Origin: Herbidospora sakaeratensis
GTDB taxonomy: Bacteria > Actinomycetota > Actinomycetes > Streptosporangiales > Streptosporangiaceae
Assembly: GCF_001570525.1 (NCBI RefSeq)
Contig: NZ_BBXC01000012.1
Location: 112,696 to 176,695, forward strand
DNA length: 64,000 nt
Direction: 5' to 3'
Shown here: in pieces, positions 1-64,000 of the stretch
Position numbering within the stretch: the first letter of the stretch is position 1
Layout of the letters: the number at the start of each line of letters is the position of its first letter
The notes under the pieces: generated by a model
The model's input: the letters and a program-made list of their open reading frames with translations, nothing else
Told to the model about the DNA's origin: nothing
Databases searched by the model: none
Made by a program: the position numbers and the translations under genes

Positions 1-101
1 AGCTTCGCCTGGTCGGCCCTACGGCGCGGGCACCCGCCGATGCGGCGCGTCGTTCCAGATCAGCGGCTCTTTCCGGCACGGCTGCCTGGCCCGGCGCGAA
101 C
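1..101. other. left-edge sequence, no feature seen
   Basis: GC-rich sequence upstream of the first gene's stop codon. I see no complete gene, RNA or clear hairpin here; it may belong to a gene or intergenic region continuing off the left edge. Confidence 0.4.
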
Positions 102-890
102 TCAGCGGAAGGCCGCCGCGTTCTCGGCAACCCAGTCGGCGAAGGTGCGGGCCGGGTGGCCCGTCACCTCCTCCACCGTCGGCAGGACCGTGCGGCCCTG
201 GATCGGCGGGTCGGTGCGGACCTGGAGCATGAAGGCGACGTCCTCCGCGCCGAAGCCCCACGACGTCCAGACCGCGACCATCTCGTCGGCGGTCAGTTCC
301 TCGAAGCGGATCTCGCGGTCGAGCACCTTCGACAACACCGCCACCTTCTCCGGGGCGGTCAGCGCCTCGGGGCCGGTGAGCCAGTACTCCCTGCCCTGGT
401 GGCCGTCCTCCGTCAGGGCGCGGGCGGCGACGTCGGCGATGTCCGACTCGTGGATCATCGAGCTCGGCATGGTGGCGAAGCCGTCGCGGACCACGCCGTC
501 CGCTTTGATCGAGTCGGCCCATTCCAGCACGTTCGACATGAACTCGACCGGGGCCAGGCAGGTCGGGCGCAGGCCCGCCGCGCGGAGGGCCTGTTCCAGC
601 GGGTCGGCGGTGAGGGAGCCCTGCAGCAGGGTCACCCGGGTCAGGCCGCGGGCCGCCTCGGCGATGGCGGCCGGGTCGCCCGCGAAGGTGATGAGGTGGG
701 CCGCCGTCACGCCGTCGAAGAGGCCCGAGGGGTTCGCCAGGTCGCCCTGCACGACGTCCACCCCTTCCGGCAGGGCCGCCCGCGCGGGGTCGCGGGTGAG
801 CGCGACGACCTCGTGGCCCTCCGCGAGGAGCCGGTTCACCAGGGGGCGGCCGACGTTGCCGGTGGCGCCCGTCACCAGGATGCGTGTCAT
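102..890 (-). CDS. NAD(P)H-binding NmrA/SDR-type oxidoreductase
   Basis: A 262-residue atypical short-chain dehydrogenase of the NmrA/quinone-oxidoreductase-2 type. The N-terminus ILVTGATGNVG is the Rossmann dinucleotide loop (residues 4-14), followed by the ALTRDP segment typical of NADP binding and a late EYWLTGPEALTAPEKV segment seen in NAD(P)H-binding family members. Length is normal for the family. These proteins act in the cytoplasm as redox sensors or quinone/NADPH oxidoreductases; the substrate cannot be assigned. The start is the ATG at 890 and there is only a weak purine-rich tract upstream. It reads in the same direction as the siderophore operon but its own stop/start spacing (39 bp from the SIP gene) leaves open whether it is co-transcribed. 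A related gene lies at 25743-26579. Confidence 0.85.
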   Translation of the reverse strand: MTRILVTGATGNVGRPLVNRLLAEGHEVVALTRDPARAALPEGVDVVQGDLANPSGLFDGVTAAHLITFAGDPAAIAEAARGLTRVTLLQGSLTADPLEQALRAAGLRPTCLAPVEFMSNVLEWADSIKADGVVRDGFATMPSSMIHESDIADVAARALTEDGHQGREYWLTGPEALTAPEKVAVLSKVLDREIRFEELTADEMVAVWTSWGFGAEDVAFMLQVRTDPPIQGRTVLPTVEEVTGHPARTFADWVAENAAAFR

Positions 891-929
891 GCCGCCGACC
901 CTAGGAACCCATGCGGTCAGTTCGTGACC

Positions 930-1820
930 TCAGATCGACTCGGCCCGCCCTTTGCGCCAGTAGCCCATGAACGCCACCGCCTTCCGGTCGAGCCCGCGCT
1001 CGCCGACCAGGTGCCGCCGCAGCGTCTTGACCACCGCGGCCTCCCCGGCCAGCCACACGGAACAGGCCGCCGGGGGCGTCTCGGGGATCTCCCACAGGAT
1101 GTCCTCGTCGACGTCGACGTCCTCCACCTGCGCAGGGGCGGCCGGCGGGATGAGCCGCGCCGCCGCCGCCCTGACCTCGTCGATCAGCAGCGAGCCGTGG
1201 ACGGCGCCGTTCCTCGGCAGCCAGGTGACCCGCATCCCGGCGGGCGCGGTCTCCTTCTGTACGTCCGCCGTCTCCGGCACCTCCAGCAGCGCCTCGCCGG
1301 TGGTGTCCGGAGGGAGCTGCTCCAGGATCCTGGTGATCGCCGGGACCGCCGTCTCGTCGCCCGCGAGCAGCAGGTTGCCGCCGTCGGCGGGCAGCTTGAA
1401 CTCCAGCCCGCCGTAGGGGCCGCCGTGCCGGGAGTCGGGCCCCCACAGGGCGCACCGGTCGTCCTCCTGGACGTCGGCGGCCCACCGCGCGGCCGGGCCG
1501 AGGTGGCCGTCGTCGGCGTGCAGGACGACGTCGACGTCCACCTCCGCGACCGAGGGGCGGACGGCGCGCACGGTGTAGGTCCTGATCGGGTTCTTCTGGT
1601 CGTCGGGCAGGGCGCAGTAGCGGGCGTACCAGTCGGGGCCGTCGGGGAACAGCAGCGTGCCGTACTCGGGGATCGGGACGACCAGTTTGATGCGCTGGTC
1701 GTAGCCGGGGTCGGCGAAGTGCGCCAGGTCGTCGCCGGTGAAGGTGACGCGCAGGAACGCCGGGCTCAGCCGTTCGACGCGGCGGACGCGCACCTGGAAG
1801 ACGTGCCACGGGTCGTGCAT
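930..1820 (-). CDS. siderophore-interacting protein (FAD-dependent ferric-siderophore reductase)
   Basis: A 296-residue SIP/ViuB-type flavoprotein. The N-terminal half is an FAD-binding beta barrel with the RTYTVR motif (residues about 80-85, the RxYT isoalloxazine-binding signature); the C-terminal half is the SIP NAD(P)H-binding domain ending in FMGYWRKGRAE, which is characteristic of the family. These cytoplasmic enzymes reduce ferric iron in imported siderophores to release it. The start ATG at 1820 lies one base after the stop of the permease gene, so it is the last gene of the iron-uptake operon that begins at 5672. Regulation is expected from the iron box at 5679-5697. Confidence 0.93.
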   Translation of the reverse strand: MHDPWHVFQVRVRRVERLSPAFLRVTFTGDDLAHFADPGYDQRIKLVVPIPEYGTLLFPDGPDWYARYCALPDDQKNPIRTYTVRAVRPSVAEVDVDVVLHADDGHLGPAARWAADVQEDDRCALWGPDSRHGGPYGGLEFKLPADGGNLLLAGDETAVPAITRILEQLPPDTTGEALLEVPETADVQKETAPAGMRVTWLPRNGAVHGSLLIDEVRAAAARLIPPAAPAQVEDVDVDEDILWEIPETPPAACSVWLAGEAAVVKTLRRHLVGERGLDRKAVAFMGYWRKGRAESI

Positions 1821-1821
1821 G

Positions 1822-3879
1822 TCAGGACTCCTGTCCCGCTCGTGACCGCCACAGCAGCCAGACGAAATACGGTGTGCCGAGCATGGCCGTGACCAGCCCG
1901 GCGGGGATCTGGGCGGGGGCGATGACCGTCCGGCCCAGGGTGTCGGCGAGGCTGACCAGCAGCGCGCCCAGCAGGGCGGCGACCGGCAGCACCCGGGTGT
2001 GCCTGCCGCCCACGAGCGCGCGGGCGGCGTGCGGGGCGACGAGCCCGACGAAGCCGACCACGCCGATCGCCGAGACGGCGGTCGCGGTCAGCAGCACCGC
2101 GCCCGCCAGGGCGGTGAGGCGGGCCGGTTCGACCGGCACCCCCAGGATGCGCGGGGTGTGCTCGTCGAGCGAGAGCAGGTCGAGCTCCCGGCGCTGCGCG
2201 ACCGCCAGCGGCGTCACGATCGCCAGGGCGATCGCCACCGGCAGCAGTTGCAGCGGGACGCGGCCATAGGTCGAGCCGGACAACCAGGTCAGCGCCATGG
2301 CGGTGTTCCAGGGGTCGGTCTCCACGATGATCAGCACGGTCAGCGCCGTGCCGGCCGAGGCGACCGCGAAGCCCATCAGCACCAGCCGGTCGGAGCTCAG
2401 CCCGCCCTTCCACGCCAGGCCGTAGACCAGCGCGAACGACACCAGCGCGCCGAGCCCGGCGGCGCCGGTGACGGCCCACAACCCGGCCGCCGGGGCGAAC
2501 GAGATGATCGAGATCGCGCCGACGCCCGCGCCCGAGGTGATGCCGAGCACGCTCGGCTCGGCCAGCGGGTTGCGGCAGACGGCCTGGATGATCGTGCCGG
2601 CCACCGCGAGCGCGGCCCCGGCGAGCACCGCTGCCAGCACCCGGGGATACCGCTGGTCGAGCACGAACGTGATGCCCATGCCGGTGCGCCCCTGCAACCA
2701 CAACCCCACGTCGCCGGTCCGCAGGAAGGTGTCGCCGAGGAGCATGCCGAGCACGACGGCCCCGGCGAGCAGGACCGTACCGCAGGCCAGGAAGAGGGTG
2801 AAGACGGCGCGCGACCGGTGGGCGGCGGCCCGGATGCCGGGCGGACGGCGGGCCGGCCCGCCGTCGCGGTGCCGCCGCGCCAGGTAGACCATGACCGCCG
2901 CGCCGACCAGCGCCGTCACGACGCCGGGCGGCACGTCGACCCCCGACTGGCCGCCGAACAGTGCCCGCAGCGACACGTCGGCGGCCAGCACCACCAGCAC
3001 TCCGGCCAGGCCGGAGAGTGGGACCAGGGTCCGGTGGGCCAGCAGGCCGGGCGACCACCGCCCGGCCAGCCGGACGACCACCGGCGCGCACAACCCGACG
3101 AACCCGACCGGCCCGGCGATCACCACGGCAGCCGTGGCCAGCAGCACGGCGAGCAGGGTCACTCCGAACCGCAACCGGCGCACGTTCACGCCGAGCACGG
3201 TCGCGCCCTCGTCGCCGAGGCCGAGCACGTCGAGCCGGGGCCCGACGAGGACCCCGGCGGCCAGCGCGACGACGATGATCGGCCCGACCTGCGTGACGAC
3301 CGACAGGTCCTTCTGCGTCAGCGCGCCCGAACCCCAGGCGTACAGGCCCGTCGTCTCCTGCTGGAACAGGATCATCATCAGGTTCGTCAGCGCGGTGAAC
3401 GCCAGCGCGGCGGCCGATCCGGCCAGGATCAGCCGGGTGGTGCCGCTGCGCCCGCCCGCCGACACGGCCATGACGAGCCCGGCCGCCGCGAGGCCGCCGA
3501 GGAAGGCCAGCCCGCCCGACGGCAGGGTCGGCAGGTTGACGCCCAGCGCGGCGGCGGCCACCACGGCGAGGTAGGCGCCGGAGGAGACAGCCAGGGTGTC
3601 GGGTGAGGCGAGCGGGTTGCGCGAGATCGACTGGAGCAGCGCCCCGGAGGCGCCGAGCGCCAGCCCGACCGCGACCGCGGCCAGCAGGCGCGGCAGCCGG
3701 GAGGCCAGCAGCACGCGCATGGCCTCGTCGCCGGTGTCGAGCAGGTCGAACAGGCCGACCGACGAGGTGCCCTGGGTGAGGTGCACCGCCGCGACCACGA
3801 CGATCGCGGCGACGGCGGCGGCGAAGACGCCCGCCACCCCGAGTCGCGGGGCGGCGGGGGTCACGACGGTGGTGGTCAA
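1822..3879 (-). CDS. fused double FecCD/BtuC-type ferric-siderophore permease
   Basis: A membrane protein of about 685 residues made of two tandem FecCD-family permease halves (roughly residues 1-340 and 350-685), the same arrangement as FhuB. Each half has about ten hydrophobic segments and the conserved loop that contacts the ATPase: in the first half GPVGFVGLCAPVVVR and in the second GVVGFVGLVAPHAAR. It forms the membrane channel for ferric-siderophore import with the ATPase at 4869-5672 and the lipoprotein at 3876-4856. The frame is open far upstream, but the likely start is the TTG at 3879, whose bases overlap the TGA of the binding-protein gene; a downstream GTG (residue V5) is an alternative. 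Overlap implies translational coupling. Confidence 0.92.
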   Translation of the reverse strand: MTTTVVTPAAPRLGVAGVFAAAVAAIVVVAAVHLTQGTSSVGLFDLLDTGDEAMRVLLASRLPRLLAAVAVGLALGASGALLQSISRNPLASPDTLAVSSGAYLAVVAAAALGVNLPTLPSGGLAFLGGLAAAGLVMAVSAGGRSGTTRLILAGSAAALAFTALTNLMMILFQQETTGLYAWGSGALTQKDLSVVTQVGPIIVVALAAGVLVGPRLDVLGLGDEGATVLGVNVRRLRFGVTLLAVLLATAAVVIAGPVGFVGLCAPVVVRLAGRWSPGLLAHRTLVPLSGLAGVLVVLAADVSLRALFGGQSGVDVPPGVVTALVGAAVMVYLARRHRDGGPARRPPGIRAAAHRSRAVFTLFLACGTVLLAGAVVLGMLLGDTFLRTGDVGLWLQGRTGMGITFVLDQRYPRVLAAVLAGAALAVAGTIIQAVCRNPLAEPSVLGITSGAGVGAISIISFAPAAGLWAVTGAAGLGALVSFALVYGLAWKGGLSSDRLVLMGFAVASAGTALTVLIIVETDPWNTAMALTWLSGSTYGRVPLQLLPVAIALAIVTPLAVAQRRELDLLSLDEHTPRILGVPVEPARLTALAGAVLLTATAVSAIGVVGFVGLVAPHAARALVGGRHTRVLPVAALLGALLVSLADTLGRTVIAPAQIPAGLVTAMLGTPYFVWLLWRSRAGQES

Positions 3880-4856
3880 GCCGTGTAGGCCTTCACGAGC
3901 GCGTCGGCGTACTGGGCCACCGAGAGGGGGCCGCCGAACGTCCAGATGCCGTTGGGCAACTTGGTGACCTGGCCGCTCTTGACGAAGGGCAGGGAGGTCC
4001 AGATCGCGTTGTTCTTCAGGTCGTCGGCGAAGACGTCGAGGCCGTCGCTGGCGTTGTAGAAGAAGCGGATCTTCTCGTCCTTCAGCGGGCTCAGGCCCTC
4101 GACGTCGGTGGTGCCCAGGCCCCAGTCGGGGTCGACCTCGCCGGTCCAGGCGTTGCGCAGGCCGATGGCCTCGGCGGTCTCGGCGACCAGGGCGCCCTTG
4201 CCGAACATCCGGATCGACACGCTGCCGCCCTCGGACCAGCCGTCGGCCATCGCGAACGCGCTGCCGGCGTGCCCGGCGGCCTCGAGGGCCGACTTCGCGG
4301 CGGCGAACTTCGTGTCCATGTCGGCGAGCAGCCGGTCGGCCTCGGCCTCCTTGCCGACGGCGGTCGCGATCATCTTCAGGTCGGCGCGCATGCGGCCGAG
4401 GTTGTCGGTGGCCGAGGAACCCTTGGGCACCAGCACCGGGACGAACTTCTCCAGCTGCGCCACCAGCGGGCTGTTGGCCGCGGCCTCCATCACGATCAGG
4501 TCGGGCTGCAGGGCCACGATCGAGTCGACGCTCGGCTCGCCCCGGGTGCCGACGTCCTTGACCGACGGGTCGAGCGGCGCGGCGGTCACCCAGGTGGCGT
4601 ATCCCTTGACGTCGGCCGCGCCGACCGGCATCACGCCGAGGCCGACGAGCATCTCGATCTCGCCCCACTCCAGGCCGACCACGCGGGTGGCGGGCTTGGC
4701 CAGCGTGACCTCGCGGCCGAGGCCGTCGGTGACGGTGATCGCCTGGGCCTGGCTCTCGGAGGCGGTGGGGGCGGGGGCTGCGGCGGGCTCGGTCGTGCCG
4801 CACGCGCCCAATCCCAGGACGGCGGCGATGAGGAGCGCGGTGCGCAGGGGCTTCAT
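3876..4856 (-). CDS. iron-siderophore ABC transporter substrate-binding lipoprotein
   Basis: A 326-residue periplasmic-binding-protein family member (FepB/FhuD, PF01497 type). The N-terminus is a lipoprotein signal peptide with lipobox LGAC and predicted acylated Cys19, followed by an Ala/Pro/Thr linker. The mature part starts with TDGLGREVTLAKPATRVVGLEWGE..., typical of Fe3+-siderophore or cobalamin binding proteins, and has the long helix connecting two lobes (DNLGRMRADLKMIATAVGKE). It captures ferric siderophore outside the membrane and hands it to the fused permease encoded immediately downstream (4-bp start/stop overlap). The ATG at 4856 lies 12 bp after the ATPase gene with the purine-rich tract AAGGAAGA upstream. 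Confidence 0.93.
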   Translation of the reverse strand: MKPLRTALLIAAVLGLGACGTTEPAAAPAPTASESQAQAITVTDGLGREVTLAKPATRVVGLEWGEIEMLVGLGVMPVGAADVKGYATWVTAAPLDPSVKDVGTRGEPSVDSIVALQPDLIVMEAAANSPLVAQLEKFVPVLVPKGSSATDNLGRMRADLKMIATAVGKEAEADRLLADMDTKFAAAKSALEAAGHAGSAFAMADGWSEGGSVSIRMFGKGALVAETAEAIGLRNAWTGEVDPDWGLGTTDVEGLSPLKDEKIRFFYNASDGLDVFADDLKNNAIWTSLPFVKSGQVTKLPNGIWTFGGPLSVAQYADALVKAYTA

Positions 4857-4868
4857 TGAACGTCTTCC

Positions 4869-5672
4869 TTAAATGGTGCTTCTCGAATGACGGCCGACCG
4901 GACGGGTCCGGATCGTCGCGCCGTCGTGGGTCACTTCGACCCGGATGCCGTAGGCCTCGGTGAGAAGGGCCTCGGTGAGGACCTCGGCGGGGGAGCCGAC
5001 GGCCTTGATCCGGCCGCCGTGCAGCAGCACGACCTCGTCGGCGAGGGCGGCGGCCTGGTCGAGGTCGTGCAGCACGACGCCGATGGCGACGTCGTGGTGG
5101 TCGGCCAGATCGCGGACCAGGTCGAGCAGTTCGACCTGGTAGCGCAGGTCGAGGAAGGTCGTGGGCTCGTCGAGCAGCAGCACGCCGGTCTGCTGCGCCA
5201 GGCAGGTGGCCAGCCAGACCCGCTGGAGTTCGCCGCCGGACAGTTCGTCGGCGGGGCGGTCGGCCATCGTGGTCGTCCCGGTCAGGTCCATGGCCCGCGC
5301 CACCGCCGCCGCGCCCTCGGCGTCGCCGGCGCGCCAGCGGCCCCGGTGGGGATGGCGGCCGTACGCCACCACGTCCCGCACCAGCACGCCCGAAGGCGTC
5401 GGCCGTGACTGGGAGAGCAGGGTGACCTTCCTGGCGAACTCGCGGGGGGCGAGGTCGAAGACCGAGGTGTCGTCGCCGAGCCGTACGGAACCGGAAACGG
5501 GCTCGTGGAGCCGGGCCAGCGCGCGCAGCAGGGTCGACTTGCCGCTGCCGTTGGGGCCGACGAGCGCGGTCACCCGGCCGGGGCGCAGCACGATCCCGGC
5601 GTCGTGGACGACGGGAGCGCCTTGGTAAGCGAGGGACAGGCCGGAGCCGCGCAACGCGAGAGTTTCGGTCAC
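4869..5672 (-). CDS. ferric-siderophore ABC transporter ATP-binding protein (FecE/FhuC type)
   Basis: A 267-residue ABC ATPase. Visible motifs are Walker A GPNGSGKST, signature LSGGELQR, Walker B VLLLDEPTTFLD and the switch His in GVVLHDLDQA. The LSQSRPTPSGVLVRDVVAYGRHPHR stretch is typical of iron-chelate/B12 importers. It powers the importer formed with the downstream permease and lipoprotein. It is the first gene of the operon. The GTG at 5672 is chosen because ETLALRGSGLSLAYQG follows directly; no Shine-Dalgarno is visible and the predicted promoter lies just upstream, so the mRNA may be leaderless or nearly so. The iron box at 5679-5697 overlaps the predicted -10 element, implying repression when iron is plentiful. 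Confidence 0.94.
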   Translation of the reverse strand: MTETLALRGSGLSLAYQGAPVVHDAGIVLRPGRVTALVGPNGSGKSTLLRALARLHEPVSGSVRLGDDTSVFDLAPREFARKVTLLSQSRPTPSGVLVRDVVAYGRHPHRGRWRAGDAEGAAAVARAMDLTGTTTMADRPADELSGGELQRVWLATCLAQQTGVLLLDEPTTFLDLRYQVELLDLVRDLADHHDVAIGVVLHDLDQAAALADEVVLLHGGRIKAVGSPAEVLTEALLTEAYGIRVEVTHDGATIRTRPVGRHSRSTI

Positions 5673-5678
5673 GTGGAC

Positions 5679-5697
5679 TTAGGTTAGGCTAACCTTC
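5679..5697 (-). promoter_or_regulatory. IdeR/DmdR-type iron box
   Basis: The + strand reads TTAGGTTAGGCTAACCTTC, nearly the actinobacterial iron-box consensus TTAGGTTAGGCTCACCTAA. It ends seven bases before the GTG start of the siderophore importer operon, and overlaps the predicted -10 hexamer, so the iron-bound repressor would block RNA polymerase. Confidence 0.88.
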
Positions 5698-5709
5698 GCC
5701 AACCTTCAA
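5681..5709 (-). promoter_or_regulatory. predicted promoter of siderophore uptake operon
   Basis: On the minus strand a -35-like TTGAAG (5709-5704) is separated by 17 bp from a -10-like TAACCT (5686-5681). Transcription would start close to the GTG at 5672. The -10 lies within the iron box. Prediction by eye only. Confidence 0.5.
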
Positions 5710-5767
5710 TATCGGGTAAAAAGGACACCCCCGTTAGAACCCCACCCCTGGTGGCAGACTCCCCGCC

Positions 5768-6151
5768 ATGGAGCGCCACGAGTCCGACGGATTCCTGATC
5801 ATCCCGTTCGCCTCCGCCGAGGCGTTCGAAGACTGGCTGGAGAAGAACCACGCCCACGAGCCCGGCCTGTGGCTGAAGTTCGCGAAGAAGGGGCGCGGGA
5901 TCCCGACGATCACCTTCGAGGAGGCCCTGGAGAGCTCGTCGTGTTACGGCTGGGTCGACTCGAAGATGTACCGCTACGACGACGACTACTACATCCTCCG
6001 CTACCAGCCGAGGAAGAAGACCTCCAAGTGGTCGCCGCGCAACAGCGACCTGGCCCAGCGGCTCATCGACGAGGGCCGGATGCGCCCCGCCGGGCAGGCC
6101 CAGGTCGACCAGGCCAAGGCCGACGGCCGCTGGTCGGGCACCAAGGGCTGA
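5768..6151 (+). CDS. YdeI/OmpD-associated family protein
   Basis: A 127-residue protein. The segments FEDWLEKNHAHEPGLWLKFAKK, TITFEEALESSSCYGWVDSK and RKKTSKWSPRNSDLAQRLIDEGRM are the hallmark blocks of the YdeI/OmpD-associated family (also annotated bacteriocin-protection family), which is cytoplasmic and of unclear biochemical role. Length is at the short end of the family (often 180-200 residues) because it lacks the usual long C-terminal tail. The ATG at 5768 is preceded by about 100 bp shared with the divergent iron-uptake promoter. Function beyond family name is not known. Confidence 0.85.
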   Translation: MERHESDGFLIIPFASAEAFEDWLEKNHAHEPGLWLKFAKKGRGIPTITFEEALESSSCYGWVDSKMYRYDDDYYILRYQPRKKTSKWSPRNSDLAQRLIDEGRMRPAGQAQVDQAKADGRWSGTKG

Positions 6152-6167
6152 CCCGGCTCGGCGGCCC

Positions 6168-6743
6168 TCATCGGATCGCGGTGAGCACGCAGTCGCCGCA
6201 GATGCCGCCCACCCGGTAGTGGAGACAGCACGACCGGCGGACGCCCCGCCGGTCGAGCGTGCCGGTCAGCGGCCCGTCGTTCAGGTACTCGCGCCGCAGT
6301 TCCTCGGCCTTGGACGCCTGCCACGGCCGCGCCCGGGAGAACGCGCCCACCGCGCCCGTCAGCGCCGAGGCCGCGTTGCCGTAGAGGACCTTGGGCGACA
6401 CCCACGGCAGCGCCGCCACCAGCGGTTCGAGGGCGAACCTCGGCCCTTCGCGCAGCTCCGGCACCCGCACCCCGTCGTCGTCCCAGCACGCCTCGGCCAG
6501 GTCGATCGAGATGCCGTGGGCGGCCCGGAGGGCGACGTACGGGGACCACAACCGCGCCAGCGCCCCCTGGAACAGGATGGACGCCGCCGCCCTGCGGTCG
6601 AGGGTGAGCAGCCGTTTCGCCGTCGCGTCGATCACCGCGTCGTCGGCCAGCCGCTCCACGAGCGGGACCCCGCCGCCGACGCCGAGCGCGAAGAACGCGT
6701 TCACCCCGGCCACGTCGGCGACGGCGGCCTCGATGGTCGTCAT
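6168..6743 (-). CDS. FhuF-like (2Fe-2S) ferric reductase-type protein
   Basis: A 191-residue protein whose C-terminus carries the cysteine pattern C172-C173-x8-C182-x2-C185 (SCCLHYRV..ICGDC), the unusual 2Fe-2S ligand set of FhuF-type siderophore ferric reductases. The preceding helices (ILFQGALARLWSPYVALRAAHG) match the helical region of (2Fe-2S)-binding FhuF relatives. It probably reduces ferric siderophores in the cytoplasm, which fits its location beside the iron-uptake operon, although it is separated from it by the YdeI-type gene and has its own orientation and no visible iron box. The stop is 17 bp from the YdeI gene's stop (convergent). Confidence 0.8.
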   Translation of the reverse strand: MTTIEAAVADVAGVNAFFALGVGGGVPLVERLADDAVIDATAKRLLTLDRRAAASILFQGALARLWSPYVALRAAHGISIDLAEACWDDDGVRVPELREGPRFALEPLVAALPWVSPKVLYGNAASALTGAVGAFSRARPWQASKAEELRREYLNDGPLTGTLDRRGVRRSCCLHYRVGGICGDCVLTAIR

Positions 6744-6758
6744 TCCGCCGATTATCGG

Positions 6759-7160
6759 TCAGATGTAGGTGACCGTGCAGGGCACTCCGTTGAGCGTGAT
6801 GCCGGTCGGGTTCGTGTAGGTCCCGGTGAACGTGGCCACGAAGCCGAGGGCCGCCGAGGTGGTTCCCGGGGCGATCGACGTGGCCCAGACGGGGTTGGCC
6901 GCCTGGAGGCTCGGGGGCGTCTGGGTCCAGGTGGCCGACCACCCGGAGCTCATCGTCTCGTTCCCGGCGAAGACGATCTGCAGCAGCCAGGGCGAGAAGG
7001 CAGACGTGCCGGTGTTCTCGATGGTGATGGACGTGACGAAGCCGCCGGTCCAGACGGTGGCGTCGTAGGTGACGTCGCAGGAGTACGACATCGCGTGGGC
7101 GGGAGCGGAGGTGCCGAGCACGAGTGCGGCGGCGACGGCGAGGGCGGTCAGGATCCTCAT
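6759..7160 (-). CDS. secreted cellulose-binding (CBM2) domain protein
   Basis: A 133-residue protein with a Sec signal peptide (MRILTALAVAAALVLGTSAPAHA) followed directly by a single carbohydrate-binding module family 2 fold: SCDVTYDATVWTGGF, ITIENTGTSAFSPWLLQIVF, a W-rich middle (SGWSATWTQTP) and GTTSAALGFVATFTG..CTVTYI. The spaced tryptophans and the terminal Cys pair are the usual CBM2 features. There is no catalytic domain, so it is a stand-alone secreted binding protein for cellulose, chitin or a similar polysaccharide. The ATG at 7160 is chosen because it opens the signal peptide; an in-frame upstream ATG at 7211 would add 17 residues unlike a signal sequence. Confidence 0.85.
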   Translation of the reverse strand: MRILTALAVAAALVLGTSAPAHAMSYSCDVTYDATVWTGGFVTSITIENTGTSAFSPWLLQIVFAGNETMSSGWSATWTQTPPSLQAANPVWATSIAPGTTSAALGFVATFTGTYTNPTGITLNGVPCTVTYI

Positions 7161-7217
7161 GCGCGGATGGTCTGCCGAGGACCGTTCCCGGTCAACGAAA
7201 CAGCACGTCACCGCAGC

Positions 7218-7496
7218 TCAGCGCGATGAATCTTTCACATGCCAGGGCCGGTCGGGCCGGGTCGGCGTGGCAGTGCCGGCCACCCGCACGGCGTAGAGGT
7301 GGTCGCCGACGACGCCGAGGTAGTCGTGGCCGGTCAGGTGGCACCAGGCTGGCAGGTCGATGGGCGCGGCCGGGTCGGTCGCGCGCAGGTGCACGACCGC
7401 CCCCGGGTCGAGCGACTCGACGAGCCCGCGCAACTCGATCAGGAGCAGCACGCAGCGGCGGTCGCCGCCGTCGAGCACCACCGGTTCGTTGGCCAT
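7218..7496 (-). CDS. TusA-like sulfurtransferase-family protein
   Basis: A 92-residue protein resembling the TusA/SirA fold: GDRRCVLLLIELRGLVESLDPGAVVHLRATDPAAPIDLPAWCHLTGHDYLG follows the family order (active Cys, helix, DP..DIPxWC..GH). The Cys at about residue 15 is in the position of the TusA sulfur-carrying Cys, but the normal CPxP is CVLL, so activity as a sulfur carrier is uncertain. The start at 7496 is preferred over an upstream in-frame ATG at 7523 because GGGGGAGA lies at a good Shine-Dalgarno distance. It stands alone between the CBM2 gene and the divergent hydrolase. Confidence 0.72.
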   Translation of the reverse strand: MANEPVVLDGGDRRCVLLLIELRGLVESLDPGAVVHLRATDPAAPIDLPAWCHLTGHDYLGVVGDHLYAVRVAGTATPTRPDRPWHVKDSSR

Positions 7497-7642
7497 GGGA
7501 CAAGTCTCCCCCAACCAGGTCAAGCGAGGGGGTGGCGGGATCGGGCCTTAGTCCGTACATGAACGGGATTTTCGGTAGCAAAACGGGGCAAATGCCGTAT
7601 TGCTAGCGTGGCCCGGGTCCAGTCGATGTCAGGGGGGACGAT

Positions 7643-8476
7643 ATGGGCAAGGTCACCGTCGGCCGGGAGAACAGCGACACGATCGACATCCACTTCGAAG
7701 ACCACGGCTCCGGACGGCCGGTCGTGCTGATCCACGGCTACCCGCTCAACGGCGCGTCCTGGGAGAAGCAGCAGCGCGTGCTGCTCGACGCCGGCTTCCG
7801 GGTGATCACCTACGACCGGCGCGGCTGGGGCAAGTCGAGCCAGCCGACCCAGGGCCACGACTACGACACCTTCGCCCACGACCTCAAGATCCTCCTCGAC
7901 CACCTCGACCTGCCCGAAGTCGACCTCGTCGGCTTCTCGATGGGCACCGGGGAGGTCACCCGCTACCTGGCCAGATACGGCAACGCCCGGATCCGCCGCG
8001 CGGTCCTGCTGGGCGCGATCCCGCCGTTCCTGCTCAAGACGGCCGACAACCCCGAAGGCGTCGACCGGTCGGTCTTCGACGGCATCAAGGAGGCGGTCGT
8101 GCACGACCGCCCCGCCTACTTCCGGAAGTTCCTGGACGACTTCTTCAACGTCGACATGTACGAGGGCACCCGCATCAGCCGGGAGGCCTACCAGAACTGC
8201 TTCATCGCGGCCTGCCTGGGGAGTTCGTACTCGGCGTACAAGTGCGTCGACTCCTGGCTGGAGGACTTCCGCGACGACCTGCCGAAGATCGACGTGCCGG
8301 TCCTGCTGGTCCACGGCGACCAGGACCGCATCCTGCCCTACGCCAGCACGGCCGCCCGCCTGCCCGGCCTGATCAAGGACCTGACCTTCGTCACCGTCGA
8401 GGGCGGCCCCCACAACATCGGCTGGACGCACGCCGAAGAGGTCAACAAGGAGCTGCTGGACTTCCTGGAGCGCTAG
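7643..8476 (+). CDS. alpha/beta hydrolase (non-heme haloperoxidase/esterase type)
   Basis: A 277-residue alpha/beta hydrolase. The nucleophile elbow is GFSMG (Ser about 99), the oxyanion region is LIHGYPLNG, the acid is in LVHGDQDRILP and the catalytic His in VEGGPHNIGWTH. The YDRRGWGKSSQP and MGTGEVTRYLARYG blocks are typical of cofactor-free chloroperoxidase-like esterases. Cytoplasmic; substrate unknown. The ATG at 7643 follows the SD-like AGGGGGGA. No obvious operon partner. Confidence 0.9.
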   Translation: MGKVTVGRENSDTIDIHFEDHGSGRPVVLIHGYPLNGASWEKQQRVLLDAGFRVITYDRRGWGKSSQPTQGHDYDTFAHDLKILLDHLDLPEVDLVGFSMGTGEVTRYLARYGNARIRRAVLLGAIPPFLLKTADNPEGVDRSVFDGIKEAVVHDRPAYFRKFLDDFFNVDMYEGTRISREAYQNCFIAACLGSSYSAYKCVDSWLEDFRDDLPKIDVPVLLVHGDQDRILPYASTAARLPGLIKDLTFVTVEGGPHNIGWTHAEEVNKELLDFLER

Positions 8477-8530
8477 GGCTTGCAGCCGCCCGCAAGGCGG
8501 GCCCAAGAGGGCCGCCCGACGCTTGGCCTC

Positions 8531-9070
8531 ATGAGCTCACGCCTGTTCAGAGGACTCGCCGCGGCGGCCCTCCTCGTGTCCGCGGTCTTACCCGCGAGCC
8601 CCGCGTACGCGGCCCCCGCCCCGTATGTGCGGATCATCCTCGACTCGATCGTCGCCCACTCGACCCAGGAGGGCGGCTGGGACGAGATCAGACTCAAGGT
8701 CAAGGGGCCGGGGATCGTCCCGCTCTTCAGCCGCACGGTCCAGATCTGGCCGGCCAACGAGTGGTATCCGCCGGTGGGCATCAGGACCGGCGTCTGCTAC
8801 AGCCCCGACGACGTCGCCTGCCCACCGGGGATGCCGGTCCAGACGAACGGCGGCGGCACCCCGAACCGTCCGGCGTTCCCCGCCAACGGCGGGCTCGCCC
8901 ACATCGACCTGTGGGAGATCGACGACTTCGACCCCGACGACCTGATCCTGGGCGGCTCGGTCCTGCTGACCCCGAGAGAGGGCTTCTCCCGCCAGACGAT
9001 CCGCATGCGAACCGGCGACGCCGACTACGAGGTCACCTTCACCATCGCCCCGAGCGAGACCCCGCTCTGA
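8531..9070 (+). CDS. secreted protein of unknown function
   Basis: A 179-residue protein with a clear Sec signal peptide (MSSRLFRGLAAAALLVSAVLPASPAYA, cleavage after AYA). The mature part is rich in beta-prone segments and begins PYVRIILDSIVAHSTQEGGWDEIRLKVKG, with one pair of Cys in the middle (GVCYSPDDVACPPG). I do not recognise a named domain, but the opening is similar in layout to the mature start of the secreted protein encoded at 38828-39304 (a V.L.SI.A...(D/E)..G.DE(I/L)R..V.G pattern), suggesting a shared family. The start at 8531 is chosen because it opens the signal peptide. Confidence 0.75.
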   Translation: MSSRLFRGLAAAALLVSAVLPASPAYAAPAPYVRIILDSIVAHSTQEGGWDEIRLKVKGPGIVPLFSRTVQIWPANEWYPPVGIRTGVCYSPDDVACPPGMPVQTNGGGTPNRPAFPANGGLAHIDLWEIDDFDPDDLILGGSVLLTPREGFSRQTIRMRTGDADYEVTFTIAPSETPL

Positions 9071-9090
9071 GGTCTCCTGACGGTGTGGAA

Positions 9091-9124
9091 CGCCTCGGGA
9101 CGGCTCCGGCGCCGCCCCGAGGCG
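9091..9124. terminator. hairpin between convergent genes
   Basis: Arms CGCCTCGGG (9091-9099) and CCCGAGGCG (9116-9124) are perfect complements with a 16-base GC-rich loop, between the convergent genes ending at 9070 and 9141. No long T-run is present on either strand. Confidence 0.5.
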
Positions 9125-9140
9125 GGTCTGTGTGGTGTGG

Positions 9141-9401
9141 TCACGCGGCGGCGTGGGGGGCCGGTCGGGCGGCGGCCGCCTGGGGGTCGACGACGATGCC
9201 CGGCACGCCGATGTCCCTGAGGAGGGCGCGCAGGGCCGGTTCGCAGAGCCTGATCCAGGGCTGGTCCTCGCCGAGCACGAGCGCGAGCCGGACCGGAGAG
9301 GTGAAGGCCACCGCCGTGCGGGCTCCCTCGGGGGTGCGGAACACCCGGAGAGCGTCGGCGCAGCCGGTCTTCCGGACCGGCACGAATAGCGGCACGTCCA
9401 T
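9141..9401 (-). CDS. SAV_915-type small protein
   Basis: An 86-residue protein matching the actinobacterial SAV_915 family layout: an LFVPVR opening, then the blocks ALRVFRTPEGARTAVAFTS, LALVLGEDQPWIRLCEPALRALL and PGIVVDP. The family is widespread in actinomycetes and of unknown function, possibly related to the SseB fold. The start is placed at the ATG 9401 because homologues begin just before LFVPVR; an upstream ATG at 9425 is possible. It stands alone. Confidence 0.7.
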   Translation of the reverse strand: MDVPLFVPVRKTGCADALRVFRTPEGARTAVAFTSPVRLALVLGEDQPWIRLCEPALRALLRDIGVPGIVVDPQAAAARPAPHAAA

Positions 9402-9610
9402 CGTCGTTTTCCCTTCCACGTTCACGGCATCGACGTTAGGGGCCGGAGAAAGGCCGTGAGGCTTTCCCTACGGCGATCCGACGGGTCCGCCGCCGATGCT
9501 GACGCCGTTTTGACGCGTAGTCATCGCGTCAACAGGGCGTAGGAATGGCATCAATACGGCCCGGCGGGGTCCCTCTCGCTTGTTGAATATGAGCGAAAGG
9601 GGGCGGGAGA

Positions 9611-10015
9611 ATGGTTTCTCGGCGCACCACGTCATTGGAGTTGCTGATTCCGGGCGCGGCCGTGCTGGCGGTCGGGGCGGTGGTCGTGGTGGCCGTGGCC
9701 GTCCCCGACGTGTCGGAACGGGTCGCGGCCATGGCCGGGCTGACGGCGGCGATCGGGCTGGCCGTGCGGCGGCCGGTGGCCGCCGGGGCGGCCGGGGTGA
9801 TCGGCTGGTTCCTGACGACGGGGTTCCTGGTGAACGGGCTCGGCGAGCTGACGTTCACGACGGCCGACTGGTCGCGGCTGGGCCTGCTGACCGGGGCCGG
9901 GCTGGTGGGGGCGGCGATGCGGCTGCCGATGCCGCTGCGGGCGTCCGGACGGGTTCCCGTCGTCACTGCATATCGGCCTATCAGCCGATTTGCGCACCAT
10001 AAGACTTTGTCCTGA
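9611..10015 (+). CDS. small membrane protein of unknown function
   Basis: A 134-residue protein with four hydrophobic stretches: LLIPGAAVLAVGAVVVVAVAV, MAGLTAAIGLAV, AAGAAGVIGWFLTTGFLVNGL and LGLLTGAGLVGAAM. The order and the FTTADWSRLGLL loop resemble DUF4118-like four-helix membrane modules found in sensor kinases, but no kinase part follows. The ATG at 9611 has GGGGGCGGGAGA upstream. Role unknown; the ORF's last residues beyond about 115 are not typical of the fold. Confidence 0.6.
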   Translation: MVSRRTTSLELLIPGAAVLAVGAVVVVAVAVPDVSERVAAMAGLTAAIGLAVRRPVAAGAAGVIGWFLTTGFLVNGLGELTFTTADWSRLGLLTGAGLVGAAMRLPMPLRASGRVPVVTAYRPISRFAHHKTLS

Positions 10016-10122
10016 ATTAGCGTTCGCCGGGGCTGGCGTCAGAATCCATGCGGGTATTTTCCGGGCCGGACACCTCAATGGTGTTCGGTCATTTTGGAAT
10101 TACAACTCATATGGAAGTGCAT

Positions 10123-11715
10123 ATGCACCCACGTGCCAACAAATGGAGTATGGGGCTGACGGGCGTACTCGCCGCCGCCCTGGTCACCTTCTCCGGGGCG
10201 GCCGCCTCGGCGCAGGTCAACCCCATCGACCCCCCCGTCCAGCCGGCCCCGGCCGCCAAGAACATCCCGGGCACGGCCGGCGCCGAGAAGTCGGCCAAGA
10301 AACCCGCCCGCGCCGCCGCCAAGAAGGCCGTCGCCATCTGGGGCGCCGCCCCGGCGACCTCGTCAGCCAAGAACGACGACCCGGTCCCGCCCGCCAAGCC
10401 CGCCAAGCCCGGGGTCCCGGCCGCGCAGACCAAGCCCGCCAAGCCCGCCGCTCCGGCCGCGCAGGCCAAGCCCGCCGCTCCGGCCGCGCAGGCCAAGCCC
10501 GCCGCTCCGGCCGCGCAGGCCAAGCCCGCCGCTCCGGCCGCGCAGGCCAAGCCCGCCGCTCCGGTTGCTCCGGCCAAGCCTGCGGCACTGCTCGTGCAGG
10601 CCAAGTCGGCCGCTCCGGTTGCACCCGCTGCTTCGGCCGAGCTCGCTCCCGCCAAGGCGGCTGTTCCGGCCAAGCCCGCGGCTGCGAAGCCTGCCGCCGC
10701 TGCCAAGCCTGCGGCTCCGGTCAGCGCGGCCGCGCCGGTCGAGCCTGCGGCTTCGGCCAAGGCGGCGGCTCCGGTCGAGCCTGCCGCCCCGGTCGAGGCT
10801 GCTGTTTCGGCTGAGGCTGCCGCTCCGGCGTCTGTTGAGGCTGCGGCGGTGGACGCCGTCGCCGTTCGGGCCGCGCTGGCCGAGAAGGTCGCCGCCAAGC
10901 GGGCCGAGGCGCTGCAGCGGGCCGCTGCCAAGCGGGCCGAGATGATGCAGAAGGCCGCTGCCAAGCGGGCCGCCATGATGCAGAGGCTGGCCGAGATGCG
11001 CGCCACCGCCGCGATCAAGGCCGCGCTGGTCGCGAAGGGCGCCGCTCCGATGGCGACGCTCGACGACCCGGCTGCCAAGGCCGCAGCTGAGAAGGCCGCC
11101 GCCCCGGCTCCGGTCGCGGAGGAGGCTAGTGCGCAGGGGCAGGGTGCGGCGCTGCTCGCCGGGGCCGCCGCCGCCACGCCGGCCGCCGTCGCGCTGACCG
11201 AGGCGGCCAAGGCCGAGGCGCAGCGCGCGGGGACTGCCGACCACCCGTGTTGCAAGGGTCCGCGCGGTCCGCGTGGCCCGATGGGTCCGGCCGGCCCTCC
11301 CGGACCGCCCGGGTTCCCCGGTGTTCCCGGCCCGATGGGTCCGCTGGGCGCGACCGGTCCGACCGGTCGGACCGGTCCGGCGGGTCCCGCTGGTCTGGCC
11401 GGTCCCGAGGGGGCGGTCGGTCCGGCCGGGGCGCCGGGGCTGAACGGTGAGGCGGGCCTGAACGGCGTCTCGGGTTACGAGGTCGTCGACGGGCTGCCCG
11501 TCACCTGCCAGCCGTTCGCCCAGTGCACCGCTCAGGTCGCCTGCCCGCTCGGCAAGCGTTCCGTCGGCGGCGGCTACTCGCTGGATCCGATCGGCCAGCC
11601 CGTGCTGAGCTCGGTCCCGGCCGCGTCGGGTCTCTCGTGGAGCGTGACCGTGTTCAACGGCGCCCTGCTGCCGCTGGTGACGGTCCCGCGGACGGTCTGC
11701 GTCTCCGCCCTCTAG
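10123..11715 (+). CDS. secreted Ala/Pro/Lys-rich collagen-like protein
   Basis: A protein of about 530 residues with a Sec signal peptide (cleavage near ASA-QV). Then comes a long Ala/Pro/Lys-rich region that includes four exact copies of a nine-residue unit KPAAPAAQA, an AAAKRA(E/A)(A/M)(L/M)Q helix-prone segment, and 24 uninterrupted Gly-X-Y collagen triplets (DNA 11257-11472) introduced by a CC pair. The last 80 residues form a Cys-containing beta-rich tail ([28 protein letters not shown]). By analogy with other bacterial collagen-like proteins it is probably an extracellular or surface-linked structural/adhesive protein; that is inference. The start at 10123 is favoured by GGAAG six bases upstream; in-frame ATGs at 10111 and GTG/ATG at 10048 are less likely. 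Confidence 0.82.
10441..10548 (+). repeat. four perfect 27-bp tandem repeats (coding)
   Basis: The unit begins AAGCCCGCCGCTCCGGCC and repeats exactly at 10441, 10468, 10495 and 10522, followed by a diverged fifth copy. It encodes KPAAPAAQA in the collagen-like protein. Exact identity at the DNA level points to recent slippage or duplication. Confidence 0.95.
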
Positions 11716-11730
11716 GTCGGTCCGCCAGGA

Positions 11731-11767
11731 CGAAACGCCGTCCCGCCTGGTGCGGGACGGCGTTTCG
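11731..11767. terminator. bidirectional intrinsic terminator
   Basis: A perfect 16-bp stem: CGAAACGCCGTCCCGC (11731-11746), loop CTGGT, GCGGGACGGCGTTTCG (11752-11767). It lies 15 bp after the collagen-like gene and just after the stop of the convergent lysA-like gene, so it can serve both. Confidence 0.88.
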
Positions 11768-11771
11768 CCGT

Positions 11772-12974
11772 CTAACGGCCGACGTCGCGCCGCATCAGGT
11801 CGGCGGTCTCCTCGCGCCGGACGATCAGCCGCGCCGACCCGCTCCGCACGGCGACCACCGGAGGGCGGCACGTCAGGTTGTACGACGACCCCATCGCATG
11901 GTGGTAGGCCCCGGTCACCCGCACGACCACCAGGTCGCCGGGCCGGGCGTCACCGGCGGGCACGTCCTCGGCGATCACGTCGCCGGCCTCGCAGTGCCGC
12001 CCGACGATCGTCGCCGGCTCCCCGGAGCGGCCGGGCACCGAGACCGAGTACCGCGCGCCGTACAGCGCTGGCCGGGGGTTGTCGCTCATCCCGCCGTCGA
12101 CCGCGACGAAGGTCCGGCCGCCCTGCCGCTTGACCGAGATCACCCGGTAGAGGGTCACGCCGGCGGCGGCCACGATGGCCCGGCCGGGCTCGACCACCAG
12201 CCGGGGTTCGGGCAGCCGCAGGTGGCGGCAGCGTTCGGCGATCACCTTGGGCACGGCGGCGCCGAAGTGCCCGAGGTCGAGGCCGTGTTCGTCGTCGAGG
12301 TAGGCGACGCCGTGGCCGCCGCCGAGGTCGAGTTCGGGCAGCGTGGTCGCGAACCGCTCCCGGACCATGGCCAGCTGGTCGACCATGATCTTGGCCGCCG
12401 CCTCGAACGGCGCGACCGAGGTGATCTGCGACCCGATGTGGCAGTGCAGCCCGGCCAGCCGCAACTCGGGCTGGCTCAGCACCCGCGCCACGGCGTCGGG
12501 GAGCTCGGCCAGCGGGATGCCGAACTTCTGCCCCTCGGAGCCGGTGCGGATCGCCGCGTGGCCCCCGGCGTCGATGCCGGGCGTGACCCGCAGGTAGACG
12601 TCCTGCCGCAGGGCGACGGGCACCAGCGCGGCCAGCCGGTGGATCTCGGCCACGTTGTCGATGACGACGCGCCCGACCCCGACGGCGTCGCGCAGTTCGG
12701 CGGGGGTCTTGGCGTTGCCGTGGAAGATGATCCGGGACGCGGGGAACCCGACCGACCGGGCGAGCGTGAGCTCTCCGCCGGAGCAGACGTCCAGGGAGAG
12801 CCCTTCTTCGGCCACCCACGACGCCATGGCCTGCGTGAGGAACGCCTTCCCGGCGTAGGCCACCGTCGCCGACGGCAACGCGGCGAGGTAGTCGCGGCAG
12901 CGGGCCCGGACGGCGTCCTCGTCCACGACGTACGCGGGGGTCCCGAATCGACGGGCGATATCAGCCAAATCCAT
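11772..12974 (-). CDS. lysA: diaminopimelate decarboxylase-family PLP enzyme
   Basis: A 400-residue fold-type III PLP decarboxylase. The PLP lysine is K43 in AYAGKAF; HCHIGSQI, the Gly-rich phosphate loop in DLGGGHGVAYLDDE, EPGRAIVA and the C-terminal CEAGDVIAEDVPAGDARPGDLVVV block (catalytic Cys from the partner subunit) are all present, as in LysA. It would convert meso-diaminopimelate to lysine in the cytoplasm. The gene is not beside argS or thrA/hom, where the housekeeping lysA usually sits in actinomycetes, and at 400 residues is shorter than the typical 440-460, so it may be a second, specialised copy. The ATG at 12974 opens the conserved FGTPAYVVDE region. Confidence 0.85.
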   Translation of the reverse strand: MDLADIARRFGTPAYVVDEDAVRARCRDYLAALPSATVAYAGKAFLTQAMASWVAEEGLSLDVCSGGELTLARSVGFPASRIIFHGNAKTPAELRDAVGVGRVVIDNVAEIHRLAALVPVALRQDVYLRVTPGIDAGGHAAIRTGSEGQKFGIPLAELPDAVARVLSQPELRLAGLHCHIGSQITSVAPFEAAAKIMVDQLAMVRERFATTLPELDLGGGHGVAYLDDEHGLDLGHFGAAVPKVIAERCRHLRLPEPRLVVEPGRAIVAAAGVTLYRVISVKRQGGRTFVAVDGGMSDNPRPALYGARYSVSVPGRSGEPATIVGRHCEAGDVIAEDVPAGDARPGDLVVVRVTGAYHHAMGSSYNLTCRPPVVAVRSGSARLIVRREETADLMRRDVGR

Positions 12975-13037
12975 AAATCGACACTAAGCACCCATAAAGC
13001 GATAAATGGGGATCTATATGTGGTCCTCGCGCCTTTC

Positions 13038-13418
13038 CTACGCCGTATTGACGGGGTCGTAACTGCCCACGCTCCACACGTGCCCTTCGGGGTCGCGGAT
13101 CGTGTAGCCCCGGCCGCCGTAGTCCTCCGACCGCAGCTCCCGGATCACCTCCACGCCGGCCGCCTTCGCGATCTCGTACAGGGCGTCGATCTCCAGGTCG
13201 TCGACCACGACGTAGACGCTCGCGGGGCCGGTCACCACGTCGAGCCCGTGGCCGACGGAGCCCAGCATGACCATGCCGGTCCCCCGGCTGAGCTGGGCGT
13301 GGACGACCACGCCGTCGTCGGAGCGGTAGACCTCCGGCGAGGTGAACCCCAGCACGGCGGTCAGCCACGCGAGGGCCTTGTCGGCGTCGTGATAGCGGAT
13401 CGTCGGAATCACTGTCAT
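13038..13418 (-). CDS. VOC (glyoxalase/bleomycin-resistance fold) protein
   Basis: A 126-residue single-domain VOC protein of the PhnB-like type: TVIPTIRYHDADKALAWLTAVLGF is the usual opening, followed by VMLGSVG, VYVVVDDLEIDALYEIAKAAG and a metal-ligand-like GGRGYTIRDPEGHVWSVG. Such proteins are metalloenzymes or binding proteins; substrate unknown. The ATG at 13418 is chosen since it precedes the conserved strand directly; it is divergent from the FAD oxidoreductase. Confidence 0.85.
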   Translation of the reverse strand: MTVIPTIRYHDADKALAWLTAVLGFTSPEVYRSDDGVVVHAQLSRGTGMVMLGSVGHGLDVVTGPASVYVVVDDLEIDALYEIAKAAGVEVIRELRSEDYGGRGYTIRDPEGHVWSVGSYDPVNTA

Positions 13419-13477
13419 GGCGTACTTTTGCCCGCAAAGTCGTATGGACCTACCCCGGCCGGGCAAGGGGCGTGCGT

Positions 13478-16156
13478 ATGGCGCTCTTCGACCGCCTCCA
13501 CGACGCCCTGCGCGCCCACGTCGACGGCCAGGTCCGGTTCGACCGGGGGACCAGGGCGGCCTATTCGACCGACGCCTCCAACTATCGCGAGGTGCCGATC
13601 GGCGTGGTCGTACCGAGAACGATCGAGGACGCCGCCCTGGCGGTGGAGATCTGCGCCGACCACGACGTGCCCGTGGTGTCGCGGGGCGGCGGCACCAGCC
13701 TGGCCGGCCAGTGCTGCAACACCGCCGTGGTCGTCGACTGGTCGACGTACTGCACCCGGTTCCGGCAGCAGGACGACGGCTCCGTCGTCACCGAACCGGG
13801 CGCGGTCGTCGACGACCTCACCGCCGGCGGCCTGATGTTCGGCCCGAGACCGGCCACCCACAACCACTGCACCATCGGCGGCATGATCGGCAACGACGCC
13901 TGCGGCGCGACCGCGCAGGCGTACGGGAAGACCTCGGACAACGTCCACGACCTGGAGGTGCTCACCTACGAGGGCGCCCGTTTCTGGACCTCCGACCCGC
14001 CCGAGACGCTGCGCGCGGCCGTCGACGCCATCGCCGACGACCACGGCGACGCCGTCAGGGCCCGGTTTCCCAAGATCCCCCGCAGGGTCTCCGGCTACGG
14101 CCTCGACGCCCTGCTCCCCGAGAACGGCCGCGACCTGGCCAAGGCCCTGGTCGGCTCGGAGTCGACCCTGGTCACCGTGCTCCGCGCCCGGCTGAAGATG
14201 GTGCCCCGGCCGAGGGCGGGAGCGGCGGCGATCCTGGGCTTCCGCGACGTCTTCGAGGCCGCCGACGCCGCCCCGTCGATCGCGCCCTACGAACCGATCG
14301 CCCTGGAGGGCATGGACGACCGCCTGATCGGCCACGAACGTGCCCGCCGCCTCAACCTGGCCGCCATCGACCGGCTGCCGAAGGGCGGCGGCTGGCTGGT
14401 CGTCCAGTTCGGCGCCGACACCCCGGAGGAGGCCGCCGGCCTGGCCCGCGCGATGGCGGCCGACCTGGGCGTGCGGCCGGTGATCACGAACGACGTCGCC
14501 TCCGTGGCCGCCATCCGCGAGGCGGCCGTCGGGGCCACCGCGGGCGACGCCTGGCCCGGCTGGGAGGACTCGGCCGTGCCGCCGGAACGCCTCGGCGAGT
14601 ACCTTCGCGACCTGCGACGGCTCCAGGAGGACCACGGCTACGGCGCGTCGTCCCTCTACGGCCACTTCGGCCACGGCTGCGTGCACACCCGGATGCCGTT
14701 CCGCCGCGACGACTACCGCGCCTTCGTCGAGGAGGCCGCCGACCTGGTCGTCTCCTACGGCGGCTCGTTCTCCGGCGAGCACGGCGACGGCCTGGCCAGG
14801 GGCGAGTTGTGGCCGAGGATGTTCGGCGACGAGGTCATGGCGGCGTTCATCCGCTTCAAGCGGCTGTTCGACCCCCGCAACCGGATGAACCCCGGCCGCC
14901 TGATCGACCCTGACCGGCTCGACGACCACCTGACCACCCGCCCGCCCGAGGCGGCGACCGTCTTCGCCTTCCGCGACGGCTTCGCCGCCGAGACGTTGGC
15001 CTGCGCCGGGGTCGGGGAGTGCCGCCGCGACACCGGCGGCGTGATGTGCCCGAGCTTCCGCGTCACCCGCGACGAGCAGCACTCCACCCGGGGCAGGGCC
15101 CGGCTGCTGGCCGAGATGCTCCGGGGCGAGGTGATCACCGGCGGCTGGCGGTCGGAGGAGGTCAGGGACGCCCTCGACCTGTGCCTGGCGTGCAAGGGAT
15201 GCCGCTCCGACTGCCCCGTCCACGTCGACATGGCCACCTACAAGGCCGAGTTCCTGCACCACCACTACCAGGGCCGGATCCGCCCGTTGTCCCACTACGC
15301 CCTCGGCTGGCTCCCGCTGTGGGCGCGCTTCCCGCTGCTGCTGCGCGTCCCGAGGGTGCCCGGCCTGACGACCGAGCGCCCGCTGCCACGCCCGGCCCGG
15401 GTCCGCTTCAGCGACACCTTCCGGGCGCCGAAGCGCGGCCCGGAGGTGCTGCTGCTCCCCGACACCTTCACCGACAACTTCACCCCCCGGGTCGCGGTCG
15501 CCGCGACCCGGGTGCTCTCCCAGGCCGGTTTCTCGGTACGCGTCCCGCGCGCCCCCATCTGCTGCGGTCTCACCTGGATCTCCACCGGCCAGCTCGGCGT
15601 GGCCCGGCGGGTGCTGCGCAGAACCGCCCGCGTCCTGCGCGACGACCTCGACGCCGGCCTCCCGTTCGTCGGCCTCGAACCCTCCTGTACGGCCGTCCTC
15701 CGGTCGGACGCCCCCGAACTCCTCCCCGGCGACCCCGACATCAGACGGCTGGCCCACCGCACCAGGACCCTGGCCGAACTCCTCGACGACCACGACGTCG
15801 ACCCGCCGCACCTCCCCGGGCGGGTCGTCACCCAGCCGCACTGCCACCAGCACGCGATCATGGGCGCCGACGCCGACCTCCGCGTCCTGCGCCGGACCGG
15901 CGCCGACGTCACCCAGCTCGACGCGGGCTGCTGCGGCCTGGCCGGGAACTTCGGCTTCGAGCCCGGCCACCACGACCTGGCGATGGCCGTCGGCGAACAG
16001 GCCCTCTTCCCGGCCCTCCGCGCGTCCGCAGGCGCCCGGGTCCTGGCCGACGGCTTCAGCTGCCGCACCCAGATCGAGCACGGCACCGGGATCCACGCCC
16101 TCCATCTGGCCGAGTTCCTGGCGTCTCAACCTTCCGGCCCCCGGCGGAGTCCATAG
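13478..16156 (+). CDS. FAD-binding and 4Fe-4S-binding oxidoreductase (GlcD-GlpC type fusion)
   Basis: A fused enzyme of about 892 residues. The N-terminal half is an FAD-linked oxidase of the VAO type (VVSRGGGTSLAGQ, IGGMIGNDACGATA, YGHFGHGCVHTRM and a late GEHGDG metal/substrate motif); the C-terminal half has a ferredoxin-like region (CAGVGECRRDTGGVMCPSFR, CLACKGCRSDCPVHVD) and two CCG-type cysteine-rich domains (APICCGLTW, AGCCGLAGNFGFE). This arrangement is that of D-2-hydroxyacid dehydrogenases such as D-lactate or D-2-hydroxyglutarate dehydrogenase, which pass electrons to quinones at the membrane. The substrate is not certain. The ATG at 13478 follows AAGGGG at seven bases; a GTG at 13472 is possible. 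Only four bases separate it from the sigma-factor gene. Confidence 0.9.
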   Translation: MALFDRLHDALRAHVDGQVRFDRGTRAAYSTDASNYREVPIGVVVPRTIEDAALAVEICADHDVPVVSRGGGTSLAGQCCNTAVVVDWSTYCTRFRQQDDGSVVTEPGAVVDDLTAGGLMFGPRPATHNHCTIGGMIGNDACGATAQAYGKTSDNVHDLEVLTYEGARFWTSDPPETLRAAVDAIADDHGDAVRARFPKIPRRVSGYGLDALLPENGRDLAKALVGSESTLVTVLRARLKMVPRPRAGAAAILGFRDVFEAADAAPSIAPYEPIALEGMDDRLIGHERARRLNLAAIDRLPKGGGWLVVQFGADTPEEAAGLARAMAADLGVRPVITNDVASVAAIREAAVGATAGDAWPGWEDSAVPPERLGEYLRDLRRLQEDHGYGASSLYGHFGHGCVHTRMPFRRDDYRAFVEEAADLVVSYGGSFSGEHGDGLARGELWPRMFGDEVMAAFIRFKRLFDPRNRMNPGRLIDPDRLDDHLTTRPPEAATVFAFRDGFAAETLACAGVGECRRDTGGVMCPSFRVTRDEQHSTRGRARLLAEMLRGEVITGGWRSEEVRDALDLCLACKGCRSDCPVHVDMATYKAEFLHHHYQGRIRPLSHYALGWLPLWARFPLLLRVPRVPGLTTERPLPRPARVRFSDTFRAPKRGPEVLLLPDTFTDNFTPRVAVAATRVLSQAGFSVRVPRAPICCGLTWISTGQLGVARRVLRRTARVLRDDLDAGLPFVGLEPSCTAVLRSDAPELLPGDPDIRRLAHRTRTLAELLDDHDVDPPHLPGRVVTQPHCHQHAIMGADADLRVLRRTGADVTQLDAGCCGLAGNFGFEPGHHDLAMAVGEQALFPALRASAGARVLADGFSCRTQIEHGTGIHALHLAEFLASQPSGPRRSP

Positions 16157-16160
16157 GACG

Positions 16161-16643
16161 ATGCACGACGCGGAGGGGTTCCGGAAATTCGTGGCCGTAC
16201 GCGGCCGCGCGTTGTCGCGTGCCGCCTATCTGCTCACCGGCGACCACGAGAAGGCCGAGGACCTCATGCAGGAGACCCTGGCCAAGGCGGCCGCCAAGTG
16301 GCGGCGGATCTCGGCCGCGGACGACCCCGAGGCCTACCTGAAGACGATGATGATCAACCAGTTACGGACCTGGCACCGCCCCCGCAGCCTGGTCTTCTTC
16401 CCGACCTCCCAGCCCCCGGAAACGGGCGCGCCCCCGCCCGACACCGAGCTGAAGATCGTGCTCCGGCACGCCCTGACCACCCTCACGGCCAAACAGCGCA
16501 TCGTCCTCTACCTGCGCTTCTACGAAGACCTGCCCGAGGCGCAGATCGCCGCCCGGCTCGGCTGCTCGGTCGGCACGGTCAAACGGCACACGCACGACGC
16601 CCTGAAGCGGCTGCGGAAGGCAGGCATCCATGAACCCGCGTGA
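16161..16643 (+). CDS. SigE-family (ECF) RNA polymerase sigma factor
   Basis: A 160-residue ECF sigma factor of the actinobacterial SigE family. Region 2 is LSRAAYLLTGDHEKAEDLMQETLAKAAAKWRRI and region 4 is LTAKQRIVLYLRFYEDLPEAQIAARLGCSVGTVKRHTHDALKRLR, a full helix-turn-helix. It recruits RNA polymerase to specific promoters, target set unknown. It overlaps the following gene by 14 bp, which is typical of sigma factors coupled to a membrane-anchored regulator. Confidence 0.92.
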   Translation: MHDAEGFRKFVAVRGRALSRAAYLLTGDHEKAEDLMQETLAKAAAKWRRISAADDPEAYLKTMMINQLRTWHRPRSLVFFPTSQPPETGAPPPDTELKIVLRHALTTLTAKQRIVLYLRFYEDLPEAQIAARLGCSVGTVKRHTHDALKRLRKAGIHEPA

Positions 16644-17619
16644 GGCCTATCTCGACCTGGCCGACGACGCCCGCGACTACGGCGACCCCGACCGCGCCAT
16701 CGAGACCGCCGGACGCCGCAGGGCGGCCCGCTGGAGCGCCGTGGCCGTCGCGGTCACCGTGCTCGTCCTGTTCACGTGGCTGCGCCCCGAGCCGGAACCG
16801 GCGCCCGTCCTCCGCGAGCCGCCGCCGCATGCCGGCGCGCGGGCCCACTCCCTCTACTCCGTCTGCCGCACCGGCTGCCCGACCGTGTTGCGGCTGACCG
16901 ACGGCCGCGAGACCGAGATCGTGTCCGGGGTCGAGACGGTCAACCCGCCCGGCAACCACACCATCTCGCCGGACGGCCGCTGGCTCGGCCTTCCCGACGA
17001 CGGGGGCGGCTACCGGCTGAACGACCTGCTCGGCGGCCCCGACCTCCAACTGCCCGCCGAACTGGGCGGCGTCTACGGCCCATGGGTGTGGGCGGCCGAC
17101 TCCAGCCGGATCATCCTGGCCAACCACCGGGACGGCGACGTCTTCCACTACCTCGACGTCGACCTGCGCACCGGCCAGGTGACCCGTCCGGTCGTCCCGG
17201 AGGGAACCGAGATCGTCGGCCTGACCGGCGGCGGTGAGCTGATCCTCCAGCCGCCCCAGAAGGTCACCGACCAGCTCACCCTGACCGTCGCCGGGCGGCC
17301 GGTCGTCTTCCGCGCCCAGACCGGCCGGTTCGCCGACGACGACCACGGCCTGTGGATCCAGTCGCGGGGCGAGCGGCTCTACCTGCACGAATACGGCGAG
17401 CAGGCCGTCGTCCGGCTGCTCAGCCCCGAGGGGCGGGCCGACGCCTATCTCCGCATTCCGGAGGGCCGCTTCGCGGTGGGCCCGACCGCGACCGGATACG
17501 TCGTGGTCGAGCCCGGAAACCAGGCGCAGCGCCTCTACGAGATCGGCCAGGAGGAGAGGCTCCTCGGCGAGTACCCGCCGGAGGCCGCCGTCGTCATCCC
17601 CGGCCTGGCCCGCCACTAG
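16630..17619 (+). CDS. membrane-anchored protein paired with the SigE sigma factor
   Basis: A 329-residue protein with a short cytoplasmic N-terminus, one membrane segment (about residues 36-51, WSAVAVAVTVLVLFTW), a Pro/Glu-rich linker, and an extracellular part of repeated beta-strands (HTISPDGRWLGLP, WVWAADSSRIILANHRDGDVFHYLDVDLRTGQVT) that looks like a WD40/TolB-type propeller. Start is ATG 16630, inside the sigma gene, so the two are translationally coupled. The pairing suggests a sensor or anti-sigma function, but no classical zinc anti-sigma motif (HxxxCxxC) is visible. The stop overlaps the convergent HAD gene by four bases. Confidence 0.75.
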   Translation: MNPREAYLDLADDARDYGDPDRAIETAGRRRAARWSAVAVAVTVLVLFTWLRPEPEPAPVLREPPPHAGARAHSLYSVCRTGCPTVLRLTDGRETEIVSGVETVNPPGNHTISPDGRWLGLPDDGGGYRLNDLLGGPDLQLPAELGGVYGPWVWAADSSRIILANHRDGDVFHYLDVDLRTGQVTRPVVPEGTEIVGLTGGGELILQPPQKVTDQLTLTVAGRPVVFRAQTGRFADDDHGLWIQSRGERLYLHEYGEQAVVRLLSPEGRADAYLRIPEGRFAVGPTATGYVVVEPGNQAQRLYEIGQEERLLGEYPPEAAVVIPGLARH

Positions 17620-18263
17620 GCCAGCCGCGCCACCGCCTCGGGGGTGAGCGCGGCCAGGTCGGCCAGCACCAGCGACGCCCCGGCCAGCGCGTCGTCGTCG
17701 GGCGGGTAGGCCGCCTGCGGCACCGCGACCACGATCAGCCCGGCCGCGGCGGCCGACCGCAGGCCGTTGCTGGAGTCCTCCACCGCGACGCACCGCTCGG
17801 GCGTCACGCCGAGCCGCTCGACGACGGCCAGATAGACGTCGGGGGCGGGCTTGCCGCGCTTCATGGTCTCGGTGGAGATCGCCACCCGGACGTCCACGTC
17901 GAGGGCGGCCAGTACGGTGTCGATCAGCACGGCGGGCGAGGAGCTGGCCACCCCGATCGGCCACTGGTCGGCGATGGCGCGCATGGTCGCCGAGGCGTGC
18001 GGCAGCAGGGGCAGGTGGTCGCGGTAGCGCTCGGCCATGCGCTCGATCACCGTCGCGGCGGTCTCGTCGGGGGAGAGCCAGACGCCGAGCTCCCCGGTCA
18101 GGTAGTCGGCCCACTCGGGGGTGCTCATGCCCATCAGGCGCTTCTGGGTGTCGGGCATCCAGGTGCCGCCGAACTCGGCGACGACGCCCCGGCGGACCTC
18201 TTCCCAGACGGGCTCGGAGTCGATGACGACCCCGTCGAGGTCGAAAACCACTGCTTCGATCAT
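17616..18263 (-). CDS. HAD-family phosphatase (beta-phosphoglucomutase-like)
   Basis: A 215-residue haloacid-dehalogenase superfamily protein. Motif I is VVFDLDGVVIDSE (nucleophile Asp8 region), motif II VASSSPAVL, motif III lysine in KRGKPAPDVYL and motif IV VAVEDSSNGLRSA. The small helical cap is subfamily I, as in sugar phosphatases and beta-phosphoglucomutase. Cytoplasmic; likely a sugar-phosphate phosphatase. It lies downstream of the peptide cluster on the same strand, but a strong hairpin with a T-run at 18284-18313 separates it from the last precursor gene, so I do not consider it part of that operon. Confidence 0.9.
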   Translation of the reverse strand: MIEAVVFDLDGVVIDSEPVWEEVRRGVVAEFGGTWMPDTQKRLMGMSTPEWADYLTGELGVWLSPDETAATVIERMAERYRDHLPLLPHASATMRAIADQWPIGVASSSPAVLIDTVLAALDVDVRVAISTETMKRGKPAPDVYLAVVERLGVTPERCVAVEDSSNGLRSAAAAGLIVVAVPQAAYPPDDDALAGASLVLADLAALTPEAVARLA

Positions 18264-18283
18264 GCGTACAGCCTGACACGGAA

Positions 18284-18313
18284 AAGGGGGCCGCCCCGAA
18301 GGACGGCCCCCTT
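18284..18313 (-). terminator. intrinsic terminator after precursor 1
   Basis: Stem AAGGGGGCCGCCC (18284-18296) with GGACGGCCCCCTT (18301-18313), one mismatch, loop CGAA. On the minus strand it is followed by TTTTCC. It begins 10 bases after the stop of the last precursor gene. Confidence 0.82.
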
Positions 18314-18323
18314 CCCCACCTGG

Positions 18324-18455
18324 TTACGGCAGGGCGTCGATCACGGCGTCGCGCCAGTCGTAGTTCATCCAGTCGTAGTTCGCCCACATGCCGCCGGTGA
18401 CGTCGGCGAGCTCGGTGTCGGCCAGCTCCTGGGCGGTGCTCTCGAAGTCGTTCAT
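18324..18455 (-). CDS. double-glycine leader precursor peptide 1 (NYDW-repeat)
   Basis: A 43-residue peptide. The leader is MNDFESTAQELADTELADVT followed by GG (residues 21-22), a typical cleavage site for C39-peptidase exporters. The predicted 21-residue core starts MWANYDWMNYDWRDAV and ends ALP: it carries two NYDW tetrads, three Trp and no Cys, Ser or Thr, so it is not a lanthipeptide. The SD-like AAAGAGGGGG precedes the ATG at 18455, and an upstream in-frame start at 18512 is rejected because it would add residues unlike a leader. It has its own candidate promoter motif (18511-18526). Function is not known; export by the ABC protein at 18992-21151 is inferred from neighbourhood and leader type. 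Confidence 0.88.
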   Translation of the reverse strand: MNDFESTAQELADTELADVTGGMWANYDWMNYDWRDAVIDALP

Positions 18456-18477
18456 GACAACCCCCTCTTTCTCGATC

Positions 18478-18490
18478 CGTGAACCTTGCG
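18478..18490 (-). promoter_or_regulatory. conserved 13-bp element upstream of precursor 1
   Basis: The + strand sequence CGTGAACCTTGCG occurs upstream of all three precursor genes (also 18708-18720 and 18977-18989), at 17 to 23 bp from the start codon. Here CCTTG pairs with CAAGG at 18495-18499. Role unknown: leader RNA structure or regulator contact. Confidence 0.6.
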
Positions 18491-18510
18491 AAACCAAGGT
18501 CCCATTGGGC

Positions 18511-18526
18511 ACTTGGGGCTCACTTG
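18511..18526 (-). promoter_or_regulatory. 16-bp motif shared with exporter gene promoter
   Basis: The + strand reads ACTTGGGGCTCACTTG, 15 of 16 identical to ACTTGGGCCTCACTTG at 21173-21188 upstream of the exporter. The two sites lie ahead of the two presumed transcription units of the peptide cluster, so a common regulator is plausible. Confidence 0.5.
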
Positions 18527-18554
18527 AGCGCTTCTACAAGCCGCTCCAAGCCGG

Positions 18555-18686
18555 TTACGGCAGGGCCATCATGACCGCGTCGCGCCAGTCGTAGTTCATC
18601 CAGTCGTAGTTCGCCCACATGCCACCGGTGACCTCGGCGAGCTCCTCGTCGCCGAGGTGCTGTGCGGTGGACTCGAAGTCGTTCAT
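18555..18686 (-). CDS. double-glycine leader precursor peptide 2 (NYDW-repeat)
   Basis: A 43-residue paralogue of precursor 1. Leader MNDFESTAQHLGDEELAEVT, GG at residues 21-22, then a core that starts MWANYDWMNYDWRDAV and ends MALP. The first 16 core residues are identical to those of precursor 1, with MM replacing ID near the end. DNA identity to precursor 1 over the core is also very high, showing a recent duplication. An SD-like AAGGG precedes ATG 18686. It lies between hairpins and the conserved element at 18708-18720. Product is probably cleaved after GG and exported. Confidence 0.88.
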   Translation of the reverse strand: MNDFESTAQHLGDEELAEVTGGMWANYDWMNYDWRDAVMMALP

Positions 18687-18707
18687 GCTGAACCCTTCCG
18701 TTCGCTT

Positions 18708-18720
18708 CGTGAACCTTGCG
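18708..18720 (-). promoter_or_regulatory. conserved 13-bp element upstream of precursor 2
   Basis: Exact second copy of CGTGAACCTTGCG (+ strand), 21 bp upstream of the start codon of precursor 2. Confidence 0.6.
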
Positions 18721-18784
18721 CCTCGAAGAGTTCCAGCACCCGCTGGTACGCGGCTCGGCCGCGAATCCCAGCCGGATACAAGTC

Positions 18785-18812
18785 GGGGCCGTCCCCGCAA
18801 GAGGACGGCCCC
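18785..18812 (-). terminator. hairpin between precursors 3 and 2
   Basis: Perfect 10-bp stem GGGGCCGTCC (18785-18794) / GGACGGCCCC (18803-18812), loop of eight, starting 16 bases after the stop of precursor 3. It has no T-run, so it may act as a partial terminator or an mRNA-stabilising structure. Confidence 0.65.
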
Positions 18813-18828
18813 GCGTTTCACCCCGTGG

Positions 18829-18960
18829 TTACGGCAGCGCCTCGATCACCGCGTCGCGCCAGTCGTAGTTCGCCCAGTCGTAGTTCCAGGGCAGACCGCC
18901 GGTGACCTCGGCGAGCTCGGTCTCGGTGAGCTCGTTCGCGGTGTTCTCGAAGTTGTTCAT
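18829..18960 (-). CDS. double-glycine leader precursor peptide 3 (NYDW-repeat)
   Basis: A 43-residue peptide found by reading the minus strand upstream of precursor 2. Leader MNNFENTANELTETELAEVT, GG at 21-22, core LPWNYDWANYDWRDAVIE then ALP. It keeps both NYDW tetrads and the RDAV...ALP tail but differs in its first three core residues and in Ala for Met between the repeats, so it is the most diverged copy. SD-like AAGGGGG precedes ATG 18960. It starts 31 bases after the exporter's stop codon, with a strong hairpin between them, so it is likely co-transcribed with the exporter. Confidence 0.88.
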   Translation of the reverse strand: MNNFENTANELTETELAEVTGGLPWNYDWANYDWRDAVIEALP

Positions 18961-18976
18961 CACAACCCCCTTCGTT

Positions 18977-18989
18977 CGTGAACCTTGCG
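18977..18989 (-). promoter_or_regulatory. conserved 13-bp element upstream of precursor 3
   Basis: Third exact copy of CGTGAACCTTGCG (+ strand). Part of it forms the arm of the hairpin at 18983-19006. Confidence 0.6.
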
Positions 18990-19006
18990 ACTCAAGAGTC
19001 GCAAGG
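18983..19006 (-). terminator. hairpin over the exporter stop codon
   Basis: Perfect 11-bp stem CCTTGCGACTC (18983-18993) / GAGTCGCAAGG (18996-19006) with a two-base loop. It contains the TGA of the exporter gene and lies upstream of precursor 3. No T-run; possible attenuator or processing site that sets precursor to exporter ratio. Confidence 0.65.
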
Positions 19007-21151
19007 CACGCTTGGTGGGATCTTGGTACTTCTTGGGGTGTTTTCTTGGTGGGCCACCAGCCGGGCGTAGTGGCCGTCGAGTTCCACCAGCTCGTCGTGG
19101 GTGCCCTGCTCCACCACGCGGCCGTCGTCGATGACGGCGATCAGGTCGGCGTCGCGGACGGTGCTCAGCCGGTGGGCGATCACGATGCGGGTCTGGGTCA
19201 GCGCCGCGAGGTTGCGCTCGATGGCGGCCTCGGTGACGGTGTCGAGGTGGCTGGTGGCCTCGTCGAACAGCAGCACCTTGGGCCGCCCGAGCACCGCCCT
19301 GGCCAGCGCCAGCCGTTGCCGCTGCCCACCCGACAGGCCCATGCCCTCCGACAGGTTGGTCTCGTAGCCCATGGGCATCGCCATGATCTCGTCGTGGACG
19401 CAGGCCGTCTTCGCCGCCCGCACGATCTCCTGCGGCGTGGCCCCCGGCCGGCCCAGGGCGATGTTCTCCCTGATGGTGCCGGTGAACAGGTGGGCCTCCT
19501 GGGTGACCACCCCGAAGTGCCGCCGCAGGGACGAGCGCTGGAGGGCCTCCATCCGCACGCCGTCGTAGCTGACGGCGCCGAAGGTGGGTTCGTACAGGCC
19601 GACCATGACGCGGGCGAGGGTGCTCTTGCCCGAGCCGCTGCCGCCGACCAGGGCGATCTTCTGGCCGCGGCCGATGGCGAGCGAGACCTTCCACAGGATC
19701 CACGGGGCGTTGGGGGCGTGCCGGAAGGAGACGTCGCGCAGCTCGATCCGGCCGCGCAGGTGGCCCACCTGGACCTCGCCGTAGGGCTCGGGGGTGAACT
19801 CCAGGATGTCGGCCAGCCGTTCGAGGTGGGTGCCCGCCTCCTGGAGGATGCGGACCGTGCCGACCAGCGACAGGATCGGCGTCAGCGCCGCGCCCGCCAG
19901 GGCGACCAGCGTCAGCGTCTGGCCGAGGGAACGGCCGTTCAGCACCTCCCAGCCGCCGGTCCAGAGCAGCGCCGCCGGGGCGGCCAGCCGCATGCTGTCG
20001 AGGACCGAGGTGACCAGGTTCTCCATCCGGCCCTGCCGCGCGTCGGCCTTCAGCTGGTCGAGGAACAGCTGCGACCAGCGGCTCAGCGCGGCGTCCTCGA
20101 TGGCCCCGGCCTTGAGGATCTCCACCCCCTTGATGGCCTCCATGAGCTGCCCCTGCGTCTGGACCTGCGCCGACAACGCCGCCAGGTTCAGGTCGGCCCG
20201 CCGCCGCCGGGTGACCAGCAGCAGCACGGCCTGCACCGCCGCCAGCGCGAGCAGGCAGAGCCCCAGCGGCGCCGACGACAGCAGCACGATCGTCACGTAG
20301 CCGACCGCGAGCGGCCCGTCGAGCAGGGCCGTGGTGATCGGCCCCGAGATGAGCTGCCGCAACCGGCCCACGCTGGCGCTGCGCTGGGCCAGGTCTCCCG
20401 AGCCCCGGGTGGCGAAGTAGCGGTAGGGGAGGCGGAACAGGTGGGCGACCACCTCCGACGACAGCAGCCGGTCGGCCCGCAGCCGCAGCTTGAGCACGGT
20501 CGCCGCGCGCAGGTAGGTGAGCCCGAGGTGGACGACGCCCGCCACCGCCAGCGCCACCCCCAGTGAGACCAGCAGTGCGGAGTCCCTGGTCGGGAGCACC
20601 CCGTCGACCAGGATGCCCGAGAACGTCTGCACCCCCAGCCCGAGGACCTGCAGCAGCAGCGACGCCAGCAGGATGCGCGCGATGAGGCCCTTCTGCAACG
20701 CGGTCCGGGCGAGCGGGCCGACCCAGGTCCGGCGGACCCGTTTCCGGCGCTCGAACGTCTCGCCGGGCTCGAAGGTGAGCAGCACCCCCGAGTAGCCCTC
20801 GGCGAACTCCTCCCGGGTCAGCCGGCGGCGGCCGATCGCCGGGTCGACGACGTCGACGTGGCGGGCGTTCTGCCGTTCGACGACCACGAAGTGGTTGCGC
20901 CGCCAGTGGGCCACCGCCGGGAGGGGCGCGTCGGTGACGGTCTCGGCCTTGTACGCGGTCGCGGTGAGCCCGTAGCCGCGCGCCGCCTTGACGATCGCCA
21001 GCGCCGAGAGGCCGTCGCGGCCGACCCCGCACTGCTCGGACACCTCGCGGACCCCGGTGTGGCGGCCGTGGTGGCTCAGCACCATGGCCAGGCAGGCGGC
21101 CCCGCATTCGGCCAGGCCCGACTGGAGCCGGACCGGTACTCTCACGTTCAC
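18992..21151 (-). CDS. peptidase-containing ABC exporter (PCAT) with C39 domain
   Basis: A 719-residue bacteriocin-type exporter. Residues 1-130 form a C39 cysteine peptidase: oxyanion Gln10, catalytic Cys16 in ECGAACLAM, His87 in NHFVVV and Asp103 in VVDPAIG are all present. Residues about 150-440 form the membrane domain, and 465-719 the ATPase (Walker A GGSGSGKST at 503-511, LSGGQ at 606-610, Walker B VLLFDEATSHLD). Such proteins cut double-glycine leaders and export the core peptide. It precedes three genes for double-glycine peptides on the same strand, which are its obvious substrates. The start is the GTG at 21151 (alternative GTG 21145); no clear SD. No HlyD-type accessory gene or modifying enzyme adjoins it. 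Confidence 0.92.
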   Translation of the reverse strand: MNVRVPVRLQSGLAECGAACLAMVLSHHGRHTGVREVSEQCGVGRDGLSALAIVKAARGYGLTATAYKAETVTDAPLPAVAHWRRNHFVVVERQNARHVDVVDPAIGRRRLTREEFAEGYSGVLLTFEPGETFERRKRVRRTWVGPLARTALQKGLIARILLASLLLQVLGLGVQTFSGILVDGVLPTRDSALLVSLGVALAVAGVVHLGLTYLRAATVLKLRLRADRLLSSEVVAHLFRLPYRYFATRGSGDLAQRSASVGRLRQLISGPITTALLDGPLAVGYVTIVLLSSAPLGLCLLALAAVQAVLLLVTRRRRADLNLAALSAQVQTQGQLMEAIKGVEILKAGAIEDAALSRWSQLFLDQLKADARQGRMENLVTSVLDSMRLAAPAALLWTGGWEVLNGRSLGQTLTLVALAGAALTPILSLVGTVRILQEAGTHLERLADILEFTPEPYGEVQVGHLRGRIELRDVSFRHAPNAPWILWKVSLAIGRGQKIALVGGSGSGKSTLARVMVGLYEPTFGAVSYDGVRMEALQRSSLRRHFGVVTQEAHLFTGTIRENIALGRPGATPQEIVRAAKTACVHDEIMAMPMGYETNLSEGMGLSGGQRQRLALARAVLGRPKVLLFDEATSHLDTVTEAAIERNLAALTQTRIVIAHRLSTVRDADLIAVIDDGRVVEQGTHDELVELDGHYARLVAHQENTPRSTKIPPSVPCDS

Positions 21152-21172
21152 TTCGGGATCGTGGCAGCGCCG

Positions 21173-21188
21173 ACTTGGGCCTCACTTG
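21173..21188 (-). promoter_or_regulatory. 16-bp motif upstream of exporter gene
   Basis: ACTTGGGCCTCACTTG (+ strand), near-identical to the motif upstream of precursor 1 at 18511-18526. It lies 22 bases upstream of the exporter GTG, in promoter position. Confidence 0.5.
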
Positions 21189-21197
21189 TCCATGATT

Positions 21198-21227
21198 TGA
21201 GGACCCGGCGAAACCGCCGGGTCCTCA
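21198..21227 (-). terminator. intrinsic hairpin after the PfpI-family gene
   Basis: Perfect 13-bp stem TGAGGACCCGGCG (21198-21210) / CGCCGGGTCCTCA (21215-21227), loop AAAC, 14 bases past the stop at 21241. It insulates the exporter gene from upstream transcription. Confidence 0.82.
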
Positions 21228-21240
21228 GGGAACGGGCCGA

Positions 21241-21783
21241 TCAGGCGAAGGCGTCGAGCGTGGCCTCGCAGAAGGCCTTCAGGTCATCCGGCATGCGGCT
21301 GGTGACCAGGGTCGACGGCCCTTCGGCGCAGACCACGACCTCCTTGTCCTGCCAGGTCGCCCCGGCGTTGCGCAGGTCGGTCTGGAGGCTCGGCCACGAG
21401 GTCATCACGCGGCCCCGTACGACGTCGGCCTCGATCAGCGTCCACGGCGCGTGACAGATCGCCGCGACCGGCTTGCCCTGGTCGAAGAACTCACGCACGA
21501 ACCTGACCGCCTTCGGATTCATCCGCAGGAAGTCGGGGTTGGCGACCCCGCCGGGCAGCACCAGTCCGTCGAAGTCGGCCGCCTGGGCCTGGCCGACGGT
21601 GGCGTCGATCGGGAACCTGTCTCCCTTGTCGAGGTGGTCGAACGCCTGGATCTCCCCTTCCTTCGTGGAGATCAGCTTGGGCGTCCCACCGGCGTCCTTG
21701 ATCGCCTTCCAGGGTTCGGTGAGCTCCACCTGCTCGACGCCCGCCGGTGCGGCGAGGAAGGCTATCGTCTTGCCTTCGAGCAT
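21241..21783 (-). CDS. DJ-1/PfpI-family type 1 glutamine amidotransferase-like protein
   Basis: A 180-residue PfpI/YhbO-type protein. The nucleophile is Cys110 in AAICHAPW, with an upstream Glu in the VEQVELTEP loop and the LVLPGGVANPDFLR segment, all typical of the family. Members act as general stress proteins, deglycases or chaperones in the cytoplasm. Length is standard. Start ATG 21783, preceded by GAGGGGAGA. It is followed by a strong terminator and seems monocistronic or preceded by the ThuA gene, whose stop is 46 bases upstream. Confidence 0.92.
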   Translation of the reverse strand: MLEGKTIAFLAAPAGVEQVELTEPWKAIKDAGGTPKLISTKEGEIQAFDHLDKGDRFPIDATVGQAQAADFDGLVLPGGVANPDFLRMNPKAVRFVREFFDQGKPVAAICHAPWTLIEADVVRGRVMTSWPSLQTDLRNAGATWQDKEVVVCAEGPSTLVTSRMPDDLKAFCEATLDAFA

Positions 21784-21829
21784 GTCAGTCTCCCCTCTGA
21801 GCGGTGCGGACTCTTCCCCTGCCCAGTCT

Positions 21830-23077
21830 TTACGCGGCCAACCGGAACGACTGGGCGGCCGTGCCGTTGCAGGCGTACTGGACCAGCTGCACCGAGTTGG
21901 CGGTCGAGGCGGCCGGGACGTCCAGGCACTTGCCGCTGTTGCGGTTGACGAAGTGGTAGTAGCCGCCGCCCTCGGCGACCGGGAGCCACTGCTGGTTGTT
22001 GCCGCCGCCGTAGGTCCAGGTCTGGATGGGGGCGTTGTCGGCGACGGAGACGTTGGTCACGTCGAGGGCCTGGGCCGGGTTGCCCTGGCCGGAGATCCGG
22101 TAGTAGCCGCCGCTGGTCGGGGTGAACTGGTAGCGCTGGGCGGCGGTGCCGTTGCAGGTGTACTGCTGGATCGCGGTGCCGCTGACCGTGCCGGCCGCGC
22201 GGGCGTCGACGCACTTGGCGCTGTTCTCGTTCACGACCGTGTACCAGGTCGTGGGGGAGATGGTGTCGGTGGGCGGCGGGGTGGTGCCGCCCTCGCCGGC
22301 CAGCCAGCGGATGCCCTGGATGAGCCACTGGTTCTGCTGGGCGCTGGCGAAGGTCGAGGAGGTGCGGGTGTTGGTGGAGTAGTTCATGCCGTTGTGGCCG
22401 AAGTTGGTGTAGAGCATCTTGTACTTCGTGTTCGTCCACATGATCGGGTAGAACCCGCTGCGCCACTGCTGGTTGGGGTCGGTGCCGACCGGGAAGCTGC
22501 CGGCGTCGATCGAGGCCAGGATGCTGATGTCGGGGTTCTGCCGCAGGTCGCGGCTCCACGAGTACCACTCGCTGACCGACGACTGGATGGTGGCGGGCAA
22601 CCCGGCGGTCGACGGGTGGTTACGGTTCTCGATCCTCAGCGTCTCGGCCGTCGGGAACCAGGTGTTGGTGGCGAACGCCCCCGACCCGAGGAAGGTGTTG
22701 TAGTACCAGCTCCAGGAGTTGGGGTCGGTGGTGAAGGCGCTGACGTGGAAGCCCAGCCAGGCCCCGCCGTTGTTCATGTAGTTCTGGAACGCCTGCCGCT
22801 GGCTGGCCGGCGGGGCGTCGTCGAGGAACATGACGACCTTGTACTGCGAGATCGTCGAGGAGCTCAGCCGCGACCAGTCGGTCGTCGCCTCCCAGGTGAA
22901 CCCGTTCTGGGCCGCCGCCGAGGGGAACCACTCCTTGGCGTCCTTGGTGAAGTCGATGTGGGCGGCGTCCCACGTGCCGTTGTAGAAGGCGAGCACCTTG
23001 AATGGGGCGGCCTGCGCGGGCGGGGCGAGCACGGCGATCAGGACGAGGCCGAATAAGGCGGCGAACAGACGTTTCAC
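21830..23077 (-). CDS. secreted ThuA-domain protein with ricin B-lectin module
   Basis: A 415-residue secreted protein. After a Sec signal peptide (MKRLFAALFGLVLIAVLAPPAQA) comes a ThuA/glutamine-amidotransferase-like domain (residues about 25-265: VLAFYNGTWDAAHIDF, VVMFLDDAPPASQRQAFQNYMNNGGAWLGFHVSAF, YTNFGHN), then a Pro/Thr linker, then a ricin-type beta-trefoil (about 285-415) with three QxW-type repeats (IQQYTCNGTAAQRYQF, IQTWTYGGGNNQQWLP, LVQYACNGTAAQSFRL). It probably binds and acts on plant or microbial polysaccharides. A 17-bp inverted repeat at 23108-23124 sits in its promoter region and may be a sugar-responsive operator. Confidence 0.9.
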   Translation of the reverse strand: MKRLFAALFGLVLIAVLAPPAQAAPFKVLAFYNGTWDAAHIDFTKDAKEWFPSAAAQNGFTWEATTDWSRLSSSTISQYKVVMFLDDAPPASQRQAFQNYMNNGGAWLGFHVSAFTTDPNSWSWYYNTFLGSGAFATNTWFPTAETLRIENRNHPSTAGLPATIQSSVSEWYSWSRDLRQNPDISILASIDAGSFPVGTDPNQQWRSGFYPIMWTNTKYKMLYTNFGHNGMNYSTNTRTSSTFASAQQNQWLIQGIRWLAGEGGTTPPPTDTISPTTWYTVVNENSAKCVDARAAGTVSGTAIQQYTCNGTAAQRYQFTPTSGGYYRISGQGNPAQALDVTNVSVADNAPIQTWTYGGGNNQQWLPVAEGGGYYHFVNRNSGKCLDVPAASTANSVQLVQYACNGTAAQSFRLAA

Positions 23078-23107
23078 GGGTTACCTGCCCTCGAACGGTG
23101 TTTTTTC

Positions 23108-23124
23108 TTAAGAAAGTTTCCTAA
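23108..23124 (-). promoter_or_regulatory. inverted-repeat operator candidate for the ThuA-ricin gene
   Basis: TTAAGAAAGTTTCCTAA on the + strand: arms TTAAGAAA and TTTCCTAA differ at one position around a central G. It lies 31 bp upstream of the ThuA-ricin start, and similar GAAAC/TTTC palindromes occur before secreted carbohydrate-active genes of actinomycetes as far as I know. Confidence 0.45.
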
Positions 23125-23156
23125 TAAATGACCGGGTCTGTCAATGATCTCGAAAA

Positions 23157-23188
23157 TTGCACGTCATGCATCGATGCATATCGTGCAA
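23157..23188 (+). promoter_or_regulatory. 32-bp palindrome upstream of the P450 operon
   Basis: Arms TTGCACG (23157-23163) and CGTGCAA (23182-23188) enclose a perfect 14-bp palindrome ATGCATCGATGCAT; only two central-flank positions mismatch. It lies 22 bp before the P450 start and is the likely operator of the TetR regulator in the same operon. Confidence 0.7.
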
Positions 23189-23210
23189 CTTAACGGGGTA
23201 GGCCGACGAC

Positions 23211-24425
23211 ATGACGACCGCAGCACAGACCCCGACGGAACTCCGCCGCCTGCTGCCCCGCGACCTGGTGGAGCGCGGCGGCTGCCCGTTCGACCCACCC
23301 GCCGGGCTGACCGCGCGCCGCGGCCAGGCCCCGGTCCAGCCGCTCCGGCTCGCCAACGGCGCCGAGGCGTGGCTGGTCACCGGCCTCGAAGAGGCCCGCG
23401 CCGTGCTGGCCGACACCCGCTTCAGCTCCGACCGCGTCCGCCACCCCGACGCCGCCTCCGGCGCGGAGCCGCGCCAGGTCGAGACCCGCGACGACGGCAT
23501 GTTCGTGTTCATGGACCCGCCCGAGCACACCACGCTCCGCAAGCTGCTCACCGGCCAGTTCACCGTCCGGCGGATGCGCGCCCTGGAGGAGCGCGTCCGG
23601 GAGATCGCGGTCGGCCACATCGAGGCGATGAAGGCCGCCGGGACCGAGGCCGACCTGGTGCCCGCCTACGCGCTGCCGATCCCGTCGCTGGTCATCTGCG
23701 AGCTGCTCGGCGTCGACTACGCCGACCGCGACCGGTTCCAGCGCAACACCGCCGTCGCCCTCGACTCCGCCGCCTCCACCGACGAGCGGGCACGGGCGGG
23801 GCTGGAGCTCTACACGTTCATGGGGGAGCTGATCGCCGCCAAGCGGGCCGCGCCGGGCGACGACCTCGTGTCGGGCCTGCTCGACCTGCCCGACAACCAG
23901 CTCGTCGACATCGCGCTGGTGCTGCTCGGCGCGGGCCACGAGACCACCGCCAACATGCTCGCGCTGGGCACGTTCGCGCTGCTGGAGAACCCCGGCGAGC
24001 TGGCGCGGCTGCGCGCCGAGCCCGAGCTGCTCGACACCGCGATCGAGGAGCTGCTGCGGTACCTGTCGATCATCCAGATGGGGGTCAGCCGGGTCGCGAC
24101 CGAAGACCTGACAATAGGTGACGTGACCATCCCCGCCGGCGCCACCGTGATCATCGCCACGCCCGAGGCCAACCGTGACCCGGCCCACTGGGACCAGCCC
24201 GACCGCCTCGACGTGAGCCGCCCCCGCGTCTCCCACCTGGCCTTCGGCCACGGCGTCCACCAGTGCCTCGGCCAGCAGCTGGCCCGGGTGGAGATGAAGG
24301 TCGGCCTGGGCGAGCTGATCACGCGGCTGCCCGGCCTGCGCCTGGCCGTGCCGGCCGACGAGGTGCCGCTGCGTGCGGAGATGCTCGTCTACGGCGTGCA
24401 CTCCCTGCCGGTGACCTGGTCATGA
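23211..24425 (+). CDS. cytochrome P450
   Basis: A 404-residue bacterial class I P450. The heme Cys is C352 in FGHGVHQCLG, the I-helix oxygen-activation motif is AGHETT (241-246), the K-helix ExxR is in EELLR (280-283) and the substrate-region PPEHTTLRKLL is typical of CYP105/107-like enzymes. It takes electrons from the ferredoxin encoded two genes downstream. The start ATG 23211 follows a weak purine tract; the gene ends in an ATGA overlap with the TetR gene. Substrate unknown: xenobiotic or natural product oxidation are both possible. Confidence 0.94.
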   Translation: MTTAAQTPTELRRLLPRDLVERGGCPFDPPAGLTARRGQAPVQPLRLANGAEAWLVTGLEEARAVLADTRFSSDRVRHPDAASGAEPRQVETRDDGMFVFMDPPEHTTLRKLLTGQFTVRRMRALEERVREIAVGHIEAMKAAGTEADLVPAYALPIPSLVICELLGVDYADRDRFQRNTAVALDSAASTDERARAGLELYTFMGELIAAKRAAPGDDLVSGLLDLPDNQLVDIALVLLGAGHETTANMLALGTFALLENPGELARLRAEPELLDTAIEELLRYLSIIQMGVSRVATEDLTIGDVTIPAGATVIIATPEANRDPAHWDQPDRLDVSRPRVSHLAFGHGVHQCLGQQLARVEMKVGLGELITRLPGLRLAVPADEVPLRAEMLVYGVHSLPVTWS

Positions 24426-25006
24426 CCGTGGTCGGCCGGCGGGAGCGCAAGAAGCTGGCGACCAGGGCCGCCCTGCGCGACGCGGCCCTGCGGCTGGCCC
24501 TGCGCCACGGTGTCGAACACGTGACCGTGGAGCAGATCGCCGCCGAGACCGACATCGCGGTACGCACCTTCTTCAACTACTTCTCCAGCAAGGAGGAGGC
24601 GATGGTCGCGGCCGTGGCCGCCGAGGCCGACGCCCTGATCGCCGCGTTCCGCGACCGCCCCCGCGAGGAACCCGTCTTACGGGCGCTCCGCGAGGCGGTC
24701 GCCCGCGTGATCGCCGTCAGCGACACCGACGCGCTGCGGCTGATCGTCCGGGCCCCCTCGTTGCTGCCGCAGCGGCTGGCCGTCTACGCCACCCGCGAGA
24801 AGGCGCTGGCCGAGGCCATCGCCGACCGGCTCGGGCTGTCGCCCGACGATCTCTACCCGGCGGTCTGCGCGGCCACGGCGCTGACCGCCATGCGGGTGGT
24901 CCTGGAGCGATGGCTCGACCGGCCCGCCGACCACGCCGCCCTGCGCGAACAGACCGAAGAGGTCATCGGCCTGCTGGCCGCCGGCCTGGAAAGGGGACTG
25001 CCGTGA
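24422..25006 (+). CDS. TetR-family transcriptional regulator
   Basis: A 194-residue TetR regulator placed between a P450 gene and a ferredoxin gene. The N-terminal helix-turn-helix is visible (AALRLALRHGVEHVTVEQIAAETDIAVRTFFNYFSSKEEAM); the C-terminal half is a variable ligand-binding region of the MftR-like type. The ATG at 24422 overlaps the TGA of the P450 gene, and its own end overlaps the ferredoxin GTG. It probably represses its own operon through the 32-bp palindrome at 23157-23188, with release by the P450 substrate or product. Confidence 0.92.
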   Translation: MTVVGRRERKKLATRAALRDAALRLALRHGVEHVTVEQIAAETDIAVRTFFNYFSSKEEAMVAAVAAEADALIAAFRDRPREEPVLRALREAVARVIAVSDTDALRLIVRAPSLLPQRLAVYATREKALAEAIADRLGLSPDDLYPAVCAATALTAMRVVLERWLDRPADHAALREQTEEVIGLLAAGLERGLP

Positions 25007-25194
25007 AAGTCACCGTCGACCACGAGCGGTGCTGCTCGTCGGGGCAGTGCGCGCTGATCGCCCCCGAGGTGTTCGACCAGAACGAGCACGACGGCGCCGT
25101 CGTGCTCCTCCAGCCCGAACCGGCACCCGGCCTGCACGCCGCCGTCGAGGACGCCGCCGACCACTGCCCCTGCTCGGCGATCAGCCTGAGCTAG
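25003..25194 (+). CDS. 3Fe-4S-type ferredoxin
   Basis: A 63-residue ferredoxin. Cys are at about 10, 11, 16 and 54/56 (ERCCSSGQCALIAPEVFDQNEHDG and DHCPCSAIS), matching the single-cluster [3Fe-4S] ferredoxins that serve actinomycete P450s. The GTG start at 25003 overlaps the TGA of the TetR gene (GTGA), so it is translated as part of the operon. It donates electrons to the P450 at 23211-24425; no ferredoxin reductase lies in the cluster. Confidence 0.9.
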   Translation: MKVTVDHERCCSSGQCALIAPEVFDQNEHDGAVVLLQPEPAPGLHAAVEDAADHCPCSAISLS

Positions 25195-25646
25195 CCGTCC
25201 GACCTGGCAGAGCGCTCGGCGACGAGCTGGAAGACCCGTTTGAACTCCGCGTACGCCTCCTCGCCGACCGCGCGGGCGTGTTCGGCCTCCATCTCGACGA
25301 GCACGGCGTCCGACTTCTCCATGTGGTCGAGGCCCAGGTCGGTGGGCACGACCAGCTTGGCCCGGCGGTCGGCGGGGTCGGGGCGGCGTTCGACGTACCC
25401 GAGCGCGACCAGTTCGTCGACCAGGGTGCCGATCACCTGTTTGTGCTGGCCCGACTGCGCGGCCAGGTCGGAGGCCCGGCTGCCCTCGGCGTCGAGGTAG
25501 GCCAGCACGGCTCCGTGGCGGGGCCTGACCTGGGCGTGGCCCATCGCCGACAGCCGCGTGAAGAGCTCCTTCTGCAGGCTGAACAGCGTGCGGCCCGACA
25601 GGATGCCCAGGTCGGGCCGCTCCCGTTTGCGCTCACTCCGTCGCAC
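25191..25646 (-). CDS. MarR-family transcriptional regulator
   Basis: A 151-residue winged-helix regulator of the MarR family: VRPRHGAVLAYLDAEGSRASDLAAQSGQHKQVIGTLVDELVALGYVERRPDPADRRAKLV contains the full winged HTH with the D-R-R wing. It lies divergent from the NmrA-type gene at 25743, and inverted repeats in the shared promoter (25663-25679) suggest it controls that gene. Its stop overlaps the ferredoxin gene by four bases (convergent). Confidence 0.92.
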   Translation of the reverse strand: MRRSERKRERPDLGILSGRTLFSLQKELFTRLSAMGHAQVRPRHGAVLAYLDAEGSRASDLAAQSGQHKQVIGTLVDELVALGYVERRPDPADRRAKLVVPTDLGLDHMEKSDAVLVEMEAEHARAVGEEAYAEFKRVFQLVAERSARSDG

Positions 25647-25662
25647 TGCCGGCCTCCGATTT

Positions 25663-25679
25663 AGTCACCATTTTTGACT
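25663..25679. promoter_or_regulatory. MarR operator candidate
   Basis: Inverted repeat AGTCA (25663-25667) and TGACT (25675-25679), spacer of seven, between the MarR gene and the NmrA-type gene. It overlaps a -35-like TTGACT (25674-25679) that is 17 bp from a -10-like TATTGT (25697-25702) for the rightward gene. Confidence 0.45.
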
Positions 25680-25742
25680 GTCACTTTTTCTTACTATATT
25701 GTCGTGGACGACTTCGAATCGCATGGAAGAGGGGACCTCGCG

Positions 25743-26579
25743 ATGACCATTCTGATCACCGGCGCCACCGGCACCGTCTCCGGTGAGGTGCTGCGCTCGC
25801 TCCAGGGGGCCGACGACCTGCGGGTGCTGGTGCGCGACCCGGCCAAGGCGCCGTCGGGGGCCGAGGCGGTGGCCGGCGACCTGCACCACCCCGAGACGCT
25901 GGAGCCGGCGTTCAAGGGCGTCGACACGGTATGGCTGCTCACCGCCATGGGAGCCGACGCCACCCACGCCAGCAGCAACGCGTTGTGGGCGGCCCGGCAG
26001 GCGGGGGTGCGCCACGTCGTGCGCATGTCGGCCATCGGCGCGGGGCACGACGCCCCGACCCGCAACGGCCGGCTGCACGCCCTGTCGGACCTCGAACTCG
26101 CGGCCTCCGGCCTCGGCTGGACGATCGTCCGCCCGGCGTACTTCATGCAGAACATTCTCGGCTCGGTCAACGGCGGCACCTTCTACGGGGCGCCGGGCGA
26201 GGGCCGGATCGGCATGATCGACGTGCGGGACATCGCCGACTTCGCCGCCGCCGTGATCCGCGACCCCGCGCCCCACCACGGGCAGACCTACACCATCACC
26301 GGGCCCGAGTCGGTCCGGCTGCGCGACCTGACCGGCACGCTGGCCGAGGTGGCGGGCGGCCCGCTCGACTTCCAGCCGGTACGCCCCGACGACGCCTACC
26401 CCGTGCTGGTGAACGCCGGCATGCGGGAGTGGGACGCGGCCGTCACGACGGAGTACCTGAAGGCGTACGACGCGGGCTGGGGCGACTACACCACGCCCAC
26501 GTTCACCGCCGTGACCGGGCGGCCGGGCCGGACCTTCGCCGAGTTCGCGCGCGACTACGCCGACCGCATCGGCGGCTGA
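25743..26579 (+). CDS. NAD(P)H-binding NmrA-type protein
   Basis: A 278-residue NmrA/SDRa protein. The opening ILITGATGTVSGEVL holds the dinucleotide-binding loop; GADATHASSNALWAARQAGVRHVVRMSAIGAG and SGLGWTIVRPAYFMQN are the family's conserved substrate-side blocks. It is related to the protein encoded at 102-890. Typical roles are quinone reduction or redox sensing in the cytoplasm. ATG 25743 follows GAAGAGGGGA. Regulation by the divergent MarR protein is likely. Its end overlaps the convergent response-regulator gene by 25 bp. Confidence 0.88.
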   Translation: MTILITGATGTVSGEVLRSLQGADDLRVLVRDPAKAPSGAEAVAGDLHHPETLEPAFKGVDTVWLLTAMGADATHASSNALWAARQAGVRHVVRMSAIGAGHDAPTRNGRLHALSDLELAASGLGWTIVRPAYFMQNILGSVNGGTFYGAPGEGRIGMIDVRDIADFAAAVIRDPAPHHGQTYTITGPESVRLRDLTGTLAEVAGGPLDFQPVRPDDAYPVLVNAGMREWDAAVTTEYLKAYDAGWGDYTTPTFTAVTGRPGRTFAEFARDYADRIGG

Positions 26580-27235
26580 CCGTCGCGCGGCGCGACCAGC
26601 CCCGACTCGTAGGCGAGGACGACCAGCTGGGCCCGGTCGCGGGCGTGGAGCTTGGTCATGGCCCGGTTGACATGGGTCTTGGCGGTCAGCGGGGTGATCG
26701 CCATCCGCTGGGCGAGTTCGTCGTTCGACAGGCCCCGCGCGACCCAGACGACGGCCTCGCGCTCCCGGTTGGTCAGCTCCGCGAGCGCGGCGGCGTCGAT
26801 CCGGCGCGGCCGGCTGACGAAGCCGTCGATCAGTCTGCGGGTGATCGAGGGGGCCAGCAGCGCGTCACCCCGGGCGGCGACGCGCACGGCGTGCAGGAAG
26901 TCCTCCGGCACGACGTCCTTGACGAGGAAGCCGGCCGCGCCGGCCCGCAACGCGTCGAAGACGTGCTCGTCGAGGCCGTAGTTGGTGAGGATCACGACGT
27001 GCACGCCCGCCAGGGCCGGATCGGCGGCGATGCGCCGGGTCGCCTCGATGCCGTCCATGACCGGCATCTGCACGTCGACCAGGGCGATGTCCGGCACCAG
27101 CTCCCTGACCAGCGCGACCCCGGCCAGCCCGTCACCGGCCTCGCCGACGACCTCGATGTCGTCCTCGAGGTCGAGCAGGGCCCGGAACCCGCCGCGCAGC
27201 AGCGGCTGGTCGTCGACCAGCACGACCCGGATCAC
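26555..27235 (-). CDS. NarL/LuxR-family response regulator
   Basis: A 226-residue response regulator. The receiver (residues 1-120) has the acidic pair VDDQ, phosphorylation Asp in ALVDVQMPVMDG (about residue 53), and the T/K switch ILTNYG / FLVKD; the C-terminus is a LuxR-type HTH (LTNREREAVVWVARGLSNDELAQRMAITPLTAKTHVNRAM). It is the partner of the histidine kinase encoded just upstream, with a 4-bp overlap (27232-27235). Confidence 0.94.
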   Translation of the reverse strand: MIRVVLVDDQPLLRGGFRALLDLEDDIEVVGEAGDGLAGVALVRELVPDIALVDVQMPVMDGIEATRRIAADPALAGVHVVILTNYGLDEHVFDALRAGAAGFLVKDVVPEDFLHAVRVAARGDALLAPSITRRLIDGFVSRPRRIDAAALAELTNREREAVVWVARGLSNDELAQRMAITPLTAKTHVNRAMTKLHARDRAQLVVLAYESGLVAPRDGQPPMRSA

Positions 27236-28335
27236 GACGTCTCGTCCACGGGCAGCTCGGCCTCGACGGTGAAGCCGCCCTCGCCGCGCGGCTCGGCCCG
27301 AAGCCGCCCGCCGAGCGCCGTGACGCGCTCGCGCATGCCGAGCAGTCCGACGCCCGGCACCGGCGCGACGCCGGGCCTCGCCCGGCCGTCGTCGTCGACC
27401 TGGACGACCAGCGCGCCGGGCCGGTAGTCGATGCGCACCGACGCCGTCGCCGCGGCGGCGTGCCGGGCGACGTTGGTGAGCGACTCCTGGACGATCCGGT
27501 AGGCGGTCCGGCCGACCGCCGCCGGCACGTCAGCCCGCGGCCCCTCGATCGTCAGCCGCGCGTCGAGGCCCGTCGTGCGCGCGCGTTCCACCAGTTCCGG
27601 TACGTCGTCGAGCCCGCGCGGCGGGGTCTTCCCGTCGTCGCGCAGCGCCTCCAGCGTCGCGCGCAGTTCCCGGGCGGCCTCACGACCGGCCTCCCGGATC
27701 ACCAGCAGCGACTCGGGCACCGGCTCGCCGCGTTTGCGGGCGACGTGCACGGCCACCTCGGCCTGGAGCTTGATGACGGAGATCTGGTGGGTGAGCGAGT
27801 CGTGCAACTCCCGCGCGATGTGCAGCCGCTCCTGGTCGGCCCGCCGCCGCGCGGTCTCCTCCCGGGTCCGCTCGGCCTCGTCGGCCCGCCGCTCCGCCTG
27901 CCGCAGCGCCTCGCCCGCGGCCCCCGCCGCGACCAGCCAGGCCAGCTCCAGCGCGCCCCTGGCCTGGGCGAACGCCTCACCCGTGTCATGGAGCCCCGAG
28001 GCCAGCGCCGCGAGGGGGAGCGCGGCCAGCATCAGCACACTGGCCACCACGGTGACGACGCGTCGCCCGGCCCGGACGGCGGCGTACACGGCGAACAGGA
28101 AGGCGACGGCGGGCACGTCGAACCCGGCCGCCTGGTAGGCGACCGCGCACGCCCCCGTGACGACCAGCACGGCGACCGGCGCCCGGCGGCGCACGGCCAG
28201 CGCCAGCCCGCCCACGGCCAGCGGCACGTAACCGGCGGCCACCGGCCCCGGCTCAGCGAGACCGGTGACGAGCAGCGCCGCCGCGACGCAGACGGCGATC
28301 GCCCCGTCGATGAGCGCGGCCCGCCGTGTCTTCAT
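27232..28335 (-). CDS. sensor histidine kinase (HisKA_3, NarX-like)
   Basis: A 367-residue membrane histidine kinase. Several hydrophobic helices occupy residues 1-140; the H-box is IARELHDSLTHQIS, with the phosphorylated His in LHD; the ATP-binding HATPase_c part shows RIVQESLTNVARHA (N box) and GLLGMRERVTALGG (G box). No extracellular sensor domain is evident, so it probably senses membrane or cytosolic signals. It forms a two-component pair with the LuxR-type regulator. ATG 28335. Confidence 0.93.
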   Translation of the reverse strand: MKTRRAALIDGAIAVCVAAALLVTGLAEPGPVAAGYVPLAVGGLALAVRRRAPVAVLVVTGACAVAYQAAGFDVPAVAFLFAVYAAVRAGRRVVTVVASVLMLAALPLAALASGLHDTGEAFAQARGALELAWLVAAGAAGEALRQAERRADEAERTREETARRRADQERLHIARELHDSLTHQISVIKLQAEVAVHVARKRGEPVPESLLVIREAGREAARELRATLEALRDDGKTPPRGLDDVPELVERARTTGLDARLTIEGPRADVPAAVGRTAYRIVQESLTNVARHAAAATASVRIDYRPGALVVQVDDDGRARPGVAPVPGVGLLGMRERVTALGGRLRAEPRGEGGFTVEAELPVDETS

Positions 28336-28469
28336 GCGCGCACCCTAACCCGAGGGCCGCCGCGGGCGACTCCTGCCGGCGGAGGATCGGCCGGCTACCG
28401 CGGACGCGGTATGCCCGGGCCTGCGGACGGCGGACGACACCGGCCGGACCGGCGGACATCATCGGCCTC

Positions 28470-28787
28470 ATGTCGATTCGAATCGTTCTCGCCCTGAACG
28501 CGGCGCCCGTCTACGGCTGGACCACACCGCGAGGCTGGGCGACCGTCGCCGCGCTCGTGGCCCTGGCCGGCGCGGTCTACGGCGGGCTGGCCCTGTTCCG
28601 CTTCGTCCGGCGGCGGGCCGTCATCGCCCTGACGGCGGGGGCCGCCGGGCTCGCCGGGGGCGGGTGGGTGGTGGCCGTCGCCGAGGGCGGTCCCGGCAGC
28701 GGCTCGGGCATCGTCGGCGGGCTGGCGGCGCTGGTGTTCGGGCTCGTGGCGCTGGCGCTGGGCGGCATGGCGCTGAAGCGGTCCTGA
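28470..28787 (+). CDS. DUF6223-like small membrane protein
   Basis: A 105-residue protein with three hydrophobic helices ([65 protein letters not shown]) separated by GGPGSGSGIVGG, an order that resembles DUF6223 family members in actinobacteria. Role unknown. The ATG at 28470 is chosen because it precedes the first helix with the usual spacing; longer open frame upstream lacks family resemblance. Confidence 0.65.
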   Translation: MSIRIVLALNAAPVYGWTTPRGWATVAALVALAGAVYGGLALFRFVRRRAVIALTAGAAGLAGGGWVVAVAEGGPGSGSGIVGGLAALVFGLVALALGGMALKRS

Positions 28788-28824
28788 GTGTCAACTTCTC
28801 CGCTAATGGGCGCGTCATACCTTT

Positions 28825-29805
28825 ATGGGCATATCGCTGCGTGTCACCGCCACCGCCGTCGCCTTGCTCGTCGCCGCCGAACCGGCGGCCGCCCACGCTG
28901 TGGCGGCGGCCGGTGACTGGAAGGTCGTGCGCGCCGACCGCCGCGACTCCTACGACGCGGTGACGGTGACCCCCGGGGGAGCCGTCTGGGTCGCCGGCAT
29001 CCGAAGCGGCAAGCCGCTGCTGCTCAAAGGCCGTTCCACGGTCAAGCCGGTGACCGGCCCCGGCTTCCGGGTGAAGAAGCTGGCCTCGGCGTCCGACACC
29101 CGGGTCTGGGCCTTCGGCACGTCGAAGTACGCGCGATGGGACGGCAAACGCTGGCAGGTCAAGCCGTGGAACCACGGCCGGGTCGACCGGGCCTTCTCCA
29201 TCGGCGCGAACCTGTGGGTGATCGAGAACGCCACCACCTTCCCCACGCCGGCCCGGTCGACGCTGCGCCGCCTCACCGGGTCGACCTGGCGCAAGGTCAC
29301 CACCCCGATCGTGGTCAAAGGACTCGACGGCAAGTGGGCGGCGGGCTCCGCCAAGGGCAAGGCGGCGCTGGCCCGCTGGACCGGCACGGCCTGGCGCGCG
29401 GTCGCGCTGCCGGCGCTGCCGTCCGTGCACAAGGGCCAGTTGTCGGAGCTGACCGACGTCGCCGTCGACGGCGAGACCGGCCGGGTGATGGCCGTGGGCT
29501 GGGCCGCCTGGCCGTGCGGGAAGGCCGCCTTCTGCGGAGAGACCCTGCTGCTGACCGGTTATCTCGGCGACTTCGCCTACCAGGCCCGCCCCGAGTCGGG
29601 TGTGCGGCCGCGCGCCCAGGCCGAACCCGACGGCCGGGGCGGGGCCTGGATCGTCCTGTCCGGGAACCGCTACCTGCACATCGGGCCCGAGAGCGTCGAG
29701 ACGGGCGCCTTCCCGTCGAACCAGCCCGTCCGCGACCTCGCGAACCTGCTGGGCAGCCGCTCCGTCTGGGCGGTCGGCGGGACGGCGATCCAGGCGACCC
29801 GCTGA
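28825..29805 (+). CDS. secreted beta-propeller-like protein, unknown function
   Basis: A 326-residue protein with a short signal peptide (MGISLRVTATAVALLVAAEPAAAHA). The mature part is a series of short strands with recurring AVWVAG, RVWAFG, NLWVIE, AWIVLS and SVWAVG units spaced by 40-60 residues, which suggests a propeller or sialidase-like fold. One Cys pair lies at PCGKAAFCG. No catalytic signature is seen. Function unknown; it stands alone. Confidence 0.7.
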   Translation: MGISLRVTATAVALLVAAEPAAAHAVAAAGDWKVVRADRRDSYDAVTVTPGGAVWVAGIRSGKPLLLKGRSTVKPVTGPGFRVKKLASASDTRVWAFGTSKYARWDGKRWQVKPWNHGRVDRAFSIGANLWVIENATTFPTPARSTLRRLTGSTWRKVTTPIVVKGLDGKWAAGSAKGKAALARWTGTAWRAVALPALPSVHKGQLSELTDVAVDGETGRVMAVGWAAWPCGKAAFCGETLLLTGYLGDFAYQARPESGVRPRAQAEPDGRGGAWIVLSGNRYLHIGPESVETGAFPSNQPVRDLANLLGSRSVWAVGGTAIQATR

Positions 29806-29889
29806 TCCGTCGTTTCCGTACAAGACGGCCGTCATGGGCGCCTCCTAGCATGGGCGTGGCTCCAGCACCCGTACTGAGGAGAACAGCAC

Positions 29890-30465
29890 ATGCGTGAGTT
29901 GGTCTACACCGGGTTCGTCTCGCTCGACGGCGTCGTCGACTCCCCGGGCGGACCCAGCGAAGGCCACCGCAGCGGCGGCTGGGTGGTCAAGGACATCGAG
30001 TTCCTGCCCGAGGCGTTCGCGCTCAAGGGCGAGGAGCTCGCCGACACGACGGCGCTGCTGTTCGGCCGCCACAGCTACGAGGCCTTCGCGCCGGTCTGGC
30101 GCGACTCCGACGACCACGCCGACTACAAGGACCTGCCCAAGTACGTCGTCTCCTCGACGCTGTCGGAAGACGCCCTCGTCGACGGGTGGGGCGAGACGAC
30201 CATCCTGCGCTCGACCGAGGACGTCGCCGAGCTCAAGAAGACCGACGGCGGCGGGATCTTCATCCACGGCAGCGCCGACCTCGCCCGCCGTCTCGGGGAA
30301 GCGGGCCTGATCGACCGCTACAACCTGCTCGTCTTCCCCGTGCTGCTCGGGGCGGGGAAGGGCCTGTTCAGCCGGGCCGACAAGGACAAGCAGACGCTGC
30401 GCCTGCGCGAGTCCGAGGCCTACCCGAACGGCGTGCTCAAGGTGATCTACGACGTCGTCGGCTGA
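29890..30465 (+). CDS. dihydrofolate reductase-family (RibD C-terminal) reductase
   Basis: A 191-residue RibD-C/DHFR-fold protein: VYTGFVSLDGVVDSPGG, LLFGRHSYEAF, KYVVSSTLSE and GGGIFIHGSADLARRLGEAGLIDRYNLLVFPVLLGAGKGLF are the family's conserved blocks, including the NADPH-binding Gly-rich turn. Actinomycetes have many copies with unknown substrates. The ATG at 29890 follows AGGAGA. Its end overlaps the convergent AraC-type gene by 19 bp. Confidence 0.92.
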   Translation: MRELVYTGFVSLDGVVDSPGGPSEGHRSGGWVVKDIEFLPEAFALKGEELADTTALLFGRHSYEAFAPVWRDSDDHADYKDLPKYVVSSTLSEDALVDGWGETTILRSTEDVAELKKTDGGGIFIHGSADLARRLGEAGLIDRYNLLVFPVLLGAGKGLFSRADKDKQTLRLRESEAYPNGVLKVIYDVVG

Positions 30466-31157
30466 TCGAGCCGCAGCGCGATCGCGCCGCCTTCGCCCTC
30501 GCGCAGTTGCCGCACCGTCCGCCCGACGTAACGCCGCAGGGCGCGGGCGAGGTGCGGCTCGTCGAAGTAGTCGAGCTTGCCGACGACGTCGGCGACCGGC
30601 GTGCCGGCGGCCAGCAGCATCGAGGCCGTGCGCACCCGTTCGATCTGCCGCACGGCCCCCTGGGTGAACCCGGTCGCCGCGCGGAACCGGCGCTCGACCG
30701 TGCGTCCCGACACGTCGGGGAGGGCACCGCGGCGGACCTCGGCGACGAGCGGGTCGCGCACCACGGCCCCGGCCCGCACCAGGCGTTCGACCAGCGCCTC
30801 GGCGTCGTCGGGACCGGGGGTCTCCCAGCGCAGGCCGTCGAGCCGGAAGGTGCGGTGCGTCGTGTCGGCCAGTTCGAGACCCCCGTCGACCAGTTCCGGG
30901 GTGGGCACGACCCGGAGCGAGGTGCCCACCGCGAACTCGATGCCGACGAAGGCCGCGCCCTCGGGCACCGGCGCGGTGCCGGTCGCGGTCTCGGGGCCGG
31001 TGACGCTCGCGTACGCCGTGCCCTCGCGCTCGTAGAACACCAGTCCCCAGCACGCCGTCGCCACCGAGGTCATCTCCGTGACGCTCTCGCTCGTGCACGT
31101 CCAGACGGAGTCGACCCAGGGCGAGTCGGACGCGCGCGTCTCGAACCGCAGGTTCAC
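30447..31157 (-). CDS. AraC-family transcriptional regulator
   Basis: A 236-residue regulator. The C-terminal AraC DNA-binding domain is complete: one HTH in GRTVERRFRAATGFTQGAVRQIERVRTAS and the second in TPVADVVGKLDYFDEPHLARALRRYVGRTVRQLRE. The N-terminal part (SPWVDSVWTCTSESVTEM...VGIEFAVGTSL) is the DUF6597-like sensing domain common in actinomycetes. Target and ligand unknown. ATG 31157. Confidence 0.88.
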   Translation of the reverse strand: MNLRFETRASDSPWVDSVWTCTSESVTEMTSVATACWGLVFYEREGTAYASVTGPETATGTAPVPEGAAFVGIEFAVGTSLRVVPTPELVDGGLELADTTHRTFRLDGLRWETPGPDDAEALVERLVRAGAVVRDPLVAEVRRGALPDVSGRTVERRFRAATGFTQGAVRQIERVRTASMLLAAGTPVADVVGKLDYFDEPHLARALRRYVGRTVRQLREGEGGAIALRLDQPTTS

Positions 31158-31235
31158 GGGAGAAGAATAGGCGCTTATGTCTGCGGAGGCCGAGCGACGC
31201 GGGTGTCGCCCGGCCCCCGCGCTTTCGCTACAACG

Positions 31236-34200
31236 TCACTTCACGACCTCGATGGTCTTCGACGTCGTGATCGGGGCGAGCGAGCCGTCGTCGGTGTACG
31301 CGCGCATGGAGTCGTTGGTGACCGACACGGTGACCGTGCCGGCGTTCAACGCGGTGAGCGTGCGCGTCCTCGGGTCGAGGATCGCGACCTTGCCCGCTTC
31401 CTGGGCCGCCTCGACCGCTCCCTCGCCGTTGCCGATCGCCAGGGTGTCCGAGCCGCCCCAGCCGACCGACATCGGGTACCGCAGCGGCACCACGCGCGAG
31501 CCGGTCGCCACGCCCTGCGGCTGCACGACGCTGCCGGAGAGCTCGGCCGTCTCGCCCACCTGCACCGACGCGGGCGCGTCGAGCGTGATCGACTGCGCGA
31601 ACGCCCGCACCTGGGCCTCGATCCACTGCTCGTCCGCGTTCTGCCGCGAATCCACCGACCAGTTGACCCAGCCGGTGAAACCGCCTCGGTCGGGCGTCCC
31701 GTAGGGGTCCTTGCCGGACGACGGGAGCACGACGTACGGGACGCCCTCGACGCGGTTGACGTTGACGATCTGGGCGTGCGAGCCGATCATCGCGGCGCCC
31801 TTGCCGGTGGCGTCGCGGAAGTCGCCGAGCATCTTCTTGATCAGCGCCACCTCGTCGCGGTCGCCGAGCTGGCTCGACTTGGTGTCGGCCGGGTCGTCCA
31901 CCGGGTGGTGGGCGAACACCAGCACGTTGTGCACCGACAGGTCGGACCGGGCCTCGTCGAGCGCCCGCCGCACCATCGGCAGCTGGTCCCAGGCCGTCGA
32001 GCGCAACGACCCGATCGAGCTGGCGAGCATGATGAAGCGGGTGCCCTTGTGGTCGAACGTCCGGTAGGGCCGGCCGAACTCCTCGGTGAAGTTCGTCAGG
32101 TCCGACTGGACGTTGTTGAGCCCGTACGACTCGTGGTTGCCCGGCACGTAGTAGCAGGGCACCTTCCCGGACTTCGGGTCGGGCGTGCTGGTGGCGGGCG
32201 GCTCCTGGCCGACCGGCACGAGGTCGCAGCCGGCGTCGGTGAGCACCTGGCGGGCCAGCGCGAGGTCCTGCGGCAGGCCGCGGTCGGTGATGTCGCCGTT
32301 GAGCACGATCAGATCGGGGTTGGTGGCCCTGATCCGCCGGACGGCGGCCGTCGCCACCTGGGTCAGCCCGGGGTTGTCGGCGGTGAACTGCACGTCCGAG
32401 AGCGTGGCGAACCGCCAGGTCTTGTTGCTCTGGATCAGCGTGCCGTCGTCGGAGATCAGCGGGTCGGCCTTCAGGGCCGGCTGCGCGGGCAGGTCGATCG
32501 AGGTCGGGATGTCGGCCTCGATGCGGTCGAGCACGAACGTGCCCGGCTTCTGCTGGCTGACGTTGGTGTTGATGCCCTGGAAGCTGTTGATCGTGATCGG
32601 GAACACCGTGTTGGCGGGCAGCGTGAAGTTGGCGTACTGCCACTCGGTGCTCGGGACCAGACCGGTGCCGTAGATGCCGGTGCTCTTGCCGTTGGCGTCG
32701 TAGTAGAGGAAGTAGGTCAGGCCGCTCGGCACGTTGATGCTCGACTTGATCCGCATGCGCAGCCGCAGCGGCTGGCCGGGCACCGCGACCCGCTGCGCCG
32801 CCGACAGCGCGCCGACGCCGACGTTGCGCATCGCGTTGAAGTCGATGCGCAGCCCGTCGGGGTCGGCCGAGATCTTTGTGGCCGTGGTGCTGATGTCCCG
32901 CCAGCGGGTGAGCACGTTGTCGTCGAAGTCGTAGACGGTCTGCGTCCGCACGCCGATCGTGATCGGCAGCTGCACCGACCGCCCGGCGGCCGAGACCGTC
33001 AGGATCGTGGCCGCGTCGGCCTTCGGGGTGATCCTCAGTCTGCCGTCCACCGGCTTGATGTCGACCACATCGTGGTCGTAGTCGAGGTCGAGGTCCCGGG
33101 GGTCGATCGGGGCCGTGTACCCCTGGTCGTCCCGGCCGGTCACCGCGACGGACACCGCCGCGCTGGCGGTGTCGGCCAGGGCCAGCCGCTGCGACGACAA
33201 CTCGAGGCGGTCGAGCGGGTTCAGGACGGTGATCCGCGCCCGCCCCGCCTCACGGCCGACGTGCGCCTCGACTTTTAGCACGCCGTAGGGCTTGGTGATC
33301 TTCGCCGGAGCCGTGACGGTCCCGTTCTCGACCGAGGCCCCCGGCGCCGCCCATCCGACGGACGCCGGATCGACCGTCACCGGGGTCTGGTGGTCGTCCA
33401 CCCCCTGAGCGACGAGCGCGCGGCGCAGCCCCGGGAACACCCGCAGGTCCCCGTCGGCAGTGGCCGACCCGGCGGCGGGCCTGACGATGATCTCGTGCGC
33501 CTTGCCGTCGCCCTTGGCGACGAACACGCCCACACCGTTGGTGTTGCCGCGCTCCCCGCCGTCCGAGGGGGTGTTGCGGATGCTCACCTTCTCGTCGCCG
33601 AGCGCCCGCGCGACCATCTCGCTCGACCCGCCGCTGTCGAGGATGACCGCGGTCTCCACACCCTGCGCGACCATGTCCCGCGCGACCTTGTCGATCGCGA
33701 CCCCGCCGTTGCCGGTCCCGCCCGGCCCGTTCCACTGCCCGAGCACGAGGGTGCGCCCCCCGTCCTTGAACCCGAAGGAGGTGCGCGGAGAGATCGCGGT
33801 GCTGTTCAGATTGGCCCGCGGCCTGCCGCCGGACACGATGATCCCCTCGCCGGTGCCACCGTGCCCGAGCGCGAACCGCATGCTCCTGGCGACCGGATCG
33901 GCGAGCTCCCAGCTCAGCGTCACCGGGTCCCCCGGCCGCAACGCGCGAATCGCCGCCGCTGCGGCGTCCCGCCCGACGAGGTAGAACCCGTCGTCGGGGA
34001 TGACCCCCGACCCGGCGGGAGCACTCGGCGTGACCGAGACCACCTTGTCATCACGGACCAGCACCTCGGCGACGTCACCGTCCACCCCGATGAAAGGCCG
34101 ATTGCGGCTGTACGTCCCCCAAGCGGAGGTGAACGCCACCATGCCGCCGGCCGGAACGGGGTGCGGCTCGGGGTTGGCCGCGTTGACCGTCAGCACCTTG

Positions 34201-34730
34201 TAGGGCGTGCCGGCCAGATTCGCGGAGGCGTTGACGGTGACGTTGACGAGCTGGGCGAGGCCGTCCATGCTGACGCCGACGTGCGGCTGAATCGCCGCGG
34301 CCTCCGGACCACCCAGGTTGGTGGTCTTGCGCAACTTCCCGTTCTGGATCTCGGCGCCATGGGCGGCGGTGGAGTTGCCCAGGTCGTAGAAGTCACCGTT
34401 GACCGCGGCGACGGCCCCGGCCTTGTCGGCCGCGACGGTGAGCGGCCCGCCAGAGGCCACGGGGCCGGCGGTCAGCAGGTCGGTGGTGACCGCGCTGTTG
34501 GACAGGTCGACGGTCAGGAAACGGGCGTTGTACCAGCCCTTCTGATCGACGGCCTGGATGTGCCGCAGGTCGATGCCCGGGCCGATCTTCTCAATCGTGT
34601 TGATCAGAGGGATGCCGCCGGTGACGGGTTCCGTGTCGGCGTGGGCTGCGGCTGGGAGGAGGGCCAGCGTGGTCATCGCGGCGAGTGCCAGCAGTAATGG
34701 CCTCGTGGCCTGACGGTTCAGGATCATCAA
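31236..34730 (-). CDS. secreted phosphodiester glycosidase / metallophosphoesterase fusion
   Basis: A 1164-residue secreted protein with a Sec signal peptide (ends AAAHA-DTEP). Residues about 60-410 match the phosphodiester glycosidase (NAGPA) domain: AAVNGDFYDLGNST, ETAVILDSGGSSEMV and GERGNTNGVGVF. Beta-rich Ig-like linkers and a jelly-roll-like region follow. Residues about 770-1040 are a calcineurin-type metallophosphoesterase: TLSDVQF, LNGDITDRG, VPGNHESYG, FAHHP and IGSHAQI supply the metal ligands. It ends with a Big-2-like Ig domain. It probably releases sugars and phosphate from extracellular phosphodiesters or cell-wall polymers. The first of two Met codons at 34730 is used; no operon partner. 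Confidence 0.88.
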   Translation of the reverse strand: MMILNRQATRPLLLALAAMTTLALLPAAAHADTEPVTGGIPLINTIEKIGPGIDLRHIQAVDQKGWYNARFLTVDLSNSAVTTDLLTAGPVASGGPLTVAADKAGAVAAVNGDFYDLGNSTAAHGAEIQNGKLRKTTNLGGPEAAAIQPHVGVSMDGLAQLVNVTVNASANLAGTPYKVLTVNAANPEPHPVPAGGMVAFTSAWGTYSRNRPFIGVDGDVAEVLVRDDKVVSVTPSAPAGSGVIPDDGFYLVGRDAAAAAIRALRPGDPVTLSWELADPVARSMRFALGHGGTGEGIIVSGGRPRANLNSTAISPRTSFGFKDGGRTLVLGQWNGPGGTGNGGVAIDKVARDMVAQGVETAVILDSGGSSEMVARALGDEKVSIRNTPSDGGERGNTNGVGVFVAKGDGKAHEIIVRPAAGSATADGDLRVFPGLRRALVAQGVDDHQTPVTVDPASVGWAAPGASVENGTVTAPAKITKPYGVLKVEAHVGREAGRARITVLNPLDRLELSSQRLALADTASAAVSVAVTGRDDQGYTAPIDPRDLDLDYDHDVVDIKPVDGRLRITPKADAATILTVSAAGRSVQLPITIGVRTQTVYDFDDNVLTRWRDISTTATKISADPDGLRIDFNAMRNVGVGALSAAQRVAVPGQPLRLRMRIKSSINVPSGLTYFLYYDANGKSTGIYGTGLVPSTEWQYANFTLPANTVFPITINSFQGINTNVSQQKPGTFVLDRIEADIPTSIDLPAQPALKADPLISDDGTLIQSNKTWRFATLSDVQFTADNPGLTQVATAAVRRIRATNPDLIVLNGDITDRGLPQDLALARQVLTDAGCDLVPVGQEPPATSTPDPKSGKVPCYYVPGNHESYGLNNVQSDLTNFTEEFGRPYRTFDHKGTRFIMLASSIGSLRSTAWDQLPMVRRALDEARSDLSVHNVLVFAHHPVDDPADTKSSQLGDRDEVALIKKMLGDFRDATGKGAAMIGSHAQIVNVNRVEGVPYVVLPSSGKDPYGTPDRGGFTGWVNWSVDSRQNADEQWIEAQVRAFAQSITLDAPASVQVGETAELSGSVVQPQGVATGSRVVPLRYPMSVGWGGSDTLAIGNGEGAVEAAQEAGKVAILDPRTRTLTALNAGTVTVSVTNDSMRAYTDDGSLAPITTSKTIEVVK

Positions 34731-35270
34731 AACCTCGGCTCAAAGTAGGCGGAGACGCCTGTGCCACACCCTGATGATCAAGGGTGCGGGGGAGATCAAA
34801 ACGGTCACCTTGGACTCGGGGGTGACGCGACTGGGAGCAGGTGATGAAGTCGGACGAAATAGGCGGATCGGGGCTGGTGTCCGACCTGAAATGTCACCGC
34901 CGCGTGTGCGAGATGGTTCCCAGGCGGCTCGCGGGTCCGGGGCCACAGAGGCAGGCGGCCCAAGCTGATGAGGCTCCGGCACTGCCGGCTGCCAACGGCG
35001 CCAAAGGCAGTGCGGGGCAGATCTCAGGCGGCTTGTCGCCATTCACCCATGAACAGCGCGAACCATCGGCGACTCTCCACGACCACCAGCTTCTATCAAG
35101 AGCGTATTCGGCGCCGCCCCGCTGATTGAAGCGCGAGGGCGGGGGATGTCACCGTCACACCCGACCGTGAGTCAATTTCCGTAGTCCGACGGTTCGTTCT
35201 CGTGAGAAATAGCCGATGAAAAACGGTGCCTACCGATAGCATTTCGCCAAATAACGATAAAGGGATGGCG
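34731..35270. other. intergenic region of about 540 bp
   Basis: A divergent promoter region between the phosphodiester glycosidase gene and the TerB-like gene. Short open frames occur on both strands, but none has a recognisable domain or good start signal. No RNA gene recognised. AT content rises near 35200-35270 where the rightward promoter should lie. Confidence 0.5.
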
Positions 35271-36410
35271 ATGAACCCTCGTGACATCGGGCTTGGACGG
35301 TTGAAAAGTGTCGCCGACGCCGCCGGGCGGATCGTCGCCGATGCCGTAAGCGATGCCCAGGAGAAAGTGCGGCAGTCCGCCGAAGAGGTGATGGCGAAGG
35401 TCGCAGAAGTGAAGGGCGGCCTGTCGTCGCGGCCGTCCGCCGATTCCGCCGACTTGTCCGAGCTCGGCGACGACGCGAAGCTGCTCTATTGCCGGGTGCT
35501 GGTGAGCCTGGCCCTGGTCGACTCCCTTCTCGATCCTCGCGAAATCGCGAATCTGTACCTGTTCGCATCGACGATCGGTCTCGACGCCGAAGCACGATCG
35601 GCGTTGCGTAGCCAGATCACCGGGGCCCAGCGCGACGCGGCGAGCGGCGCCGGGGTCCTCGACGCCACGGTGGAGCTGTCCAGGCAGCTGCACGACCTCC
35701 TTGAGGCGGATCAACGTGAGCCGGTGTTCACGGTGCTGGTGCGCGATCTGGTCCGGATCTCACGTGCCGACAGGCATACCGCGGAGGTCGAGCGTGAACG
35801 GATCGTGCAGGTCGCGCAGCTCGTGTTCGCCGAGTCCGCGGAGAAGGTCGTACAGGCGACCGAGCAGCTGGTGATCACCGAAGAGGAGTTCGCCGCCGGC
35901 CGGATCACGACCGGCCAGCTGGAGGAGACCACCAAGGACATCGCCGCCAAGGCGGCCGCGTTCGGCGTCCCGATCGCCGCGATCAGCCTCGCCGGCAGCG
36001 TCTCCGGCCTCGGGGGAGCGGGAATCACCTCCGGCCTGGCGGCCCTGGGATTCGGCGGTCTGCTGGGCTTGAGCGCGATGGTCACCGGAATCGGCACGGT
36101 GGTGATTCTCGGAGTCGCAGTCCATCAGGGCACGCGTTACCTGCTGTCCACCAACGAGCGTGAACGAGAAAAACGACGCGAGCACCTGATCCAGCACGTC
36201 ATCAAGAATCACCAGCAGGCAATGGCCGAGCTCACCGACGACATCGCGGGGCTCGCTCACCGAATGGAGACCCAGCTCACCCAGACCACGAGGAACGAAG
36301 AGCGACTCGCCGCACTCAAGGCCGAGTTGGCCGCATTCCAGTTGGCTTTGGTGAATCTGCAGACCAGTAACGAGGCCTTCGAACGGCGGGAGCCGTTACG
36401 TGCCGGGTGA
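35271..36410 (+). CDS. TerB-like, membrane-segment and coiled-coil protein, unknown function
   Basis: A protein of about 379 residues. The N-terminus is helical and amphipathic; residues about 50-140 resemble a TerB-like all-helical domain (LLYCRVLVSLALVDSLLDPREIANLYLFASTIGLD). Residues about 230-290 are strongly hydrophobic and glycine-rich (two likely membrane passes: FGVPIAAISLAGSVSGLGG and LLGLSAMVTGIGTVVILGVAV), then a charged coiled coil to the end. The ATG at 35271 follows AAAGGG at six bases; a close upstream ATG at 35265 is possible. It overlaps the next gene by 11 bp, so the two are coupled. I do not recognise a described system; base composition is lower in GC than the core genes, and a transposase remnant lies nearby. 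Confidence 0.72.
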   Translation: MNPRDIGLGRLKSVADAAGRIVADAVSDAQEKVRQSAEEVMAKVAEVKGGLSSRPSADSADLSELGDDAKLLYCRVLVSLALVDSLLDPREIANLYLFASTIGLDAEARSALRSQITGAQRDAASGAGVLDATVELSRQLHDLLEADQREPVFTVLVRDLVRISRADRHTAEVERERIVQVAQLVFAESAEKVVQATEQLVITEEEFAAGRITTGQLEETTKDIAAKAAAFGVPIAAISLAGSVSGLGGAGITSGLAALGFGGLLGLSAMVTGIGTVVILGVAVHQGTRYLLSTNEREREKRREHLIQHVIKNHQQAMAELTDDIAGLAHRMETQLTQTTRNEERLAALKAELAAFQLALVNLQTSNEAFERREPLRAG

Positions 36411-37791
36411 CCAGCTTTCGCCTGCCGCCGCGGTCGTGGCCTACCAGGCGGTCACCCTGACCGAACTGCATGTCCTGTTCGATCAGGTGGAATTCGACTT
36501 CAAAGATGTCCTCGAACGTGAACACCGTGTCAGTGACACCCTCGACACGGTCGAATCGGAATTCGACGCGGTGCGTCTCCGTCTTCAGGCGCTGGGCGCC
36601 TTCATACCTGCTCCAGAGCCTTTCCCGATCGCGAAGGTCGAGACACCGAGTACCCCCCGCTACTCCGTGCCCGTCGTTCCGGCCGACGGTGACTTCGATC
36701 AGCTGGTCAGGCTCGCCGAGGCTCGCTTGAATCTGCTGGGCGTCGATCTCACCCGAGATCCGCTCCAGCAGGTGCTTCCCTCCGGCCAGGTGGCTCAGAG
36801 CCTGCGCCACTACGCCGCGGAACACGGCGACATCAGCTGGGATGAGACCGACTGGACGGTCGTCCTGCTCGCCGGCGCCCTCGCGACCTTCCTCGACGTC
36901 GTCCTCGTCAGAATTCCCCGCGATTCCACCTTCCTGGGCAAGGAGTACTCGGGGTCACCCCTCACCAAATGGCTCCAGGACCGCGACCGCGCAAAAGACG
37001 TCCACGAGCATTTCTTCAAGGGGTTCGAGAAACTGGCCAAGGCGCCCTACGACGCCCCCACCACGAAGGCCACAGGGGGACTGGTCAGCGGCATGCGACC
37101 GGCTACTCATCGGCTGCAGAGCCTCGGCCACGACCCGGCCCTGGGTTTCCTCTTCGGCGTGGCGGATCTCATGCGCGGCACCGGGACCTACATCGACAAG
37201 GCGGGAAAACTGGTCCAGGTTGCGACGAACCAATCCCCGGTCGACCTGATCAGCGCTTTCATCACGCAGGTACGCCATTTGCTCTCGGACGTCTACACCC
37301 CGGCCGGCCTGCAGCCGCCGCTGTTCAGCCTGCTTCAACTCGGCCAGATCGGCTCCCCGTTCGCGCTGGGCCCTTCAGGCGTCAAGGTGCCCTGGACCGA
37401 CGTGGCCCGTTACATGTACACGAACGGCTACGACCTGCGCCATTTCTTCACGATGGGCATCACCCCCGGCGTCGTGTCCGCGGTCATCCGCGGATACTGG
37501 CTTCTCAAGAGTTATGCCACCGGCGGCACCGCGGAGCAGCGGAAGCTGGAGCACGCCAAACTCACCTCCATGCTGCTCCTCGGGCACACCATCGCCACTT
37601 CGGGCACGCTCCTCAAGACCGGGCTCCTGTTCGGCATGAACCCGGCGGCTCTCAACTACAACCAGATTCTCGCCATGGCGCCCGCCACCATCGCCTGGTT
37701 CAGGGAAGCCGTCGCCCGCGACGAACGAATCAATCAGGCGCTGGACAAGGAATGGGAATCGCTCCTGGCCGTATCGGAGCGACGCACCTGA
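36400..37791 (+). CDS. membrane-associated protein of unknown function, partner of TerB-like protein
   Basis: A 463-residue protein starting at a GTG within the end of the upstream gene (SD-like GGCGGGAG). The first 100 residues are charged and helical (coiled-coil-like). Later parts hold hydrophobic helices (WTVVLLAGALATFLDVVLVRIP and a hydrophobic pair near the C-terminus, SMLLLGHTIATSGTLLKTG) and a distinctive block HRLQSLGHDPALGFLFGVADLMRGTGTYID. I think I have seen similar GHDP..G..FG blocks in uncharacterised proteins next to TerB-like genes, but cannot name the family. Enzyme motifs are not apparent. The tight coupling suggests a two-protein complex at the membrane. Confidence 0.68.
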   Translation: MPGDQLSPAAAVVAYQAVTLTELHVLFDQVEFDFKDVLEREHRVSDTLDTVESEFDAVRLRLQALGAFIPAPEPFPIAKVETPSTPRYSVPVVPADGDFDQLVRLAEARLNLLGVDLTRDPLQQVLPSGQVAQSLRHYAAEHGDISWDETDWTVVLLAGALATFLDVVLVRIPRDSTFLGKEYSGSPLTKWLQDRDRAKDVHEHFFKGFEKLAKAPYDAPTTKATGGLVSGMRPATHRLQSLGHDPALGFLFGVADLMRGTGTYIDKAGKLVQVATNQSPVDLISAFITQVRHLLSDVYTPAGLQPPLFSLLQLGQIGSPFALGPSGVKVPWTDVARYMYTNGYDLRHFFTMGITPGVVSAVIRGYWLLKSYATGGTAEQRKLEHAKLTSMLLLGHTIATSGTLLKTGLLFGMNPAALNYNQILAMAPATIAWFREAVARDERINQALDKEWESLLAVSERRT

Positions 37792-37794
37792 CGA

Positions 37795-38010
37795 CCGCTC
37801 CATGGGCCACGTCCAGGGCCAGGATCGACATCTGCTTGGTGTGTCGACATCACCTCGCGCGGGATAGTCGGCTTGGAGCGGCCTGGTCGCCGAGGCGCTG
37901 CATCGGGCCGGGTGGGTGGTCTTCCAGCTCGATCGTGGCCGTCACTATACGAATGCCGCCTACGCCCAGTCAGCTGAGCGGTGTTCAGTCGGCCGCCGAG
38001 GCTGGCGCTG
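37795..38010 (+). mobile_element. decayed IS3-type transposase fragment
   Basis: Translation gives CVDITSRGIVGLE from 37840 and, in another frame, VFQLDRGRHYTNAAYAQSAE then SVGRRGW from 37919. These match the DDE transposase pattern of IS3-family OrfB (D(V/I).SR.IVGW ... FHSDRGSQYT..A(F/Y)), with a frameshift between the parts and loss of the rest. No intact terminal repeats seen. Confidence 0.55.
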
Positions 38011-38187
38011 AATCATCGCAGTCCTTAACCACGATGACGGACGGTCATCGCCGGCGGCCACGGACCGCCGCCCGCAGACGAAGGCTGCTACAACCTGCGG
38101 CGGGTTCGCGGCCTGACCACCGCACCATCGGCGTCCGTCGAATTAACACTTCTCGTGTCAGCGAAACCCCGACTGATTCGAGGCGAC

Positions 38188-38669
38188 ATGCGAAAAGTCC
38201 TGAGCCATCTCGGCCCTGCGACGCTCCTGGCAGGAGGCGCGGCCCTCGCGCTGCCCACGGCGGCGAACGCCGCCTCCTGCGGTCAGCGCACCGACGTCTA
38301 CAGCAACATCGGCACGTACTACCCCTTCTCCTACACGGGCCGGCAGGTCGGGCTCAAGAACGGAACCCAGCGGAAGCCGCACCTTCGCCACGGCGACCAA
38401 CGTCCGCAGGGGAGACGTGCTGGTCCAGCAAGACCTTCACCGTGAGGTGGGTGACGACGGCACAGGTGTCCGGTTCCACGTACATAACCTGCTCAGGAAC
38501 CTTCAGCGGCAGCGGGACCACCTACATACAGACCCCGTCGATCGAGAACTGGCACGTGCCGATCCGCGCGTGCGTCTACCCCGTCGAGAGCGGCTACTAC
38601 TGCCACGACCGCGACCGGGCCGCCACGACCGCCGGTGGCGGCCCACGGCTTCGAACGTGGAGGGCTTAA
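38188..38669 (+). pseudogene. frameshifted secreted-protein gene
   Basis: A clear signal peptide (MRKVLSHLGPATLLAGGAAL...ANAA) starts at ATG 38188 after GAGGCGAC and continues SCGQRTDVYSNIGTYYPFSYTGRQVGLKNG. The coding-like sequence then moves to the next frame (SRTFATATNVRRGD) and again to a third (CWSSKTFTVRWVTTAQVSG, ITCSGTFSGSG, HVPIRACVYPVESGYYCH), ending at 38669. Each part is rich in secreted-protein features such as spaced Cys, so it looks like one gene of about 155 codons broken by two frameshifts near 38365 and 38415. They could also be sequencing errors. Family not recognised. Confidence 0.6.
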
Positions 38670-38827
38670 ATCCGACCGTCGGCGATCCCTCGCGCAGGAA
38701 GCGTTCGCCACCTGCCGAGCAGCAGGACAACCCGGGTGACCTCGCGGCCGACCTCATCGCCGTGGCATGACCTGGCCAGGCATCGGGAAAGGCCGCCCGG
38801 GGCGGTGCGGGCGGCCCTGGTTCCAGG

Positions 38828-39304
38828 TCAGATCGCGGTGACCTCGAGCTTGACCTCGTACGAGTACCACGTCGAGTTCGTACCGCTGATGAACTGCGTC
38901 GGCAGCACCAGCGACTGCCCCACCGGCAGCCCCGCGCAGTCGCCCCCATCGGCGGTGGCCGAGCCGAGCGAGGTCCCCCAGCCGGGAGACGGCAGCGTCA
39001 CCTCGCGCAGCGTGAACGACACCGACCCCCCCACCGAGGTGATCACCGAGCTCGGGTTCTCGAAGGAGGCCGGGTACTTCGTGTCACCCGTCACCATCTT
39101 CACGTGGTTGTAGTTGACCGTCGGGTACAGGTTGCCCCCGACCGAGAAGCGGAGCTCGTCCCTGCCGTCCGACTCGTCCACGTTGTTGGCGTAGATGGAG
39201 TAGAGCTCCACGCGGCAGGGAACGGCGGCGTAGGCCGGAGCCGCGACCGCGACCGGCGCCACCACGGCGGCGCTAAGGGCGAGGACGCCGATGAGCTTTC
39301 GCAT
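38828..39304 (-). CDS. secreted protein of unknown function
   Basis: A 158-residue protein with a Sec signal peptide (MRKLIGVLALSAAVVAPVAVAAPAYA). The mature part is beta-rich: AVPCRVELYSIYANNVDESDGRDELRFSVGGNLYP..., a VSFTLREVTLPSPGWG segment, one Cys pair, and a terminal TWYSYEVKLEVTAI. The opening resembles the mature start of the protein encoded at 8531-9070, so the two may be distant paralogues. Role unknown. It is divergent from the BTAD regulator, with only 150 bp between them. ATG 39304 follows AAGGAGGGA. Confidence 0.78.
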   Translation of the reverse strand: MRKLIGVLALSAAVVAPVAVAAPAYAAVPCRVELYSIYANNVDESDGRDELRFSVGGNLYPTVNYNHVKMVTGDTKYPASFENPSSVITSVGGSVSFTLREVTLPSPGWGTSLGSATADGGDCAGLPVGQSLVLPTQFISGTNSTWYSYEVKLEVTAI

Positions 39305-39453
39305 GATTGGTCCCTCCTTGGGACTGCACGCCCACGACCGTCGCGGGCGCCGCCCCAGGCTGCGGCGACCACCGTGAGCACACCGTTAAGGCCCAGCTAC
39401 GCGTACTTTTACGCATGGACCGCCGGGACGGCCGGACGTACGCTCCAGCTGTC

Positions 39454-42400
39454 ATGGGGGACCAACTCACACTTCTGTTGCTCGGCCCTCCGTACCTGGC
39501 GATCGGGGAGACGCCTGTCGCGGTCCGGTCGGCCAAGAGCCGGGCACTGCTCTGTTACCTGGCCGCCGCGCCAGGCCCGAGGCCGAGAGCCGAACTCGCG
39601 GGGTTGTTATGGGGTGAACGCCCCGACGCGCATGCCCGCGGCAGCCTCCGGCTGGCACTGTCGGAGTTGCGCAAGGAGGTCGGCGGCTGGCTCGACATCA
39701 CCCGCGAGCACGTGGCCTTCCGCGCCGACCCGGCCTGCTACGTCGACCACGACAAACTGGCCCAAGCCACCACCATCGGCGAAGCCCTGCCCCTGTGGCG
39801 CGGCGAGTTCTTAGACGGCGTCTCTTTCATCGACGCCCCGGCCTTCACCGGGTGGCTCACCGCCGAACGCCTGCGGGTCCGCGCCCTTTTCCGAGACCTT
39901 CTTGTACGTCAGGCGGGCCCCGCCCACGAGATCGTCAGACTGGCCAGACTGCTGAGCGAGCTGGACCAGTACGACGAGGAAGTACACCGCCTCCTCATCT
40001 CCGCGCTGGCGGAGACGGGCAACCGCGCCGCCGCCCTGCTCGCCTACACGGACCTGCGCGACCGCCTGTCCGCCGACCTGGGCGTGGAGCCCTCCGCCGA
40101 GACCCGCGCCGTCCGCGAGACCCTGGGCCCCCAGCGAAAGGTCGCCGCCCCGCCCATCCCCAGCACGCCGCTCGTGGGACGGAAAGCCGAAGTAGACCAG
40201 GTGGCAGCGCTACTGAAACGGGAACGGATCGTCACGCTGCTGGGCCCGGGAGGGGTGGGCAAGACCCGCCTGGCCCTCGCCGCCGCGGCCCGCGTACCGG
40301 GCGCGGCGTTCGTGACCTTCGCCGGCGTCGGCCCGGAAGCGGCGGTCACCACGGTGGCCCGGCGGCTGGGAATGGACCTGTCGTCACCGCGTCCCGCCAG
40401 GGAGATCCTGTTCGAAACCCTCGCCGACCGATGCCTCCTGCTGGTGCTGGACAACCTTGAGCACCTGCCGGACTTCGACCTGGTGATCGGCGAACTCCTG
40501 GCTGCCTGTCCCGACGTGCGCGTCCTGGCCACCAGCAGACGCCGCCTGACCCTGCCGACCCCCACCGTGGTGGTCGAGGGCCTGACCGCCCCCGCGGCCG
40601 AAGAGCTCTTCGCCGTCAGAGCACGCGCCGTGCAGCCGACTTTCGACCCTGGACGCGACTCCGCGCTGGTAGCCGGAATCTGCGCCGCCACCCGAGGATT
40701 GCCACTGGCGATAGAACTGGCGGCCAGCCTGCTGCGTGCCCTGTCCTGCGCCGACCTGGCCGACCATCTCGACGCCGGCCTGCTGGGCGCCGACTGCCCC
40801 GCCCCCCGACCACGGCACGCCACCATGCGCCGCGTGTTCGAGACGTCCTGGACGCTGCTCACCGAGGAAGCCCGCCGCGTGTTGCCGATCCTGTCGGTCT
40901 TCGGCGGCGGCTTCACCCTGGAGGCCGCACTGGACGTCGCCGAGACCACCCCCGAGGTGCTGGTCCACCTGGTCGACCACAGCATGATCACCTTCCAGCC
41001 ACCGGCCCGCTACCTTATACACCCCCTCATCCAGGCGTTCGCAGCCCAGCACCTGAAAGCCGAGCCCCCCGCGCGCCTGCGTCACGCACACCACTTCACC
41101 ACCCTGCTCGACGCCCACGCCCAAGGCCTCCACGACGCGACCGACGAGCAGACCCCCCTCCTGTTGGGCGCAGAGCTGGACAACATCCGCCTGGCCTGGA
41201 CCCACGCCCCCGACCCCGCCTTCCTCGACCTCTACTGGACGCTCTGCCTGCGGCTCGGCCTGTACGAGGAGTCGGCGGCGACAGTGGAGGACAACCTGGA
41301 ACCGTTGACCCCAGAAGCGCGAGCCCGCCGGCTGCGCATGGCAGCGGTCAGCTACTACCAGCTGGCCAAGGAACGCCGCGCCCTGCGCCTGGCCGAGGAG
41401 GCACTGGAAGCACTGGGGCGGCCACTGCCGTCGGGGTGGCGGCGAGCGGTCGTACAGAGAATCGGGCAGTTGTGCTCACCCACGCGACGGGACCCGCGCG
41501 AGGCCGAAGCGGCGCAGGCCCTGTCGATGATCGCCATGTTCGCCTACTACCGGCAGGACCTCCCCACAATGGTGTCGGCGACGCTGCTGCAGCTCAACGC
41601 CGTGGACCGGGCGGGCGTCCCAGAGCTACGAGCGGAGGCCTACGCGAACGTCGCCACCGCCGTGCGAACCGCCGGCCGCTCGCACCTGGCCGGCCGCTAC
41701 GCGAAACGAGCCGACGCCGCGCTGGCCAAGCTCCCCCTTGCCCACGTCAGCGAGGCGGCGAACCGGGCACGGCTCGCACGCGGCATCGACCAGCTGGCGT
41801 GCGGGGCGTTGGAAGCGGCGTGGCGTTCGTTCACGGAAGCCCGGGCGCGGACCCTGGAACCGAGGCTGGCGGAGGTCTGCACGGGCCTGCTCGCGGAGAC
41901 CTCGGTGTGGCGAGGCGAGTTCGGCCGGGCCGCGGAGCTGTTCGTGGTGACGGGCGAACTGTCCGCCCGCCGGGTGGGCGGCGACGACATCGGCCGCTAC
42001 TGGTGCCTGACGGGGCAGGCGGAGGCGCTGCTGCGCATGGACGGGGTGCCGACCGGGCGGATCCGGGAGGTGCTCACGGCCGCGCAGGCCGCAACGGATC
42101 GACGCCGGGCGCTTGAGCAGGCGTTCGGGCTACGGAACGGGCCGATCGTCGAGGTGATCCAGCGGATGCGGTTGCTGACGGGGTTCGCCCGGACTGACCT
42201 GCGTGATCGACGGCCCGAGTGTGCTGCGGAGGCTGTGCCGGAGATTGTGGGGTTGGCGGGGAAGCTGCCTTCGGCGCAGCCGGGCATGCTGGAGTGCTGG
42301 TCGGGGTTGGCCGAGTTGTTGTGGGAGCTGCGCTGGGCTGATCCTGTCGTGGTGCGGACGGTGCTTCGGGGGATGCGCGGTTATGTGGGGCGTTACCCGG

Positions 42401-42564
42401 GTGCGGCGGCGCGGCTGGGGTGGGGGCAAGTGCTCTTACGGGGTACGGCGGGTATGGCCGTGCGGGAGACTCGCCGGGAGGCGATGCGGGCGGCGGATCG
42501 GCTGGGGGTCGCCTACGACATTCGCCGAGCTGCGGAGGCGGCCGGCGGGGTGGTGTCTACGTAA
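39454..42564 (+). CDS. BTAD/NB-ARC transcriptional regulator (AfsR/SARP-like)
   Basis: A large regulator of about 1036 residues. The N-terminal DNA-binding winged helix begins LTLLLLGPPYLAIGETPVAVRSAKSRALLCYLAAAPG and is followed by the bacterial transcriptional activation domain (ADPACYVDHDKL...LLISALAETGNRAAALLAYTDLRDRLSADLGVEPSAETRAV). Next come an NB-ARC ATPase (Walker A GPGGVGKTRLALA near residue 264; LLLVLDNLEHL Walker B) and a long TPR-like helical tail. AfsR/LuxR-large-type regulators control secondary metabolism or stress genes in actinomycetes. ATG 39454 directly precedes the DNA-binding domain; an ATG at 39415 is an alternative. Confidence 0.9.
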   Translation: MGDQLTLLLLGPPYLAIGETPVAVRSAKSRALLCYLAAAPGPRPRAELAGLLWGERPDAHARGSLRLALSELRKEVGGWLDITREHVAFRADPACYVDHDKLAQATTIGEALPLWRGEFLDGVSFIDAPAFTGWLTAERLRVRALFRDLLVRQAGPAHEIVRLARLLSELDQYDEEVHRLLISALAETGNRAAALLAYTDLRDRLSADLGVEPSAETRAVRETLGPQRKVAAPPIPSTPLVGRKAEVDQVAALLKRERIVTLLGPGGVGKTRLALAAAARVPGAAFVTFAGVGPEAAVTTVARRLGMDLSSPRPAREILFETLADRCLLLVLDNLEHLPDFDLVIGELLAACPDVRVLATSRRRLTLPTPTVVVEGLTAPAAEELFAVRARAVQPTFDPGRDSALVAGICAATRGLPLAIELAASLLRALSCADLADHLDAGLLGADCPAPRPRHATMRRVFETSWTLLTEEARRVLPILSVFGGGFTLEAALDVAETTPEVLVHLVDHSMITFQPPARYLIHPLIQAFAAQHLKAEPPARLRHAHHFTTLLDAHAQGLHDATDEQTPLLLGAELDNIRLAWTHAPDPAFLDLYWTLCLRLGLYEESAATVEDNLEPLTPEARARRLRMAAVSYYQLAKERRALRLAEEALEALGRPLPSGWRRAVVQRIGQLCSPTRRDPREAEAAQALSMIAMFAYYRQDLPTMVSATLLQLNAVDRAGVPELRAEAYANVATAVRTAGRSHLAGRYAKRADAALAKLPLAHVSEAANRARLARGIDQLACGALEAAWRSFTEARARTLEPRLAEVCTGLLAETSVWRGEFGRAAELFVVTGELSARRVGGDDIGRYWCLTGQAEALLRMDGVPTGRIREVLTAAQAATDRRRALEQAFGLRNGPIVEVIQRMRLLTGFARTDLRDRRPECAAEAVPEIVGLAGKLPSAQPGMLECWSGLAELLWELRWADPVVVRTVLRGMRGYVGRYPGAAARLGWGQVLLRGTAGMAVRETRREAMRAADRLGVAYDIRRAAEAAGGVVST

Positions 42565-43110
42565 TGCTGACGTTCTCGATGAGGACTTCGCCTTGGGGGC
42601 GTCGGAGACGACGGTTTTCGAGCGGTGCTGGCGTTCACCCGCCGACTCTCAAGCTGCTCAGCTGCGCGATAGAGGCCGACGTTGACGAAAGACATGAACG
42701 GCTTCCTCGGGCGTGGACCTCGCAGGGATGACACTGTGTCGGCTCGTAGTGGTCAAGCCACCGGATGGCTCCATACGCAGGGTCACCTTGGCGCGGGCGA
42801 CCCCACCTGGCGTTCAAGACGTCGTATTCGCCTGCTCAGCGCCGGTTGGCTCAGGTGAAGTCGACTTGGCGGCATGCTGATGAAGCTTTCGTCGGTCAAT
42901 ACGAAATCCAACCCATAGGCGCCCCGGGCTCCGGAAACCGATTACCGACTGCAACGCCCGTACAGCAGCCTGGAACTTTTCTGATCAACCACAACTGCCG
43001 GCCAGCCCATCTGCCAGATCACATGACCCTGCCGGCGCCGAGCGCTCCGTCCGCAGAGCTCAAGCGCCAGGCGCGTATCCGAACCCAAACGATCAGTTGA
43101 CGTGCTCCAA
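42565..43110. other. intergenic region without a recognised gene
   Basis: About 550 bp between the BTAD regulator and the TetR gene. Short open frames exist (for example 42765-43100 on the + strand) but show no domain, no good start signal and atypical composition. I see no RNA gene or clear repeat. Confidence 0.5.
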
Positions 43111-43138
43111 TTTCATGTCCATCATAATGGACATGAAA
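43111..43138 (+). promoter_or_regulatory. perfect TetR-type operator over the start codon
   Basis: Arms TTTCATGTCCAT (43111-43122) and ATGGACATGAAA (43127-43138) are exact reverse complements around CATA. The ATG of the TetR gene lies in the right arm, so bound regulator would block its own transcription start or translation. Confidence 0.78.
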
Positions 43139-43738
43139 GAGGAAGGCGCCCGGCCCTACCGGATGGTCGCGCGGGCCGAGGCGGCGGCCGAGACCGGCGA
43201 GCGCATCATGGCGGCTGCCCTTTCCCTCTACATGGAGTACTGGCTGGACGAGATCACCCTGGAGCGGGTGGCGGAGCGGGCGGGGGTGTCGGTCAAGACG
43301 TTGATGCGTCGGTACGGCAACCGGGACGGCCTGCTGACAGCGGCCGGCGAGACGATCTCCGCCAGCATCGCCGGACACCGGTTCGAAGCCCCGGTCGGCG
43401 ATGTCGACGCCGCCGTACAGAACCTGATGACCCATTACGAGCGGTGGGGTCGGATGGCGCTGCGCAATCTGGTCCAGGCACAACGTTCGCCGTGGATCGC
43501 GGCGGGCGTCGAGGCGGCCAGAGATGAACATCGGCGCTGGGTGGAGCTGGCCTTCGCCCCGTTTCTCGCCCAGCGCCGTGGCACCGGCCGTGAGTTGCTG
43601 CTCGCGCAACTGTTCACGGTCACCGACCTGGCGGTCTGGCAGGTCCTGCGTAACGACCTCGGCCTATCCCCGACGCGTACCGGGGAGGCTATCCGCGGCC
43701 TCGTAGAAGGCGTCCTGGCAAGGGACAACCTCCAGTGA
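43127..43738 (+). CDS. TetR-family regulator
   Basis: A regulator of about 203 residues. The HTH is ALSLYMEYWLDEITLERVAERAGVSVKTLMRRYGNRDGLLTAA, with the usual TetR spacing; the C-terminal half is ligand-binding (MALRNLVQAQRSPWIAAGVEAARDEHRRWVE). The ATG at 43127 lies inside a perfect 28-bp operator, so autorepression is likely; an ATG at 43133 is also possible, and no Shine-Dalgarno is seen, which suggests a leaderless mRNA. It overlaps the glycosyltransferase gene by four bases, so the regulator very probably controls that enzyme. Confidence 0.9.
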   Translation: MDMKEEGARPYRMVARAEAAAETGERIMAAALSLYMEYWLDEITLERVAERAGVSVKTLMRRYGNRDGLLTAAGETISASIAGHRFEAPVGDVDAAVQNLMTHYERWGRMALRNLVQAQRSPWIAAGVEAARDEHRRWVELAFAPFLAQRRGTGRELLLAQLFTVTDLAVWQVLRNDLGLSPTRTGEAIRGLVEGVLARDNLQ

Positions 43739-44961
43739 CCAAGTTCCTGTTCTACCTCACGCCTCAGACGGGACACCTGTTCCCGCTGATCCCCACCTGG
43801 CAAGACCTGATCAGCCGAGGGCATCAGGTGGCGGTGCGGTGCCAGCCACAGCACGTCCAACTACTGACCGGGCTCGGCGTGGCCGCCAGCCCGGTCGCCT
43901 CATCGATCGTCGCCCGGGAGCAGGACGACTGGAAGGCGCGCAACCCGATCGCAGCCGCCCGTCTCTCGATGCGCACGTTCCTCGACCGGGCCGCACTGGA
44001 GGTGGCCGACCTGCGTCAGGCACTACGCGACGAATCCCCTGACGTGGTCGTCGTGGACGCGCTGTCGTGGGGCGCCGGAGCCACCGCCGAGACCTCCGGC
44101 CTGCCATGGGCATGGGTGGCGCCCTGGCCGATCGGCATCGCGTCGCGAGATCTGCCACCCCCGGGACTCGGGCTGGCCCCCCAAACCGGTCTCCTGGGCA
44201 CGCTCCGCGACGCCGCCGTCGGCCTGGTCTCGCGAGGGTTCTGGCGACCCGTACTGACCGAACTCAACGATCTGCGCGACAGCCTCGACCTTTCCGCCGT
44301 CGCCAGCATGACCGAGTTATGGTCTGCGCGTGCACCGCTGACCGTCGTCTATGGCGCCGAACCGCTGGAGTACCCCCGCTCAGACTGGCCTTCGACCGTG
44401 ACGCTGGTCGGCCCCGGCGTATGGTCGCCGCCCGCGTCGCCACCTGATTGGCTGAGCGAGATCACCGCGCCACTGATCCTCGTGACCTGCTCCACTGAAC
44501 GACAGGCCGATGACGTGCTGGCCACGACCGCTCTCCGAGCATTCGCCGACCAGGCCGTCTTCGTCGTGGTGACCACCGCTGCGGCCGGCACGATGCGCGG
44601 CGAGGTACCCCGCAACGCACGACTGGAACGTTTCATCCCGCACGGGACGCTACTGCCCCGCGCGGCCTGTGTGGTTTGCCCTGGCGGAATGGGGATCGTT
44701 CACGCAGCGGTACTGGCCGGCGTGCCTGTGTGCACCGTGCCGTTCGGCAGAGACCAGCCGGAAGTGGCCCGCCGGGTGGAGATCGCCGGCGTCGGCACCA
44801 GACTGCCTGCCCAGCGGCTGAACCCGCACAGGTTACGCCAAGCCGTCCATGCGGCCATGGGCATGCGAGAGCGGACCGCCCAGGTGGGCCGGCAACTAGG
44901 CGCTGCCGCCAGCGCGGCCAACGCCGCGAACGCTTTTGAAAGACTGCACGTCAGAAACTAG
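43735..44961 (+). CDS. GT1 (UGT/MGT-type) glycosyltransferase
   Basis: A 408-residue GT-B glycosyltransferase of family 1. The N-terminal opening FLFYLTPQTGHLFPLIPTWQDLISRGHQVAVRC and the C-terminal donor block HGTLLPRAACVVCPGGMGIVHAAVLAGVPVCTVPFGRDQPEVARRVEIAGVG are typical of macrolide and secondary-metabolite glycosyltransferases (MGT/OleD-like). It may add sugar to a natural product or inactivate an antibiotic. The usual THGG motif is CPGG, so the His is Cys here. It starts at GTG 43735 overlapping the TetR stop, so it is part of a TetR-controlled operon. Confidence 0.9.
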   Translation: MTKFLFYLTPQTGHLFPLIPTWQDLISRGHQVAVRCQPQHVQLLTGLGVAASPVASSIVAREQDDWKARNPIAAARLSMRTFLDRAALEVADLRQALRDESPDVVVVDALSWGAGATAETSGLPWAWVAPWPIGIASRDLPPPGLGLAPQTGLLGTLRDAAVGLVSRGFWRPVLTELNDLRDSLDLSAVASMTELWSARAPLTVVYGAEPLEYPRSDWPSTVTLVGPGVWSPPASPPDWLSEITAPLILVTCSTERQADDVLATTALRAFADQAVFVVVTTAAAGTMRGEVPRNARLERFIPHGTLLPRAACVVCPGGMGIVHAAVLAGVPVCTVPFGRDQPEVARRVEIAGVGTRLPAQRLNPHRLRQAVHAAMGMRERTAQVGRQLGAAASAANAANAFERLHVRN

Positions 44962-45638
44962 AGACGATGACTCAGGACGATCCCTCATCAGGCGCGAAGC
45001 GTGCTCATTCTCCACCGGCGCGGAAACACCGGGTTGTACGGGGGATGACAGGCGCGGCATAGCGAGAACCCGCCGTGGACGGAACGACGGTTGGGCTCGT
45101 ATCCGTGCCGTTTCGCACGAAGGCATGTGCGCGCCCAGCAGATCAGCCTCGTGATTCCCTGAGACGCGGCTTGTCCGACAAAGCTCGAGCGTGGCTGGGG
45201 GCACAGCCGCGAAACGACGCCGGGACCCCCGGCTGAGCCCGCACCACCCTTCCAACCGGCTCGCGGAAGGCTCTATGCCGGCAAGGAAAGCGCAGATGAT
45301 CGGCTTACCTTGATGGCGGATGCTCCCTCGCCGGATCATGGAGGGGGGCGGCGATATTGTTGACGTCTCCCGTGCAAATCGCGGTCACGCAGGCGCCCAC
45401 ACTTCCAGGCTCTAGCCGCCTTGTACGACGAATTCCCGGAAGCGCTGACAGTTGACGCCCGGACCCAGGCCAACGTTGAAGGTGCGGACGCCGTTTACGT
45501 AACGGCGGCGGTCAGGGGGCACCGCCCCGGCGCCGGCGAACAACCCGAATGACGACTTATCTTCATCCTTTGGGTGGACATCGGGCAGACCAGTCGTAAA
45601 CGATCACTGTCAGCCGCACGCGTCCGGACAACGAAAGA
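44962..45638. other. intergenic/degenerate region of about 680 bp
   Basis: No gene, RNA or clear hairpin recognised. A stretch near 45420-45540 translates to EFPEALTVDARTQANVEGADAVYVTAAV in one frame, which could be a decayed coding fragment of unknown type. This is consistent with an accessory junction region. Confidence 0.45.
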
Positions 45639-45673
45639 AGCCCGCGCCCCTGCGAAGCAGCAGGTCACGGGCT
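45639..45673 (-). terminator. tRNA-Arg terminator hairpin
   Basis: On the minus strand an imperfect stem-loop (outer AGCCCG/CGGGCT, inner CTGC gaa GCAG) follows the tRNA fragment and is followed by a T-rich tail (TTCTTTCGTTG). It is the natural-looking terminator of the tRNA gene. Confidence 0.7.
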
Positions 45674-45683
45674 GTTTCAAGGG

Positions 45684-45727
45684 TGCCCCCGGTAGGAATC
45701 GAACCTACGACACCAGGTTTAGGAAAC
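45684..45727 (-). tRNA. 3' half of tRNA-Arg(CCT): integration site remnant
   Basis: Minus strand reads TTTCCTAAACC (anticodon CCT in a seven-base loop TTCCTAA), then GTAGGTTCGATTCCTAC (complete T-arm) and the acceptor strand CGGGGGCA. This is the 3' half of tRNA-Arg(CCT). The 5' half (acceptor 5' strand, D-arm and 5' anticodon stem) is missing and replaced by unrelated sequence. A truncated tRNA next to a native-looking terminator is the usual mark of the distal end of an integrated element, with the intact tRNA and integrase expected at the other end. Confidence 0.85.
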
Positions 45728-45728
45728 A

Positions 45729-45755
45729 GAGCTGCTTTCGATAGAAAGCATGCTC
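45729..45755. repeat. inverted repeat at island edge
   Basis: Arms GAGC(T)GCTTTC and GAAAGC(AT)GCTC around GATA, directly at the island side of the tRNA fragment. It may be part of the element's attachment region. Confidence 0.55.
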
Positions 45756-46316
45756 TTGAATTGCAGAAACGCAAGCTCTCCGGTTACTGGACATGCCTCA
45801 TGGGTAGGGATTGGGATCGGCGCCCGAGAACAGCTTGGATCGGCGTGGCCGCCGAGTGAGAGGAACTGCCATTCCTCCACCGCTCCTCAGTAGTCTCTGA
45901 GCCGGTCAAGCGAGCAGCAGTCAATACCTATGGATCATGCTTCAGGCGACTGTCGAGGATGAGTCCTCGGTGGGGGCCTCGCCGGGTCGTTCGACGAGCT
46001 TGCCATGACAAAGGTTGCGCTGGTGCGGACCAGGGTGACCAGATGGAGCGTTGACCGCGCCAGCGGGCCTGAGTCGCCTCGATTAGCTTTGAAGGCCATG
46101 GCTGGCTCGGCTGCGCGTGACCCAGGCCCTTTTGCGACCCCTGTGGCGGCGCTCCGTGACCGCGCTGCGCGCCGCGAACACGGCGCTGCCGAGGTGCCGG
46201 TCGCCGACGGGACGCCGCCGCACCCGACCCCTCTGCATCCCGACTGGCGAAGCGGCCACAACGCTCTATACGGGCGCCGCGGCGGAGGTTCTCGAGACGC
46301 TGGTCGGCAATCGGTC
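45756..46316. other. island-edge sequence before the IS element
   Basis: About 560 bp with overlapping open frames on both strands, none with a recognised domain. It may contain remnants of element genes. No RNA gene seen. Confidence 0.45.
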
Positions 46317-46319
46317 CTA

Positions 46320-47401
46320 GGGCCTGTACGGAGTTGAGATCAGAGGGATTCGCGTGCGGGTGATCTGTGGGTCCTGATAGGTCATCGCCATGGCGCGTGG
46401 AGACCTCAACGACGCAGAGTGGTCCCTGATCGAGCCTCACCTGCCCTTGGGTGAGCGGGGCCCGATCCCGGATCTGCGGCATCAGTTCAATGCCGTGATG
46501 TGGCGGTTCCGGACGGGCAGTCCATGGCGGGACCTGCCGGTGGAATACGGGCCGTGGTCCACCACCTATGACCGATTCCAGTCCTGGGCCAAGGCAGGTG
46601 TCTTCGAAGACCTGATACAGGCGATGATCGCCGAGACCGCCGCTCGCGGGCAGGTCGATCTGGGACTGATCAGTGTGGACTCCACGACCGTCCGGGCCCA
46701 TCAGCACGCCGCCGGAATGGTCTTGGACGGCGAGCTGGCCGCAGCTCTGGCCGAGGCCCTCGACCAGGAAAAGGGGCTACGCCAAAGGCGAATCACCCGG
46801 CCAGAGGTAGCCGGCCCGGTAGTGCAGGAGCGCCGGGCCGCGCGACGATGGTTACGGCTGCGGCACGGCATCCGGCTGAAGCTTGCCGCACTGGGACGCT
46901 CGCGAGGCGGGCTCACCAGCAAGATCCACCTGCTGGCCGATCGGCGATGCCGGCCGCTGTCCTTCGTTCTCACTCCAGGTCAGGCCGGAGACAGCCTGCG
47001 GTTCCGCGCAGTGCTGTCAAAGATCAAAGTTCGACTTCCGATCGGGCGTCCACGCACCCGGCCCGAGGCGCTGGCCGCCGACAGGGCCTACTCCTCACGC
47101 GGCAACCGCGCCCACTTACGTGAGCGCGGCATCAGAGCCGTCATCCCAGAGAAGAAGGACCAAGCCTCCACCGTAAGAACCGCGGCTCACGCGGCGGCTG
47201 CCCCATCAGCCACGACCCCATCCTTTACCAGCAGCGCAACACCGCCGAACGCTGCATCAACCAGATCAAACAATGGCGCGGCCTGGCCTTCCGCTCCGAC
47301 AAGACCCCGGGAAGCTATCTGGCTGGGCTCTATCTACGCGGTGCTCTCCTGTGGGCCCGAAGCCTTCAGCTCAGCTGAAGATCCGAAGTCCGTACACGCC
47401 C
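46320..47401 (+). mobile_element. IS5-family insertion sequence, about 1.08 kb
   Basis: Left end GGGCCTGTACGGAG and right end (reverse complement) GGGCGTGTACGGAC are imperfect terminal inverted repeats, flanked on both sides by TA within CTAG (46317-46320 and 47401-47404), as in IS427-group elements that duplicate TA. The element holds one transposase gene with a frameshift. Confidence 0.8.
46390..47378 (+). pseudogene. IS5-family transposase, frameshifted
   Basis: The N-terminus (MARGDLNDAEWSLIEPHLP, WRFRTGSPWRDLP, SVDSTTVRAHQHA) and the middle (RGGLTSKIHLLADRRCRPL, ADRAYSSRGNR) are an IS5-family DDE transposase with DUF4096 start. After IPEKKDQAS the frame is lost; reading one frame back from 47172 restores RKNRGSRGGCPISHD, NTAERCINQIKQWRGLAFRSDK and a natural stop at 47378. 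A one-base deletion near 47170 therefore removes the last catalytic Glu region from the in-frame product, which runs on to 47511 with unrelated residues. The gene is probably inactive. Confidence 0.85.
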
Positions 47402-47600
47402 TAGAGCCCCCTCGCCCTCCACAGTCCGACGGCGCTTGGTGTCCTGTGGAGTTACATCCCGTGGAAGACACCAAGCGAACAGAACGCCGGCGCTCGGGTG
47501 TGGTCGTCTGATCTGCACGTGCGGTACGCCGACGAGGCGGGGCCACACTGGGGCTCGATGTCATCTCGCCGTGTGTTGACGATGTCAATGCATTTATGAC

Positions 47601-47629
47601 TTGGGTAGCTTGGTCATCTCGTGTACGGT
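47601..47629 (+). promoter_or_regulatory. predicted leaderless promoter of the N6-methylase gene
   Basis: TTGGGT (47601-47606), 17-bp spacer, TACGGT (47624-47629). The expected transcription start falls at or next to the ATG at 47637, suggesting a leaderless mRNA. Prediction by eye. Confidence 0.5.
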
Positions 47630-47636
47630 TGCGGTC

Positions 47637-49313
47637 ATGGATGCCGATTCTCGTACTCCTGCCTCCGCTCTGGTCTCGGCTGCGGAGATCGCGAGAGCGG
47701 CTGGTGTGACCCGAGCTGCAGTCTCCAACTGGCGCAAGCGATACCCCGACTTTCCACGGCCGGTCGGCGGCTCCGTGCGCAATGCCCTTTTCGCCCCCGA
47801 CGAGGTCGAGACCTGGCTGGAACAGCATCGGAAAGGCTCCGACGTTTCTGAGGAGGTGCTCCTTTGGCAGTTGCTGCGTGGCTCCTACAGAGACGACATG
47901 GTGCGCGGCCTCACGGACATCTGCCGAATGTTTATCTCTGGGTGCTCCGAGATGCCGGATCCCGAAATCGCGGAAGTCGCCTACAGCCTGGCCGGGCAGA
48001 GTTCACCCGCCGAGGTCGTCGCGGCGCTCACCGAGCGGTTCGTCGACTCCTCAAGCCGTGTCGGGTCGGAACAAGTGTCGACGCGGCGCCTGGTCCGGGC
48101 GGTCGGCGAGTTCGCCGGACCAGTGGATGGCACGGTTTTCGACCCCACCTGCGGAATTGGTTCCCTGCTCCTCGGGCTTGTGACAGACACCAGCGTCACG
48201 CTGGCTGGGCAGGAGATCAACCTGTCGGTCGCGCGGCTCGCCGAAGCGCGTGCGGAGCTCGCCGGACATCGAGATGTGACGATCAGGGTGGGCGACTCCC
48301 TTCGCGATGATCGCTGGCCCGGGCTCCGGGCGGATCTCGTCGTCTGCGATCCGCCGATGAACCTGCCCGACTGGGGCCGCGATGATCTCCTACTGGACAC
48401 CCGATGGGAACTCGGCCTTCCCACACGCGGTGAGAGCGAACTGGCGTGGTTGCAGCACTGCTACGCGCACGCCGAGCCCGGCGGCAAGGTGATCATGGTG
48501 ATGCCCGCGTCCGTCGCCTACCGCAAGGCGGGACGCCGAATCCGGGCCGAGCTGGTGCGGCGTGGCATCCTCACCCAGATCGTGGCGCTGCCCCCAGGTA
48601 TGGCCGTCTCCCATGCCCAGCCCGTACATCTGTGGATGCTGACCCGGCCGTCCGCTCACGAGGGCGTGACCACAGCAGTCCGCATGGTCGATCTGACCGC
48701 CAACGATCCCGACGAATCGTTCGAGCCAGAGCCACACCAGGTCGAGGATGTGCCCTTGATCGATCTGCTCGACGAGGCCGTTGATCTCACTCCCGCCCAC
48801 CACATTGCCAAGCGAACCACTGATCATCTGGCCGAGTACCTGGCCGTACGAGAGACACTGCTCAGCGGGCTTCGGCAGTTGTCGGACACCCTGCCGCCCC
48901 TCGCCTTGGGTCCGGGGTCCCTCGACGGAGCCGCGGTCCGCATCGCCGACCTCGCCCGAGCCAAGCTCGTCGAAGTCTCCGACGCGGGGGTGACCTCCAC
49001 CACCGATCAGCTCGATACCGACTACCTGCGGGGCTTCGCGGCGAGCACGGCCAACGCCCGCCGCTCCACCAGTTCCAGCGGTAGCTACCGTGTCGACACG
49101 AGGATCGCGCGTGTCCCCCAGATGGAGATCGCCGACCAGCGGCACTACGGAGACGCCTTCCGGAGCCTCGACGAGTTCGAACGGCGCGTGCGGGAGCTGA
49201 CGTCGCTGAGTGAACAGGCGATTGCCCTCGCTCGTGACGGGCTCACCAGCGGGACCCTACGGCCGGATCAGCTGGGGACGAAGGGGCTGGGTGCCCCGCT
49301 CCACGAGACGTAG
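47637..49313 (+). CDS. HTH-containing N6-adenine DNA methylase-like protein
   Basis: A 558-residue protein. Residues 12-45 form a helix-turn-helix (SAAEIARAAGVTRAAVSNWRKRYPDFPRPVGG) followed by a MerR-like wing. Residues about 150-400 are an N6-adenine methylase core of the HsdM type: motif I DPTCGIGSLLLG (169-180) and motif IV CDPPMN (237-242). Motif IV has Met where active enzymes usually have Tyr, Phe or Trp (DPPY/NPPF), so activity is uncertain. The last 150 residues resemble a small specificity-like helical region. It faces the six-gene defence operon and overlaps its last gene by 46 bp. The start at 47637 fits the predicted promoter; an upstream in-frame GTG at 47601 is less likely. Confidence 0.85.
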   Translation: MDADSRTPASALVSAAEIARAAGVTRAAVSNWRKRYPDFPRPVGGSVRNALFAPDEVETWLEQHRKGSDVSEEVLLWQLLRGSYRDDMVRGLTDICRMFISGCSEMPDPEIAEVAYSLAGQSSPAEVVAALTERFVDSSSRVGSEQVSTRRLVRAVGEFAGPVDGTVFDPTCGIGSLLLGLVTDTSVTLAGQEINLSVARLAEARAELAGHRDVTIRVGDSLRDDRWPGLRADLVVCDPPMNLPDWGRDDLLLDTRWELGLPTRGESELAWLQHCYAHAEPGGKVIMVMPASVAYRKAGRRIRAELVRRGILTQIVALPPGMAVSHAQPVHLWMLTRPSAHEGVTTAVRMVDLTANDPDESFEPEPHQVEDVPLIDLLDEAVDLTPAHHIAKRTTDHLAEYLAVRETLLSGLRQLSDTLPPLALGPGSLDGAAVRIADLARAKLVEVSDAGVTSTTDQLDTDYLRGFAASTANARRSTSSSGSYRVDTRIARVPQMEIADQRHYGDAFRSLDEFERRVRELTSLSEQAIALARDGLTSGTLRPDQLGTKGLGAPLHET

Positions 49314-51436
49314 AGCGCCTCGCGGGCCCGCGTGCAGGCGACGAAGAGCACGCACCGTTCGCGGAGTAAGTCGCTGTCATGCTGAAGCCGGTCCACCTCC
49401 GGCGGGGTGATCTCCTTCGCAAAAGGCACGGCTCGCGCCGTCACCCCGGCCACCGCAACGCATCGGAACTCCAGCCCCTTCATCGCGTGCATCGTGGCCA
49501 GTCGCACGCCGTCGGCCATCGCGTGGGGATGTTCCTTGACCTTGACCACCGGAATGCCCGCACCGGCCAGCCGATCGGCGGCCTTGTCCAGCACGATGTT
49601 GAACCGGCTGGAGACCGCGATCTCCCGAGCCGGGATCCCCTGGTCCATCCACGCCTTGATCCGCTCCACCACTGCGGACACCTCCTCCTGTTCCGTCGGG
49701 TGTCCGGTGGCGACGGGGTGGCTGCCGCGCAGAAGTGAGCGGTAGCCGGCGAGGCTGTCCCCACCTTCTCCCGAGAGATCCTCCACCGGTGAGTCCGCCA
49801 TCACCCCCGCCGCCCACGCGAGGATCTCCGCAGTGCTCCGGTAGTTGACGCGGAGCCGGTTGCTCCGGCCGGTGACGTGAATTCCCACCGTGCCCAGCGA
49901 CACCTTCGAGTCGTAGATGCGCTGGTGCGGGTCGCCGACGATGAACATGTCATCGGGCCCTTCGAGGACGGCCGCCCGGAGCACCCGCCACTGAGCCGGG
50001 TGCAAGTCCTGTGCTTCGTCGACGACGACATGGTCGTACCCGTGCGAGCGCGGACTGTGACCGTCTACCAGTGAGGCGGCCTCATGGCAGACCTGCAGGT
50101 GAGTACAGTCACCGGTCCTGCGCAGGTCGTCCAAAAAGATCCGGACGGCCTGCCAGACCTGTTCCCGCTGGCGCGGACCGAGCGCCGAGCCGCGTCCTCG
50201 ACGGCTCACGGACTGGTACTCCTCCAACGTCTCCACGCGGTGGGCCAGGATCACATGACGGTACTCCTGGACCAGGAAGTGCTCGGTCCACGGCAGATCC
50301 TGCCGAGCGATGATCTTCCGCCAGCGCTGCCGTTCGTCGGCGTCGTTGATCAGATTCCGCACGCCTCCGCCCAGCTCATGGACGATCCGGTAGGCGAACG
50401 CGTTGACAGTGGTGACGTCGGCCCGGGCGAGTAGCTCGTCGTCGTCATCGAGAAGTAACGCGAGGTTCTCCCGCAGTGACGCCGCCAGGGCGTTGGTGTA
50501 CGTGGTGAGCAGCACGCGGGTGTCCGGGGAGCGCGAGAGCAGGTGCTTGACCCGGTGCAGTGCGACCACGGTCTTGCCGGTCCCCGGCCCGCCGGTCACC
50601 TGGGCGGGCCCGTTGAACGAGGGCCGGTAGGCGACCCGGCGCTGCGACGGATGCAGGAAGATCCGCCATGCCGTGAACGGCTTGTCCAGCACGTCGGCCA
50701 GTTCGTCCGGTCCGGTGACTAGAGTGATGCGGCCTGCCGTGTTGACGATCGCCATTTCCAGACTCGGTTCGCCGACATGGTCGACCATGGGGCGCCGTTC
50801 GGCGACCACGTCACGATAGACCTCCTCAGGGGTGAAGCCCTCGGCGAGATACTGCAGGACTTCGAATTGGTCCTCCGGAAGCAGCGTCGCAAAGGCCTCC
50901 AGCTGCGTTTGGTCGATGATGGTCCTGACGGCGCGTCGCACCTGGTCGTCGATGCCGAGGTCGCGCAGCACCGTGTCGGAGTGCTTGGCGAACAGCAACG
51001 CGGGAGCCTCGGAGGCGGCCTTCTCCAACGCGGGGGTGAGCTGCTCGATCGCCACGACGTTGCGAACTTCGACGGCGAGCGTCGCCGTGTTGACGGTGAT
51101 GCGGCGTTTCTTCGCCCAGTCGTAGGCCGCGTCGTGCGGCAGGATGATCAGAAGAAGGAAGACCTCGCTGCCGTCGTCGGGGGCCACCACGACGCCGCGC
51201 CAGAAGTCGGTGATCCTGACGGTGCGGATCCGCGAGTCCTTCGCCTGCGCCACCGATTCCAGGTGTACGCCCTTCTTGCCATGTAGCTGGTGGATGGTGA
51301 GCTGCTGGAATCGTGCCATCACCTTGCGCACGCCGGCTTTGACGTCCTTTTCGAGGGCGTCGTAGCTTTCCCAGAAGGTGCTGGCGAAGGCGAGCTGTGG
51401 CACGGCGAACCTCCAGGCGAGGGGACTGATGATCAT
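49268..51436 (-). CDS. UvrD/Rep-type helicase with RelE-like N-terminal domain
   Basis: A 722-residue protein. Residues about 15-110 look like a RelE/HigB-type toxin fold (VKAGVRKVMARFQQL, HLESVAQAKDSRIRTVRITDFWRGVVV). Residues 255-720 are a superfamily 1 helicase: Walker A GGPGTGKTVVALHR (282-295), Walker B VVVDEAQDLHPAQW, motif IV-like SNRLRVNYRSTAEIL, and motif V MHAMKGLEFRCVAVAG with the final ARAR arginine motif. It starts at ATG 51436 overlapping the McrC stop (ATGA). It is the last gene of the six-gene defence operon. It could act on DNA ends made by the McrC nuclease; that is inference. Confidence 0.87.
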   Translation of the reverse strand: MIISPLAWRFAVPQLAFASTFWESYDALEKDVKAGVRKVMARFQQLTIHQLHGKKGVHLESVAQAKDSRIRTVRITDFWRGVVVAPDDGSEVFLLLIILPHDAAYDWAKKRRITVNTATLAVEVRNVVAIEQLTPALEKAASEAPALLFAKHSDTVLRDLGIDDQVRRAVRTIIDQTQLEAFATLLPEDQFEVLQYLAEGFTPEEVYRDVVAERRPMVDHVGEPSLEMAIVNTAGRITLVTGPDELADVLDKPFTAWRIFLHPSQRRVAYRPSFNGPAQVTGGPGTGKTVVALHRVKHLLSRSPDTRVLLTTYTNALAASLRENLALLLDDDDELLARADVTTVNAFAYRIVHELGGGVRNLINDADERQRWRKIIARQDLPWTEHFLVQEYRHVILAHRVETLEEYQSVSRRGRGSALGPRQREQVWQAVRIFLDDLRRTGDCTHLQVCHEAASLVDGHSPRSHGYDHVVVDEAQDLHPAQWRVLRAAVLEGPDDMFIVGDPHQRIYDSKVSLGTVGIHVTGRSNRLRVNYRSTAEILAWAAGVMADSPVEDLSGEGGDSLAGYRSLLRGSHPVATGHPTEQEEVSAVVERIKAWMDQGIPAREIAVSSRFNIVLDKAADRLAGAGIPVVKVKEHPHAMADGVRLATMHAMKGLEFRCVAVAGVTARAVPFAKEITPPEVDRLQHDSDLLRERCVLFVACTRAREALYVSWSGAPSPFVPS

Positions 51437-52614
51437 ATGCCGAGCTTCAGGGCCAATGCCCCGATTTCGTCAAGCAGTGCGTCGGGGGGGCGGGCCAGGT
51501 CGAGCGCATGCTGATGAATGGTGATGCCCGCGTGCCGCACCCGGTGGGCGGTGTGCTCGGCCTCGCCCTTGGCGTAGACGAGGTGGCCGTCTGACAGGTT
51601 GAGCGCGGTGCAGTAGGCGAGCATCTGGTAGAGGTCGGCGTCGGGGAAACCGTCAGGTTTTTCGGCCTTGTACTTCGCGTCGGCCACCACGGCCGGGGTG
51701 CCGTCTTCGGTGTAACGCACGAAGTCGGGAATGATCCGGATCGCACCACCCTCGTCGAGGTGGTGACCTGCCTGCAGAACGCAGGGGCCGGTGCTGATCT
51801 CACGCAGCGCGGTCGTCACGAAGTCCTCGAAGACCTTCGCCATGTCGAAGAGGAAGCCGCTGACGGTGAACTCTCCGGGCAGGTGGTCGACGGAGCTGCC
51901 GCGCAGTAACAGCTCGGCCAGCCGAAGCGCATGGTGGTAGCGGGCGTTGAGCCGGCTGGGCCTCCAAGCGGGTAACCGTTGACCGCGTCCGATCGGCGTG
52001 ACGTCGCCCAGGCGGAGCCGGAGTCTCAGCAGGCCGCCACGCACATCGTGATCGACCCCCGGCAACCGGCGGAGCCGCTCGACCGTGGTTCGCAGCAGCC
52101 GGTTCTCCACGATGTCGGTCGTGTACTCGTCATGCGCGATCTCCAGCGGGATCATCCGGCCGTGATACCGGCGGATCTGCTCCGCCTCGCGGATACGTCC
52201 CCGCACCACGAGAGCCGTCTCATCCGTTGCCCGGTAGCCCTGCAGCAACCCCTGCCGCAGAGCCGTGTCCGCCTGCCGGGCGAAGAGCCGGGCGAGCACC
52301 GGCAGCAGGTCCGTGGCCTCACCGAGCTGTACCTCGTCGGCCCGCCAGCCTTTGGGATCGAGGCTGTAGCCGAGGAGGAAGAGCAGTCGGCTGATAGGCA
52401 GCTTGGGGGCGATGTGCAGGGCGATCGTCTGCCCGTCGGGCGCGATGACCGTGGCCGCACCGATCTTCCGTCGGGCCTTCAGCCGCCACTGACCGGGATG
52501 CCACGGATCGGGTGTGGCTTCGACGAGACCGGAGGCTGCCAGAGCCTGGCCGACGGCGGCGGGCAGCGCCACCGAGCGTGCCGGACCGCGTTCCCTCAGC
52601 TCGATCGGAGTCAC
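51433..52614 (-). CDS. mcrC: McrC-type restriction endonuclease subunit
   Basis: A 393-residue McrC-like protein. The N-terminal part (AATVIAPDGQTIALHIAPKLPISRLLFLLGYS) and the middle (GYRATDETALVVRGRIREAEQIRR) match the family, and the C-terminal PD-(D/E)xK nuclease shows IIPDFVRYTEDGTPAVVADAKYK, with the catalytic Asp...DAK triad. McrC partners the AAA protein McrB to cut DNA carrying modified bases. It starts at GTG 52614 inside the McrB stop codon (GTGA overlap) and overlaps the helicase gene by four bases, so the genes are translationally coupled. Confidence 0.92.
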   Translation of the reverse strand: MTPIELRERGPARSVALPAAVGQALAASGLVEATPDPWHPGQWRLKARRKIGAATVIAPDGQTIALHIAPKLPISRLLFLLGYSLDPKGWRADEVQLGEATDLLPVLARLFARQADTALRQGLLQGYRATDETALVVRGRIREAEQIRRYHGRMIPLEIAHDEYTTDIVENRLLRTTVERLRRLPGVDHDVRGGLLRLRLRLGDVTPIGRGQRLPAWRPSRLNARYHHALRLAELLLRGSSVDHLPGEFTVSGFLFDMAKVFEDFVTTALREISTGPCVLQAGHHLDEGGAIRIIPDFVRYTEDGTPAVVADAKYKAEKPDGFPDADLYQMLAYCTALNLSDGHLVYAKGEAEHTAHRVRHAGITIHQHALDLARPPDALLDEIGALALKLGI

Positions 52615-54422
52615 GACGACTCGATCGCAGCCCGCAGCGCTTTCAGGCCATAACGTTGCTCGACGTCGACGCCCTCGCCGTAGTGATGTTCCTCGAGTAG
52701 TGGCAGGATCTTCGTGCGCCAGGCACGCTCCAGTCCTCCCTCGCGGTAGACACCCTTCTTCATCAGGTACGACGGCCCGATCCGGAAGTCCGCGTCCACG
52801 ATGCGCCGATTGAGTATGTCGAGCAGGTCGGCCGGTTCGCGATCGTGTTCCTCCCGTTCTAGCCATCGGCGCAGAAGGCCACGGGTCGGCTCGATCCTCG
52901 GTGACAGTTCGACGAAGGAGAAGCGGCGGCGCATGGCGGCGTCCACGAGCGCGATCGAACGGTCGGCGGTGTTCATGGTGCCGATGACGAACAGGTTCGG
53001 CGGCAGGGCGAAGTCGTCTCCCGAGTACGTGAGCCGCACCGACTTGTTGCGGTATTCCAGCAGAAAGTACAACTCGCCAAAGACCTTCGCCAGGTTGGCC
53101 CGGTTGATCTCGTCGACGATGAGGAAGTGCGGGACGTGCCGGTTGCCCTCACGGGAGGCCAGATCGGCCAGCTCACGCAGGGGCCCCGCTGTGAGCCGGA
53201 AGGCGACCTGCCGGGTCTCCGGGTCCTCCTTCGGCCGGAAGCCCTCGAAGAAGTCCTCGTAGGCGTAGGACGGATGGAACTGAACCAGTTTGACCTGTTC
53301 AGGGCCGCCACCGAGGAATTCCGCCAGCTTGAGCGCCAGGAAGGTCTTGCCCGTGCCGGGCGGGCCGTACAGCACCAGCTGACGGTCGTCCCACAGTAGG
53401 TCGCGCACTTCACGTAGCCACTCCACGTCGTGGATCAGCAGGTCGTCGGCCAGTTCCTTGGTCGGCTCCGGCAGCTCCAGCTCCCGCCGGGCGACGATCG
53501 CGGGGATCTCTCCGGTCGAGTCGCCGTCCAGCCCCTCGGCCTCGTCGAGCAGTTCCTCGTCACTGCGCCCGAGGCCGACGAGCAGGGCTTCGACGGAGGT
53601 GAGGTCCACGACGTCGTCTTGGGTGGAGAGCTTCTGCTGGAGCTCCTCAGGCAGTTCCTCGTACGTGTAGCCGATGCTCTGCCACTCCACCGGCCGCCGC
53701 AGGTTGGACCGGTTCGCATCGGAGGTGACCTGCTCGACGTCGCCGGTGACCTCTCCGACATGGAGCAGGCCGTTGGAGATCGTGCAGACCGTATCGCCCG
53801 GCTTCATCCGGGACAGGAAGATGTGGAACTCGTCGACCAGCCGTGACCGCTCGCTGTAGGGACGGGACGCGTAGTCCTCCTCGACGAACCCGCGCAACTG
53901 GTCTTTGGTCATGCCCTGCGAAACGCCCTCGCGCAGGCGGCTCGCGGCGAGACTCACGCGCTGCTCGGGCAGCCAGAGGCGCTGAACGAGGTTGACCCCG
54001 GCGACATTGGAACCACGGATCAGCCAGGCACGGCTGGGGCCTGCGACAGCTGTCTGCAGGTAGTCGCCGAGGGGATGGCCGCCGGCGCTCTTCCATTCCG
54101 TCCAGCCGTTGGAGCTACGGCCAAGCAGGATCTCGGCTGCGGCCGAAGGGGAGTTGTAGATGATGTCCTCGGCCGTCTCCAGATAGCCGGGCCAGCTTGC
54201 CGACTGAACGATCTTGCCCGCAGCGATCTGGTGTTCACGCAAGTCGTTGGAGGAAGGCATCCGCGTTGGAAAAGACGGCACCACTTCTGGCCGGACCGGT
54301 GATCCTGCCAGTACCAGGAATTTCTGGCTGCCGTTGGTTCCCTTTTCGTCCAGTAACCGCCCGCGGCCTGAGGGGCCGCCGTGCGGTAGGCGGATGTGGA
54401 ACTCGGGATACTCGGTGGACAT
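52611..54422 (-). CDS. mcrB: McrB-type AAA NTPase with DUF4357-like and reader domains
   Basis: A 603-residue protein. Residues about 85-125 match DUF4357 (SPSAAAEILLGRSSNGWTEWKSAGG), a small domain known beside GIY-YIG and restriction proteins. Residues about 190-260 (FLSRMKPGDTVCTISNGLLHVGEVTGDVEQV) look like a beta-barrel DNA-modification reader. The rest is the McrB AAA motor: Walker A GPPGTGKT (353-360), QFHPSYAYEDFFEG, Walker B LIVDEINRANLAKVFGELYF and the signature IGTMNTADRSIALVDAAMRRRF. It would translocate or sense DNA and drive McrC. The start is ATG 54422, sharing one base with the upstream stop (TGATG); a TTG at 54425 is less likely. Confidence 0.9.
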   Translation of the reverse strand: MSTEYPEFHIRLPHGGPSGRGRLLDEKGTNGSQKFLVLAGSPVRPEVVPSFPTRMPSSNDLREHQIAAGKIVQSASWPGYLETAEDIIYNSPSAAAEILLGRSSNGWTEWKSAGGHPLGDYLQTAVAGPSRAWLIRGSNVAGVNLVQRLWLPEQRVSLAASRLREGVSQGMTKDQLRGFVEEDYASRPYSERSRLVDEFHIFLSRMKPGDTVCTISNGLLHVGEVTGDVEQVTSDANRSNLRRPVEWQSIGYTYEELPEELQQKLSTQDDVVDLTSVEALLVGLGRSDEELLDEAEGLDGDSTGEIPAIVARRELELPEPTKELADDLLIHDVEWLREVRDLLWDDRQLVLYGPPGTGKTFLALKLAEFLGGGPEQVKLVQFHPSYAYEDFFEGFRPKEDPETRQVAFRLTAGPLRELADLASREGNRHVPHFLIVDEINRANLAKVFGELYFLLEYRNKSVRLTYSGDDFALPPNLFVIGTMNTADRSIALVDAAMRRRFSFVELSPRIEPTRGLLRRWLEREEHDREPADLLDILNRRIVDADFRIGPSYLMKKGVYREGGLERAWRTKILPLLEEHHYGEGVDVEQRYGLKALRAAIESS

Positions 54423-57400
54423 CAAGTCACTCCGTTACCGGTACGACCGGCGTCAGCGGGATGGCGGGGGCCGTGGCCGGGCGGTGGGAACAGCGTGGAG
54501 GTGTAGTTCTCGCCGTCGACGAGTGGGGTGTCGAGGCTGACACCTGCGGGGGCCATGCGGTTGTATTCGGCGAGGACGAGGTCCTTGGTGCGGTAGGTAC
54601 CGTATTTGGCGATCTCGTTGTTCTTCAGTCCACCGGTCTCGGATTGGAATGTCTCGAGGATGTAGTCGACGTCGTCGCGGGCGATCCCATAGAGGTGGAA
54701 GAAGTAGGCGTCCAGCTCGGCGCGGATCATTGTACGGCGCTGCACGTCCCACTCGAAGGGAGCGCCGGAATCGCCGAGGTCGCGCGCGAGTCCAACCAGG
54801 TCATGGGCAGTGTAAACAAGCTCGAGCACTCTCGGGATGATGAATGGAATGTGGGGAGCGAAGTTATCGGGAGTGGGAACGGGGAGTTGCTTCCAGACCA
54901 TCAGCGCCAGGTGGATGCCGCCGACTTTCTGTCGTGCCACGAAATCGAAGACCAGGGAACTCTGGGCAGCGATAAGCGCCCCCACGAGTGGAGGCGGTAC
55001 ATGAGGGAACATCAGCGGGAACGTGTGGATGACGGCCGTACGCGGAATGAAGGCTGGAATGGCGGTCCGCTCGTTGGTCGACGATGTTACATCGCACCAG
55101 CCGCATAGCCAGCTCCGTTCCCACTTCACATCATTCAGTCGCGGAGAGATACCTGGAACCTTAAGTTCCTTATCCTTTCTTCGAACTGGGATCCAATCGC
55201 GCTGGTCTATCCAGTTGAGTGAAACGACAGATCGTCCTGCATCCTTAAGGCTGTCGGTGTCCAAGTAGCGGGGCTGGTTTTGGCGATTTACTGCCGTTTC
55301 GCTCTTGACTACGTCTGCGGCGCGATGGTTGAAGAAGTCGACCATTTTCGCTTCGTACAGCGGAAGCATCTTTCCTTCGCCGCGAACAAAGACATTCTTC
55401 TGGAGTTCCCAACCTTCCGCCTCCAGTTCCTCCCGCGTGCGCAAGAGATCGCCATCGTTGGCGTTCCGGAAGAGATATTTAAATTCTATCGGCCATGGGT
55501 TGCCACCACCCAAGGATTCATTGCTCAGTACTGGCAGGCGTCGGTAGATCGCGAGCGTGAGGTCGGCGTCTCGCCGTGTGCGGAAGATCGGAAGTGATCC
55601 GGTGTTGGGGCTGATGGTGGCGATCTCCTCGGGGCTGAGGGCGAAGGCGCGTTCAGCGTCGTCAAGATCGGCCGAATCTTCTAGGAAGAAGGCGAACTTC
55701 GCCGCTGGTTCCCGTAGACCGCTTCCCATCAGTGAAAGCAGGCAGAACTTGTAGCGAGAGTCTACTCCGAGGAAGAGTTTCTTGCGGTTCTCGAAATCAT
55801 AGAGGAGGGAAATGGCGCCGCGGCGGGTCAGATCGCCAAACAGATGCTGTGCACCCGCGCTCGTTGCGATAGCGGTCGGAATGATGCAGCCGAAGCGACC
55901 GTCCGGGGCGACGATGGTGGAGAAATGCTCGGCGAAGAGCTGATCCACCTGTAGTTTGGTAACGCCGCCAGTCGTGAGTCCTTTCGCGCACAGTGGAAAG
56001 ACGCCGGAGCTGCTCGCGAACAGTGATGTGGACTTCAGCTTGCGCCGCTCGGCTTGATACCGCATCCCCGCCTCGGGGTTTTCCTTCTCCCAAGCCGCGA
56101 TACGTCTGCCTCGCGCCGCGCCGGCAATTTCGGCGATTGACGGCTCAATGACGCTGAAGTATTTTTTGTCCTCGAATTCCAATCTGTCCCAGGGCGGGTT
56201 GCCGAGCACGCAGGAGAAGCCACCCGACCAGCCGGTTGCCAGGTCCACGGCCTTGCCGGAGTCACCCTCCGGGACATGGAAGATGTCGGGAAACGCCAGG
56301 TGCCAGTGGAAGAACCGGTACTCGTCACGTAGTCGCACGATTTCGTCGCGGATCTCTAGCGAAGGGGCATCAGCCTCTGGATCTTGGAGAGAGCGGAAGA
56401 CGTCGTGTGTGATTGCGGGTGGGGCGTCCTTGGTTTTTCGCCACATGAAAGCCGCGCACCAGGCGTCGGCGAGGTGTCGGGCGTTGATGTAGTCGAGAGA
56501 TGACTCCCAGTCCTGGTAGTCGGCCTCTTGCCGATGGACCTGCATCAACGTGTTATCCGGCGCATTGGCGATGGCCCGGAGGCCAGGGACGAATGCGGTG
56601 TTGGCTACTTTCGTCGTCGTCGATCGGTTGAACAGTCCGCTCCAGCCAGCGCGCTCCCGCTCGTTCTCATTCTGAAGCAATGCCGCGAACTTGATGTCGT
56701 CGCCGTCGACCGCCTTGAACGCCTTACTGGGGATGCCGTCACGCATCAGCGCCGGCGTGGCTCCGATCAGCCCGTTGCCCAGCTTGATGTGGGCGTCCAG
56801 GAAACCCAGAGCCTTGCCCGGCTCGATCGCCTCCAGCCAGAGCGACACCTTGGCGAGCTCGACGGCCATCGGGTTGAGGTCGACCCCGTACACACACCTG
56901 TTGACGACCTCCCGCAGGGCTCGACGGACCGCGTCGAACGTCGGTTCGGGGTTGCCTTCCCGCACGGCGGCGATCCGCTTGGCGATCCGGCGAGCGGCGG
57001 CGACCAGGAAGTGCCCGGAACCACAGGCGGGGTCGCAGACGGTCAGCGACAGCAACTCGGCGACGATGTGTGCGGCCGGATCCGGCTTCCCCGCCTCCGA
57101 CGCCTTGATCTCGCCCCGTTTCTGTGCGTCGTCGATGACCGGGTCGAGTGTGGAGTCGAGCAGGGTCTCGATGAGTGAGCTAGGCGTGTAGTAGGAGCCG
57201 GTCTTCTTACGGTCGTTACCTAGCCGGTTGACCAGCTCGAAGGTGCGGTCGACGGCGCTGTGCTTGGGGACCAGCTCCAGAAGTGACTCGTAGATCGAAC
57301 CGAGTTCCTCCGAGCCCATGTTGCGGTAGTCCACCTGTCGCCAACGGCTTGAGCCGACGTCTCTTACACGTGCGAGGTGCCGGACCGCCTCCAGCAGAGA

Positions 57401-58570
57401 GGCGTTGGCCAGCGACGCTCCCCGCAGCAGGAGATCGGACGCCGTGTCGTCGAAGAGCCCACCCAGACCCGGCAGTCCCAGCTCGGGGCGGCCGTTTTCG
57501 TCGGCCAGGGCGTCGAGGACGATCCGCAGTGCCTGATAGAGGTCGGTGTGCGAGGTGCCGCGTCGGCGCAGGGCGTGCTGACGAAGCCGTGCGGAGGAGA
57601 AGTAGTCGGCATAGCGCCTGCGGGTTTCCTCATCTATGCGCGGTGGGTGGAGCACGTCGCGGTCCTCGGCCACGAAGAGGAAGATCAACCGGTAGACCAT
57701 CCGCAACAGGGCGGCGTGGAAAGTGGTGACGTCCAGGTCGGCGCGGAGCTTGTCGTTGGCCGGGTGCTTGAGGAATCCGGTGCCGAGCGAGGTGATGGCC
57801 TTCTGGACACCGTCGCGGTGGCTGTCCAGGGCACGAGTGCCGGAGGCGATCGCATCGACCCGCCACTTCTCCAGCCAGCACGCCGAGGGCGCCTCGCCCT
57901 CTTCAAGCTTGAAGCGTGAGTAGTGCAGCAGTCGGTAGAGCAGCACGAACTCGCTGAAGAGCTCGCCGTCGAAGATCGCCTCCAGGTCGAACTCGACATA
58001 GGACGCGGTGGCCAGGGCGCTGGAGTCCCGCAGCAGCCGAAGGCTGCGGCCGTTGGTGACGACACCCCACAGGTGTGCCTCGGTCCGGTTCAGCAGCTCC
58101 TGGACCAGGGACTGCGGCGGGACGGCGTTCGCGCCACGCTTGTCCAGGCCGGCGTTCCAGGCGACCAGGTGGATGGGGACGTGGTTCCACCGATGACTGA
58201 TCACGAAGGTCTTGCCGCCGTCGTCGGACGGCAGCCCAGAACCGCCGACGGACGTGAGGTCACCGAAACCGAGCTCGGCGAAGAGCGGCGCCAGCCACTG
58301 GTTGGTCGCCAGGCCCGTCGGGTCAGCAGGGACCGCGGCCTCGGGGGCGACCGGCAGCTTGCCGCGCAGTTCTTTCCAGACCGACTTGAGATAGTCCCAG
58401 TGTCGTTCGGCGTCGTCGCGCACCGAGCGGGAGCCGATCACCTTGTAGTCGGCCGGCTTGGAACCGATGACGTCCTTGCCCTCGGAGATGCGCAGCAGCA
58501 TGTCCGCGGGGAGCAGCCCGCCGACGGTGTGGACGGCGGAGAAGACCTGGTTGCGGGTGACGGCGGACAT
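54422..58570 (-). CDS. Eco57I-like adenine methylase (class 1 DISARM DrmMI-like)
   Basis: A 1382-residue protein of the large N6-adenine methylase type found as DrmMI in class 1 DISARM and related to PglX/Eco57I. The catalytic motifs are present: motif I DPACGSGHFLVAA (513-525) and motif IV GNPPWDRLEFED (789-800). The N-terminal 450 residues are helical (typical of the family: LVYRLI..FVAEDRDVLHPP), and the C-terminal 550 residues form the DNA-recognition part. It would mark host DNA to protect it from the rest of the system. Starts at ATG 58570 sharing one base with the upstream stop. GC content drops to about 50 percent in the C-terminal half (about 55000-56500), unlike its ends and neighbours. 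Confidence 0.86.
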   Translation of the reverse strand: MSAVTRNQVFSAVHTVGGLLPADMLLRISEGKDVIGSKPADYKVIGSRSVRDDAERHWDYLKSVWKELRGKLPVAPEAAVPADPTGLATNQWLAPLFAELGFGDLTSVGGSGLPSDDGGKTFVISHRWNHVPIHLVAWNAGLDKRGANAVPPQSLVQELLNRTEAHLWGVVTNGRSLRLLRDSSALATASYVEFDLEAIFDGELFSEFVLLYRLLHYSRFKLEEGEAPSACWLEKWRVDAIASGTRALDSHRDGVQKAITSLGTGFLKHPANDKLRADLDVTTFHAALLRMVYRLIFLFVAEDRDVLHPPRIDEETRRRYADYFSSARLRQHALRRRGTSHTDLYQALRIVLDALADENGRPELGLPGLGGLFDDTASDLLLRGASLANASLLEAVRHLARVRDVGSSRWRQVDYRNMGSEELGSIYESLLELVPKHSAVDRTFELVNRLGNDRKKTGSYYTPSSLIETLLDSTLDPVIDDAQKRGEIKASEAGKPDPAAHIVAELLSLTVCDPACGSGHFLVAAARRIAKRIAAVREGNPEPTFDAVRRALREVVNRCVYGVDLNPMAVELAKVSLWLEAIEPGKALGFLDAHIKLGNGLIGATPALMRDGIPSKAFKAVDGDDIKFAALLQNENERERAGWSGLFNRSTTTKVANTAFVPGLRAIANAPDNTLMQVHRQEADYQDWESSLDYINARHLADAWCAAFMWRKTKDAPPAITHDVFRSLQDPEADAPSLEIRDEIVRLRDEYRFFHWHLAFPDIFHVPEGDSGKAVDLATGWSGGFSCVLGNPPWDRLEFEDKKYFSVIEPSIAEIAGAARGRRIAAWEKENPEAGMRYQAERRKLKSTSLFASSSGVFPLCAKGLTTGGVTKLQVDQLFAEHFSTIVAPDGRFGCIIPTAIATSAGAQHLFGDLTRRGAISLLYDFENRKKLFLGVDSRYKFCLLSLMGSGLREPAAKFAFFLEDSADLDDAERAFALSPEEIATISPNTGSLPIFRTRRDADLTLAIYRRLPVLSNESLGGGNPWPIEFKYLFRNANDGDLLRTREELEAEGWELQKNVFVRGEGKMLPLYEAKMVDFFNHRAADVVKSETAVNRQNQPRYLDTDSLKDAGRSVVSLNWIDQRDWIPVRRKDKELKVPGISPRLNDVKWERSWLCGWCDVTSSTNERTAIPAFIPRTAVIHTFPLMFPHVPPPLVGALIAAQSSLVFDFVARQKVGGIHLALMVWKQLPVPTPDNFAPHIPFIIPRVLELVYTAHDLVGLARDLGDSGAPFEWDVQRRTMIRAELDAYFFHLYGIARDDVDYILETFQSETGGLKNNEIAKYGTYRTKDLVLAEYNRMAPAGVSLDTPLVDGENYTSTLFPPPGHGPRHPADAGRTGNGVT

Positions 58571-61461
58571 CAGGCGGCCCCTCCGGCGGGCAGATAGACA
58601 TAGGCGCCGAGGATGTCGGCGGATTCTTGCACGGTGACGTCCAGACCTCGGACGATCTCGCCTGAGGCGCTGCGAACCCGGCGGTGGGATTCGCGGAGCT
58701 CGGCTTCGAGTTCTTTGCCGTAGACGCCCAGATGATCGGAGGTCGCCTGCAGGCCGTCGAGCACACGGGCCATGGTGCGCTCACCGAAGGCCCGGTCGGT
58801 GTTGTCGTCGGCGGTCGCCTCGACAAGGCCGAGCGCCTCTTCGTCCGACAGCCAGACGGCGTTCGCCGGAGCACCCTGGAATGCCAGCAGCCGCGCGTCC
58901 TCGGCGACGATCTGCCGCTCGCCCGATCGTGAGGGCAGCGTGAGGTGGAAGCGGTAGCGGACCAGAAGCAAGGTGGTGCGCGTGTGCACTGCATTGGTAC
59001 GGATGACACCACAGCGCTTGGCCAGACGCCTCTCGGTTCCCACCTTCTCCAATGCGGTGTTGAGCACGTATCCGGCGAGGGCCCCGACGACGGGATCGGT
59101 GCGGACCAGGGCCACCTCACCGCGTGCCACCGCGGCCGTGGTCCGGAACGAGATCGGGCGACCCGCTTCGACGGCGTCGCCGCCGACGACCGGTGCGAGC
59201 GCGTCGCGGAGCCCCGCGGGGGTCCCGGTCACGTCGACGGTGAAATCGCCCGAGCCGCTCTCTCGCAGCACGCCGTCGAGCGCGGGCAACGCCTGCCGCA
59301 CGAAATCCCGGACCTCGTCACCCCGGCCCAAAGTGTCGCGGATGGCGGCGACCTCGCGGGCCACCTCTTCGGGGTGGATGGAGCGTTGGGCGAAACGGGA
59401 GCGGGAGCTGCGCTCACGTTCGGCGGCCGAGTTCCAGTCGGACTCGAGAACGGTGGCCTTGCGGTCGATCTCCTCCATGTCGAAGAGCGCATCCTGGTTG
59501 GGCCGCTGGCTCCGCATGAGGATCCACTCGACGATCGCGTCGGTCACCCCGGTGGAGGCCGCGTCGGGCACGGAGACGGAGATGCCGAGGTCCTTGCGGA
59601 TCTGCCGGTGCTTGCGGATGAGCACCTCGAGGACCTTGCCGTCGATGCCGTTGTCGTTGCCGTAGAGGGTGATGACCTTGACGGTGTCCTTGTTCTGGCC
59701 GTAGCGGTCGACGCGGCCCTCGCGCTGGTCGTGGCGCGTCGGGTTCCAGGCCAGGTCGTAGTGGACGACCGCGTCGAAGTGGTGCTGAAGGTTGACACCT
59801 TCCGACAGGCAGTCGGTGGCGATGAGGACGCGACGGGCCGCCGCGTCGGTGCCGGCTTCCTCGGCCAGTTCCGCGATGCGCTGGAGTCGCTGCTGCGGGG
59901 AGAGCGTGCCGGTCACCGCGCGGACGACGGTCTTCTTACCGAGCTTGCCGTCGAGATGTTCGGCGACGTACTCGGCGGTCGGGATGTAGCGGCAGAAGAC
60001 GATCGGATGGTAGCCGTCGGCGATCAACGACTTGAGGTGTTTGACCAGGGCGGCCAGCTTCAGATCCTGCGTCTGGCCTTCCAGGGCTTCGGCACGGTCG
60101 GCGAGCTCCGCCAGTCGTACACCTGCATCGTCGATCTCGGCACCCGGGGCGACGTCGAGCCCTTCCATGACGTCGCTGTCGGCGCCGTCGCCGGTGAGCG
60201 GCGCACCGAGCTTGTCGGCCTCCTCGGCGGTGGCGGCCAGCGCGGCGGCCGAGCGGGTGCGCAGGGTCTGGGCGGCGGCGCGCGGGGAGGAGACCAGGGA
60301 ACGGAGCAGGGCGATCGCCGACCACCAGGCGATCCTGGCCTCCCGCTTGCCGCGGTCACCGGCGGCACTGACCCGCTCGCCGGCATAGGCGATCGCGTCG
60401 TCCAGGAGGGCGCGGTAGGAGGGCGAGAGCCGGTAGGTCTCGTCTTTGAAGAATCGGTCGGAAGGGAAGGCGGTGTCCTCGGCCAGGGAGTCGTCGGCCA
60501 GGCCGTCGCTCACGGTCAGGAACTGCCGTACATCTGCCCTCTTACGCTGGACGAAGTGCTGGGCGAGCAATCGGCGGTCTGAGTCAAGGTCGAGCTCGAC
60601 GCGAGCCAGCTCCGGCTTGACCAGGCCGAGGAGGTTGCGGAAGGCGCTCTCCTTGCCGCTGTGCGGGGTCGCGGTGACCAGCAGCAGATGCCGCTCCGGT
60701 TCCGCGGCCACCCGCTGCAGCAGTTCGTAGCGGAGCTGGTTCTGGGCCGAGGTGGCGTCGTCGGCTGCGACGCAGGTGTGCGCCTCGTCCACGATCACCA
60801 GATCGGGACAGTGCCGGACGAAGTCATCGCGGTGGCGGGTGGACTTGATGAAGTCGGTGGAGACGATCACATGCGGGTGCCGGTCGAAGAGTGACTGACC
60901 GAGGTCGAGTCCGCGCTCCAGTCTGGAGACGGTGGAGGCCAGAACCAGTTCGGCGTCGATGCCGAACTTGGTGCGCAGCTCCTCCTGCCACTGCTCGGCC
61001 AGGGCGGGAGAGCAGAGCACGGCCAGGCGATCGGCGCTGCCCTGCGCGAGGAGTTCGGCGGCGATGAGACCGGCCTCGACGGTCTTGCCGATACCGACGT
61101 CGTCGGAGATCAACATGCGCACGGTTCTCTGACGCAGTGCCATCATCAGCGGAACGAGCTGGTAGGCACGGGGTTCGACCGCGATCCCGGCCAGCGATCG
61201 GAACGGTCCCGCCCCGGAGCGGAATCCGATGCGCAACGCGGCGCGAAGCAGACCGGCGTCGTGCTGGTTGCCCAGATCCGTGGGCGAAGGCGGGGCGAAC
61301 TGGGCGCTGCCTACCGTCTCGAAAGCCGGGAAGACGGCCGCGATGTCATCGTCGGCGCCGCCCAGCGGACGCAGCACCAGCATGTCGGGGGCACTCTCGG
61401 GGAGCACGACCCAATCCCGGCCGCGGGCGGACACCAACGAACCGGGGGAGTAGGTGGGCAT
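58570..61461 (-). CDS. drmD: SNF2-type helicase (class 1 DISARM DrmD-like)
   Basis: A 963-residue superfamily 2 helicase. It shows motif I DDVGIGKTVEAG (120-131), motif II DEAH (225-228), motif III TATPHSG, the C-terminal FCRYIPTAEYVA and motif VI QREGRVDRYGQ (579-589), the arrangement of bacterial SNF2/RapA-like helicases and of DrmD. It starts at ATG 61461 sharing one base with the stop of the upstream helicase-DUF1998 gene, and ends in the same way against the methylase gene. In DISARM, DrmD is the class 1 specific ATPase. Equation with drmD is by architecture and gene order, not by a search. Confidence 0.85.
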   Translation of the reverse strand: MPTYSPGSLVSARGRDWVVLPESAPDMLVLRPLGGADDDIAAVFPAFETVGSAQFAPPSPTDLGNQHDAGLLRAALRIGFRSGAGPFRSLAGIAVEPRAYQLVPLMMALRQRTVRMLISDDVGIGKTVEAGLIAAELLAQGSADRLAVLCSPALAEQWQEELRTKFGIDAELVLASTVSRLERGLDLGQSLFDRHPHVIVSTDFIKSTRHRDDFVRHCPDLVIVDEAHTCVAADDATSAQNQLRYELLQRVAAEPERHLLLVTATPHSGKESAFRNLLGLVKPELARVELDLDSDRRLLAQHFVQRKRADVRQFLTVSDGLADDSLAEDTAFPSDRFFKDETYRLSPSYRALLDDAIAYAGERVSAAGDRGKREARIAWWSAIALLRSLVSSPRAAAQTLRTRSAAALAATAEEADKLGAPLTGDGADSDVMEGLDVAPGAEIDDAGVRLAELADRAEALEGQTQDLKLAALVKHLKSLIADGYHPIVFCRYIPTAEYVAEHLDGKLGKKTVVRAVTGTLSPQQRLQRIAELAEEAGTDAAARRVLIATDCLSEGVNLQHHFDAVVHYDLAWNPTRHDQREGRVDRYGQNKDTVKVITLYGNDNGIDGKVLEVLIRKHRQIRKDLGISVSVPDAASTGVTDAIVEWILMRSQRPNQDALFDMEEIDRKATVLESDWNSAAERERSSRSRFAQRSIHPEEVAREVAAIRDTLGRGDEVRDFVRQALPALDGVLRESGSGDFTVDVTGTPAGLRDALAPVVGGDAVEAGRPISFRTTAAVARGEVALVRTDPVVGALAGYVLNTALEKVGTERRLAKRCGVIRTNAVHTRTTLLLVRYRFHLTLPSRSGERQIVAEDARLLAFQGAPANAVWLSDEEALGLVEATADDNTDRAFGERTMARVLDGLQATSDHLGVYGKELEAELRESHRRVRSASGEIVRGLDVTVQESADILGAYVYLPAGGAA

Positions 61462-64000
61462 CAGGAGTTTCCTCGTGTCGTCGCGGTTCCGAAGTAGCGC
61501 TCATTCTGCGCCACGATGGCTGCCCAGTCAGCGTTGTGGGGGAAGCGGACCACGTCCCAGCCGCCGTCGTAGAGGCGGTCTTCGGCCTCGGCATCCCGCT
61601 CGGCGACCACCGAGTCGTCGTGGACCGGGCCGTCGACGAAGACCGCGACCTTGACTCCGGGGAGCCGGTAGACGTAGTCGGGTCTGGCCAGTGCCTCGGT
61701 GATGAAGGTCTGCGCTTCGTCGGGCAGGCGCAGACCCCGCGTCTTCAGCCAGATGACGAAGTCGCCTTCGAGGCTGCTGTCCGCCTGCCCTTTCAGCCGT
61801 TCCATCTGCTCGGTACGGCTTTCGCCCCGCCCCGTCGTGGTCGCCTCGCCCCTGGCGAAGCGCAGCAACAGGTCGCGGATCGAGTGGCGATCGATCACAG
61901 CGTGGTTCGGCTGGTTTCCGTACGTGAGCAGGCATTCGTAGCATCCACGTGCGCACGGCCGATCAGGGTGGGCGCCACCTAGGTCGGTGCCGTCCGGCGC
62001 AAAATGGCAGATAGCCAAGGCCTCCTCGGCGGCGCTGGCCAGTGCTTCTCGCTCTGACTGCATGAGGCGCAGCACGCCGGCGCCCCCCTCGGCGGCCTCG
62101 GTGAACAGCATGCGGTTCCTGGGGCCGTCGTTCGGAGGCAGGAGCTCACTGTTCAGCTCGGAGTCCTCCAGCTCGAAGGCGGCTTCGATGCCGCGCTCCA
62201 GCGCGTACATGAGGGACAGCGCGACAGGTTCGGGCAGCGGTTCATCCAACTTCAGGACCAGGATGTTACGGGTGTCCTGGACGTAGGGGATGACCCGCTT
62301 GCGCTGCCGCTTCTCGTTGCCATCGGCGTCGACGACAGGCATCTCGCTGGAATCGCCAGAGGACTCGGACGCCTCGCGCTCGTTCAGCCAGCGGCCGTCG
62401 GCGGGGTCGAGCCAGAAACCGTCAGGTTCGTTCTCCTTGGCGCGCAACCGTCCGAGGTTGGAGATGCGGACGGTGGCGGAGTCCCCGAACGACAGGGTCC
62501 CGAGTTGTCCTGCCGCGTCGGCCACGATCGCGTCCCGGCGGCCGGACCGCAGACCGTGGTCGTTGAACTGGTAGGAGGTGACCAGCCGGAAACCGGCCCG
62601 GCGCCGCTCCTCCTCGTCGGAGGAGATCCGCTCCCGGCGTCGTGTGAAGACGGTGTGCAGCTGAAGCAGGCCGCGCGTGGGCGCGGGAAGCGGTTCCCGG
62701 CACATCTGGCATCGGTCGCTGCGTTCGCTGACGTCGTGGTGGTAGCCGCAGGAGACGCATCGCTGCGCGTCGGAGGTGACCAGATCTCCCGAGGAGTCGG
62801 GCGGCAACTGGATGCGCTCGACCTGGTAACGGGAGCCCTCGTGATAGATGAGCGCGCCGGGACCGAACTCGCGGATGGCCAGGAACCGGGGCCTCTGAAG
62901 GTAGTCGCCCTCGCCGAAACGGCGTCCGACGGTGGGGATGTAGGCGGCGAGCGGCAGTCGCGGGAACGAATAGCCGGGCAGGAACCCTTCGCTGGCCAGG
63001 TAACGGTAGGGATTGAAGTCCGAAAGCACCGACTTGCTGTCGACGCTCTCGTTCTTGAGCAGGTCGAGCTGGGTCTCGGCCTGCTTGCGGCGGCCTTCGG
63101 CGATCTTGCGGTCGCGTTCGGTGAGTGTGTGGTCGAGCCGGCGCCGATTCTGCTCGGCCTGATCCACGAGGGCGGCGCGGAACAGGTCCCGCCAGCGGTC
63201 GAAGGCCTGGTCGAACGTCTCCGGTGCCCGGCGGACCTGTTCCTCGATCCACTGCTCGTCCCACCACGTGGTGTCGGCGAACGTGGTCAGCACTCCGCTG
63301 AACACGCGGTGGGCGGCCGCGACGGCCTTTCGCTGCGCGTCCTGGTCATGTACGTCGGCGTCGACGCCGGAGTGCAGGCGCAGTTTCGGATTGGGCCGCC
63401 GGACGTTCTCGTCATAGCTGAGGTCGATGATGCCCGGAATGGTGTTGCCCAGTTTGAGCTGCGACTCGGCCAGCCAGATGGCCTGGACATGGGATCGGAC
63501 CAGGTCCTCGTTGGCCAGATCGAGCCGGGGCGGTGCGACCGCCCCGGAGACCATCCGCTCGGAGCGGCGGAAGTAGTACTGGTCATGGCTGTTGCCGGTG
63601 GCGCAGTAGGTCGTCACCAGTGCGGGCTGGCCGGATCGGCCCGCGCGGCCGCTGCGCTGGGCGTAGTTGGCCGGTGTGGGCGGCACGTTCCGCATCATCA
63701 CGGCGTTGAGGTCGGAGATGTCGACGCCCAATTCCATCGTGGGGGAGCAATAGAGCAGTTTCAGCTCTGCCTCGCGGAAAGCGTCCTCGCGCCGCGTCCG
63801 CTCTTCGGGGGAGACCTGGGCGGTGTGCTCCCGGGCGGTCAGGCCTGCCAGTGCGGTGGCGGTGTCGCGATAGAGGTCACGGAAGAAGACGTTGACCCGC
63901 GGGCCCTCGCCACTGGCGTAGGTCCGGGTCAGCGGGTCGTGACCACCGGTCTCCCCGGTCCCGGCCCGCCAGATGAGGCCGCCGGCGGCGACACGGTATC
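61461..64000 (-). CDS. helicase with DUF1998 and C-terminal nuclease-like domain (5' truncated by window end)
   Basis: The frame stays open to the right edge, so the gene begins beyond the window; about 845 residues are visible. First comes the helicase C-terminal half: ELKLLYCSPTMELGVDISDLNAVMMRNVPPTPANYAQRSGRAGR contains motifs V and VI of a DEAD/DEAH-type helicase. Next come a Cys-rich zinc site (CVSCGYHHDVSERSDRCQMC) and a DUF1998 region (EGGAGVLRLM, CARGCYECLLTYGNQPNH). The last 120 residues (FVIWLKTRGLRLPDEAQTFITEALARPDYVYRL, KVAVFVDGPVHDD, WDVVRFPH) resemble a Vsr/DUF559-type nuclease. Such helicase-DUF1998 proteins occur in DISARM and Druantia-like systems. It is the first visible gene of the defence operon. 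Confidence 0.85.
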   Translation of the reverse strand, partial: YRVAAGGLIWRAGTGETGGHDPLTRTYASGEGPRVNVFFRDLYRDTATALAGLTAREHTAQVSPEERTRREDAFREAELKLLYCSPTMELGVDISDLNAVMMRNVPPTPANYAQRSGRAGRSGQPALVTTYCATGNSHDQYYFRRSERMVSGAVAPPRLDLANEDLVRSHVQAIWLAESQLKLGNTIPGIIDLSYDENVRRPNPKLRLHSGVDADVHDQDAQRKAVAAAHRVFSGVLTTFADTTWWDEQWIEEQVRRAPETFDQAFDRWRDLFRAALVDQAEQNRRRLDHTLTERDRKIAEGRRKQAETQLDLLKNESVDSKSVLSDFNPYRYLASEGFLPGYSFPRLPLAAYIPTVGRRFGEGDYLQRPRFLAIREFGPGALIYHEGSRYQVERIQLPPDSSGDLVTSDAQRCVSCGYHHDVSERSDRCQMCREPLPAPTRGLLQLHTVFTRRRERISSDEEERRRAGFRLVTSYQFNDHGLRSGRRDAIVADAAGQLGTLSFGDSATVRISNLGRLRAKENEPDGFWLDPADGRWLNEREASESSGDSSEMPVVDADGNEKRQRKRVIPYVQDTRNILVLKLDEPLPEPVALSLMYALERGIEAAFELEDSELNSELLPPNDGPRNRMLFTEAAEGGAGVLRLMQSEREALASAAEEALAICHFAPDGTDLGGAHPDRPCARGCYECLLTYGNQPNHAVIDRHSIRDLLLRFARGEATTTGRGESRTEQMERLKGQADSSLEGDFVIWLKTRGLRLPDEAQTFITEALARPDYVYRLPGVKVAVFVDGPVHDDSVVAERDAEAEDRLYDGGWDVVRFPHNADWAAIVAQNERYFGTATTRGNS

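What the first reader, a model, noticed from the sequence alone, without database searches (positions are those of the whole stretch)
18324..21151. Three NYDW-repeat double-glycine peptides with one C39 exporter: possible undescribed peptide system
Three 43-residue genes, the shortest easy to miss, share a leader ending in (D/E)VTGG and a 21-residue core with two NYDW tetrads and an RDAV..ALP tail. The cores lack Cys, Ser and Thr, so they are not lanthipeptides, and no modifying enzyme lies beside them. A complete C39-peptidase ABC exporter precedes them. I do not recall a described family with this core. Candidates: an aromatic-rich unmodified bacteriocin, a signalling peptide, or a substrate of a distant modifying enzyme; the P450 at 23211-24425 is near enough to consider as a Trp/Tyr cross-linking enzyme but its own TetR/ferredoxin operon argues against a dedicated link.
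Basis: partly seen in the sequence, partly recalled or inferred. Interest (0 to 1): 0.86.

Follow-up and report, generated by a model that had tools for sequence, protein, structure and literature searches.

The report
Exported NYDW peptides, one shared promoter
A soil bacterium carries three tiny genes for aromatic secreted peptides next to the pump that should cut and export them, under an antibiotic-pathway-type promoter; relatives carry the same peptides, but what they do is not known.

Summary
Three 43-aa ORFs follow a C39-peptidase ABC exporter on the minus strand of a Herbidospora-like genome. Leaders match the C39 consensus L(-12)xxxE(-8)L(-7)..GG, and the exporter keeps the LahT catalytic residues.

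The family is in 16 of 341 family genomes (4 genera), plus one distant relative in a fifth. The exporter is adjacent at 11 of 17 main-type loci. The pattern shared even with the distant relative is YxWxxYxWxDxV, not NYDW.

New: 38 of 42 upstream regions (27 of 31 peptides, 11 of 11 exporters) carry CAAG repeats at an 11-bp period with an extended -10 at fixed distance, as described for SARP promoters. In seven Herbidospora genomes the exact pattern has 32 hits (reversed control: 1 in 13 genomes): 24 before exporters or family peptides, 7 before a Cys-rich DUF5685 gene (7 of 7 genomes), 1 before a crystallin-like gene.

The P450 link is not supported. The exporter clade is sister to mostly graspetide-linked exporters, but no ATP-grasp gene adjoins, and the window cores lack Ser/Thr/Lys.

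Best reading: SARP-controlled, C39-processed secreted peptides; activity open. New variant of a known kind; interest 0.62.

The parts
18992..21151 (-). C39-peptidase ABC exporter, 719 aa, GTG start
   Evidence: Pfam Peptidase_C39 1.1e-33, ABC_tran 8.7e-31, ABC_membrane 8.5e-23; Gln10/Cys16/His87/Asp103 align with LahT Gln21/Cys27/His101/Asp117
18829..18960 (-). precursor peptide gene 3 (first after the exporter), core LPWNYDWANYDWRDAVIEALP
18555..18686 (-). precursor peptide gene 2, core MWANYDWMNYDWRDAVMMALP; no CAAG pair upstream
18324..18455 (-). precursor peptide gene 1, core MWANYDWMNYDWRDAVIDALP
21158..21188 (-). SARP-type box with extended -10 before the exporter; the hexamer ends 6 nt before the GTG start, so the transcript may be leaderless
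   Evidence: exact pattern; 3 hits in the window, 0 in 100 shuffles; same element at 11 of 11 exporters
18995..19025 (-). SARP-type box before peptide gene 3, lying within the 3' end of the exporter gene
18496..18526 (-). SARP-type box before peptide gene 1
39307..42564 (+). large SARP-type regulator gene (BTAD plus AAA), 18 kb from the exporter; only a candidate regulator, one of 33 BTAD matches in the genome
   Evidence: BTAD 3.6e-19; 33 matches; no link to the peptides shown

Best explanation
This is a secreted-peptide system under a SARP-family activator. The activator (not identified) binds 11-bp-spaced CAAG repeats and brings polymerase to an extended -10. That switches on the exporter, probably from a leaderless transcript, two of the three peptide genes directly, and, in Herbidospora, a DUF5685 gene elsewhere in the genome. 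The C39 domain cuts each 43-aa precursor after GG and exports an acidic, aromatic peptide of 21 residues; up to three variants are released together. Shown by sequence: gene anatomy, leader consensus, complete catalytic residues, family spread, shared promoter. Inferred: binding by a SARP, cleavage, export. Role, by judgement: most likely a specialised-metabolite peptide for competition (about 45%), next a signalling or developmental peptide (about 30%). It may be unmodified, or altered by an enzyme encoded elsewhere.
For: Leader L11/E15/L16/V19 at -12/-8/-7/-4 and G21G22 match the consensus and pockets given in PMC6363468 (passages). C39 catalytic residues complete. Family in 16 of 341 genomes, exporter beside 11 of 17 main-type loci. 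Promoter in 38 of 42 upstream regions, TG at the fixed place in 37 of 38, A2/T6 of the -10 in 38 of 38, also at stand-alone loci. Published SARP targets have repeats at 11 bp, the 3' one 8 bp from the -10 (PMC10936776, passages), and PimR uses CGGCAAG with 4-bp spacers (PMC5930380, passages). Two weak genome hits begin 15 and 14 bp after the stops of large SARP genes.
Against: No SARP gene is tied to the peptides. Peptide gene 2 has no such box. No immunity gene or receptor is conserved beside them. In Microbispora and Nonomuraea the peptide stands without a complete exporter beside it, and one exporter is decayed. In the main type the core varies less than the leader, unlike what I would expect of an arms-race toxin; in the second type it does not vary less.
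Confidence: 0.62

Rival explanations
1. The cores are substrates of a Tyr/Trp cross-linking enzyme encoded elsewhere (P450 or radical-SAM), giving a cross-linked RiPP; the Y-x-W pairs are the link sites.
For: Y-x-W-x-x-Y-x-W spacing survives into the distant G301 peptide. A biarylitide paper describes P450s that bind MxYxW peptides and a Tyr-Trp cross-link (PMC13417212, passages).
Against: No such gene is conserved beside the peptides; the P450 cluster is at 4 of 25 loci, all Herbidospora. One member has W in place of the second Tyr. Genome-wide P450 and radical-SAM genes were not surveyed.
Confidence: 0.18
2. A signalling or developmental peptide: the secreted core is recognised by a receptor and tells kin about growth stage.
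For: Core more constant than leader in the main type (3.42 against 6.87 amino-acid-changing codon differences per pair over 21 and 19 codons); stand-alone copies that keep the promoter; a LuxR-type regulator gene has a weak, partly matching box.
Against: No receptor or kinase is conserved beside the peptides within 4 kb; three near-equal variants in one genome; the LuxR-type site lacks the TG and has E about 0.17; the second type shows no lower core variation.
Confidence: 0.3
3. A graspetide: an ATP-grasp enzyme acting in trans joins Asp side chains to nucleophiles in the core.
For: The exporter clade is sister to 14 exporters of which 12 lie within 2 kb of an ATP-grasp maturase. Leaders give sub-threshold matches to the ATP-grasp target model TIGR04497. 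One Nonomuraea peptide lies 2.8 kb from an ATP-grasp gene.
Against: The window cores have no Ser, Thr or Lys. Of the 16 genomes, four (G001, G002, G005, G138) have only weak hits of 90-98 bits and two (G008, G011) none at E up to 1e-20.
Confidence: 0.04
4. The peptide genes are remnants without function.
For: Frameshift in one genome (L053), decayed exporter and no ATG at the usual place in another (L054), exporter absent beside several.
Against: All 7 genomes of the window's genus keep intact copies and the exporter; the promoter is kept over 5 genera, G301 included.
Confidence: 0.04

Closest known systems
Double-glycine bacteriocins and pheromones exported by C39/PCAT transporters (solved relatives: LahT domain, PCAT1, ComA)
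   Same: GG leader with the L-xxx-E-L consensus; C39 ABC exporter next to the precursors; no modifying gene conserved beside them
   Different: Core unlike those of the models searched; acidic and aromatic; no immunity gene seen; SARP-type promoter in an actinomycete
Actinobacterial graspetide loci (ATP-grasp TIGR04187, TIGR04500, C39 exporter)
   Same: Sister exporter clade; GG leaders; 6 of 14 such exporter loci also hold a CAAG-N7-CAAG pair
   Different: No ATP-grasp or TIGR04500 gene beside the window peptides; no Ser, Thr or Lys in the window cores
P450-cross-linked RiPPs (biarylitides and kin)
   Same: Aromatic-x-aromatic motif
   Different: GG leader and C39 exporter; 21-residue core; no P450 in the conserved neighbourhood
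SARP-controlled promoters (AfsR, PimR, SanG, PolR targets)
   Same: Direct repeats at 11 bp containing CAAG, close to a weak -10
   Different: Targets are short peptide genes and their exporter; the activator is unknown and not adjacent

Membership tests
Double-glycine (C39-exported) peptides | Leader ending in GG with the L(-12)-E(-8)-L(-7) consensus | tested here: met
Double-glycine (C39-exported) peptides | Exporter with a complete C39 active site beside the precursors | tested here: met
   window; adjacent at 11 of 17 main-type loci
Class II bacteriocin | Antimicrobial activity | not testable with these tools
   needs assay
Class II bacteriocin | Adjacent immunity gene | tested here: inconclusive
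   within 4 kb only the exporter, an ADH and a TetR cluster recur across genera; ORFs under 80 aa were not clustered
Graspetide | ATP-grasp maturase beside the precursor | tested here: not met
   none among the conserved neighbours; TIGR04187 genome-wide in 19 genomes
Graspetide | Ser/Thr/Lys partners for Asp/Glu in the core | tested here: not met
   absent from the three window cores
Lanthipeptide | Cys plus Ser/Thr in the core | tested here: not met
   absent from the three window cores
P450-cross-linked RiPP | Dedicated P450 travelling with the precursor | tested here: not met
   cluster at 4 of 25 loci, one genus
P450-cross-linked RiPP | Cross-link in the product | not testable with these tools
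   needs mass spectrometry
SARP regulon | Direct repeats at 11 bp, the 3' one 8 bp from the -10 | tested here: met
   the 8-bp gap holds if the heptamer is read CCAAGTG, and is 10 in the PimR register
SARP regulon | A SARP protein that binds the box | tested here: inconclusive
   33 BTAD matches in the genome, none tied to the peptides; two weak boxes directly follow large SARP genes

The most novel reading that the evidence does not exclude
A new class of actinobacterial secreted peptide defined by YxWxxYxWxDxV cores: sister to, or descended from, a graspetide-type system without its maturases, scattered over the genome but bound into one regulon by a SARP operator, and completed by a trans-acting partner, for which the co-regulated Cys-rich DUF5685 protein is the candidate.
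Probability: 0.2. Interest if true: 0.82.

Novelty: new variant of a known kind. Interest (0 to 1): 0.62.

Why it matters
It gives a compact, testable peptide system in little-studied actinomycetes: exact cleavage sites, predicted masses, a promoter pattern that finds its targets with few stray hits, and one uncharacterised gene (DUF5685) tied to it in 7 of 7 genomes. If SARP control of stand-alone ribosomal peptide genes is confirmed, the promoter can help to find short peptide genes that gene callers miss. The sister relation to graspetide-linked exporters offers a case in which a maturation pathway was gained or lost around a shared kind of exporter.

Tried and rejected
P450 as a dedicated cross-linker: at 4 of 25 loci, one genus. 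ATP-grasp in trans: not universal, no nucleophile in the window cores. Lanthipeptide: no Cys/Ser/Thr in the window cores. A W-x-N/W-x-D triceptide idea (recalled, from no call) is broken in the second type (W-A-E) and in G301; not pursued, and radical-SAM genes were not searched. 'NYDW' in papers: 32 papers, the 20 listed are unrelated. AlphaFold of the precursor: mean pLDDT 60, pTM 0.27, no usable fold. Plasmid collection: no match. Class-wide sample: beyond known members one weak hit, E 0.009, not followed. In the last family scan 63 of 341 genomes pass E 0.3; beyond the 16 genomes and G301 I judged the hits by query range and frame length only and did not count them. First ORF patterns were too narrow or wrongly spaced and were replaced. 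Consensus scan for sigma-70 promoters and terminators: 0 of each. The LuxR-type site (E 0.16-0.17, model positions 2-31, equal score in 6 of 7 genomes, sequence looked at in 3) lacks the TG and stays a lead. DUF5685: no solved relative (best E 0.2); not folded, because its loci are not among those the folding tool admits. Two further weak sites and the 8493 pair in the window were not followed.
Full report
WHAT IS THERE. The window lies in an 8.6-Mb genome (G000) whose same-genus relatives match contigs named Herbidospora. On the minus strand an exporter gene (21151-18992) is followed by three 43-codon genes (18960-18829, 18686-18555, 18455-18324). The three peptides agree in 29 of 43 columns.

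PROCESSING. The leader has L11, E15 and L16 (-12, -8, -7 from the cut) and V19 at -4 or its Ile equivalent in the second type; these are the positions named for C39 enzymes in PMC6363468 (passages read). The exporter's C39 domain matches the LahT protease domain 6mpz at E 1.1e-27. Counting along the printed alignment, Gln10, Cys16, His87 and Asp103 stand opposite Gln21, Cys27, His101 and Asp117. Cleavage after GG is therefore well founded but not observed. The three cores have net side-chain charges of -3, -2 and -3.

SPREAD. With a 14-member profile, 18 of 341 genomes of the family match at E up to 0.01. Two of these are not NYDW peptides: G077, where the match is a precursor beside an ATP-grasp gene, and G301, a distant relative. 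That leaves 16 genomes in 4 genera: Herbidospora 7, Acrocarpospora 4, Microbispora 2, Nonomuraea 3 (names by coordinate match, carried over by genus code). In the order 17 of 345 genomes match, all of this family; in a class-wide sample 5 of 394 do, 4 of them already known and one weak. Six of the 7 Herbidospora genomes have a further divergent copy at another locus (core HAADYNWAEYDWRDAVMCALP in G000) with no exporter of this kind in the stretch fetched; G004 has none at that threshold. One Nonomuraea copy has a single NYDW unit (L056), one Acrocarpospora copy is frameshifted (L053), and in one Microbispora the exporter beside the peptide is decayed and the peptide lacks an ATG at the usual place (L054).

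WHAT IS CONSTANT. Over 18 members the invariant core columns are W29, D33, W34, R35, D36, A37, V38, L42 and P43, with Y27, Y32 and A41 nearly so. Adding the distant G301 peptide (core YYWACYHWEDFVPGAPGY, with a promoter-model hit at E 0.067 just upstream) leaves W29, W34, D36, V38 and P43 invariant, and Y27 and Y32 nearly so. So the constant pattern is Y-x-W-x-x-Y-x-W-x-D-x-V; one member has W for the second Tyr. In the main type, amino-acid-changing codon differences per pair are 3.42 over 21 core codons and 6.87 over 19 leader codons (21 sequences); in the second type 1.47 and 0.93 (6 sequences). That used 27 of 31 sequences; four were dropped for length or frame. The sequences are related, so these are descriptions, not tests.

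NEIGHBOURS. I clustered predicted neighbours (ORFs of at least 80 aa, blastp) of the window and 24 loci and counted clusters near the 17 main-type loci. Within 4 kb three clusters recur across genera: the exporter (11 loci, Herbidospora and Acrocarpospora), a zinc-type ADH (2 loci) and a TetR regulator (3 loci). Within 10 kb five more recur in 2-6 loci; those looked at are an NmrA-like, an alpha/beta-hydrolase, an SDR and a protein mannosyltransferase cluster, and one has no Pfam match. None but the exporter is a constant companion. The P450 at 23211-24425 is at 4 of the 25 loci, all Herbidospora. In the exporter tree the 11 NYDW-linked exporters form one clade (97/99). With the five outgroup rows outside, its sister is a clade of 14 others (98/96); the program warns of long branches between outgroup and ingroup. 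Of these 14, 12 lie within 2 kb of an ATP-grasp maturase (coordinates; family names checked for a part of them).

PROMOTER. Upstream of 31 peptide genes and 11 adjacent exporters, 38 of 42 regions hold CAAG-N7-CAAG (27 of 31 and 11 of 11). The four without it are peptide gene 2 of the window, L029_9750, L027_9764 and L056_9813. In the 38, TG stands at one fixed place in 37, and the hexamer after it has A at 2 and T at 6 in all 38. The CAAG pair was the rule by which the 38 were picked; the TG and the -10 letters were not. Many regions are close relatives and not independent. At the window exporter the hexamer ends 6 nt before the start codon, which suggests a leaderless transcript. Papers describe SARP targets as direct repeats at 11 or 22 bp, the 3' one 8 bp from the -10 (PMC10936776, passages), and CGGCAAG heptamers with 4-bp spacers for PimR (PMC5930380, passages). 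Read as CCAAGTG heptamers, the boxes fit both the period and the gap; in the PimR register the gap is 10.

REGULON. The exact pattern CAAGN7CAAGN7TGNNANNNT has 3 hits in the window and none in 100 shuffles. In 13 genomes it has 32 hits, all in the 7 Herbidospora; the reversed control has 1. By place and sequence the 32 are 7 exporters, 12 main-type peptides, 5 second-type peptides, 7 sites before a DUF5685 gene (one in each genome) and 1 before a secreted crystallin-like gene (G000 only). The first three groups helped to define the pattern; the DUF5685 sites did not. Pfam was run on the G000 copy of DUF5685 only; the other six were recognised by their translations, three of them aligned with it at 82-89% identity. 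Before DUF5685 the box block is 92% constant against 61-63% in the bases upstream; the stretch downstream is constant too (88%, then 71%), so the box is not the only conserved element. 'DUF5685' is in one paper of the library, on Clostridium difficile proteins (listing only). A profile search of G000 gave 15 hits at E up to 10; two weak ones (E 0.29 and 0.52) begin 15 and 14 bp after the stops of large SARP genes, which supports the view that this repeat type is a SARP operator here. Of the 14 related exporter loci, 6 hold a CAAG-N7-CAAG pair in the stretch examined and 8 do not.

READING. The evidence supports a SARP-controlled, C39-processed secreted peptide family. What the peptides do is not decided. 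SARP control and several variants per genome favour a competition peptide; the constant core of the main type, the stand-alone copies and the lack of a conserved immunity gene favour a signal or surface role. The kept Y-x-W spacing leaves cross-linking open, but no enzyme travels with the peptide.

NOVELTY. No Pfam or NCBIfam model reaches its cut-off on the window peptides, apart from the generic leader model on one. Paper searches that might have named the family did not (listings only). Two papers that mention Herbidospora speak, in the passages seen, of a lanthipeptide cluster and of radical-SAM clusters. In the passages seen, the graspetide survey PMC8939145 does not name Streptosporangiaceae. 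The library holds open-licence papers only, so absence from print is not shown.

Noticed in passing
L116:4278-5348 (G000:C7); also L177, L178, L180, L182, L200, L204: DUF5685 protein with an extremely Cys-rich C-terminal tail, preceded by the same SARP-type box in 7 of 7 Herbidospora genomes.
   Followed up: partly
L115/L181 (G000:C7:615370): Secreted beta/gamma-crystallin or I36-inhibitor-like gene with the exact box; seen in G000 only.
   Followed up: partly
L118:2221-2269 (G000:C8): Triple 11-bp repeat before a LuxR-type response regulator gene; equal-score model hits in 6 of 7 Herbidospora genomes, but no TG and E about 0.17.
   Followed up: partly
L117:3079 and L120:2291 (G000): Weak CAAG-repeat sites 15 and 14 bp after the stop codons of large SARP genes, before an MBL-fold-like and an MMPL-like ORF (names by eye).
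   Followed up: partly
L054:9748-10822: Microbispora locus where the exporter beside the peptide survives only as a broken C-terminal part with a stop, while the peptide frame is kept.
   Followed up: no
L053:9923-10051: Acrocarpospora copy with a frameshift inside the second NYDW unit; assembly error not excluded.
   Followed up: no
L087, L098, L058: Graspetide-type loci with ATP-grasp, TIGR04500 maturation protein, C39 exporter and GG precursors.
   Followed up: partly
window 21830-23077 (-): ThuA-like domain fused to a ricin-type lectin domain, next to a DJ-1/PfpI gene upstream of the exporter.
   Followed up: no
window 16161-17619 (+): A sigma-70-family factor gene overlapping the start of a 329-aa ORF that matches no Pfam or NCBIfam model.
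   Followed up: no
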